Positions 1 through 34,885 of a stretch of 34,885 nucleotides of DNA are shown here, piece after piece; the stretch's first letter is position 1, and the number at the start of each line of letters is the position of its first letter. This stretch comes from Aminobacter ciceronei (GTDB lineage: Bacteria > Pseudomonadota > Alphaproteobacteria > Rhizobiales > Rhizobiaceae), in assembly GCF_014138625.1 (NCBI RefSeq), contig NZ_JACJHY010000047.1:1-34885 (forward strand), read 5' to 3'. Made by a program: the position numbers and the translations under genes. Below the pieces are notes generated by a model, which saw nothing but the letters and a program-made list of their open reading frames with translations, was not told where the DNA came from and made no database searches.

Positions 1-89
1 ATTCGGGGAGCTCCACTGAAGGTTGGTTGGCTTCGCAACCCCAGCTTCTCAGTCCCTCCTCGAATGAACAACCTTCATAGCTTCGACAC
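1..89. other. Structured non-coding edge segment
   Basis: No gene is visible between the window edge and the diguanylate cyclase stop codon. The segment contains a perfect 9-bp inverted repeat (TGAAGGTTG at 17-25, CAACCTTCA at 69-77). This encloses a smaller hairpin (GGTTG 25-29, CAACC 36-40) and a pyrimidine stretch containing CCCTCCTC near 54-61, which is complementary to a Shine-Dalgarno sequence. It could be part of a small RNA, a leader of a gene outside the window, or the transcript end of the leftward cyclase. The truncation at base 1 prevents a decision. Confidence 0.3.
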
Positions 90-2072
90 CTAGGCGCGCC
101 CGTTGCTGCGCTCGGCGACGTCCTTCGCCTGCACCGAACCGCCCTTGGCCAGTTCGACCATATCAGCGAGCAACTCGACCTGATCGAAAAAGCAGACGCG
201 GCCGCGGCCGTCCTGCTTGGCGCGGTAGAGGGCGGCGTCGGCGCGCTTGAAGTAGGTACCGATGTCGCTGCTGTCGTTGCCGATCAAGGTGACCCCGACG
301 CTGGCGCCGATGGAAATCTGGTGACCGCCGATGTCGTAGGGTGCGCAGAGCGCCTCGACGATGCGGCAGCCGAGCGAAACCGAAGCGTCCGGCTGTCGGC
401 TGTCATTCTGGATGACGGCGAATTCGTCGCCGCCGAGGCGCACGAGGCAATCCGCCACGTCGACACAGCCGCGCAGCCTGTCGGCGACCACGCACAGCAG
501 CGCGTCGCCGACAGGGTGGCCGAGCGTGTCGTTGACCTGCTTGAACAGGTCGAGGTCGAGGCAGAGCAGGGCGCGGGCGCGGCCATCCCGGACATTGCCG
601 ACCGCCAGTTCGAGCTGCTGGCGAAACAGGATGCGATTGCCGAGCCCGGTCAGCGTGTCGTGATGCGCCAGATAGGCGATGTCGGCCTGCGCGCGCTTGC
701 GTTCGTCGATGTCCTCTAGCAGCCCGACCCATTCGATGATGCGCCCGTCTGTGTCGAACACCGGGGCACCTTGCGAGCGAACCCAGAGCCAGCGTCCGTC
801 GCTGACCTTGAGACGGAACTCGACATCGAGCGGCGTGTTTTGCTTGAGCGCCTCGGCCCAGGCGGCGGAGGTAATCGGGCGATCGTCGGGATGGATGGCG
901 TTGGTCCACTCCTGGCCCTCGACCTCGCTTTCCGGCCGGCCGGTGAGTTGCTCCCAGCCGGTCGCGAGGCCAGCGCTGCCATCCCCGTCGCGACGCCACA
1001 GCACAATGGCACCCGTTTCGGCGATGGTGCGATAGCGGCGCTTTTCGCTGCGCAGGGCATTTTCGGCCCTGGTAAAGCTCTGGCGCAGGATCTCGAATTC
1101 CTGGATTGAGGATGGGGCAACCGAGGCCGCCTCCGTCTCCTGTCCATCGGCGATGGCATTGCTGTAGCGGGCCAGCGCCTGCACAGGCTGCAGGATGCGT
1201 TTGCCGAGCCACATCGCCACGCAGACGGCAAGCAGCAGGCTCATGCCTGCACCCAACATCAGATTGAACATCGGGTCGCGCCAGCGCGCGTCGAATACGG
1301 TCGTCGATTCACCGACGATGATCACCCAGCCCGGTGTGCCAGCCAGCTTCTGGAAAGACAGGATGATCGGCAGGCCTTCAATGGTCTTTGCCGCAAAAAG
1401 TCCGGCATTGGTTCCAAGCGCCTCCAGTTTGGGCCAGTCCGGAGCGACTTGGCCAATGAACCGGCTGGCGTCACGCGAACGTGCGAGAATGCGCCCGTTG
1501 CCGTCGGTGACGGCCACCAATATGTCGGTCGGCGCGCGCTTGCCGCGCTGCAAGGTCTGGATAAGGTCTTGAGGTGACGTCGACATGACGTAGGCAGCGG
1601 TCCCGCGCTTGCCCGGAGGGGCGGGCACAGCCAGCACGAGGCGCGGCTCGTTGCCTGTGGTAAGCACATTCGAGACAACGTTCGCCTGCGTACTCATGGC
1701 AAGCACTGCGGCATCTGCCGCCGCGTTCGACCTGGCGCGCAAGGCCGGGACGCGATCGTTGGCGATCAGCGCCACATTGTTGTCGGCGCCGAGCACCCAC
1801 AGTTCCGGCTCAGGGAGCGGTTCGGGATCGGGAATCTCACGATGTTGCGCCAGCACCGACATGTTGGCGAAGCGGCTGCTCAGCTCTCCTTCGATGGCAT
1901 TGGCCAGCGTGCGAGCGGTGTCGTTCAAGCGCGCGACTGCCGCATCCCTGTAGGCGCTTCCGGCAGACCAGACCGCAACAGCCGATACTGCGACCACGGG
2001 AAGCAGGCAGGCCAACGCCAAGGCGATGAGGTAGCTGTTGAGACCGCGTTTGGCTTGCGAGTTCTTCTCCAT
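90..2072 (-). CDS. Membrane-bound PAS-GGDEF diguanylate cyclase
   Basis: Probably makes cyclic di-GMP from two GTP at the inner membrane. From the N-terminus: a transmembrane segment right after the start, a periplasmic sensor region of roughly 250 residues, a second transmembrane segment (MLGAGMSLLLAVCVAMWLG), a HAMP-like linker (ILQPVQALARYSNAI), a PAS/PAC domain (ending EWVGLLEDIDERKRAQ), then a GGDEF domain with an intact GGDEF signature at about base 420-434. There is no EAL domain, so this is a synthase, not a phosphodiesterase. At the usual inhibitory-site position, just before GGDEF, the residues are DVAD and not RxxD, so classic product inhibition is probably absent. I chose the ATG at 2072 because it directly precedes the first membrane helix; an in-frame TTG at 2138 would add 22 residues but has no visible ribosome binding site. 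The ligand sensed by the periplasmic region cannot be read from the sequence. Confidence 0.88.
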   Translation of the reverse strand: MEKNSQAKRGLNSYLIALALACLLPVVAVSAVAVWSAGSAYRDAAVARLNDTARTLANAIEGELSSRFANMSVLAQHREIPDPEPLPEPELWVLGADNNVALIANDRVPALRARSNAAADAAVLAMSTQANVVSNVLTTGNEPRLVLAVPAPPGKRGTAAYVMSTSPQDLIQTLQRGKRAPTDILVAVTDGNGRILARSRDASRFIGQVAPDWPKLEALGTNAGLFAAKTIEGLPIILSFQKLAGTPGWVIIVGESTTVFDARWRDPMFNLMLGAGMSLLLAVCVAMWLGKRILQPVQALARYSNAIADGQETEAASVAPSSIQEFEILRQSFTRAENALRSEKRRYRTIAETGAIVLWRRDGDGSAGLATGWEQLTGRPESEVEGQEWTNAIHPDDRPITSAAWAEALKQNTPLDVEFRLKVSDGRWLWVRSQGAPVFDTDGRIIEWVGLLEDIDERKRAQADIAYLAHHDTLTGLGNRILFRQQLELAVGNVRDGRARALLCLDLDLFKQVNDTLGHPVGDALLCVVADRLRGCVDVADCLVRLGGDEFAVIQNDSRQPDASVSLGCRIVEALCAPYDIGGHQISIGASVGVTLIGNDSSDIGTYFKRADAALYRAKQDGRGRVCFFDQVELLADMVELAKGGSVQAKDVAERSNGRA

Positions 2073-2288
2073 TCCCACCGCGCGCTCAACTCCCGACGAT
2101 CCATCAGAAGTTGCTAATCGCCCGAGAATGTTTTCCAAAAGGTCAACGCGGATGTATCGTCCTGCGTGAAATGTCTGTCGATCACATGAATCGCAGGTTG
2201 TGCAGCGCGGGTGGCATCGGCGTCAGCACCTTGAAGCGCGTGGCGCAATCACGATATGCCTGATGGCTCGAATCGCAGGAGATCGAAC

Positions 2289-2552
2289 TTGTCCGGATTG
2301 ACGCGCTTTCTCGGCGACACCCCGCTCAGGGTGTTCATCAAGCTGCTGGTCATCTCCTTCCTCGTCGGCATCGTCATGTCAGCCTTCGGCTGGTCGCCCT
2401 TCGACGTGATCTACGGCATCCGCGATTTCTTCGTCGACATCTGGCGCATGGGCTTCCGCGCCGTCGATCGCTTCCTCGGCTACTTCCTGCTGGGTGCCGC
2501 GATCGTCGTGCCGGCCTTCATCATTCTGAGGCTGTTCAGCTACCGCAAATAG
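2289..2552 (+). CDS. DUF6460 small inner-membrane protein
   Basis: An 87-residue protein of unknown function with two hydrophobic membrane segments (FIKLLVISFLVGIVMSAFGW and YFLLGAAIVVPAFIILRLF) separated by an amphipathic stretch. It resembles the DUF6460 family that is widespread in Rhizobiales. I prefer the TTG at 2289, because AGGAG at 2277-2281 sits 7 bases upstream and the product then begins with SGLTRFLGDTPLR, like the family start as I remember it. An ATG at 2256 would add 11 residues without a good binding site. It stands alone, divergent from the diguanylate cyclase and convergent with the deacetylase-like gene. No enzymatic motif is visible. Confidence 0.72.
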   Translation: MSGLTRFLGDTPLRVFIKLLVISFLVGIVMSAFGWSPFDVIYGIRDFFVDIWRMGFRAVDRFLGYFLLGAAIVVPAFIILRLFSYRK

Positions 2553-2567
2553 CTGCCGCCCCGTCTG

Positions 2568-2612
2568 GCATGATCTTTTCCGAAACGCGATTGATGCGTT
2601 TCGGGGCCATGC
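2568..2612. repeat. Dispersed palindrome in convergent spacer
   Basis: An imperfect palindrome fills most of the 60-base gap between two convergent genes. The outer arms are GCATG at 2568-2572 and CATGC at 2608-2612. The inner arms CGAAACGC (2581-2588) and GCGTTTCG (2596-2603) are perfectly complementary around a 7-base loop. The same CATGATC...CCGAAA...TTTCGG design recurs at 7743-7783. I recognise it as an intergenic repeat common in Mesorhizobium and relatives. Here it may also act as a two-way transcription terminator, since no other terminator is present. Confidence 0.65.
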
Positions 2613-3509
2613 TCAGGCGAAGGCGGCCGCCGTTTCGAACAGGATGGCGTGGCGGGCGGCAAGGGCTGCGACATCGGTCGAATAGCCGCCGCCGATCACC
2701 CCGCACAATGGCACGCCACGTCCGCGAAAGTGCCCAATGACGAGACGCTCGCGCCGGCGCAGCCCCTCGTCGCTCAGCGCTAGACGGCCAAGCCGATCCT
2801 CGCGATGCGGATCGACGCCGGCATTGTAGAAGACGATGTCCCATCTGCCGTGTCGTGACAGGCCGGCAAGGGCGTCGGTGAGAGCATCCAGATAGGCATC
2901 GTCGCCGGTCTTGTCGGGCAAACCGATGTCGAGGCTCGAGGCGACCTTGCGCACCGGGTAGTTCTTTTCGGCATGCATCGAGAAAGTGAACACCGAAGGA
3001 GTGCTGGCAAGGATCTCGGCGGTGCCGTCGCCCTGATGCACATCGAGATCGACAACCAGGATGTTCTCGACCTGCCCATCTTCGAGTAGCGCCAGTGCGG
3101 CGACGGCGACGTCGTTGAAGGTGCAGAAGCCGGCGCCCTGGGCGCGGCGGGCATGGTGACTGCCGCCGGCGGCGTTGCAGGCGATGCCATGGCTGAGTGC
3201 CAGCCGTGCCGAAGCCAGCGTGCCACCTGCGGCGAGCTGGGCGCGCCGCGACACGCGCTCACCGACAGGAAAGCCGATCTCGCGCTCGATGTGGTGCGGC
3301 ACCGTGCAGGTCAGCACTTGGTCGACATAGGTAGCGTCATGCGCAAGCCTGAGATAGTGCGGCGCGATCGGGTCGGCCCGGTTGAGCCCGCTGGTCAGGC
3401 CGAGGGCTTCGAGCCGTGCCATCAGCGCCGTGTATTTGCCCATCGGGAAGCGGTGGTCGGCGGCAAAGCCGGCATCGTAGTCGGGATGGCTGACGATCTG
3501 AAGCGGCAT
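2613..3509 (-). CDS. Histone deacetylase family (arginase-fold) hydrolase
   Basis: A zinc-dependent amidohydrolase of the bacterial HDAC/acetoin-utilisation-protein type, probably acting on small acetylated amines or acetyl-lysine in the cytoplasm. Family motifs are present in order: the paired histidines in AAGGSHHARRAQGAGFCTFND, the metal-binding DLDVHQGDGTAE, a second part of the pocket in YNAGVDPHREDRLGRLALS, and the late glycine-rich GVIGGGYS. The length (298 residues) is typical for bacterial class II-like members. It is divergent from the MATE exporter with about 117 bases between starts. The physiological substrate cannot be deduced from this context. Confidence 0.9.
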   Translation of the reverse strand: MPLQIVSHPDYDAGFAADHRFPMGKYTALMARLEALGLTSGLNRADPIAPHYLRLAHDATYVDQVLTCTVPHHIEREIGFPVGERVSRRAQLAAGGTLASARLALSHGIACNAAGGSHHARRAQGAGFCTFNDVAVAALALLEDGQVENILVVDLDVHQGDGTAEILASTPSVFTFSMHAEKNYPVRKVASSLDIGLPDKTGDDAYLDALTDALAGLSRHGRWDIVFYNAGVDPHREDRLGRLALSDEGLRRRERLVIGHFRGRGVPLCGVIGGGYSTDVAALAARHAILFETAAAFA

Positions 3510-3626
3510 GGAGGGGTGCTGAACCAGGAGGGCGAAATCGATTGTTGCCGTAACTTAAATGGTTGCGGGCGTTGGGGAAACCGGGGCATGTGCCCTAGGG
3601 AGATTCGGCAACTGGGAGGACTTTCG

Positions 3627-4985
3627 TTGGAATACGCATCGCCAGAGGGCCGCGTGACGCCTTTTTCCGTCACCAACCGCTCGGTGTTGGCGATTGCCGT
3701 GCCAATGACCCTGGCCTATCTGACCACCCCTTTCATCGGCCTTGTCGGCACCGGCGTCGTCGGGCAGTTCGGTGATGCCGCCCTGCTCGGCGGCCTGGCA
3801 GCCGGTGCTGTCGCCTTCGATGTCGTCTTCACCAGCTTCAACTTTCTGCGTGCCGGCACGACGGCGCTGGTGGCGCAGGCTTTCGGCCGCGGCGATGCCT
3901 CCGAAGAGCAGGCGGTGTTCTGGCGCGCCGTGGTGATCGCCCTGATTGCCGGCATCGTGCTGGCGCTGACCGCACCACTGACCTCGCTTGCCGGGCAGTG
4001 GTTCATGCAGGCCGAGCCGCGCGTCAACGAGACGCTCGACCACTATGTCCGTATCCGCATGCTGGGCGCGCCCTTTGCCCTGATCAACTACGCCATCCTC
4101 GGCTACATCCTCGGGCGGGGCGAGGGCAGTTTCGCGCTGTTTCTGCAAGCGACGCTCAATGGCGTCAACATCGTCGTCTCCATCCTGCTTGGGCTGCATT
4201 TCGGCTGGGGCGTCGAAGGTGTTGCCTGGGCCGCCGTTGCCGGCGAGCTTGCCGGCATGGTCATCGGACTGGCGGTGCTGCTGCGGCGTTTCGGGCGCGA
4301 GCCCAGGCTGGCGCGCCGGCGCATCTTCGATGCCGCCGCGTTCAAGCGACTGTTCGTGCTCAACCGCGACATCATGATCCGCTCTTTGTCGCTGCTCATA
4401 GCCTTCGCGCTGTTCACCCGCCAGGGCGCCCAGTTCGGCACGGTGACCCTTGCGGCCAACGCGGTGTTGATGAATTTCTTCATCGCTGCCGGCTTCTTCC
4501 TCGACGGCTTTGCCGCCGCTGCCGAACAGCTCGCTGGCCGCGCCGTTGGCGCGCGCTACGAGCCGGCTTTCCGCAAGGCGGTCTATCTCTGCTCGATCTG
4601 GGGCTTTGCGCTGGCCGGCAGCATGACGGCGGCACTCATGATCTTCGGCGCCGACCTGATCGCGTTGATCTCGACGGCCGAGGACGTGCGCGCCGCGGCC
4701 ATCGCCTTCCTGCCCTGGGCGGCATTCACCGCGCTGAGCGGCGTGCTTGCCTTCCAGATGGACGGCATCTTCATTGGCGCCGCCTGGTCGCGCGATATGC
4801 GCAACATGATGGTGATCTCGTTGCTGGTGTTCATCGCGGCACTTGCGGTGCTGCCCTCAGCCTACGGCAATGCCGGGCTATGGGCAGCCCTGCACCTGTT
4901 GCTGATCGTGCGCGGCCTGTGCCTGCTGGCGATCCTGAAGCCCAGGGCGCGGGCAACGTTTCAGAGCGGTGTCGCGGCCCACTGA
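3627..4985 (+). CDS. MATE family efflux transporter
   Basis: A multidrug and toxic-compound extrusion protein of about 452 residues with roughly 12 hydrophobic helices, the standard size for the DinF/NorM superfamily. Such proteins export cationic drugs or metabolites by sodium or proton antiport. The helices begin at VLAIAVPMTLAYLTTPFIGLVGTGVVGQFG, a pattern typical of MATE helix 1, and the second half begins around RDIMIRSLSLLIAFALF. I chose the TTG at 3627 because GGGAGGA at 3614-3620 lies 6 bases upstream. An ATG at 3588 would add 13 residues with poor ribosome binding. The reading frame stays open far upstream, but that part is antisense to the deacetylase gene and is not credible. Its last 25 bases overlap the end of the convergent pyrD gene. 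Confidence 0.88.
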   Translation: MEYASPEGRVTPFSVTNRSVLAIAVPMTLAYLTTPFIGLVGTGVVGQFGDAALLGGLAAGAVAFDVVFTSFNFLRAGTTALVAQAFGRGDASEEQAVFWRAVVIALIAGIVLALTAPLTSLAGQWFMQAEPRVNETLDHYVRIRMLGAPFALINYAILGYILGRGEGSFALFLQATLNGVNIVVSILLGLHFGWGVEGVAWAAVAGELAGMVIGLAVLLRRFGREPRLARRRIFDAAAFKRLFVLNRDIMIRSLSLLIAFALFTRQGAQFGTVTLAANAVLMNFFIAAGFFLDGFAAAAEQLAGRAVGARYEPAFRKAVYLCSIWGFALAGSMTAALMIFGADLIALISTAEDVRAAAIAFLPWAAFTALSGVLAFQMDGIFIGAAWSRDMRNMMVISLLVFIAALAVLPSAYGNAGLWAALHLLLIVRGLCLLAILKPRARATFQSGVAAH

Positions 4986-6037
4986 TCGAGCTTGCTGTCA
5001 CGCAGCTCGGAGATGCTCTTGAGGCCTTCGCGCGCAGCAAAGTCGGACATGCCGCGCACGATGCGCGCCGGCAGCGACGGGCCTGCATAGACCATGCCGG
5101 TGTAGAGCTGGACGAGGTCGGCGCCGGCACGGATCTTCTCCAGTGCCGTGCCAGTCGAGTCGACACCGCCGACGCCGATGATGGCGCGCTGCGGGCCAAG
5201 CAGCTTGCGCATGCGCGCAAGAACCGCCGTCGAGCGCGCGAACACCGGCTTGCCTGACAGGCCGCCGGTCTCGCCGGTGTGGGCCGGGCTGCGCAGCGCA
5301 GGCCTCGTGATGGTGGTGTTGGAGACGATGACGCCGTCGATCGCCTTTTCGGTCACTTCGGCCGCGATGTCTTCGAGCTCTGCCTCGTGCAGGTCGGGCG
5401 CGATCTTGAGGAAGATCGGAACAGCATGGCCAGCTTCGGCGCGGGCGATCATGACGCTGGCCAGCAACTCGGCGAGCTGTTCGCGTGCCTGCATGTTGCG
5501 CAGACCGGGCGTGTTGGGCGACGAAATGTTGACCGTGAGATAAGAGGCATGGCGGGCGAAGCGCTTCACGCCGAGCACATAGTCACCGATGCGGTTTGTG
5601 CTGTCCTTGTTGGCGCCGATGTTGACGCCGACGATACCGGGCCGGCCGGCGCGGGCAATGAGGCGCTTTTCGCAGGCGTCATGGCCTTCATTGTTGAAGC
5701 CGAGCCGGTTGATGACGGCATCGTCCTCGACGAGGCGGAAGATGCGCGGCTTGGGATTGCCAGCCTGCGGCAGCGGCGTCACCGTGCCGATCTCGGCGAA
5801 GCCGAAGCCGAGCCCGAGCAAGGCGTCCGGCACCTCCCCGTTCTTGTCGTAGCCGGCTGCCATGCCGAGCGGATTGGGAACGTCGAGCCCGGCGATCTTC
5901 AGCCGCAGGCGGGCATCACGCGGGGCGCGGCCGCCGACCGGCAGGCCGCAGCGCAGCGCCTTGATCGACATCCCGTGTGCGGTCTCGGCATCGAAGCTGA
6001 ACAGCAGATGCCGGCCAAGACGGTCGAATGCGCTCAT
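4961..6037 (-). CDS. pyrD: Dihydroorotate dehydrogenase (quinone), class 2
   Basis: Oxidises dihydroorotate to orotate in pyrimidine biosynthesis, using FMN and passing electrons to membrane quinones. The class 2 signs are an N-terminal extension (MSAFDRLGRHLLFSFDAETAHG), the FMN-binding start NPLGMAAGYDKNGE, the catalytic-loop motif TVNISSPNTPGLRNMQ with the serine base, NTTITR, and the C-terminal FMN phosphate motif IIGVGGVDSTGTALEKIRAGADLVQLYTG. At 358 residues it matches the family. The start ATG overlaps the stop of the DUF952 gene by 4 bases, so translation is probably coupled. Its 3' end overlaps the convergent MATE gene by 25 bases. Confidence 0.97.
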   Translation of the reverse strand: MSAFDRLGRHLLFSFDAETAHGMSIKALRCGLPVGGRAPRDARLRLKIAGLDVPNPLGMAAGYDKNGEVPDALLGLGFGFAEIGTVTPLPQAGNPKPRIFRLVEDDAVINRLGFNNEGHDACEKRLIARAGRPGIVGVNIGANKDSTNRIGDYVLGVKRFARHASYLTVNISSPNTPGLRNMQAREQLAELLASVMIARAEAGHAVPIFLKIAPDLHEAELEDIAAEVTEKAIDGVIVSNTTITRPALRSPAHTGETGGLSGKPVFARSTAVLARMRKLLGPQRAIIGVGGVDSTGTALEKIRAGADLVQLYTGMVYAGPSLPARIVRGMSDFAAREGLKSISELRDSKLDQWAATPL

Positions 6038-6381
6038 GCTTCAAGCTCCGGAAAATCGTGGGCGCCGTCGGCGTTGAGCGGCAGGGGGCGAACCCATTTG
6101 GCGGCGCTGGCCTCGAGCTGGGCATAGAGATGCGGGAATAAGGCGCCGCCGCGCGAGACCTCGTATTTCAGCGCCGGGCCGAGGCGCTCGGCGTCGATGG
6201 CAATGAGCAGCAGGTCGGCCTGCCCAGTGAAGTGTTTGGCGGCGGTTTCCACCACCTGTTCAGCAGTCGAGAAATGGATGAAGCCGTCGGCGAGATCGAT
6301 CGGCGCGCCGGTGAAGATGCCGCTGCGTTCGGCCTCGCGCCACATCGCTTCGGGACAGATCTTGTAGATGGTCTTCGTCAT
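6034..6381 (-). CDS. DUF952 family protein
   Basis: A 115-residue cytoplasmic protein of the DUF952 family, whose function is not established. Recognisable features are the N-terminal IYKICPEAMWREAERSG, the conserved DGFIHFSTAEQV, and the C-terminal FPHLYAQL. The start at 6381 (ATG, TKTIYKI) is preferred, because the longer frame extending to 6528 reads through a low-quality stretch overlapping the divergent promoter region. It lies immediately upstream of pyrD with a 4-base ATGA overlap. This gene order is, as far as I recall, common in rhizobia and suggests one transcript, but it does not reveal the activity. Confidence 0.85.
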   Translation of the reverse strand: MTKTIYKICPEAMWREAERSGIFTGAPIDLADGFIHFSTAEQVVETAAKHFTGQADLLLIAIDAERLGPALKYEVSRGGALFPHLYAQLEASAAKWVRPLPLNADGAHDFPELEA

Positions 6382-6493
6382 ACGGGCGCTATAGGCTGAA
6401 AGCATGATGCGGGAAAGGGCAGCTTTCATTGCCCACCGCAATTTGGGCCCAATGCTTTCAGACAATGCGCACCGTCCGCGAATGGAGACAGCT

Positions 6494-6931
6494 ATGCGCC
6501 GCGCTTTTTTGATGCTCATTCCCTTCATCGCCGGCCTCGGTGCCGGACCGGCGCTGGCCGCCGAAACGCAGCGCTACCAGATGGAAAAGACCGACAAGGG
6601 ATATGTCCGCATGGACACCCAGACCGGCGAGATGTCGATCTGCGAGGAACGCGACAATCAGCTGGTCTGCAAGCTGGCCGCCGACGAGCGATCGGCCTTG
6701 CAGGACGAGCTCGGCCGCGTGCAGTCCGAGCTGAAGGCGCTCGATGAACGCATCGTGAAACTCGAGAACTCGCTGACAGCCCAATTGGAATCGAAACTGC
6801 CGACCGAGGAAGAGTTCCAGAAGAGCATGGGCTACATGGAGCGCTTCTTCCGCAGCTTCATGGGCATCGTCAAGGACATGGAAAAGGAAGACCAGGCGCC
6901 ACAGATGGCGCCCGCACCGAACAAGACCTGA
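6494..6931 (+). CDS. Secreted coiled-coil protein, unknown function
   Basis: A 145-residue exported protein that I cannot assign to a characterised family. The first 24 residues (MRRAFLMLIPFIAGLGAGPALAA) form a clear Sec signal peptide. A short polar domain follows (YQMEKTDKGYVRMDTQTGEMS) with two cysteines (ICEER, LVCKL) that could form a disulfide, and then a heptad-rich coiled coil (LQDELGRVQSELKALDERIVKLENSLTAQL). The start at 6494 is supported by GGAG at 6484-6487, 6 bases upstream. Upstream in-frame ATGs lie in the promoter region shared with the divergent DUF952-pyrD operon. A periplasmic scaffolding role is possible but not shown. Confidence 0.75.
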   Translation: MRRAFLMLIPFIAGLGAGPALAAETQRYQMEKTDKGYVRMDTQTGEMSICEERDNQLVCKLAADERSALQDELGRVQSELKALDERIVKLENSLTAQLESKLPTEEEFQKSMGYMERFFRSFMGIVKDMEKEDQAPQMAPAPNKT

Positions 6932-7085
6932 GCGGATTTTGTGCCTTGGCGGCCTGAAAGTTGAGCATGAACGGCCAACTCACCGGGCGATTTGACTTTA
7001 GCTGCTTGAAAAGACGCCACCGGGCCGCATAATCACGGCCGACGGTCCAAGACGCACAGAACGGTCGGGGCCTCGGGAGGGATAT

Positions 7086-7742
7086 TTGCCAGCAGGCCAC
7101 AAGTTCGTCATCGCGGACGACCATCCGCTGTTCCGCGGCGCTCTCAAACAGGCTATTGCCGGGCTGGCCGACGTGTCGAGCGTGCTCGAGGCCGGCGACT
7201 TCGAGAGCGTCAAGGCGATCGTTGCGGCGAATGAAGACATCGACATCGTGCTGCTCGACCTGTCGATGCCCGGCGCTTCGGGGCTCTCCGGTCTGATCTC
7301 GCTGCGGGGCATCCATGCGACCGTGCCCGTCGTCATCGTCTCGGCCCATGACGACCCCGAAACCATCCGCCGCGCGCTCGAGCTCGGCGCTTCCGGCTTC
7401 ATCTCCAAGTCGGCGAGCATGGACGACATCCGCAACGCCATCGAGGCAGTGCTGTCGGGCGAAATATCGGCCCCCGGCGACATCGACCTCGGCGTCGAGC
7501 GCGATCCCGAAATCTCCGACCTGATCAAGCGCCTGCAGTCGCTGACGCCGCAGCAGACGCGTGTGCTCGGCATGCTGGCGGAGGGCCTGCTCAACAAACA
7601 GATCGCCTACGAGCTAGGCGTCTCGGAAGCGACGATCAAGGCGCATGTCTCGGCGATCCTGCAGAAGCTCGGCGTCGACAGCCGCACCCAGGCCGTCATC
7701 CTGTTGTCCAAGATCGGCGGCGAGCCGCGCCCGGCGGCGTAA
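7086..7742 (+). CDS. LuxR/NarL-type response regulator
   Basis: A two-component transcription regulator of 218 residues. The receiver domain starts at VIADDHPLFRGALKQ, has the phosphoacceptor Asp58 in VLLDLSMPG, and a conserved Ser/Thr-Ala region in VIVSAHDD. The C-terminal LuxR-type helix-turn-helix is LTPQQTRVLGMLAEGLLNKQIAYELGVSEATIKAHVSAIL. The start is a TTG with GGGAGG at 7075-7080, 5 bases upstream; no ATG fits better. It converges with the large hybrid histidine kinase at 7798-11292, across a 55-base gap that holds a palindrome. This makes it the obvious candidate partner, as in the CbrA-like kinase plus LuxR regulator pairs seen in rhizobia. Confidence 0.92.
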   Translation: MPAGHKFVIADDHPLFRGALKQAIAGLADVSSVLEAGDFESVKAIVAANEDIDIVLLDLSMPGASGLSGLISLRGIHATVPVVIVSAHDDPETIRRALELGASGFISKSASMDDIRNAIEAVLSGEISAPGDIDLGVERDPEISDLIKRLQSLTPQQTRVLGMLAEGLLNKQIAYELGVSEATIKAHVSAILQKLGVDSRTQAVILLSKIGGEPRPAA

Positions 7743-7783
7743 GCATCCCGAAACGCGGACGCCGGTTTTCGGCATAGATCATG
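7743..7783. repeat. Second copy of the dispersed palindrome
   Basis: The element starts immediately after the response regulator stop codon. Read on the minus strand it runs CATGATCTATGCCGAAAACC, then GGCGTCCGC, then GTTTCGGGATGC. The arms CCGAAA and TTTCGG pair, as in the copy at 2568-2612. It fills the gap between two convergent genes and may act as a transcription terminator in both directions. Confidence 0.6.
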
Positions 7784-7797
7784 TTCGCAAAGCAGGG

Positions 7798-10700
7798 TCA
7801 CTCGGCGGCGTGGGCCATGCGCCGCATCCGGTTCATCATCGAACGCAGGACAGCGGGCTTCAGCGGCTTGTTGAGCACGGCGACATCGAGCTGGTCGGCT
7901 GCGGCGCGGACCTCGTTGGAACGGTCGGCGGTGATCAGCACGGCAGGTGTCGCTTCGCCATAGACCGTGCGCAGCGAGCGAATGACGTCGAGACCGTTTT
8001 CGCCGTCGAGATGATAGTCGGCGAGGATGATTTCCGGTGCCGGTCCGTCGGGCTCGCCGGCGATGAATGCAGCCGTTCCCGAATAGGTGCGCACCTCGCA
8101 GCCCCAGCCTTCAAGCAATAGCCGCATGCCTTCCAGGATGCGGGCGTCGTTGTCGATGCAGACGACCGTCAGGCCGTTCAGCGCGGCCGCGGCCTGGATG
8201 CGCGGCCGGGCAGCCGCCGCCGCTGGCAGTTCCTCGGCAGTGGTGACGGGCAGGATGACCGAGAAGCGGGTGCCCTTGCTCTTGTGCGACTCGATCTGGA
8301 TCTCGAGCTTCAGCACGCGCGCGATGCGGTCGACGATCGACAGGCCGAGCCCGAGGCCCTGGGCTTCGCGCATTCCGTCGTCGAGGCGGGTAAATTCGTG
8401 GAACACGGTGCCGAGCTTGTCTGAGGCGATGCCGATGCCGCTGTCTATGACCTGGATTTCGGCAAGCTCGCCGCGCCGCCTGACGCCAACGACGACGCGG
8501 CCGGTGCGGGTGTATTTGATGGCGTTGGAGACGAGGTTCTGAATCAGCCGGCGCAGCAGGTTGCGGTCGGTGTTGACGGTGAGCGTCGACGGCACGATCA
8601 CCAGTTCGAGATCCTTGGCGCGGGCCATGGGCAGGAAGTCGGTGCCGATCTGGCGCAACAGCCCATCGAGGCGAAAAACGGTTTCCGCAGGCTTCATCGC
8701 ACCCGCATCGAGGCGCGATATGTCGAGCACGGCACCGAGGATGGTCTCGACGGATTCGAGCGAGGATTCGATGTTGCGCGCAGCGATGCCGGCATTGCCC
8801 TTGCCGGCCTTCTCGATCAGCGACGAGCAGTAGAGGCGGGCGGCGTTGAGCGGCTGCAGGATGTCGTGTCCGGCAGCCGCGAGGAAGCGCGTCTTGCCGA
8901 GATTGGCCTCCTCGGCCAGCATCTGCGCCTGGGCGAGTTCCTCGTTGACGCGGGTAAGCTCGGCGGTGCGGCTCTTGACGCGCTGCTCCAAAGACTCGTT
9001 GGCGCGCTTGAGCGCGAGGTCGGCGGCGACGCGCGCGGAGATATCGGTATAGGTCGCGACGATGCCGCCGTCGGGCATCGGGTTGGAGCTCATTTCGATG
9101 ATCCGGCCGCTGGTGGTCAGTTCGATCTGCCAGGGGCCGCCGAAGCTGGTCAGCCTGTCGAGCGTTCTGAGCCGCGACGTCGGCGGGATGTCGCCGCGGG
9201 CGACAAGATAGGCAAGGATGCGGTCGATCGAGACGCCGACCTGGCCCATCTCGTCGGGCAGGTCGAACAGCGAGCGGTACTGACGGTTCCAGCAGATCAG
9301 GCGGAAATCCTGGTCGAAGACGGTGATGCCCTGTTCCATCTGGTCGAGCGCGATCTGCAATAGGTCGCGGTTGTGCTGCAGCGCCTCGGTGGCGTCGTTG
9401 AGCAGGCGGAACGTGTCCTTGGCCGAGTTGTCGCCGCGCTTGAACAGCAGGGACAGGATCAGCCGCGCCGACGAGGAGCCAACGGCACTTGCCATCAGTT
9501 GCTCGGAGAAGCGGATGACGTCCATGCCGGCGGGGTCGTTGCCATTCAGCTTGCTGCCGCTGTCGCGCTCAAAACTCTGGAAAGAACGTTCGGTGCGCTC
9601 GACGCCGAGATATCTGGAGATGGTGTCCTTGAGGTCGTTGACGGTGATCGCCGTGCGGAAGCGGCGCAGCGACGGCATCGGGCTCGAGTCGCGCGGCACG
9701 AAGATCGAGGCCTGGATACGCTCGAGCGGCACCGAGGCGCGCGACAGCGAGCCGAGGACGAGGAACAGCGTGTTGATCGCCAGGCTCCACAGCACGCCGT
9801 GGTTCAGCGGTTCGGCCGAGGTGCCGAACAGCGCCTGCGGCCTGAGTGCCTCGATGCCGAACAGGCCCTCGGAGAGGATCGCCGTATCCGGCGAAGCGAG
9901 CGTCGGCAACAGCAGCGTGTAACACCAGACAGCGATGCCTGCGGCCATGCCGAGCGCTGCGCCCCTTGCATTGGCGCGGCGCCAGATCAGGCCGCCGATG
10001 AAGGAGGGCGCGAACTGCGCGATCGCCGCGAACGACATCAGGCCGATCGAGGCGAGGCGCGTGTTGGTGGTGCTCTCGCGATAGTAAAGGAAGGCGACGA
10101 ACAGGATGATGAAGATCGAGGCGCGGCGGATGTTGAGGATGATCGCCGACCAGTCCTCGGTGTCGCCGGCCTTCAATTTGACCAGCCGGCGCACGAAGAT
10201 CGGAATGACGAGATCGTTGGAGATCATGATCGACAGCGCCACGCTTTCGACGATGACCATGGCGGTTGCCGCCGAGAGGCCGCCGATGAAGGCGACCATG
10301 GCGAGGAAGTCGTGGCCTTTGAACAATGGCAGCGACAGGACGTAGAGGTCACCTGTGGTGGCCGTGCCGACCACGGCCAGACCGGCAAAGGCTATCGGCA
10401 GCACGAACAGATTGATTGCCACGAGATAGGCGGGGAAGACCCATGTCGCCTTGCGCAGCTCGTCTTCGCTGCGGTTCTCGACGATCATCACGTAGAACTG
10501 CCTCGGCAGCATCACGATGGCAAAGCCGCTTATGCAGGTGACCACCAGCCAAGTGCCGAGCGAGGTGCCATAGCTCATGGCATCACCGACCTGTTCGGTG
10601 GCGCCGAAGCTGTTCAGCATGTCGCCAGGGCCGTCGAACAGCGCAAAGGTGACGAACAGGCCGACGGCGAGGAAGGCGACGAGCTTGACGATCGACTCGA

Positions 10701-11292
10701 CCGCGACCGCCAGCACCAGCCCGTTCTGGTGTTCGGTGGCGTCGGCATGGCGGGTACCGAACAGGGTGGCAAACAGTGCCAAGAGCAGCGCCACGATCAG
10801 CGAGATGTCGCTGACGAAGGGATCGAAGGATGGCGGTGAGCCGGTGTAGTGCTCGACCATCAGACTGACCGAGCCCGATATCGCCTTGAGCTGGAGCGCG
10901 ATGTAGGGGATGGCGCCGACCGTGGCGATCAGGGTGGCGATCGAGGCGACGGAAAAGCTCTTGCCGTAGCGCGCGCCGAGGAAGTCGGCGATCGAGGTGA
11001 TCTTCTCGGCCTTGGCCAGCTTGATGATGCGGCTGAGCAGCGGGAAGCCGAACATGAAGACCAGCACCGGGCCGACATAGATGGCGAGGAATTCGAGCCC
11101 GCGCTCGGAAGCCAGACCGACCGAGCCGAAGAAGGTCCAGGACGTGCAGTAGATGGCGAGGCTGAGCGCGTAGATGAACGGCCGCGGCCGGCCCGGACCC
11201 CAGTTCGCGGCGCGGCGGTCGCCGATGCTCGCAATGGCGAACAACAGCGTGACATAGGCGACGGCGATGAGGACGACGGCCAAGCCCTGCAC
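7798..11292 (-). CDS. Solute-symporter-like hybrid sensor histidine kinase
   Basis: An 1164-residue membrane sensor joining a transporter-like module to a phosphorelay. Residues 1 to about 500 form a sodium:solute symporter (PutP/SSS) domain with about 12 helices and SSS-like segments (SLAIYCTSWTFFGSVGLAS, GGLSAATAMVIVESVALSIM). A PAS domain follows (GITVFDQDFRLICWNRQYRSLFDLP), then a coiled coil (RVNEELAQAQMLAEEAN), the HisKA box with His809 in RFLAAAGHDILQPLNAA, an ATPase domain (NLVSNAIKYTRTG; DSGIGI; GLGLGLSIVDRIA), and a C-terminal receiver with Asp1092 in ILADYHLDGENG. The start is a GTG. It resembles CbrA-type kinases that link nutrient transport or availability to carbon and nitrogen control. 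The nearby LuxR-type regulator is the likely output. Whether the symporter domain still transports is unknown. Confidence 0.93.
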   Translation of the reverse strand: MQGLAVVLIAVAYVTLLFAIASIGDRRAANWGPGRPRPFIYALSLAIYCTSWTFFGSVGLASERGLEFLAIYVGPVLVFMFGFPLLSRIIKLAKAEKITSIADFLGARYGKSFSVASIATLIATVGAIPYIALQLKAISGSVSLMVEHYTGSPPSFDPFVSDISLIVALLLALFATLFGTRHADATEHQNGLVLAVAVESIVKLVAFLAVGLFVTFALFDGPGDMLNSFGATEQVGDAMSYGTSLGTWLVVTCISGFAIVMLPRQFYVMIVENRSEDELRKATWVFPAYLVAINLFVLPIAFAGLAVVGTATTGDLYVLSLPLFKGHDFLAMVAFIGGLSAATAMVIVESVALSIMISNDLVIPIFVRRLVKLKAGDTEDWSAIILNIRRASIFIILFVAFLYYRESTTNTRLASIGLMSFAAIAQFAPSFIGGLIWRRANARGAALGMAAGIAVWCYTLLLPTLASPDTAILSEGLFGIEALRPQALFGTSAEPLNHGVLWSLAINTLFLVLGSLSRASVPLERIQASIFVPRDSSPMPSLRRFRTAITVNDLKDTISRYLGVERTERSFQSFERDSGSKLNGNDPAGMDVIRFSEQLMASAVGSSSARLILSLLFKRGDNSAKDTFRLLNDATEALQHNRDLLQIALDQMEQGITVFDQDFRLICWNRQYRSLFDLPDEMGQVGVSIDRILAYLVARGDIPPTSRLRTLDRLTSFGGPWQIELTTSGRIIEMSSNPMPDGGIVATYTDISARVAADLALKRANESLEQRVKSRTAELTRVNEELAQAQMLAEEANLGKTRFLAAAGHDILQPLNAARLYCSSLIEKAGKGNAGIAARNIESSLESVETILGAVLDISRLDAGAMKPAETVFRLDGLLRQIGTDFLPMARAKDLELVIVPSTLTVNTDRNLLRRLIQNLVSNAIKYTRTGRVVVGVRRRGELAEIQVIDSGIGIASDKLGTVFHEFTRLDDGMREAQGLGLGLSIVDRIARVLKLEIQIESHKSKGTRFSVILPVTTAEELPAAAAARPRIQAAAALNGLTVVCIDNDARILEGMRLLLEGWGCEVRTYSGTAAFIAGEPDGPAPEIILADYHLDGENGLDVIRSLRTVYGEATPAVLITADRSNEVRAAADQLDVAVLNKPLKPAVLRSMMNRMRRMAHAAE

Positions 11293-11507
11293 TCTAGCTT
11301 CTCACTCCCACGCAAATGTCTGTTTCCCGTGTGCTGAGGCAATCACAGCCGCGAAGACAAGTCCATTATCCTTGTCTCCTAGACCGGCCGTGTCGGTGCT
11401 TGCAGGGGCGGGGTTTTGCAACCGACGGTTTTTGCTATGGTGACAACGTGCGGCGACGGTTGGCGGGGAACGATTCGCCTTTCTGCAGATCGTGAACGGA
11501 GGGTTCA

Positions 11508-11927
11508 ATGCTAAAGGAATTCCAGGAGTTTATTGCCAAGGGCAATGTGATGGACCTGGCCGTCGGTGTCATTATCGGCGGCGCCTTCGGGCTTATCGTG
11601 TCATCGTTGGTTGCCGATATCATCATGCCGATAATCGGCATGGCAGGCAGCGCGGATTTCTCGAACTACTTCCTCCCGCTTTCTGATGCGGTCACCGCGA
11701 CGTCGCTGGAAGAAGCGAAAAAACAGGGGCCGGTTTTCGCCTATGGTAACTTCCTCACCGTTGTCATCAATTTCCTGATCCTTGCCTGGATCATCTTCCT
11801 GATGGTCAAGGGCGTGAACACCATGCGCAAGCGTCTGGAGAAGCAGAAGGCAGCCGAACCGGCAGCGCCACCGCCTGCCGATGTCGCGCTGCTGACCGAA
11901 ATCCGCGACCTGCTCGCCAAGAAATAG
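11508..11927 (+). CDS. mscL: Large-conductance mechanosensitive channel
   Basis: Forms a homopentameric inner-membrane pore that opens under membrane tension and releases solutes during osmotic downshock. The N-terminus [20 protein letters not shown] and the pore helix [22 protein letters not shown] are diagnostic. The second helix is [21 protein letters not shown], followed by a charged cytoplasmic helix ending [12 protein letters not shown]. The length of 139 residues is standard. GGAGGG lies just upstream of the ATG. A good intrinsic terminator follows at 11949-11983, so it is probably transcribed alone. Confidence 0.97.
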
Positions 11928-11948
11928 CCGGCTGAGCCTGGCATCGCG

Positions 11949-11983
11949 AAAACCCCCGGCTGGCTGGACCACCGGGGTTTTTT
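11949..11983 (+). terminator. Rho-independent terminator after mscL
   Basis: The arms AAAACCCCCGG and CCGGGGTTTTTT flank a loop of about 11 bases and end in a run of six T residues, 22 bases after the mscL stop codon. The A-run on the 5' side means it could also work in the other direction, but no leftward gene enters it. Confidence 0.85.
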
Positions 11984-12042
11984 CGTCTCTGCCGGCACGA
12001 TAGGACTAGGTCCAAGCAGCAAATGTCCAGCCTGGGGTGACC

Positions 12043-13209
12043 ATGAGCCTTCTCGACGCCGTTCGCATTGAGGCCCGCAACGCGCCGATGAGCGGTATCG
12101 AGGCGGTTGCCAATTACGGGCGCGACCGCACCGGCCTCATCCCGATGTGGTCGGGCGAGAGCGACATGCCGACGCCCGCCTTCATCAGCGACGCCGCGGC
12201 GCGGGGCCTTGCCAATGGCGAGACCTTCTACACCTGGCAGGCCGGCATTCCGGAACTGCGCCAGGCCATCGCACGCTACTACCAGCGCCATTTCGGCAAG
12301 GGCTTCGGCGCCAACGAATTCATCGTCACGATCGGCGGCATGCAGGCGATTACCATGGCGCTGCAAGTGACGGCGGGCGCCGGCGACGAAGCCATTTATC
12401 TGGCGCCGGCATGGCCGAACTTTGCCGGCGCGGCAGGCGTTGCCGGCGTCAGGCCGGTGCCGGTGCTGCTCGACATGACCGACAATGGCTGGAGCTGCGA
12501 CGTCGAGAAGATCGCTGCCGCCATCACGCCGCGCACCAGGGCGATCTTCGTCAACTCGCCGTCCAACCCGACCGGCTGGACCGCCGACCGCGAGACGCTG
12601 CAGGCGATCCTCGACCTGGCGCGCCGGAAGAACCTCTGGATCATTGCCGATGAGATCTATGCGCTGTTCCACTATGATGGCCGCCGTTCGGCGTCGTTCA
12701 TGGACATCATGGATCCGGAGGACAGGATCCTGTTCGTCAACACCTTTTCCAAGAACTGGGCAATGACCGGTTGGCGCGTCGGCTGGCTGAAGACGCATCC
12801 GTCGCTCAGTCGCACCTTCGAGAATCTGGTGCAATATTCGAGCTCCGGCGTGGCGCAGTTCATGCAGCGTGGCGGCATTGCCGCTCTCGACGAGGGCGAT
12901 GCCTTCATCGCCGAGCAGGTCGAACGTGCCCACAAGGCGCGCGACATCGTCTGCAGGATTCTGGGCGAGACAGGCAAGGTGCGTTTCAGCGTGCCGCCGG
13001 GCGCCTTCTACCTGTTCTTTGCCGTCGACGGCATGAAGGATGCCGACGCTGCCGCTTTCGACATTGTCGACAAGGTTGCGGTCGGCGTTGCCCCCGGCAC
13101 CGCGTTCTGCGCCGGCGGCGAGGGGTTCCTGCGTCTGTGCTTCCACCGCCGCCTCGACCAGGTCGAGGAGGCATCGCAGCGGCTGGCCAGATGGATCAGG
13201 GAGCAATAG
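12043..13209 (+). CDS. PLP-dependent class I/II aminotransferase
   Basis: A fold-type I aminotransferase of 388 residues related to aspartate/aromatic aminotransferases. Visible motifs are YTWQAGIPELRQAIARYY near the N-terminus, NSPSNPTGW (cofactor binding), IIADEIYALFHYDG (Asp and Tyr contacting PLP), and TFSKNWAMTGWRVGW with the Schiff-base Lys237. The late arginine for the substrate carboxylate is in FLRLCFHR. The ATG at 12043 is preferred over the in-frame GTG at 12037 because GGGG lies 5 bases upstream. Substrates cannot be told from the sequence. It is monocistronic, between two terminators. Confidence 0.88.
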   Translation: MSLLDAVRIEARNAPMSGIEAVANYGRDRTGLIPMWSGESDMPTPAFISDAAARGLANGETFYTWQAGIPELRQAIARYYQRHFGKGFGANEFIVTIGGMQAITMALQVTAGAGDEAIYLAPAWPNFAGAAGVAGVRPVPVLLDMTDNGWSCDVEKIAAAITPRTRAIFVNSPSNPTGWTADRETLQAILDLARRKNLWIIADEIYALFHYDGRRSASFMDIMDPEDRILFVNTFSKNWAMTGWRVGWLKTHPSLSRTFENLVQYSSSGVAQFMQRGGIAALDEGDAFIAEQVERAHKARDIVCRILGETGKVRFSVPPGAFYLFFAVDGMKDADAAAFDIVDKVAVGVAPGTAFCAGGEGFLRLCFHRRLDQVEEASQRLARWIREQ

Positions 13210-13240
13210 CCCGAACGGCGGATCCAAGGCTCAAGATGCA

Positions 13241-13275
13241 GAAAGGCCCGAAACCTGACCGGTTCCGGGCCTTTC
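13241..13275. terminator. Bidirectional terminator, aminotransferase/hemA
   Basis: A long perfect stem, GAAAGGCCCG paired with CGGGCCTTTC, is extended inward by ACC/GGT pairs around a TGACC loop. It sits between convergent genes, with short A and T runs on its outer flanks, so it can stop transcripts from both sides. Confidence 0.8.
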
Positions 13276-13293
13276 GAATGAGATGAGCTGCAA

Positions 13294-14571
13294 TCAGCCG
13301 CCCGACTGCGGCACCAGCAGCGAGACGATGCGCTCGCTCTTGGGAACTTCGGTATGGCCCTCGGTGCGATAGGGAATGCCCAGCGCGTTCCAGGTCTCGA
13401 CGAGTGCTGCCTTGAGTTCGGCGATCAGCGCGTCGCTGTGGAACGGCGTCGGCGTCACGCGCAGCCGCTCGGTGCCGCGTGGCACGGTCGGGTAGTTGAT
13501 CGGCTGGATGTAGATGCCGTGGACGCCGAGCAGGCGGTCGCTGGCCATCTTACACAGCTCAGGATCGCCGACCAGGATCGGCACGATGTGCGTTGCCGAC
13601 TCCATGACAGGCAGGCCGGCGTCCGCCAGTACCTGTTTGGTGTGCGTCGCCTGGCGCTGCTGGGCGTCGCGCTCGGCTTGCGAGGTCTTCAGGTGGCGGA
13701 TCGACGCCGTCGCTGCTGCTGCGATCGATGGCGGCAGGGCGGTGGTGAAGATGAAGCCGGGTGCATAGGAGCGTACGGCGTCGATGACGCTGCGCGTGCC
13801 GGTGATGTAGCCGCCGAGCGTGCCGAAAGCCTTGGCCAGCGTGCCTTCGATGATGTCGATGCGGTGGGCGAGGCCCTCGCGCTCGGTGATGCCGCCGCCG
13901 CGGCCGCCATACATGCCAACCGCATGAACCTCGTCGATATAGGTCATGGCGTTGTATTTCTCGGCGAGGTCGGCGATCTCGGCGATGGGGGCGATGTCGC
14001 CGTCCATCGAATAGACGCTCTCGAACACGATCAGCTTGGCGCGCTCACGGCCGGCGGCCTGCAGCAGGCTTTCGAGATGGGCGACGTCGTTGTGGCGGAA
14101 CACCTTCTTCTCGGCGCCCGAGCGGCGCACGCCCTCGATCATCGAGGCGTGGTTGAGCTCGTCGGACAGGATCAGGCAGTTCGGCAGAAGCCGGCCGATG
14201 GTCGAGATGGCAGCTTCATTGGAGACGAAGCCGGAGGTGAAGACGAGGCCGGCTTCCTTGCCGTGCAGGTCGGCGAGCTCATGCTCAAGCTCGACAAGCG
14301 GATGGTTGTTGCCGGAAATGTTGCGCGTGCCGCCGGCACCGGTGCCCATGTTGCCGGCCGCCTGCTGCATGGCAGCGACCACGTCGGGGTGCTGGCCCAT
14401 GCCGAGATAGTCGTTCGAGCACCAGACGGTGATTTCCTCGGCTTTGCCGTTGGCACGCCAGATGGCGCGCGGAAACTTGCCGACGATGCGCTCGAGATCG
14501 GCAAACACGCGATAACGGCGCTCGGCGTGGACCTGGTCGATCGCTTCTTCGAGAAACCGCTGGTAGTTCAT
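13294..14571 (-). CDS. hemA: 5-aminolevulinate synthase
   Basis: Condenses glycine with succinyl-CoA to 5-aminolevulinate, the first step of haem synthesis in alphaproteobacteria (C4 or Shemin pathway), using PLP. Recognisable segments are [68 protein letters not shown], and the PLP lysine region [15 protein letters not shown]. At 425 residues from the ATG at 14571 it matches rhizobial HemA; an upstream in-frame TTG at 14592 adds only seven residues. It is divergent from galE, and a perfect FNR/FixK box lies 124 bases upstream, consistent with oxygen control of haem supply. Confidence 0.97.
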
Positions 14572-14694
14572 ATGGACGTCCCAATTTTTCAACCATGAGC
14601 ATAATCAACGGTCGGTTCGGCGTCCATCGACCGTTTCTGGTCAAAATGCCACGCCCTCGACGTCCCAAACGACCACGGAACGCCGAAAAGTCCC

Positions 14695-14708
14695 TTGATG
14701 TGGATCAA
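14695..14708. promoter_or_regulatory. FNR/FixK-type binding site
   Basis: TTGAT-GTGG-ATCAA is an exact match to the dyad recognised by the FNR/FixK/FnrL family of low-oxygen regulators. It lies in the 248-base divergent spacer, 124 bases from the hemA start and 112 bases from the galE start. Control of hemA by FNR-type proteins is known in related alphaproteobacteria, so hemA is the likelier target. Confidence 0.7.
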
Positions 14709-14819
14709 ATTCCACTGCGACCGAATGGTCAACGTGATCTCGCCGCGAAAGTCCTATCTCGCATTTGCCGGTATTGTCGGGCTACACAGAGCGCGACGGA
14801 TGCGATGCGGAGTGTTGTC

Positions 14820-15815
14820 ATGGCGGTATTGGTAACGGGCGGTGCCGGCTACATCGGCAGCCACATGGTCTGGGAGCTGCTCGATGCGGGCGAGAAGGTC
14901 GTCGTGCTCGACCGGCTGTCGACAGGTTTTGACTGGGCGGTGGCGCCCGAGGCCACGCTGGTCAGGGGCGACGTCGCCGACAACGATCTCGTCGGTCAGT
15001 TGATCCGCGAGCATGGCGTCGACGCCATTGTCCATTTTGCAGGCTCCATCGTCGTGCCGGAATCGGTGTCCGATCCGCTCGGCTATTACGAGAACAACAC
15101 CTGCAAGACGCGCAGCCTGATCGAGACGGCGGTGCGCGAAGGGGTGAAGCATTTCATCTTCTCCTCGACCGCTGCCGTTTATGGCGCCGCTGGCATGGAG
15201 CCGGTGGTCGAGGACGCCCGACTTGCGCCGGAATCGCCTTACGGCCTGTCCAAGCTGATGAGCGAATGGATGCTGCGCGATGCGTCGGCGGCCCACCCAC
15301 TGACCTACACGGCGCTGCGCTATTTCAACGTCGCCGGCGCCGATCCCAAGGGTCGTACCGGCCAGTCGACCAAGGGTGCGACGCATCTGATCAAGGTCGC
15401 CTGCGAAACCGCACTCGGCAAGCGCGGCTCGATGCAGGTGTTCGGCGAAGACTATGCGACCCCTGACGGCACCTGCGTGCGCGACTACATCCATGTTTCC
15501 GACCTCGCCGCCGCGCACCGCCTGGCGCTCGCGCGCTTGCGCGCAGGTGGCGGCAACCTCGTCGCCAACTGTGGCTACGGCCACGGCTATTCGGTGCTCG
15601 AAGTGATCGACAGCGTGCGCCGCGTCCATGGCGCCGACTTCGCCGTCGAGATGGCTGTCCGCCGCCCGGGCGATGCGGCCTCTGTCGTTGCCAATTCGGA
15701 TCTGGCGCGCGGCGAACTCGGCTGGGCGCCAAAGCATGACGATCTCGATGCGATCGTCGGCGACGCGCTGAACTGGGAACGGCTGCTCAGCCGCAAGAAC
15801 TCTTCCGTTATATAA
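14820..15815 (+). CDS. galE: UDP-glucose 4-epimerase
   Basis: Interconverts UDP-glucose and UDP-galactose for galactose use and for envelope or exopolysaccharide synthesis. It is a short-chain dehydrogenase-type Rossmann protein: VTGGAGYIGSHMVWELL binds NAD, SSTAAVYG supplies the catalytic serine/threonine region, and Tyr141-x-x-x-Lys145 (YGLSK) is the catalytic pair. LRYFNVAGADPKGRTGQ and RDYIHVSDLAAAH are typical GalE segments. The ATG at 14820 has GGAG at 14809-14812, 7 bases upstream; the ATG at 14805 lacks one. The length of 331 residues fits the family. No sugar operon surrounds it. Confidence 0.93.
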   Translation: MAVLVTGGAGYIGSHMVWELLDAGEKVVVLDRLSTGFDWAVAPEATLVRGDVADNDLVGQLIREHGVDAIVHFAGSIVVPESVSDPLGYYENNTCKTRSLIETAVREGVKHFIFSSTAAVYGAAGMEPVVEDARLAPESPYGLSKLMSEWMLRDASAAHPLTYTALRYFNVAGADPKGRTGQSTKGATHLIKVACETALGKRGSMQVFGEDYATPDGTCVRDYIHVSDLAAAHRLALARLRAGGGNLVANCGYGHGYSVLEVIDSVRRVHGADFAVEMAVRRPGDAASVVANSDLARGELGWAPKHDDLDAIVGDALNWERLLSRKNSSVI

Positions 15816-16024
15816 GCTGCAGGTGGTGGATATCCGCCGCCCCGTCTCGATAATTGCAGCGCCAGGCGTTATGGGTGGCAAAGGGGCCTGGCCCCGCACG
15901 GTGAAGGGTTCCCGCCAGAGCCTGGTGCATCGGCCAATCCTCGGCATCGCCGATGCGCAAGAAACAGTTGGAGCGTCCTTTCCGCGTGCCAGGGGCACTG
16001 CACGACGCTCTATGGGGTGGCAGC

Positions 16025-17275
16025 ATGAAGATACTGGTTCTCGGCGCAGGTGTGGTCGGAACGGCAGCAGCCTATTACCTGGCGCGCGACGGCCATGAGG
16101 TCACCGTCGTCGAACGCCATCCGGCGGCGGCACGCGGCACGAGCTACTCCAATGCCGGCCTGGTTTCGCCGGGCGACGCCACCGCCTGGGCCTCGCCGGC
16201 GGCGCTGAAGACCTTCATCCGCTCGCTCTATACCTCCGATCTCGGCATCAAGGTCAGGCTCAGGCTCGACCCCTATTTTTATGCCTGGAGCCTGCGCTTC
16301 CTGCGCCAGTGCACGACGGCGCGGCTGCGCGCCAACAGCGAGGTCAAGCTCCGGCTCGCGCTCTATTCGCGCCAGTGCATCAACGAGATCTCCGACGAAG
16401 CCGGCATCGGCTATGACGACCGGCGCAAGGGCATCCTCTATTTCTTCCGCTCGCAGAAGAGCCTCGACGAAGGCAGCGAGAATTACCGCTTCCTCGCAAA
16501 ACACGGCCTGCCGATCGAGATCGTCGACCGCAATCGCATGGTTGAGCTGGAGCCCGGCCTGGCGGCCGCCAAGGACGGTATTGCGGGCGGCGTCTATTCG
16601 CCTGTGGATCAGACCGGCGACTCCCGCATGTTCGTCGAAAAGCTCGCCGCTTATGCCAGGGAGCGGCTGGGTGTGACGTTCAAGTTCGACACCACTGTCG
16701 AGGGCTTGGTCGTCGAGGGCGATCGCGTCGCTGGGGTGAAGACGCAAGCCGGCGTGCTCACAGCGGATGCGGTGGTCATCGCCATGGGGCCTGAGAGTGG
16801 ATTGCTCGGTCGCCGCCATGGCATCGACCTGCCCGTCTATCCGGTCAAAGGCTACACCGCGACAGTGCCGCTCGATGCTCCCGAAAAGGGACCGACGATG
16901 GGCGGCGCCGATGAGGACAACCTGATCGCCTATTCCAGGCTTGGCGATCGCCTGCGGCTGGCTGCGACCGCCGAGTTCGCCGGCTTCGATCGCAGCTACA
17001 AGCCGAGCGATTTCGCCCGCCTGTTCAAGGCCGGCCAGGAGCTTTTCCCGGGCGCCTTCAATCCGCGCAAGGCCGAGGTCTGGGCCGGTCTCCGGCCAAT
17101 GATGCCGGGCTCGGTGCCAGTCATCGGCCCGGCCCGCTACAAGGGGCTTTATCTCGACACCGGCCACGGCCATGTCGGCTGGACCATGGCCTGCGGCTCC
17201 GGCAAGTTCCTTGCCGACCTCGTGGCCGGCCGCAAGCCCGACATCGATCCACAGGGGCTGGTCTACGGGGGCTGA
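16025..17275 (+). CDS. dadA: D-amino-acid dehydrogenase (DadA-like)
   Basis: An FAD-dependent oxidoreductase that oxidises D-amino acids to 2-oxo acids and ammonia, passing electrons to the respiratory chain at the inner membrane. It begins MKILVLGAGVVGTAAAYYLARDGHEVTVVER, a textbook FAD Rossmann fingerprint ending in Glu. Later conserved parts are TSYSNAGLVSPGD, PVKGYTATVPL, and the C-terminal GLYLDTGHGHVGWTMACGSG. The length is 416 residues, typical of DadA. The start is supported by GGGGTGG at 16014-16020. Only 3 bases separate it from the racemase fusion gene, so the two are surely cotranscribed. This suggests an L-to-D-to-oxo-acid route, possibly for ornithine or another basic amino acid rather than alanine. 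Confidence 0.9.
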   Translation: MKILVLGAGVVGTAAAYYLARDGHEVTVVERHPAAARGTSYSNAGLVSPGDATAWASPAALKTFIRSLYTSDLGIKVRLRLDPYFYAWSLRFLRQCTTARLRANSEVKLRLALYSRQCINEISDEAGIGYDDRRKGILYFFRSQKSLDEGSENYRFLAKHGLPIEIVDRNRMVELEPGLAAAKDGIAGGVYSPVDQTGDSRMFVEKLAAYARERLGVTFKFDTTVEGLVVEGDRVAGVKTQAGVLTADAVVIAMGPESGLLGRRHGIDLPVYPVKGYTATVPLDAPEKGPTMGGADEDNLIAYSRLGDRLRLAATAEFAGFDRSYKPSDFARLFKAGQELFPGAFNPRKAEVWAGLRPMMPGSVPVIGPARYKGLYLDTGHGHVGWTMACGSGKFLADLVAGRKPDIDPQGLVYGG

Positions 17276-17278
17276 GTC

Positions 17279-19105
17279 ATGTCTGGACCGCAAGTCGCCA
17301 TCGATCTCGGTCGCATCGAGCGCAACGCGCGGGCAGTCGTCGAGCGCGCGAGCCAATCCGGCATCAAGGTGTTCGGTGTCACCAAGGGCAGCTGCGGCAT
17401 GCCGCAGGTGGCGCGCGCCATGCTGCGCGGCGGTGTGGCGGGGCTCGCCGAGTCGCGTTTCGAGAACATCCGCCGGTTGCGCGAAAGCGGCATCGGCTGC
17501 CCTGTAATGCTGTTGCGCAGCCCGCCGATTTCGCGCGTCGAGGAGGTGGTGCGCACTGTCGACATCAGCCTGCAGTCGGAGCTGGAGATCATCCGCGAGA
17601 TCTCGCGCATCGCCCAGCGCATCGGCCGTGTCCACGACATCATGCTGATGGTCGACCTCGGCGACCTGCGCGAAGGCATCTGGCCAAACGACCTTCTGCC
17701 GACCGTCGAGCGCGTGCTCGAACTGCCCGGCGTGCGCATTGCAGGCCTGGGCACCAACCTGACCTGCTTTGGCGCCATCATGCCGACGGAGGAGAACCTC
17801 AGCCAGCTTGTCGCCTATGCCTACAAGGTCGAGCGCCTTGCCGGCGTCAGCCTCGACTGGGTGTCGGGCGGCAATTCGTCGTCGCTGCCGCTGCTTCTGG
17901 ACAACAAGCTGCCGGCCGGCATCAACAACCTGCGCATCGGCGAGGCGATCCTGCAGGGCGGCTACGAGACCTTCCGGGAAGAGCCGTGGCGGGAGCTGGA
18001 GTTCAACGCCTTCAAGCTCACCGGCGACCTGATCGAGGTCAAGCTCAAGCCGTCGCTGCCGATCGGTGAATCCGGCTACGACGCCTTCGGCAACCAGCCG
18101 GTGTTCGTCGACGAGGGCGACAGGCTGCGCGGCATCGCCAATATCGGCCGCGAGGACACGATGATTGAGGGCCTTGTGCCGATCCATCGGGGCGTGCGGG
18201 TGCTGGGCGCGTCGAGCGACCATCTCGTGCTCGACATTACCGACGCCGAGCCGCCGCTGGTCGTCGGCGATCGCGTCAGCTTCCACATGAACTATGGCGC
18301 GCTGTTGACGGCGATGACTTCGGAATATGTCGAGAAGGCGCCGATGCACGACATCACCGACGTCACCGGCCGCCGCATGGTCTCGATCGTGGCCGACAGT
18401 GCTGCCGGGCCACTGCTGGCAAGACAGTCTGTTGGTACGCGGCTCGAACAGATGCAGTTCGACGTCATCGAGATCGCCGATGCCGAGCATCCGCCGGCCG
18501 GCCTCATCAGGTTGCACGCCGGTGCTGACAGGCATGTGGCGTCGAAGGCGCTGGCAACAGCCGCCGAGGCGACACATTCCCTGGGACTGATCTGGATCGA
18601 TTCCATTGCCGCGCTGATGCCGGAGGGCGAGGAGGGTGTCGAGGCGCCGGAGCGCTCGGTGCTGGCGCGGCTGCTCGGCCTCGACCACAAGCCCGGCGCG
18701 CTGCAGCCGCAGCTGTCGCCCGAAAATGTCGTGCTCGTCGGGCTGCGCGAGGCCGATCCGGCGGAGGTGCGCATCCTCAAGGATTCGCGCGTCACCGCCT
18801 TCACCATGGCAGAGGTCGACGGCTCCGGCATGCGCGAGGTGATGCGCGAGGCAATCCGCATCGCCTCATCGGGAACCGTCGGTTTCCACGTCAGCTATTC
18901 CCCCACGGCCACCGAAATTCCCGGCTGGGCGAGTGGCTCCGGCGGCATGACCGTGCGCGAGACGCACCAGGCGATGGAGGCGATAGCGCTGTCCGGCGGC
19001 ATGCTGTCGATGGACGTTTCGGGATTGGCCGCGGAGACGGAGCCGCGCGTCGCCACCGAAGCGGTCAACTTCGTCATGTCCGCCTTTGGCAAGAGGATCC
19101 TCTGA
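17279..19105 (+). CDS. Ornithine-racemase-like domain fused to a degenerate arginase domain
   Basis: A 608-residue two-domain protein. Residues 1 to about 352 match PLP fold-III racemases of the Orr type: Lys36 in VFGVTKGSCG for the Schiff base, LMVDLGDLREGIWPND, GLGTNLTCFGAIMPTEEN, SGGNSSSLPLL, INNLRIGEAILQGG, KPSLPIGESGYDAFG and RVLGASSDHLVLD. Residues about 367-608 align by eye with the ureohydrolase (arginase/agmatinase) family: GLIWIDS at 438-444, ENVVLVGLREADPAEVRIL, SGGMTVRETHQAMEAI, and the ending FGKRIL. The metal ligands are lost: the DxHxD motif reads DSIAA (Asp441 retained), the GGDHS region reads AGADRH, and the DxD region reads HVSYSP. The racemase half is probably active; the arginase half is probably a ligand-binding or structural domain. 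It is cotranscribed with dadA and abuts the convergent permease gene with no spacer. Confidence 0.85.
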   Translation: MSGPQVAIDLGRIERNARAVVERASQSGIKVFGVTKGSCGMPQVARAMLRGGVAGLAESRFENIRRLRESGIGCPVMLLRSPPISRVEEVVRTVDISLQSELEIIREISRIAQRIGRVHDIMLMVDLGDLREGIWPNDLLPTVERVLELPGVRIAGLGTNLTCFGAIMPTEENLSQLVAYAYKVERLAGVSLDWVSGGNSSSLPLLLDNKLPAGINNLRIGEAILQGGYETFREEPWRELEFNAFKLTGDLIEVKLKPSLPIGESGYDAFGNQPVFVDEGDRLRGIANIGREDTMIEGLVPIHRGVRVLGASSDHLVLDITDAEPPLVVGDRVSFHMNYGALLTAMTSEYVEKAPMHDITDVTGRRMVSIVADSAAGPLLARQSVGTRLEQMQFDVIEIADAEHPPAGLIRLHAGADRHVASKALATAAEATHSLGLIWIDSIAALMPEGEEGVEAPERSVLARLLGLDHKPGALQPQLSPENVVLVGLREADPAEVRILKDSRVTAFTMAEVDGSGMREVMREAIRIASSGTVGFHVSYSPTATEIPGWASGSGGMTVRETHQAMEAIALSGGMLSMDVSGLAAETEPRVATEAVNFVMSAFGKRIL

Positions 19106-19759
19106 TCAGCGTCGGCGCGCGCTCTGCTTGGTTTCGTAGATGTACTGAAAGGCGATGATCGCCGCTGCGATGACGAGATAAAAGACCGACACCACCAGCA
19201 ACACCTCGATGGCCTTGTAGGTCTCGGAGATGATGACGGTCGAGGCCGCCGTCAGCTCGTCTATGGCGACGAGGCTGGCGAGCGAGCTGCCCTTGACCAT
19301 CTGGATGGCATTGGAAAACAGCGACGGTGCCGCCAGCCTGTAGGCCTGCGGGATCATCACCTTCCAATAGGTCGCAAATGGCCTAAGGCCGAGCGCCTTG
19401 GCGGCGTCGAGCTGGCCTGGGGGAATGCTCTCGAAGCCGGAGCGCAGGAATTCGAGATTGTAGGCGGTCGAGGCGAAGATCAGGCCGATCAACGCCGACG
19501 GCACCGGCTCGAGATAGATGCCGAGGCGAGGCAGGCCATAATAGAGCGCAAACAGCAATGCCAGAACGGGAGCCGCGCGGGCAAAGAAACTGTAGCCGAT
19601 GATGACGCGGTGAAACGCGCCCTTGGGCCGCTGCATGTAGATGGCCAGCGGCAGTGCAAGGATGTTGGAGACAACGATGACGACCACCGAGATGAACAGC
19701 GTCATCGCCAGCCCGTCGAACAGCATCTGCTGGTAGGTCGGGTCGAGCAGGATGTTCAT
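19106..19759 (-). CDS. Polar amino acid ABC transporter permease
   Basis: A 217-residue inner-membrane permease of the HisMQ/GlnP type with about five hydrophobic helices. The cytoplasmic EAA loop that docks the ATPase is visible in SGFESIPPGQLDAAKALGLRPFATYWKVMIPQA. It starts within the stop codon of the second permease (4-base ATGA overlap) and ends against the stop of the racemase fusion gene on the other strand. It is the last gene of a three-gene operon (binding protein, permease, permease). No ATPase gene follows in the operon, which is unusual for this family. Confidence 0.9.
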   Translation of the reverse strand: MNILLDPTYQQMLFDGLAMTLFISVVVIVVSNILALPLAIYMQRPKGAFHRVIIGYSFFARAAPVLALLFALYYGLPRLGIYLEPVPSALIGLIFASTAYNLEFLRSGFESIPPGQLDAAKALGLRPFATYWKVMIPQAYRLAAPSLFSNAIQMVKGSSLASLVAIDELTAASTVIISETYKAIEVLLVVSVFYLVIAAAIIAFQYIYETKQSARRR

Positions 19760-20400
19760 CGCGCCACCGCTTGCTTGGGCTTGCGCTCGTTGAAGACGAG
19801 CAGCGGCGTGACGATGAGGATGTAGAGGCCGACGGCGAGCGTCAGGAAGGTAAAAGGTGCGTTGGTGGCGGCGATGCCCTGCTTGGTGACGTAGAGAATC
19901 TCGCTGACCGACACCGCCGAGGCGATCGACATGCGCTTGACCGTGCCGATGGCGTAGGTGATCCAGCCCTTGCGTGCCAATGGCAGGATCTGCGGGATCA
20001 GCACCCTAAGGAACACGACCCGCTTGGGCAGGCCGAGCGCGAGGCCCGCCTCATACTGGCCGAATGGCACGGCCTTCAACGCGCCCTTGAATACCTGATA
20101 GTCGAAGGCGATGCCGACGAGCGTGAAGGCGATGATCGTCGAGCCGATCGGGCCGAAGTCGATGCCGACCTGCGGCCCGCCGAAGAAGAACAGGAACAGC
20201 ACCACGAGTTCCGGCACCGAGCGGAAGAAGGCGCTGAACGCCTCGATACCGTTCCGGAGCCAGGATTTTTCGCGGCCGTAGTGAACGAGGGACAACAACA
20301 GGCCGAAGACTGCCGACAGGCTGAAGACCACTGCCGACAGCCCGATGGTGAGGGCCGCCGCAACCAACAGCCGCGGCAGCCAGGCAAGTGCGATTTCCAT
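19756..20400 (-). CDS. Polar amino acid ABC transporter permease
   Basis: A second HisMQ-type permease of 214 residues that should form a heterodimer with the product of 19106-19759. Membrane segments begin at LLVAAALTIGLSAVVFSLSAVFGLLLSLV. The region FRSVPELVVLFLFFFGGPQVG is typical of the family, and the EAA loop is GALKAVPFGQYEAGLALGLPKRVVFLRVLIPQI. It lies 27 bases after the binding protein gene and overlaps the next permease by 4 bases. Confidence 0.9.
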   Translation of the reverse strand: MEIALAWLPRLLVAAALTIGLSAVVFSLSAVFGLLLSLVHYGREKSWLRNGIEAFSAFFRSVPELVVLFLFFFGGPQVGIDFGPIGSTIIAFTLVGIAFDYQVFKGALKAVPFGQYEAGLALGLPKRVVFLRVLIPQILPLARKGWITYAIGTVKRMSIASAVSVSEILYVTKQGIAATNAPFTFLTLAVGLYILIVTPLLVFNERKPKQAVAR

Positions 20401-20427
20401 GTCCCGCGCCCCTCGCGGCAGCCCTGC

Positions 20428-21231
20428 TTACTGAGCCTTCGACCAGTCGATGGAGGCGCCGAACCACTTGTCGGCCAGGCCCTGCAGGGTGCCGTCCTTG
20501 CGCCAGGTCTCGAACTGGGCGTCGATGGCGTCGGCCAGCGGCTTGTTCTTGTTGCTGACGGCAACGCTCTGGGTGATGGTCGACAACAGGTCGTCGAGGG
20601 TAACAGTGCCGGTCAGCTTGCCCGATTTGGCGAGGTATTTCGGACCGAGGAAGTCGTGGGCGGCAAAATCGATGCGGCGGTTCTCGAGGTCGAGGAACAG
20701 CTCGGTGGCGCCGGGATACTCACGGCTCTTGGTGACGCAATCGGCCGGAAGCTTCTCCTTGGCGACCTTCTGGAAGGCGCCGCCGCGCACCGCGCCCATT
20801 GTCTTGCCGCAGACATCCTTCCAGTTGGCGACGTCGGTGTCAGCCTCGCGGCGGGTGATGGCAGCACCGTTGACGATGTAGGGCGACAGCAGGAAGAAGT
20901 CCTTCGAAGCCAGGCGCTCCGGTGTGCGGGTCACGCCCGAGGCGATCAGGTCGAAGCGGCCTGCGGTGAGGCCCGGCAACAGCCCGGCGAAGTCGAGCTT
21001 CTCGAACTTGGCGGTCAGGCCGAGCTGCTTGGCGACGAGATTGACGACGTCGATGTCGAAGCCTTCAAGCTCGCCCGCAGCATTGGTCATGCTGAAGGGC
21101 GGGGCCGAGCCTGACGTGCCGACGGTGATGGTATCAGGTGCAACCAGGGCGGCCTTGTAGTCCTGTGCACTTGCTGCGCTCACGCCGAAAATCGCAATGA
21201 GGGCCAGCAGGGCTGTCCGCGCAATTCTCAT
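20428..21231 (-). CDS. Periplasmic amino acid-binding protein (SBP family 3)
   Basis: A substrate-binding protein of 267 residues for the two adjoining permeases. A Sec signal peptide (MRIARTALLALIAIFGVSAASA) ends at AQDYK. Family 3 motifs follow: TVGTSGSAPPFSMTNAAGELEGFDIDVVNLVAKQLG, LTAGRFDLIASGVTRTPERL and the hinge region around LLSPYIVNG. The ATG at 21231 has GGAG 5 bases upstream; a GTG at 21237 would place the binding site against the start. The ligand is not readable. The convergent dadA and racemase genes suggest a basic or D-amino acid, but that is inference. The promoter region at 21268-21301 lies just upstream. Confidence 0.92.
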   Translation of the reverse strand: MRIARTALLALIAIFGVSAASAQDYKAALVAPDTITVGTSGSAPPFSMTNAAGELEGFDIDVVNLVAKQLGLTAKFEKLDFAGLLPGLTAGRFDLIASGVTRTPERLASKDFFLLSPYIVNGAAITRREADTDVANWKDVCGKTMGAVRGGAFQKVAKEKLPADCVTKSREYPGATELFLDLENRRIDFAAHDFLGPKYLAKSGKLTGTVTLDDLLSTITQSVAVSNKNKPLADAIDAQFETWRKDGTLQGLADKWFGASIDWSKAQ

Positions 21232-21267
21232 GATCACTCCTTTGATGGGCTGCTTGAAAACAGAATG

Positions 21268-21301
21268 TTTGCATTATATCGCAAATTGCTAAAGCCACCA
21301 A
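21268..21301 (-). promoter_or_regulatory. Promoter and possible operator of the importer operon
   Basis: On the minus strand TTGGTG (21296-21301) and TATAAT (21273-21278) are 17 bases apart, a good sigma-70-type promoter 42 bases upstream of the binding protein start. The -10 box lies inside an inverted repeat, TTTGC at 21268-21272 and GCAAA at 21281-21285, which could be a repressor site. No regulator gene is adjacent. Confidence 0.5.
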
Positions 21302-21385
21302 GGACGGCGGCCAATTTGGATACAATAGTTTCTGGAGAATCTGTTTCTCAAGAACGGCCGTTCCGAAAGTTCGAGGTTTTGTGAA

Positions 21386-22300
21386 ATGGAACTGCGCTTC
21401 AAGCTCAACTATCTGTATCAAGGGCAGAATTCGCCGTTTCTGCATGCAGCCGACGCCGGCTATTTCGGTGACCATGGCCTGTCCTGCAGCTTCGTCGAAG
21501 GCTTCAGCTCGTCGCTGGTGACGCGCACGCTGGTGAACGATGAGGCCGATATCGGATACGGCGATGTATCCTCTGTCTTCGAGCGGGCGCTGCGCACAGG
21601 CGAAACCGAGATCTCCTGTCTCGTGCCGATCTATGAGCACACGCCCTGCTGTCTCGGCTACGTCTCCGACGGCAAGCGGCTGACCCTCGCCGATATTCCC
21701 GGCAGCACTTTGTGCGGACCGAACGGCGACACCTCGGCGCGGCTTCTACCGCTGCTGCTCAAGCGCAACGGCTTTGCGCCCGACAGCTACACCTATCTCG
21801 GCGTCCAGCCGGAAGAGCGTGACCGGCTGGTGGCGTCTCGCGCGGTGCTGGCGGCGACCTGTTTCGATGCGACACTGAAATTTGCCATGCAGATGCGTGG
21901 CCACGACGCCAGCGGCCTCGACTTCCTCTATTTCGCCGACAACGGGCTCGACATCTATTCGGGCGCGCTGGTGGCGTTGAATTCGGTGCTGGACCGGGAA
22001 CCGGGTCTCGCCGGCAAGCTGCAGGCGATCACGCGCCAGGCCTGGCATGATTGCCTCGTCAATCCGCAGCTCGGCGTCGATGCGGTGATCAGGCGTTCGC
22101 CCGGCATGGATCCCGATATCGTCCTGCAACAGCTGACCTGGATCCTTGAACGGCAGGTCTTCCCGGATGGCGCGCGGGCGATGAAGTTCGATCTCGGCGG
22201 CGCCAAGATGGCCAACACGTTGGAATGCGCCACCTACTCCGTCGGCGCCGAGGCCAAGCGCAGTGCAGACGGAATGGCGGCCGAGATCTGCCTGAATTAG
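21386..22300 (+). CDS. THI5/NMT1-like domain protein without signal peptide
   Basis: A 304-residue protein of the SsuA/THI5/NMT1-like fold, the group that contains periplasmic binding proteins for pyrimidines, sulfonates and nitrate and also the fungal HMP-P synthase Thi5. Fold signatures are LNYLYQGQNSPFLHAADAGYFGDHGL, the DEADIGYGDVSSVFERA repeat, and DIPGSTLCGPNGDTSARLLPLLL. It has no signal peptide: the frame is closed 57 bases upstream and that stretch encodes no hydrophobic segment. It also has nine cysteines, including the pair in HTPCCLGYV, unusual for an exported protein. No permease or ATPase of the matching type is next to it. It may be a cytoplasmic ligand sensor or a cofactor-synthesis enzyme. 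It overlaps the trmO stop by 4 bases tail to tail. Confidence 0.75.
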   Translation: MELRFKLNYLYQGQNSPFLHAADAGYFGDHGLSCSFVEGFSSSLVTRTLVNDEADIGYGDVSSVFERALRTGETEISCLVPIYEHTPCCLGYVSDGKRLTLADIPGSTLCGPNGDTSARLLPLLLKRNGFAPDSYTYLGVQPEERDRLVASRAVLAATCFDATLKFAMQMRGHDASGLDFLYFADNGLDIYSGALVALNSVLDREPGLAGKLQAITRQAWHDCLVNPQLGVDAVIRRSPGMDPDIVLQQLTWILERQVFPDGARAMKFDLGGAKMANTLECATYSVGAEAKRSADGMAAEICLN

Positions 22301-22788
22301 CTGGTCTGGAAGTCTCCCGGCTGGGGCGGGGCGATGGGGCTGAACAGCGTCCGGTCGGGCTTGATGTCGATCAGCGGCGTGCCGTCGAGGCAATCCATGC
22401 CGCGCACCGAAAGCATGTTGCCCTCGATGCTGACCAGTTCGACGATCTGGGTGCCTATCGGATTGGGGCGAACGGGCGAGCGCAGCGAGAAGGTGCCGCG
22501 CGCGGCGCCGTCATTGGCCGGACTCTGGCGCACCAGGTCGCGCCGGGAGAGGTGAAGCCAGTAGAGCACTTCCAGGCGTGCGAATTGCGCGACGTCTTCG
22601 AGGGCCGCCACCCATGGCTCGAAAATCTCGATATGGCAGACAGGACCATCGGCGCGGCCCTGTCGCGGGGTCAAAAGGCGCGAGTCCCAGGGTGTTCGGA
22701 TGCGGCCGATGAAATAGATCTCGGCATCGTAACCCGAGGGCAGTGCGACGGCACTTTCAGCGTCGCGGATTTCGTTTTCGCGGACCAC
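22297..22788 (-). CDS. trmO: tRNA m6t6A methyltransferase TrmO (TsaA/YaeB family)
   Basis: A 163-residue S-adenosylmethionine-dependent enzyme of the TsaA/TrmO family, which methylates the threonylcarbamoyl-adenosine at position 37 of certain tRNAs. Motifs are YFIGRIRTPWDSR at the start of the beta-barrel, LRSPVRPNPIGTQIVELVS (the family signature), and LDGTPLIDIKPD. It lacks the C-terminal domain of the longer E. coli protein, which is usual for alphaproteobacterial members. It lies 2 bases after the Mop gene at the end of the putative molybdate operon, so it is probably cotranscribed with it. Confidence 0.88.
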   Translation of the reverse strand: MVRENEIRDAESAVALPSGYDAEIYFIGRIRTPWDSRLLTPRQGRADGPVCHIEIFEPWVAALEDVAQFARLEVLYWLHLSRRDLVRQSPANDGAARGTFSLRSPVRPNPIGTQIVELVSIEGNMLSVRGMDCLDGTPLIDIKPDRTLFSPIAPPQPGDFQTS

Positions 22789-22790
22789 GC

Positions 22791-22997
22791 TCAGTCGACC
22801 GCGACCATGACGTCGGAGGCCTTGATGACTGCATAGGCGTCCTTGCCGACGGCGAGCTTCAGGTCGTCGACCGCCTCATTGGTGATCGAGGCGGTGACGA
22901 CGGCGCCGCCGATGTCGATGCGGACATGCGGTGTTGTCGTGCCTTTGATCACTTCGACGATCTTGCCCTTGATCTGGTTGCGGGCGCTGATCTTCAT
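22791..22997 (-). CDS. Mop/TOBE-domain molybdopterin/molybdate-binding protein
   Basis: A 68-residue single Mop (TOBE) domain: MKISARNQIKGKIVEVIKG, then VRIDIGGAVVTASITNEAVDDL and GKDAYAVIKASDVMVAVD. Proteins of this size assemble as hexamers in the cytoplasm and bind molybdate or tungstate between subunits, acting as an intracellular store. The start overlaps the ATPase stop by 4 bases (ATGA). Its presence inside the operon is the best gene-level evidence that the FecCD-type importer carries molybdate or tungstate and not iron. Confidence 0.9.
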   Translation of the reverse strand: MKISARNQIKGKIVEVIKGTTTPHVRIDIGGAVVTASITNEAVDDLKLAVGKDAYAVIKASDVMVAVD

Positions 22998-23782
22998 GGT
23001 GCGTTCCTTTCGTTGAGGGTTGGCGTGCAGACATGGCGTCCGGCTTGTTCGAGATAGGCCACTGCAACGCCGACGCCATAGAGAGCTCGCAGCAATTGCG
23101 GTGTCAGCACGTCGGCAGGCTTGCCGATGGCGACCAGTGCCCCCGACTGCATCAGCGCGACACGGCTGGCGCAGGCAAAGGCATGGCTGGGATCGTGGGT
23201 GGAAATGACCACCGCCATGCCTGAGCCGGCGAAGCTCGAAATGCGACTCAAGACGCGGGCCTGATTGCCGAAGTCGAGGCTGGCCGTCGGCTCGTCCATC
23301 ACGATCAGTTCGGGCTCCTGGGCGAGTGCGCGGGCAATCAGCGTCATCTGCTTTTCGCCGCCCGAGATGTCGGTGAAGGGGCGGGTGGCGAGATGGCCGA
23401 TGCCGAGGGCTGCCAGCGCTTCCTGCGTGATCGCCCGGTCGGCCCTGGTCGGTGAGGCGAAGGTGTCGATGCGGCTGGCGCGGCCCATCAAGACGACGTC
23501 AAACACCGAGAATGGGAAATAGGCGCCGGTGGCCTGCGGCACATAGGCGATGTGGCGGGCGAACTGTGCGCGCGAGAAGGTCGAAATGTCCTTGCCGTTC
23601 AATTCCAGATGTCCGCCCTGGCGCGGCAATAGGCCGAGCAGGGTCTTGAACAAAGTGGTCTTGCCGCAGCCATTGGGACCGAGCAGGCACAACACTTCCC
23701 CGCGGTCGACCGACAGCGTGACCCCTTGGCCGATTTTGACGCGGCCATAGCCGAATGCGAGATCGGTTGCCTGAAGCATCAT
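22994..23782 (-). CDS. ABC importer ATPase (FecE/MolC type)
   Basis: A 262-residue ATP-binding subunit. Walker A is LLGPNGCGKTTLFKTLLG, the Q-loop is HIAYVPQATGAYFPFSV, the ABC signature is DISGGEKQMTLIARALAQEP, Walker B is LIVMDEPTASLDFG, and the switch histidine is STHDPSHAFA. It is closest to FecE/BtuD/MolC-type ATPases that serve metal-chelate, vitamin B12 and molybdate importers with FecCD permeases. It overlaps both neighbours by 4 bases (permease upstream, Mop downstream), so the whole set is translationally coupled. Confidence 0.92.
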   Translation of the reverse strand: MMLQATDLAFGYGRVKIGQGVTLSVDRGEVLCLLGPNGCGKTTLFKTLLGLLPRQGGHLELNGKDISTFSRAQFARHIAYVPQATGAYFPFSVFDVVLMGRASRIDTFASPTRADRAITQEALAALGIGHLATRPFTDISGGEKQMTLIARALAQEPELIVMDEPTASLDFGNQARVLSRISSFAGSGMAVVISTHDPSHAFACASRVALMQSGALVAIGKPADVLTPQLLRALYGVGVAVAYLEQAGRHVCTPTLNERNAP

Positions 23783-24894
23783 TGCCAGCCTCGCCGGGTC
23801 GTCAGAAGCAGATAGAGGAAGAATGGCGCGCCGATGGCGGCGGCGAGGATGCCCAGCGGGACCTCGATCGCGGCGATGCTGCGGGCAAGCGTGTCGACGC
23901 CGACCATGTAGGCGGCGCCGATCAGCATCGAGGTCGGCAGCAGGCGCGAGAAATCGGGCCCGACGAACATGCGCGCGACATGCGGCACCAAAAGGCCGAT
24001 CCAGCCGATGATGCCTGAAGTCGAGACGGCGGCGGCGGTCATCAGCGTGGCGGCGGCGACGATGACGATTCGAATCCAGCGTGTCTCGACACCAAGCGCG
24101 CGCGCCTCCTCGTCGTCGAGCGTCATCAGGTTCATGCGCCAGCGCAGCAGCACCATCGGTAGCAGCGCGACAAGGACGGCGGGCAGGATGGAGCCAAGGT
24201 CGGCGCGGTTGATGCTGGCGAGACTGCCGAGCAGCCAGAAGGTGATGGCGGGCAGCTGGTTGTAGGGATCGGCGAGCACCTTGAGCAGCGACACGCAGGC
24301 GCCCAGCAGCGCGCCGATGGCGACGCCGGCGAGCACCAGCACGAGGATCGGGTCGCGCTCGCGCACGATCGAGCCGATGGCATAGACGATTGCCACAGCT
24401 GCCAGCCCGCCGGCGAAGGCGAGGCCCTGGATGGCGAGTACTGACAGCGACAGGAAGATGCCCACGACCGCGCCGAAGCTGGCGCCGGCGGAGACGCCGA
24501 GGATGTCGGGTGAAACCAGCGGGTTGCGGAACAGGCCCTGATAGACCGCGCCCGCCGCCGCCAGCGAAGCGCCGACGAGGATGCCGGCGCAGACGCGCGG
24601 CAGGCGCACGTTCCAGATCACGGTCTCGATCGTCGGCGCAACGCCGCTTTCGCCGCCCGACAGCTTGGCCACAACCACCGCGAAGATGTCGCCTGGCATC
24701 ACCGGATATTTGCCGGTCAGGATCGCTACGAGGATGACGGCGACGAGCAGACCCGCCAGCGCGCCGATGGCGATCGGCCCGGCGTGCTGGGCTTTTGGCT
24801 GCTGCTGCAAGTGCTTGGCTTCCGCTCGAAGCTCAGGGCTTCCGGCCGGTGTCGGCAAGCAGCTTGCCGAGTTGCTCGGTGGTGAGATCGACAT
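23779..24894 (-). CDS. FecCD-type ABC importer permease (MolB type)
   Basis: A type II importer permease with about ten membrane helices. Typical FecCD segments are VIWNVRLPRVCAGILVGASL, AAAGAVYQGLFRNPLVSPDILGVSAGA, and the cytoplasmic coupling region GIIGWIGLLVPHVARMFVGPDF. The long form starts at the ATG at 24894 and overlaps the binding protein gene by 62 bases without a clear ribosome binding site. A TTG at 24810 (QQQPKAQHAG) would give 343 residues, the usual length, with a short gap after the binding protein stop; I cannot decide between them. Together with Mop and the ModE-like sites, molybdate or tungstate is the likely cargo, with iron chelates or cobalamin the alternatives. Confidence 0.88.
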   Translation of the reverse strand: MSISPPSNSASCLPTPAGSPELRAEAKHLQQQPKAQHAGPIAIGALAGLLVAVILVAILTGKYPVMPGDIFAVVVAKLSGGESGVAPTIETVIWNVRLPRVCAGILVGASLAAAGAVYQGLFRNPLVSPDILGVSAGASFGAVVGIFLSLSVLAIQGLAFAGGLAAVAIVYAIGSIVRERDPILVLVLAGVAIGALLGACVSLLKVLADPYNQLPAITFWLLGSLASINRADLGSILPAVLVALLPMVLLRWRMNLMTLDDEEARALGVETRWIRIVIVAAATLMTAAAVSTSGIIGWIGLLVPHVARMFVGPDFSRLLPTSMLIGAAYMVGVDTLARSIAAIEVPLGILAAAIGAPFFLYLLLTTRRGWQ

Positions 24895-25885
24895 GATAGA
24901 ACAGCTTGTAGAAGTCGCGGGTCTCGGCCTTCAGATCGATCTCGGCCTTGCCGGGATAGAGTGCGGAGGTGAGCCACGATATGCCGATGGCGCGATTGAC
25001 GCCGGGAGGCGCGTCGAACCAGCCGAAGGGCAGGGCCGGCGCACGGAACACGCGGCCGTCTTTCACCGCCTTGATGCCTGCCCATGACGGGTCCGACAGC
25101 ACCGACTTCCGAAACATCGGGCTGAGCGTCAGGATGACGTCGGGGTTCCACGACAGGATCTGTTCGAGCGAGACATTTGCGAGCGAGCCCTTACCTGCGG
25201 CTTCGGCGACATTGGTCGCACCGACGGCGGACAGCACTTCCATGTTGATCGAGCCGGCGAGGCCGGTCTCCAGTCCGTCGGGACCGCGGCCGTAATAGAC
25301 GCGCGGGCGCTGGTCGGCCGGCACCTCGGCGACGACCTTGTCGAGCCGCTGCATCGCAGCCTCGGTGTAGGCAGCGAGTTTCTCCGCCTGTTCCTTCTCA
25401 CCCAGGAGTTCGCCGATCTCGCGCAGCGACTTCGGCGCGTTGGCGAAGCTGCCGTCGACCAGCACGTAAGGGATGCCGGTCTGCTCCTGTACCTTGTCGG
25501 CGAGCGAGGCATAGGTCGGGTTGACGGTACCGACATCGAGGATGATGTCGGGTTTCATCGCCAGCACGGCTTCCATGTTGGCGGTGTCGCCCTTGCCGGT
25601 CAGGCGGCCGTGGACGGGCAGGTCACGATAAGGCGCTGCGATGAAGTCCTTTTCGTCGTCCGTGAATTCACGCACCCAGCCGACCATGCGGTCGGGCGCG
25701 ACCGAGTAGAGCAGCACCGAGGCGGGCGGACCGGCGGCCATGACGCGGGTGATCTTCTCGGGCAACGCCACCTTGCGACCGGCGGCGTCGGTGAAGACGC
25801 GCTGCTCGGCGGCAGCGAGCGAGGCTGAAGCGACCAGGGCGGTGGCGGCAGCCAGGAATGAAATCAAGAGGTTGCGGCGTCTCAT
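24833..25885 (-). CDS. Periplasmic metal/oxyanion-binding protein (cluster A-II)
   Basis: A 350-residue binding protein with the helical-backbone fold of FecB/BtuF/MolA. The signal peptide MRRRNLLISFLAAATALVASAS is cleaved near LAAAEQ. The mature protein begins with the usual TDAAGRKVALPEKITRVMAAG and has the inter-domain pattern MEAVLAMKPDIILDVG. Its C-terminal lobe contains LSWNPDVILTLSPMF and VKDGRVFRAPALPFGWFD. The ATG at 25885 was chosen because it directly starts the signal peptide; an ATG at 25927 would lie in the operator/promoter region. It is the first gene of a five-gene operon (binding protein, permease, ATPase, Mop, TrmO). Confidence 0.9.
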   Translation of the reverse strand: MRRRNLLISFLAAATALVASASLAAAEQRVFTDAAGRKVALPEKITRVMAAGPPASVLLYSVAPDRMVGWVREFTDDEKDFIAAPYRDLPVHGRLTGKGDTANMEAVLAMKPDIILDVGTVNPTYASLADKVQEQTGIPYVLVDGSFANAPKSLREIGELLGEKEQAEKLAAYTEAAMQRLDKVVAEVPADQRPRVYYGRGPDGLETGLAGSINMEVLSAVGATNVAEAAGKGSLANVSLEQILSWNPDVILTLSPMFRKSVLSDPSWAGIKAVKDGRVFRAPALPFGWFDAPPGVNRAIGISWLTSALYPGKAEIDLKAETRDFYKLFYHVDLTTEQLGKLLADTGRKP

Positions 25886-25915
25886 GCTGTCGATCTCGGG
25901 TTGAACAATGGGTTT

Positions 25916-25939
25916 GGATATATACATGCCAATATAACG
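25916..25939 (-). promoter_or_regulatory. ModE-like operator, downstream site
   Basis: Read on the minus strand the site begins CGTTATATTG and ends TATATATCC, 24 bases in all. From memory, the E. coli modA operator bound by ModE also begins CGTTATATTG and has the same total length. It lies 31 bases upstream of the binding protein start, within the expected transcript leader or start region. Confidence 0.5.
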
Positions 25940-25949
25940 AGCGGCGCAT

Positions 25950-25978
25950 TGTTATGTTTGACTGAATATAACGGTCAA
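25950..25978 (-). promoter_or_regulatory. Promoter with ModE-like operator
   Basis: On the minus strand TTGACC (25973-25978) and ATAACA (25950-25955) form a -35/-10 pair with a 17-base spacer. A 24-base dyad at 25950-25973 covers this spacer: it begins CGTTATATT and ends AACATAACA, the two halves pairing at 7 of 9 positions. It matches the E. coli ModE operator, as I recall it, in both halves and in spacing. Binding here would block RNA polymerase when molybdate is plentiful. Confidence 0.55.
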
Positions 25979-26106
25979 GGGATTTGTGCGGCTGTGCCAG
26001 CCGATTTCAAGGCCTTCGCCTTGACCCATGGGCGACGGTCGGAAAGGCTGGGCGTAAAAGTTAGCGTCGCAACCCAACGGGTTCGGCGAGCCAAGGAGAG
26101 AAATCC

Positions 26107-26556
26107 ATGTACACCCACGTCCTCATTGCCACTGACGGATCGGAGCTGGCGCAGAAGGGGCTCGACCATGGCTTGGGCCTGGCCAAGGGCATCGGTGCCA
26201 AGGTGACGGTCATGAACGTGACCGAGCCGGCGCCGATCTTCGCCTCTGCCGGCATGTATGGTCCGGTCGCGACGGCCGAAGACATCGTCTCCTACCAGAA
26301 ATCGGGCGAGGAATATGGCGCCAAGGTGCTGACCGCCGCCAAGGCCCAGGCCGACAAGCTTGGCGTCAATGCCGATACGGTGCATGTCGAAGAGATGTGG
26401 GCGGCGGAGGCGATCAATCAGCTCGCCCAGGAAAAGGGCTGCGACCTGATCGTCATGGCCTCGCATGGCCGCCGCGGCCTGGGGCGGCTTATCCTCGGCA
26501 GCCAGACCGTCGACGTTTTGACCAACAGCAAGGTGCCGGTGCTGGTCGTCCGCTAG
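26107..26556 (+). CDS. Universal stress protein, UspA family
   Basis: A 149-residue single-domain universal stress protein. It starts MYTHVLIATDGSELAQKGLDHGLGLAKG, the usual nucleotide-site start with Asp10. The ATP-binding signature is in ASHGRRGLGRLILGSQT, where glycine, nine residues and Gly-Ser are conserved, although the first glycine of the longer consensus is alanine. It ends SKVPVLVVR, typical of the family. These cytoplasmic dimers help survival under starvation or oxidative stress; the exact role varies. AGGAGA lies upstream of the ATG. It is monocistronic, divergent from the molybdate-type operon and followed by a strong terminator. Confidence 0.93.
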   Translation: MYTHVLIATDGSELAQKGLDHGLGLAKGIGAKVTVMNVTEPAPIFASAGMYGPVATAEDIVSYQKSGEEYGAKVLTAAKAQADKLGVNADTVHVEEMWAAEAINQLAQEKGCDLIVMASHGRRGLGRLILGSQTVDVLTNSKVPVLVVR

Positions 26557-26575
26557 ACATCTCGACAGAAACGAC

Positions 26576-26609
26576 AAAGGCCTCCCTGACCGGTGTCGGG
26601 GAGGCCTTT
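26576..26609. terminator. Bidirectional terminator, usp/PLP enzyme
   Basis: AAAGGCCTCCC pairs perfectly with GGGAGGCCTTT across a 12-base loop. It sits between two convergent genes, 20 bases after the usp stop and 20 bases beyond the stop of the leftward PLP enzyme. Confidence 0.8.
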
Positions 26610-26628
26610 CACTATTGGATGGCGCGGC

Positions 26629-27687
26629 TCAGACGATCTTGCCGCGTGCCGGTACCGGCCATAGCTCCGGTGCCTTGTCCTTGCCGTAGACATAGACGCC
26701 GTCGACCATGTTGGTGACGACGCAGGCGTGGTTGGGCACGATGCGGATGCGCTGGCCGACGGTGAGATTGATATCGCTCTGGCAACGCAGGTGGCCGTGC
26801 TCCTCGGAAAGTTGGTCGATCGAGATGTCGGGGCGCCCGAGCACATGGCCGTGGCCCACGAGGCCGAGCAGGTCCGAGGTCAGCGTCTTCGAGCCGGCGT
26901 CGATGATGGCGCGGTTGGAGGCGGGCACCGAGACGACGGTGGCGAGCACGGTGAGTGCGCAGTCGTCCCAGCTGGCGACGTCGCGGGCGACGAGCGAACG
27001 GTCGTTGTAGACATAGGTGCCGGGGCGGAATTCCGTGGCGATCGGCGCCAGATGCGCCTTCATCATGTCGGGCGTGCCCCCCGAGCTTATGGCGGGAACG
27101 GCAATGCCCCTGGCTTCGATCAGTGCCTTGGCCTCGGTCATGAAGGCCTGCACCTTGGCAGCACCGCCCACCGGCGGATAGGTCATCAGCCCGGCGAACC
27201 GCAGGCCGGGAGCCGCATGGATGCGGACGGCCAACGCGGCTGCCTCCTCAGTTGTGCCGACGCCGCAGCGGTCGGCACCTGTGTTGCACTCGACGAAGAC
27301 ATTGAGCGTAGCGCCGGCCGCCGCAAAGGCGGCTGAAAGCCCGTCGATCACGGTCATATTGTCGGCGACAACAGCAAGCTTGACCTTGCCGGCGAGCGCC
27401 ACGAGCGCGTGCAGCTTGTCGTCGCCGAGGATGTTGTAGGTGATCAGCACGTCATTCAATCGGCGGCTGCCGGCGACCATGGCTTCTGCTTCCGACACCT
27501 TCTGGCAGGTGATGCCGACGGCGCCCGCGTCGAGCTGCATTTCGGCGATGGCAGGCAGCTTGTGTGTCTTGATATGCGGACGAACCTTAAGGCCATGGCT
27601 GTCGGCGTAGGTCTGGAAGCGTTCGATGTTCCGCTTCGCCACATCGATGTCCACCAACACGGCGGGGGTCTGGATCCTGTCGAACAT
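26629..27687 (-). CDS. Fold-III PLP enzyme, D-threonine aldolase/D-serine dehydratase family; possible D-glucosaminate dehydratase
   Basis: A 352-residue enzyme of the alanine-racemase-fold family acting on beta-hydroxy D-amino acids. The PLP lysine is Lys40 in VRPHIKTHKLP. Other motifs are VGITCQKVSEAEAM, ECNTGADRCGV, SSGGTPDMM and EFRPGTYVYND. Near the C-terminus His320-Ala-Cys322 (VPNHACVVTN) provides an HxC metal site, as in D-serine and D-hydroxyaspartate dehydratases; classic D-threonine aldolase has HxD. The start is the ATG at 27687; a longer frame to 27747 has low-quality sequence. The divergent operon contains RidA and 2-keto-3-deoxygluconate kinase, so the reaction may be D-glucosaminate to 2-keto-3-deoxygluconate plus ammonia. 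The family call is firm, the substrate inferred. Confidence 0.88.
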   Translation of the reverse strand: MFDRIQTPAVLVDIDVAKRNIERFQTYADSHGLKVRPHIKTHKLPAIAEMQLDAGAVGITCQKVSEAEAMVAGSRRLNDVLITYNILGDDKLHALVALAGKVKLAVVADNMTVIDGLSAAFAAAGATLNVFVECNTGADRCGVGTTEEAAALAVRIHAAPGLRFAGLMTYPPVGGAAKVQAFMTEAKALIEARGIAVPAISSGGTPDMMKAHLAPIATEFRPGTYVYNDRSLVARDVASWDDCALTVLATVVSVPASNRAIIDAGSKTLTSDLLGLVGHGHVLGRPDISIDQLSEEHGHLRCQSDINLTVGQRIRIVPNHACVVTNMVDGVYVYGKDKAPELWPVPARGKIV

Positions 27688-27740
27688 GGCTTTTGCCTTC
27701 CAAATCGAATGGGCGCGCGCGGACCTTGCCTGTGCCGCGC

Positions 27741-27771
27741 TTGACAAACAATGCCGCGCGGCGCTTTATAC
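27741..27771 (+). promoter_or_regulatory. Promoter of the rightward catabolic operon
   Basis: A consensus TTGACA at 27741-27746 is followed after 18-19 bases by TTTATAC (27765-27771), a plausible -10 box. Transcription would begin near 27777, inside the first of the two operators, which fits repression. Confidence 0.5.
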
Positions 27772-27776
27772 GTCAA

Positions 27777-27812
27777 TCCGATATTAAGGACATGTGTCCG
27801 AAATAACGGACA
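27777..27812. promoter_or_regulatory. Twin operators, likely for the IclR-family regulator
   Basis: Two related 14-base sites, TCCGATATTAAGGA at 27777-27790 and TCCGAAATAACGGA at 27797-27810, lie exactly 20 bases apart, on about the same face of the helix. The second extends to a perfect dyad with arms TGTCCG and CGGACA (27795-27812). They sit at and after the expected transcription start of the rightward operon and upstream of the divergent PLP gene. The IclR-type regulator at 31313-32134 is the natural candidate to bind them. Confidence 0.6.
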
Positions 27813-27846
27813 TTAGATTAGAGAACTCTTTGGGAGGAACGGCGAG

Positions 27847-28686
27847 ATGAAGATCGCACTTTCCGCGGCCGTCGCCGCGCTCGCGCTGATGGCGGCAATG
27901 CCTGCCGGCGCACAGGAAAAGCAGAGCAAGCTTGATGAGGTTCTGGCGCGTGGCCACCTGGTCTTGGGCACCGGCAGCACCAATGCGCCCTGGCACTTCA
28001 AGAGTGCCGACGACAAGCTGCAGGGCTTCGACGTCGACATGGGTCGCATCGTCGCCAAGGCGCTGTTCGGCGACCCGGACAAGATCGAATACGTCAACCA
28101 GTCGTCGGATGCCCGCATCCCCAACATCACCACCGACAAGGTCGACCTGACCTGCCAGTTCATGACGGTAACGGGCGAGCGCGCCCAGCAGATCGCCTTC
28201 ACAATTCCCTACTACCGCGAAGGCGTCGGCCTGATGCTGAAGGGCGACAGCAAATATGCCGACTATGCCGCGCTCAAGGGCGCCGGCTCGGGCGTCACCA
28301 TCTCGGTGCTGCAGAACGTCTATGCCGAGGCGATGGTGCATGCCGCGCTGCCGGAGGCCAAGGTCGACCAGTATGAGTCGGTCGACCTGATCTACCAGGC
28401 ACTGGAATCGGGCCGCGCCGATGCAGTTGCCACCGACCAGTCTTCGCTGGCCTGGTACATGAAGCAGAACCCGGACCGCTACAAGGATGCCGGCTATGGC
28501 TGGAATCCGCAGACCTATGCCTGCGGCGTCAAGCGCGGCGACCAGGACTGGCTGAACTTCGTCAACACCGCGCTGCATGAGGCGATGACCGGCGTCGAGT
28601 TCGACTTCTACGCCAACTCCTACAAGACCTGGTTCGGCAAGGAGCTCGCTCCGCCGCAGATCGGCTTCCCGGTCGAGTACAAGTAA
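27847..28686 (+). CDS. Periplasmic binding protein, SBP family 3
   Basis: A 279-residue binding protein, the first gene of a seven-gene operon. The signal peptide MKIALSAAVAALALMAAMPAGA ends at AQEKQ. Family 3 features are LDEVLARGHLVLGTGSTNAPWHF, LQGFDVDMGRIVAKALFG, and the lobe with TTDKVDLTCQFMTVTGERAQQI. GGGAGGAA lies 7 bases upstream of the ATG. Members of this family bind polar amino acids, opines and amino-sugar derivatives. With the downstream enzymes, an amino-sugar acid such as D-glucosaminate is a reasonable ligand. A hairpin follows before the permease gene. Confidence 0.92.
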   Translation: MKIALSAAVAALALMAAMPAGAQEKQSKLDEVLARGHLVLGTGSTNAPWHFKSADDKLQGFDVDMGRIVAKALFGDPDKIEYVNQSSDARIPNITTDKVDLTCQFMTVTGERAQQIAFTIPYYREGVGLMLKGDSKYADYAALKGAGSGVTISVLQNVYAEAMVHAALPEAKVDQYESVDLIYQALESGRADAVATDQSSLAWYMKQNPDRYKDAGYGWNPQTYACGVKRGDQDWLNFVNTALHEAMTGVEFDFYANSYKTWFGKELAPPQIGFPVEYK

Positions 28687-28698
28687 GCTCGCCAACAG

Positions 28699-28730
28699 TG
28701 GCGCGGCTCCTGGCACATGCGGCCGCGCCA
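28699..28730 (+). promoter_or_regulatory. Intercistronic hairpin after the binding protein gene
   Basis: TGGCGCGG (28699-28706) pairs perfectly with CCGCGCCA (28723-28730) around a 16-base loop, without a T-run. Such hairpins between binding protein and permease genes often stabilise the upstream mRNA or cause partial attenuation, giving more binding protein than permease. This role is inferred. Confidence 0.55.
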
Positions 28731-28758
28731 TCTCTTCTGACCGGAACCTGACGGCACC

Positions 28759-29421
28759 ATGGGTTACACACTCAATTTCTCGGCGGTCTGGCGCAGTTTC
28801 GACCAGCTGCTCTGGGGTCTCGGGCTCAGCCTGACGCTCGCCTTCGTGGCGATCGCCATCGGCTGCGTGCTCGGGCTGATCACCGCCTTCGGCCTGTTGT
28901 CGAAGCAAGGCGCGTTGCGCCACCCCGCGCGCATATATGTCACCATCATCCGCAACACGCCGATCCTGGTGCTGGTGCTGTTCACCTTCTTCGCGCTGCC
29001 GCAGCTCGGCATCCGGCTCGGCAAGATCGAGAGCTTCGTCGCCACGTTGGCGCTCTATTCCGGCGCCTATCTCGCCGAAGTGTTTCGCGGTGGCCTGCTC
29101 GCCGTGCCCAACGGGCTCAAGGAGGCCGGTCTCGCCATCGGCTTGACCCAGGCGCAGATCCGCAACTCGATCGTGATGCCGCTGATGCTGCGCAACGTGC
29201 TGCCGTCGCTGTCGAGCACGCTGATCTCGCTGTTCAAGGACACCTCGCTGGCCGCCGCCATCGCGGTGCCGGAGCTGACCTTCGAGGCGCGCAAGATCAA
29301 TGTCGAAACCTTCCGTGTCATCGAGACCTGGATCGTCGCCAGCTGCCTCTATGTCGCCACCTGCTCGGTGCTCGCAGCCCTGCTGCGCAGGCTCGAGCGG
29401 CGCATGTCCATTCCCCGGTGA
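28759..29421 (+). CDS. Polar amino acid-type ABC permease
   Basis: A 220-residue HisMQ-type permease with about five helices, starting at LLWGLGLSLTLAFVAIAIGCVLGLITAFGLL. Family features are TIIRNTPILVLVLFTFFALPQLG and the EAA loop GGLLAVPNGLKEAGLAIGLTQAQIRNSIVMPLML. It ends overlapping the start of the second permease by 4 bases if that gene uses its GTG start. Confidence 0.92.
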   Translation: MGYTLNFSAVWRSFDQLLWGLGLSLTLAFVAIAIGCVLGLITAFGLLSKQGALRHPARIYVTIIRNTPILVLVLFTFFALPQLGIRLGKIESFVATLALYSGAYLAEVFRGGLLAVPNGLKEAGLAIGLTQAQIRNSIVMPLMLRNVLPSLSSTLISLFKDTSLAAAIAVPELTFEARKINVETFRVIETWIVASCLYVATCSVLAALLRRLERRMSIPR

Positions 29422-30089
29422 GTGCCATGGAAACAGTGACATTCTTCGAAACTCTCTGGCTCGCCCGCATCCCGATCCTCAAGGGCATCGGCGTCACCGT
29501 CTCGATCTCGGTTCTGGCGATCCTTGTCGGCACCATATTGGGCATCGGCGTCGGCCTGGCGCTGACCTATGGCAACAAGCCGTTGCGCTGGCTCGTGCGC
29601 GGCTACACCGACTTCATCCGCGGCACGCCGGTTCTGGTGCTGGTGCTCGCGAGCTACTACGTGCTCGGCACTGTCGGCATCGACCTCGGCCCGTTCCAGG
29701 CCGGCGTGCTGGCGCTTGCCGTGTTCTGCTCGTCGCATGTCGGCGAGATCGTGCGTGGCGCGCTGCAGTCGATCCCCAAGGGCCAGACAGAGGCTGCCAA
29801 GGCGATCGGCCTGACCTTCCCCCAGACATTTGCCTATGTGCTTGGTCCGCAGGCGCTGCGCCAGGTGTTGCCCGCCTGGGTCAATACGGCCGCCGAGATG
29901 GTCAAGGCCTCGACGCTTCTGTCGATCATCGGCGTGGCCGAGCTTCTGCTCAGGACCCAGGAGCTGATCTCGCGCACCTTCATGAGCCTCGAGTTCTATT
30001 TCTTCGCAGGCTTCCTCTATTTCGTCGTCAACTACGGCATCGAGCGTTTCGGCCGCTACGTTGAACGCAAAACCTCGATCCCCTCGTGA
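29418..30089 (+). CDS. Polar amino acid-type ABC permease
   Basis: A second HisMQ-type permease of 223 residues and partner of the one at 28759-29421. It shows [24 protein letters not shown], then [20 protein letters not shown] and the EAA loop [33 protein letters not shown]. The GTG at 29418 overlaps the previous stop codon (GTGA), a common coupling arrangement. An ATG at 29427 three codons later is an equally possible start. Confidence 0.92.
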
Positions 30090-30099
30090 GGCCGCAACC

Positions 30100-30870
30100 A
30101 TGACCGGCAACCTTCTCGAAATCCGCGACCTGCACAAGCGCTACGGCGATGTCGAAGTCCTCAAGGGCGTCGACTGCACCATGGCCCAGGGCGACGTCAT
30201 CTCCATCATCGGCTCGTCCGGCTCGGGCAAGACAACGATGCTCCGCTGCATCAACATGCTGGAGGAATTCCAGGGCGGCTCGATCCGCATCGACGGCGAA
30301 GAAATCGGCTACGAGACCGCAGGCGGCACGCGCCGCCGCAAGAAGGAAAAGGAAATCGCCCGCCAGCGTGCGATGACCGGAATGGCCTTCCAGCAGTTCA
30401 ACCTGTTCCCGCATATGTCTGCGGCCGAAAACGTCATGCTCGGCCTGGTCAAGGTCAAGAAGATGTCCCGCGACGAGGCGCGCAGCGTCGCCGAAAAGTG
30501 GCTCGACCGTGTCGGCCTCGCCGAGCGCCGCGACCGTTTTCCCGGCCAGCTCTCCGGCGGCCAGCAGCAGCGCGTCGCGATCGCACGCGCCATTGCCATG
30601 AACCCCAAGCTGATGCTGTTCGACGAGGTCACCTCGGCGCTCGACCCCGAGCTGGTCAACGAGGTGCTGCAGGTCATCAAGGATCTCGCCCGCGACGGCA
30701 TGAGCATGCTGCTCGTCACCCACGAGATGCGCTTTGCCTATGAGGTGTCGTCGCGCGTGATCTTCATGAACCAGGGCCGCATCGGCGAGGAAGGCAACCC
30801 GCGCGAGATGTTCTTGAAGCCGCAGACCGAGCGGCTGGCCGAGTTCCTCAAGACCTCAACCTTCAACTAG
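30100..30870 (+). CDS. Amino acid-type ABC transporter ATPase
   Basis: A 256-residue ATPase of the GlnQ/HisP group. Walker A is [21 protein letters not shown], the Q-loop is [17 protein letters not shown], the signature is [21 protein letters not shown], Walker B is [16 protein letters not shown], and the switch is [10 protein letters not shown]. The ATG at 30100 begins the natural N-terminus ([15 protein letters not shown]); the frame open upstream to a TTG at 30061 overlaps the permease gene. It completes the importer with the binding protein and two permeases. Confidence 0.95.
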
Positions 30871-30886
30871 CATTCGGAGAATAGAC

Positions 30887-31270
30887 ATGACGATCAAGCG
30901 CTATGGCACCGGCCAGACCGGGGCGGGCAAGCAGGCACTGCCCTTCGCGCGCGCCGTCGAGGCCAATGGCTGGCTCTACGTTTCCGGCCAGGTCGCCATG
31001 GAGAATGGTGAGATCGTTGGCGGCGGCATCATCGCCGAGACGCGCAAGACGATGGAAAACGTCATCGCCATCCTGGAAGAAGCCGGTTATGGGCTGGAGC
31101 ACATCGTGCGTGTCGGCGTATGGCTCGACGACCCCCGCGACTTCTGGTCGTTCAACGGCGTCTATGCCGAGTATTTCGGTGACCATCCGCCGGCGCGTGC
31201 TTGCGTACAGTCGAGTATGATGGTCGATTGCAAAGTCGAAATCGACTGCGTCGCCTACAAGGCGCCGTGA
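30887..31270 (+). CDS. RidA/YjgF family enamine/imine deaminase
   Basis: A 127-residue RidA-family protein. Such trimers hydrolyse reactive enamine and imine intermediates released by PLP dehydratases, and so protect other PLP enzymes. Visible features are ALPFARAVEANGWLYVSGQVA, the TRKTMENVIAILEEAGYGLEHIVRV helix and PPARACVQ, where Arg104 corresponds to the arginine that binds the substrate carboxylate. Its position in an operon opposite a D-amino-acid dehydratase-like enzyme supports dehydration chemistry over aldol cleavage for that enzyme. It lies 16 bases after the ATPase gene. Confidence 0.9.
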   Translation: MTIKRYGTGQTGAGKQALPFARAVEANGWLYVSGQVAMENGEIVGGGIIAETRKTMENVIAILEEAGYGLEHIVRVGVWLDDPRDFWSFNGVYAEYFGDHPPARACVQSSMMVDCKVEIDCVAYKAP

Positions 31271-31312
31271 TGACATGACATTTTGCCGGCGATCTGCCGG
31301 ATGAGGCGGCAT

Positions 31313-32134
31313 ATGGACGACGTATCCGACGACATGACCAACAGGCGGGCGCGCGGTCTCGACCGCGCCTTCGAGATCATGAACTATCTGCGTCTCAAGC
31401 GCACGCCGCTGCGTCCCAACGAGATCGCCTCGGGCATCGGCGCGCCGCGTTCGTCCGTCTATGAGCTGGTCAATCTGCTGATGCGCCAGGGCGTGCTCGA
31501 GTATCGCGGCGAGGACGGCCGGGTCTTCCTCGGCCGCAAGCTCTATTTCCTCGGCATGGCCTATGCCGAGCAGTTCGACCTGATGCGCGAATGCGACAAG
31601 CTGTTGACGCACATCGCCGAGGAGACGCGCGAGACGGCGCAGATGTGTCTGCTCGAAGGCAACAAATACACCGTCGCCCAGATGAAAGAAGGGCTGCGCC
31701 CGTTCCGCATCTCGTCGAACGTCGGTGATCCCGTCTCCATCGCCTGGACGGCGTCGGGTCGGCTGCTGGTCGCCCATATGAGCGACGAGGAGATCCTCGA
31801 CTTCATTCCGAAGGAGGATTTCCAGCTGCCCAACGGCCAGTGGCTCGACCCAGTGCAGTTCATCGCCGAGGTGCGCGAGGCAGCAAGAGTGGGCTACTAC
31901 ACCTTCAACAGCGCGGTGGAGAACTTCACCCACTGCTTCGCCGTGCCGGTCTACCAGGCCGACAACATCTGCATCGCCACGCTCTGCCTCGTCGCGCCGC
32001 GCGAGGACGGGCTCAAGAACCACGCCAGCTATCTCAAGACGCTGCTCGATGCCGCGGCCGACCTGTCGAACCGCCTCGGCCATGTTGCCGACGAGCACGC
32101 GCCGGGCGCAGCCCGCGCTGCCGGGCGGCGCTGA
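31313..32134 (+). CDS. IclR-family transcriptional regulator
   Basis: A 273-residue regulator. The N-terminal winged helix-turn-helix is RGLDRAFEIMNYLRLKRTPLRPNEIASGIGAPRSSVYELVNLLMRQGVLEYRG. The C-terminal IclR effector domain follows, with segments such as TAQMCLLEGNKYTVAQMKEG, GDPVSIAWTASGRLLVAHMSDEEI and FAVPVYQADNICIATLCLVAP. The ATG at 31313 is preceded by GAGG six bases upstream and is preferred over the ATG at 31301 and the TTG at 31283. It lies inside the catabolic operon, so it probably controls that operon through the twin sites at 27777-27812. By analogy with KdgR, the inducer could be 2-keto-3-deoxygluconate or its phosphate. Confidence 0.92.
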   Translation: MDDVSDDMTNRRARGLDRAFEIMNYLRLKRTPLRPNEIASGIGAPRSSVYELVNLLMRQGVLEYRGEDGRVFLGRKLYFLGMAYAEQFDLMRECDKLLTHIAEETRETAQMCLLEGNKYTVAQMKEGLRPFRISSNVGDPVSIAWTASGRLLVAHMSDEEILDFIPKEDFQLPNGQWLDPVQFIAEVREAARVGYYTFNSAVENFTHCFAVPVYQADNICIATLCLVAPREDGLKNHASYLKTLLDAAADLSNRLGHVADEHAPGAARAAGRR

Positions 32135-32167
32135 GCGGCGCAACACACACAATTCTGGATACCCTTC

Positions 32168-33088
32168 ATGGCCGGACGCGCACTCCTGATCGGCGAATGC
32201 ATGGTCGAACTTCGCCAGGCCGGGGACGGCCTGATGCGCAAGGGCTTTGCCGGCGACACCTTTAACACCGCCTATTACCTCAGGAGCTTGTTGCCCGAGG
32301 CATGGCCGGTCGACTATTTCAGCGCCGTCGGCACGGACACGATTTCCGACGAGATGCTCAATTTCATCGAGGGTACCGGTGTCGGCACCGGCTTCATCCG
32401 TCGCCTGCCGGAGCGTACGCCCGGCCTCTACATGATCCATCTCAAGGATGGCGAGCGCAGCTTCTCCTACTGGCGCTCGACCTCTGCTGCGCGGCTGCTC
32501 GCCGATGACGCTTCGGCATTGCGTGCGGCCATCGGCGCCTCGGAGACGATCTTCTTCTCCGGCATCACGTTGGCGATCCTGGCGCCCGAAGCGCTCGCAA
32601 CGCTGCTTGCCGAAATTGGCCACGCCAAGATCGCCGGCAAGCTCGTCGCCTTCGATCCCAACATCCGCCCACGCCTGTGGGACGATGCCGACAGGATGCG
32701 GCGCGCAATATCCGATGGGGCCGCGGTCTCCAGCATGGTGATGCCGAGCTTCGAAGACGAGGCGACGCATTTCGGCGACGCCACGGTCGATGCGACGATC
32801 GCGCGCTACGTTGGGCTTGGCGTGAACAAACTCGTGGTCAAGGACGGTGCCGCTGGCATCACGCTGGATTTCGACGGCGAGCGAAGCTTCGTGCCGGCCA
32901 GCCGGACGAAACAAGTTGTCGACACGACTGGTGCCGGCGACAGCTTTAACGGTGCTTTCCTCGCCAACTATCTGCAGGCCGGCGACCACCTGAAGGCAGC
33001 AGCCTTCGCGGCCAATGTGGCGGCCGCCGTCATCGGCCACCACGGCGCGCTTGTCGGCCGGCCCGAACTGAGGATACCGGCCGCATGA
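32168..33088 (+). CDS. kdgK: 2-keto-3-deoxygluconate kinase (PfkB family)
   Basis: A 306-residue ribokinase/PfkB-type sugar kinase that phosphorylates 2-keto-3-deoxygluconate to KDPG, which enters the Entner-Doudoroff pathway through KDPG aldolase. Features include LIGECMVELRQAG at the start, the lid region KGFAGDTFNTAYYLRSLLP, SFSYWRSTSAARLL (KdgK-type substrate contact), FDPNIRPRLW and the anion-hole motif DTTGAGDSFNGAFLANYL with catalytic Asp258. Other PfkB kinases share the fold, but these substrate-contact segments favour KdgK. It is the last gene of the operon, 33 bases after the IclR gene, and no aldolase is nearby. Confidence 0.88.
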   Translation: MAGRALLIGECMVELRQAGDGLMRKGFAGDTFNTAYYLRSLLPEAWPVDYFSAVGTDTISDEMLNFIEGTGVGTGFIRRLPERTPGLYMIHLKDGERSFSYWRSTSAARLLADDASALRAAIGASETIFFSGITLAILAPEALATLLAEIGHAKIAGKLVAFDPNIRPRLWDDADRMRRAISDGAAVSSMVMPSFEDEATHFGDATVDATIARYVGLGVNKLVVKDGAAGITLDFDGERSFVPASRTKQVVDTTGAGDSFNGAFLANYLQAGDHLKAAAFAANVAAAVIGHHGALVGRPELRIPAA

Positions 33089-33124
33089 ACAGCCTGGATG
33101 GACGATCCTTGAAGGCGCTTCCGC

Positions 33125-33724
33125 TTATTGCGGATGCACCATCTTGGTCGGCTCCTCCAGCAGGCTGAACGGATGGCCGTCGCACGACACGTCGGGGTTG
33201 GTCGGGCTGAACATCCCGTTCGGATTGTCCTTGAACAGCCAGGCGTGCAGGTCGTAATGGGCGAATTCCTTGGGGATCAGGGGTTCGTGCCCTTCCATCG
33301 GTCCCTGGAACGGCTGGCCGAGCACGGTCGGCCGTTCCTTGACCGCGTCCATTGGAACCAGCCACTCGACCGCGACGAGGGTGAGCTTGCCGTCGGCACC
33401 CGGTTCGTAGACCAGCACGTTCGGCTTGGTGGGGTCGGGCGGGCCCTTCACCGTCAGATTGACGAAGTGTACGCCCATCGCGCCCTTCGGATACTCCATC
33501 CGCCCTTCGATCTTTTCGCCGGTGTAGTGAACGCAGCCCACCGTCGACAGATAGAGGTCGCGCACGGCGACGTAGGGATCCTTGTATTTTTCCAGTGCCT
33601 GGCGCGCGGCGTCGAGTTCGGCTTTGCTGGGTTCGGCGGCGCGGGCGTCGTTGATGGGCGCGGCCGCAGCCCATATCAGAGCCAGGGCGACGATGGCGCC
33701 ACTGGCGAAACCGGCAGACCTCAT
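33125..33724 (-). CDS. Secreted protein of unknown function
   Basis: A 199-residue exported protein that I do not recognise as a characterised enzyme. The signal peptide (MRSAGFASGAIVALALIWAAAA, cleaved near ARAAEPS) is clear. The mature part starts with a charged helix (SKAELDAARQALEKYKDPYVAV), then LSTVGCVHYTGEKIEGRMEYPKGAMGVHFVN and repeated short loops rich in Pro and His, ending DLHAWLFKDNPNGMFSPTNPDVSC. Two cysteines, GCVHY and DVSCDGH, could form a disulfide. The ATG at 33724 has GGAGG 7 bases upstream; a longer frame to 33826 is not credible. It converges on kdgK across a 36-base gap. Confidence 0.78.
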   Translation of the reverse strand: MRSAGFASGAIVALALIWAAAAPINDARAAEPSKAELDAARQALEKYKDPYVAVRDLYLSTVGCVHYTGEKIEGRMEYPKGAMGVHFVNLTVKGPPDPTKPNVLVYEPGADGKLTLVAVEWLVPMDAVKERPTVLGQPFQGPMEGHEPLIPKEFAHYDLHAWLFKDNPNGMFSPTNPDVSCDGHPFSLLEEPTKMVHPQ

Positions 33725-34027
33725 GGCAGTTCCTCCGCTGATGCATCGTGCAATTGCACGGGGCTGGGAGTTTCGCGCTCTCCGGGAGCGCTGTAAATCA
33801 ATCGAATGGGGGAGGGCACTAGTCAAATCAGTGGGCCGCCGCAGTCCGATGGCGCGTGCCTGGAGGTGATGGCAAGGCTTTGTGGCGGAATGGTTTTCCG
33901 CGGCAAGCTGCCTTTTCGTTATGCATATTGCCTGCAGTTTGATCGTCGGCCCTTGAAACTTGTGTAAAGAAATTTTACCATGGGTGAACTGGTGAATTTG
34001 TGAGTTTTTGCAACGAGGGATAGCGGC
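33725..34027. promoter_or_regulatory. Divergent intergenic region
   Basis: This 303-base spacer separates two divergent starts and contains no gene that I can support. The AT-rich part at about 33950-34010 precedes the XRE-cupin gene. It holds an inverted repeat, GTAAA (33964-33968) and TTTAC (33974-33978), then three GTGA units starting at 33984, 33992 and 34000, an exact 8-base period. These are candidate binding sites for the regulator itself. The rest, from 33725 to 33945, shows no structure I can interpret. Confidence 0.4.
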
Positions 34028-34738
34028 GTGAAAGAAGACCGTTTGTCAGCCGTGATGACTGCCGACGGCAAGAAGGCTGCCGCCGCGATCGCGGCGAAGG
34101 CGCAGCCATCGCCGCTTCACCAGGATCCTCATGCCATCCGTGACACGCCAGAGAAGGTGCTGGAGGTGGCGCTCGGCCACGAAGTCCGCTCCTTCCGCAA
34201 GAAGCTCGGCATCACCGTGGCCGACCTTGCGGCGATGACCAACATCTCGCTCGGCATGCTGTCCAAGATCGAAAACGGCATCACCTCGCCGTCGCTGACC
34301 ACGCTGCAGGCGCTGTCGCGGGCGCTGGGCGTGCCGCTGACCGCCTTCTTCCGCCGCTTCGAAGAGGAGCGCAGCGCCGTCTTCGTCAAGTCCGGCGAGG
34401 GCGTCGACGTCGAGCGTCGCGGCACCCGCGCCGGGCACCAGTACAACCTGCTCGGCCATATCGGCTCCAACACCGCCGGTGTCGTGGTCGAACCTTATCT
34501 GATCACGCTTGCCGGGGATTCGGACGTGTTTCCGATGTTCCAGCATGAGGGCATGGAGTTCCTCTACATGCTGGAGGGCGAGGTCGTTTATCGCCACGGC
34601 AGCAACCTCTACCGCATGACGCCGGGCGACAGCCTGTTCTTCGACGCCGATGCCCCGCACGGTCCGGAAGAGCTGACCCAATTGCCGATCCGCTATCTCT
34701 CGATCATTTCCTATCCGCAAGGGTCGAGCGGCGACTGA
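34028..34738 (+). CDS. XRE-family regulator with C-terminal cupin domain
   Basis: A 236-residue transcription regulator. After a variable N-terminal tail of about 45 residues comes an XRE helix-turn-helix (EVRSFRKKLGITVADLAAMTNISLGMLSKIENGITSPSLTTLQALSRALGVPL), then a cupin sensor domain with FQHEGMEFLYMLEGEVVYRHG, YRMTPGDSLFFDADAPHGPEEL. The start is a GTG with GAGGGA 7 bases upstream. XRE-cupin proteins in rhizobia often control amine, amino acid or nitrogen metabolism (PuuR-like), but the ligand cannot be read here. It converges with a gene entering from the right edge. Confidence 0.92.
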   Translation: MKEDRLSAVMTADGKKAAAAIAAKAQPSPLHQDPHAIRDTPEKVLEVALGHEVRSFRKKLGITVADLAAMTNISLGMLSKIENGITSPSLTTLQALSRALGVPLTAFFRRFEEERSAVFVKSGEGVDVERRGTRAGHQYNLLGHIGSNTAGVVVEPYLITLAGDSDVFPMFQHEGMEFLYMLEGEVVYRHGSNLYRMTPGDSLFFDADAPHGPEELTQLPIRYLSIISYPQGSSGD

Positions 34739-34765
34739 CCTCGGCTCGCAGCAGTCACGGAAACG

Positions 34766-34791
34766 AAAAAGGAGGCGATGACATCGCCTCC
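34766..34791 (-). terminator. Rho-independent terminator for a leftward gene
   Basis: GGAGGCGAT and ATCGCCTCC form a perfect 9-base stem with a 3-base loop (34771-34791). On the minus strand this is followed directly by TTTTT (34766-34770), making a strong terminator for a gene arriving from the right edge. The wider arms CAGCAGTC (34749-34756) and GACTGCTG (34793-34800) extend the structure and could help stop the rightward XRE-cupin transcript. Confidence 0.75.
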
Positions 34792-34800
34792 AGACTGCTG

Positions 34801-34830
34801 ACAAACCCCTGGCGAGAGTTGGGGGTTTGT
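34801..34830. terminator. Additional hairpin near the right edge
   Basis: ACAAACCCC (34801-34809) pairs with GGGGTTTGT (34822-34830) around a 12-base loop. There is no clean T-run on either side, so it is at most a weak terminator or an RNA 3'-end stabiliser. It sits 3 bases beyond the putative stop codon of the leftward gene at the edge. Confidence 0.45.
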
Positions 34831-34833
34831 GAT

Positions 34834-34885
34834 TCAGTGGGTGATGTTGAAGCGAGCCGGCCCTGAACAAACCGCACTTGAGATC
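34834..34885 (-). CDS. Possible 3' end of a leftward gene (partial)
   Basis: A frame open from the window edge ends with a TGA (34834-34836 on the plus strand) and encodes about 16 residues ending SGPARFNITH. It is immediately followed, in the leftward direction, by two hairpins and a T-run terminator, just where a gene should end. The fragment is too short to identify. Confidence 0.35.
   Translation of the reverse strand, partial: ISSAVCSGPARFNITH

Follow-up and report, generated by a model that had tools for sequence, protein, structure and literature searches.

An Orr-type PLP racemase fused to a metal-less pseudo-arginase in Aminobacter ciceronei and related bacteria

A protein that carries an apparently inactive enzyme as its C-terminal half raises two questions: what the inactive half is kept for, and on which substrate the active half works. 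Such a protein is encoded in the window analyzed here (the whole 34,885-nucleotide stretch of Aminobacter ciceronei DNA), at positions 17279–19105 of the forward strand, as a single uninterrupted open reading frame of 608 amino acids running from ATG to TGA. The original prediction had described it as an ornithine-racemase-type enzyme fused to a metal-less pseudo-arginase. Pfam, NCBIfam, and AlphaFold2 with Foldseek agreed on this architecture, and the protein is confirmed as an Orr-type PLP racemase joined to a metal-less pseudo-arginase.

Domains and distribution of the fusion

The Orr-type fold-III PLP racemase domain comprises residues 1–353 (17279–18337, forward strand) according to Pfam, NCBIfam and family residues. 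Ala_racemase_N of Pfam matched residues 8–224 (E 5.8e-29), and the NCBIfam model racem_Orr (NF040742) matched residues 4–353 over model positions 2–349 of 351, with a score of 408 bits that lies below the model cut-off of 480. Residues Lys36, Asp129, Arg131, Asn160, Cys163, Ser196, Arg219, Asp314, and His315 were conserved in at least 26 of the 27 sequences aligned (11 fusions and 16 single-domain relatives); judged from this alignment, the racemase-family active-site residues are intact, as the motifs had suggested. Lys36 in VTKGSCG (17384–17386, forward strand) is the expected PLP Schiff-base lysine, a role that we carried over from alanine racemase. In alanine racemase a tyrosine serves as the second catalytic base; no conserved tyrosine was found at that position in the 27-sequence alignment (stretch 258–276). 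The racemase half was 38–44% identical to ten single-domain relatives from the phylum sample. In annotated plasmid records the fusion proteins carry the label "alanine racemase".

A linker of residues 354–365 (18338–18373, forward strand), lying in a stretch of pLDDT below 50 (residues 349–363) in the full-length model, leads to the pseudo-arginase domain of residues 366–608 (18374–19102, forward strand). The full-length model (pLDDT 73) matched both arginases and fold-III PLP enzymes, and its domain arrangement was set aside because its pTM was 0.48. For the C-terminal half, the arginase profile PF00491 matched residues 350–601 above the Pfam cut-off (E 5.1e-17 to 1e-16, profile positions 47–276 of 280), while the score with the arginase model TIGR01229 fell short of its cut-off (68 of 228 bits). 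The closest sequence of solved structure was Bacillus caldovelox arginase 1cev (E 3e-18, residues 408–607), which a profile built from 12 C-domains also retrieved from the solved structures (E 1.8e-27). AlphaFold2 modelled residues 350–608 with pLDDT 83.7 and pTM 0.85, and in Foldseek 50 of the 50 matches listed for this model were arginases. Profile search and structure prediction thus converge, among the matches listed, on the arginase family and no other, and the predicted arginase fold of the C-terminal half is confirmed at the level of the model. The claim that it aligns with arginases along the whole length needs narrowing: the profile is covered nearly end to end and the protein terminates in FGKRIL, but the domain lacks the GASRRGVDMGPSA loop, about 30 residues ahead of GGDH, as well as the SGNIHGMP residues of the substrate loop.

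Searching the genome contigs with the C-domain gave 125 loci, of which the best 80 were taken together with three plasmid loci. Full-length fusions made up 70 of these 83 loci, and a sequencing or assembly error as the source of the fusion is ruled out, since the 70 come from many records. The count leaves aside loci with a frame change in the N-terminal half (L090, L112), at contig ends (L113, L117, L137), with a match starting at residue 3 (L118, L123), one partial copy (L141), and five of the best 80 (L140, L142–L145) that are ordinary stand-alone arginases with all ligands present. The genera named are Aminobacter, Mesorhizobium, Pseudaminobacter, Aestuariivirga, Taklimakanibacter, Labrys, Shinella, and Rhizobium; one plasmid locus is labelled Roseateles (Betaproteobacteria) in a record flagged as unverified, and this label is probably wrong. 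The 70 fusions, three further copies (L005, L011, L045), and the window protein form the 74-sequence set used below, in which 66 sequences come from Hyphomicrobiales records, the order of the other eight not having been looked up, and 47 come from Mesorhizobium by record. Reduction at 93% identity left 23 genome-contig rows, which with the window protein give a 24-row alignment.

In broader genome samples, at least nine fusions occurred among 397 genomes of the order, where 72 genomes had a match and the best 30 loci were opened; it was present in four of the 14 matching genomes of the phylum sample (398 genomes) and, among the 14 matching genomes of the class sample (385 genomes), solely in the window's own genome, the other matches being single-domain as judged by match extent. 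Among 101 close relatives, six of ten same-genus genomes had it (own genome included), and two more copies turned up, a divergent one of full length (G040) and one split across contig ends (G052). The C-terminal half of G040 is barely recognizable (Pfam 5e-6) and hit no NCBIfam arginase model at 1e-8. G144 contains a long open frame that proved to be no fusion but an ordinary arginase, with its ligands and without a racemase half. Support for one fusion origin was 83/69 and 53/11 in two N-domain trees (20 fusions with 17 single-domain proteins, and 13 with 23) and 100/98 in a C-domain tree with long branches (13 fusions plus 22 arginases from the stand-alone set of 35 described below), and a single origin is allowed by these trees.

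The C-terminal half is under purifying selection, with dN/dS of 0.11–0.16: 0.114 in Aminobacter (five sequences), 0.116 in Mesorhizobium (nine), 0.161 in Shinella/Rhizobium (eight), and 0.114 in Labrys (three). In the same groups the racemase half gave 0.075, 0.101, 0.079, and 0.037, respectively. It evolves faster than the racemase, the identities being 45% and 76%, respectively, for L034. These ratios rule out a decaying relic and argue for reuse of the scaffold, as had been proposed.

Loss of metal ligands and of the former substrate pocket

Ligand positions were assigned by walking along the alignment with 1cev, and also against five ligand-bearing arginases and 35 stand-alone enzymes (43 less eight that failed a motif filter; two of the 35 are identical). 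In the window protein GGDHS reads GADRH (residues 415–419), DAHxD reads DSIAA (441–445), and the DxD stretch reads SYSPT. Five of the six manganese ligands are lost, and the predicted ligand replacements are nearly right, the first Asp of DAHxD being retained. Across the 74 sequences, the original residue is present at positions 418, 441, 443, 445, 541, and 543 in 3, 74, 1, 0, 0, and 10 cases, respectively. Arg418 (18530–18532, forward strand, as are all positions in this section) replaces the ligand His of human H101 and 1cev H99, with Arg in 70, His in three, and Lys in one of the 74. Asp441 (18599–18601; human D124, 1cev D122) is the sole retained ligand. Ile443 and Ala445 (18605–18613) replace human H126 and D128, and Ser541–Thr543 (18899–18907) replace D232 and D234, the last of these being alignment-dependent, as it falls on Thr543 in one alignment and on a gap in another. 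Intact ligands were not recovered with 1cev, the five arginases, or the 35 stand-alone enzymes, and a misalignment hiding them is ruled out.

For the catalytic and substrate residues we relied on roles assumed from the arginase literature on the human enzyme. Glu458 (18650–18652; Glu in 67 of 74) replaces the catalytic H141, and Gly582 (19022–19024) replaces the guanidinium-binding Glu of human E277 and 1cev E271, which no fusion retains. Arg560–Glu561 was considered for the latter role and rejected, since the count along 1cev places this pair at human R255–E256 and Glu277 at Gly582. N130, H141, and E277 have a surviving equivalent in none of the 74 sequences and S137 has one in two, against 56 for D183 and 72 for E186. 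Judged by these replacements, the former pocket most likely no longer binds a metal cluster or substrate.

The same residues bear on the proposal that the C-terminal half senses arginine or ornithine in the former substrate site. Glu186 and Asp183 of arginase bind the amino group of the substrate, and the large retention of their equivalents would suit such a sensor; the replacement of the Glu277, Asn130, and His141 equivalents in every sequence, together with the gain of Arg418 and Glu458, which would intrude into the pocket, makes it very improbable. This part of the original prediction is not supported, and we regard a sensor in the old pocket as the least likely of the four roles weighed here, behind a scaffold, an arginine response at the interface, and docking of a partner enzyme.

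The three fusions with His at position 418 (L125, L127, L128) belong to the Aestuariivirga/Taklimakanibacter branch, which is the first split in the main fusion clade when this is rooted by other sequences. Their position in the earliest-splitting branch suggests that the ligands were lost stepwise. The fusion and the loss of ligands are evolutionarily stable.

Gene neighbourhood and the racemase substrate

Three bases upstream of the fusion lies a D-amino-acid dehydrogenase of the DadA/DauA type (15953–17275, forward strand), which scored 460 bits with PRK00711 of NCBIfam (cut-off 383) and likely starts at codon 25 (16025). Enzymes of the DadA type act on many D-amino acids. Of the 75 loci whose upstream sequence reaches 1.4 kb or more, 72 have a dehydrogenase directly upstream; the exceptions are L118, L135, and L141, the last a partial copy. 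In 51 of the 72 the distance is 4–7 bases, stop codon included. On the other side, an amino-acid ABC transporter with two permeases and a binding protein (19106–21237, reverse strand; BPD_transp_1, SBP_bac_3) converges on the fusion. Its binding protein comes closest to the Lys/Arg/Orn subfamily, at 120 of the 256 bits required, and the transporter is possibly one for basic-amino-acid uptake. It stays beside the fusion in L066, L067, and L124 and is absent there in L068.

Related loci hold further genes. In 69 loci the sequence extends 7 kb or more upstream of the fusion; 14 of them hold a match to 5-guanidino-2-oxopentanoate (2-ketoarginine) decarboxylase, 13 an aldehyde dehydrogenase, 12 an agmatinase-type enzyme, and 10 a Rid protein. 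Loci with arginine genes lie in the Aestuariivirga/Taklimakanibacter, Labrys, Shinella/Rhizobium, and L122 branches. In Shinella the row runs from an agmatinase-type ureohydrolase through the decarboxylase (737 bits, cut-off 500), an aldehyde dehydrogenase, an ATP-grasp protein, a C45 hydrolase, and the D-amino-acid dehydrogenase to the fusion and a Rid protein, which reached 51 bits and remained below the TIGR00004 cut-off of 106. According to PMC5619798, D-arginine dehydrogenase (DauA) releases iminoarginine, which is deaminated by Rid2 and Rid3 and not by RidA or Rid1. Beside the G052 copy, which is split between contigs, lie agmatinase-type, decarboxylase, and dehydrogenase genes, and G052, L121, and L122, kin to the Aminobacter–Mesorhizobium group, retain parts of the row. 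G154 and G040 are the most divergent pair of copies. In G154, an agmatinase-type gene with intact ligands (382 bits, cut-off 302) ends two bases before the fusion; in G040 no arginine genes are directly adjacent, and an edge-cut agmatinase-type match (39%) lies about 7 kb away.

In the arginine racemase/dehydrogenase pathway, L-arginine is racemized, D-arginine is oxidized, 2-ketoarginine is decarboxylated, and urea is released from 4-guanidinobutyrate. The gene order of the complete rows matches this pathway, and the operons of the relatives point to L-arginine as the likely racemase substrate. Arginine was probably also the ancestral one, given that gene rows occur on several branches including Aestuariivirga/Taklimakanibacter, and parts of them in L121, L122, and G052. 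The enzyme would then be an L-arginine racemase, perhaps broader on basic amino acids, that feeds the adjacent dehydrogenase (L-arginine to D-arginine to 2-ketoarginine); complete operons would go on from 2-ketoarginine through 4-guanidinobutyraldehyde and 4-guanidinobutyrate to GABA and urea. In the window, in Aminobacter, and in most Mesorhizobium loci, the dehydrogenase is the sole pathway gene adjoining the fusion, and for Aminobacter we infer the downstream steps. The best decarboxylase match in the window's genome (49%) is on a different contig, and a match of this type also occurs in genus-mates without the fusion. In the order sample (397), a decarboxylase match at E ≤ 1e-120 was present in eight of nine fusion genomes versus 38 of 388 others; we set this co-occurrence aside as evidence, because fusion-free genomes of the same groups carry the match too and ancestry explains much of it.

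The name ornithine racemase, used in the original prediction, agrees with the family match, but it is a family label, and the neighbourhoods of the relatives favour L-arginine. An ornithine (or lysine) racemase, with the fusion having arisen from an ornithine-making arginase and an ornithine racemase, would account for the nearest named family, for the annotation of a single-domain relative in Ilyobacter as ornithine racemase, and for the ornithine that an active arginase yields. The repeated linkage to the 2-ketoarginine decarboxylase and the agmatinase-type gene, both handlers of guanidino compounds, speaks against it, and we consider this origin and substrate unlikely.

Retained interface positions and the role of the dead half

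While the active site was lost, positions tied to arginase assembly were kept. Asp514 (18818–18820, forward strand, as for the following) corresponds to human D204, Arg560–Glu561 (18956–18961) to R255–E256, and Glu567 (18977–18979) to E262, and none of the four varies in any of the 74 fusions, in any of the 35 stand-alone arginases, or in the 24-row alignment. R255 we take to be an interface residue of arginase as well. PMC7925462 describes Arg308 as the partner of Glu262 and, in the rat enzyme, also of Asp204 of the neighbouring subunit, and its change to Ala as giving monomers; a title cited in PMC11271267 links Glu256 and Asp204 of human arginase to oligomeric structure and cooperativity. 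At 64 positions the residue is shared by 95% or more of the stand-alone arginases; counted as retained where 90% or more of the fusion rows have it, this residue persists at 4/4 interface, 2/10 active-site, and 15/50 other positions, a hypergeometric probability of 0.009 for the interface, or 0.015 when counting from residue 408 on. Preferential retention of the interface is suggestive only, since the positions were picked after seeing the data and the sequences are related, not independent.

The dead domain thus has the look of an assembly module that was kept and may be gated by arginine, and not of a sensor in the old pocket, and the oligomerization role named among the original suggestions fits the retained positions. 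We favour, at a probability of about 0.55, an arginine racemase on a dead arginase scaffold that holds the racemase in an arginase-like oligomer. The C-terminal half would be a former arginase whose scaffold and assembly residues were retained, and it would most likely supply an arginase-like trimer or hexamer for the racemase. Interface residues may also persist for intrachain reasons.

The same interface could have a regulatory role, L-arginine at the retained inter-subunit site (Asp514, Glu567) controlling assembly or activity of the racemase. According to PMC7925462, B. caldovelox arginase lacks Arg308 and binds L-arginine at that interface, and a further title cited in PMC11271267 reports an allosteric site through which arginine activates this arginase. 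In the fusions the R308 column falls at about Ile607 by offsets from the profile alignment, with Ile in 74 of 74, and both acidic residues of the site are present throughout. A purely structural interface would keep the same residues, and Lys605 (74/74) or Arg606 (62/74, Thr in 12) could itself occupy the putative arginine site; such a switch is a tentative alternative. Feed-forward control, in which substrate arginine at this site would both assemble and activate the racemase, we hold to be slightly more doubtful still.

Alternatively, the dead domain might hetero-oligomerize with an active ureohydrolase, the operon's agmatinase-type enzyme, or with the dehydrogenase and so hold pathway enzymes together. 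The linked agmatinase-type genes (12 of 69 loci, adjacent in G154, and beside the fusion in G052) and ten matches to an agmatinase query in the window's genome are in its favour, and there is a precedent in MetCb, the binding partner of MetCa in the metformin hydrolase of Aminobacter NyZ550, which belongs to the same genus as the window organism; PMC11271267 describes MetCb as an arginase-family pseudoenzyme with five of six ligands mutated, a stand-alone subunit paired with an active ureohydrolase and not a PLP-enzyme fusion. Against docking, no agmatinase-type gene is adjacent in Aminobacter and most Mesorhizobium loci, and the linked enzymes resemble agmatinases, the C-domain an arginase. 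Docking is improbable, and is a weaker alternative to the scaffold.

Compared with known systems, the fusion shares with the Orr (alanine/ornithine racemase) family, NF040742, a near end-to-end model match and the active-site residues; it differs in its score below the cut-off, its C-terminal pseudo-arginase, and operons in relatives that point to arginine. With bacterial arginase RocF (1cev, 6nbk, 2ef5; TIGR01229) it has in common the fold, the Asp124 equivalent, and the four interface-matching residues, but it lacks five of six ligands and most substrate residues, is shortened, and sits behind a racemase. Mothersole in 2022 reportedly described an ornithine decarboxylase/arginase of Fusobacteriaceae whose arginase domain diverged in sequence and lost its function in some species; that protein, as its title implies, likewise joins a PLP enzyme and an arginase, but with a decarboxylase rather than a racemase and in a different lineage. 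An arginase-like protein of Trypanosoma brucei, said to have been reported by Hai in 2015, also has an arginase scaffold without the Mn cluster, but is stand-alone and eukaryotic. The arginine racemase/D-arginine dehydrogenase pathway is represented in Shinella and on the Roseateles-labelled plasmid by a gene row with the fusion racemase, the D-amino-acid dehydrogenase, the 2-ketoarginine decarboxylase, the aldehyde dehydrogenase, the ureohydrolase, and a Rid protein; here the racemase bears a dead arginase, and the window has only the dehydrogenase alongside. Pseudo-arginases are already known, and in the open-licence literature no description of a racemase–arginase fusion was found, in line with the original impression that the architecture is undescribed.

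Arginine racemase is seldom mentioned in the open-licence literature, and a gene that dozens of rhizobial and related genomes carry can, from the operons of the relatives, be given the testable name of arginine racemase. The fusion is a clear case in which an active site was lost and positions tied to assembly were kept, and it makes it possible to ask whether the arginine site between the subunits of bacterial arginase can work alone as a regulatory module. If so, the fused pseudoenzyme would give feed-forward control of an arginine racemase.

Genes flanking the dehydrogenase and the fusion

In the window, the D-amino-acid dehydrogenase gene that lies immediately upstream of the racemase–pseudo-arginase fusion is directly preceded by a GalE-like epimerase gene (14595-15815, forward strand), which was assigned by eye from its translation, and the same order was observed in Mesorhizobium amorphae, where the epimerase gene (L079:6477-7610) is identified by the NCBIfam model galE. 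In the Shinella plasmid operon (L034), a pair of genes is located between the aldehyde dehydrogenase and the D-amino-acid dehydrogenase (L034:5214-7691). The first, whose product matches the PRK06524 model at 766 bits (cut-off 684), codes for a 'biotin carboxylase' of the ATP-grasp type, and the second for a C45 autoproteolytic hydrolase. Each was found in 13 of the 69 loci with at least 7 kb of upstream sequence, and these two conserved genes also occur, in part, in loci L125-L134, L136 and L138. For the ATP-grasp gene, the window's genome gave just a weak match (27%, E 4e-4).

Relatives of the arginase fold in the window, its genome and its genus

The window also encodes a histone-deacetylase-family protein on the reverse strand (2613-3509; PF00850, E 1e-55), a family whose fold is distantly related to that of arginase. 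The agmatinase-type query had 10 matches in the window's own genome. The metformin hydrolase MetCaCb is an enzyme of Aminobacter, the genus to which the window belongs (PMC11271267).

Irregular or probably mislabelled fusion loci

The neighbour proteins of L035 (NZ_CP084753.1), a record named Roseateles sp. XES5 and marked UNVERIFIED_ORG, share 91-97% identity with their counterparts in the Shinella operon; the record's betaproteobacterial label is probably wrong. In Mesorhizobium camelthorni (NZ_JAAKZF010000015.1), a near-full fusion (L118) is not immediately preceded by the dehydrogenase gene. Its contig also holds, at a distance of about 13 kb, another copy of the C-terminal domain, which is partial (L141); this arrangement was possibly produced by duplication or rearrangement. 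In two Mesorhizobium assemblies (L090 and L112), the N-terminal half of the fusion gene shows a frame change, which may be either genuine or an assembly artefact.

A separate single-domain racemase unit

On a Phaeobacter plasmid (L197:1871-4122), the end of a DUF1611 gene is overlapped by a single-domain Orr-like racemase gene, and the matches on Vibrio and Ruegeria plasmids also carry both names. The Orr-like racemase and DUF1611 form a conserved unit of their own, separate from the fusion.
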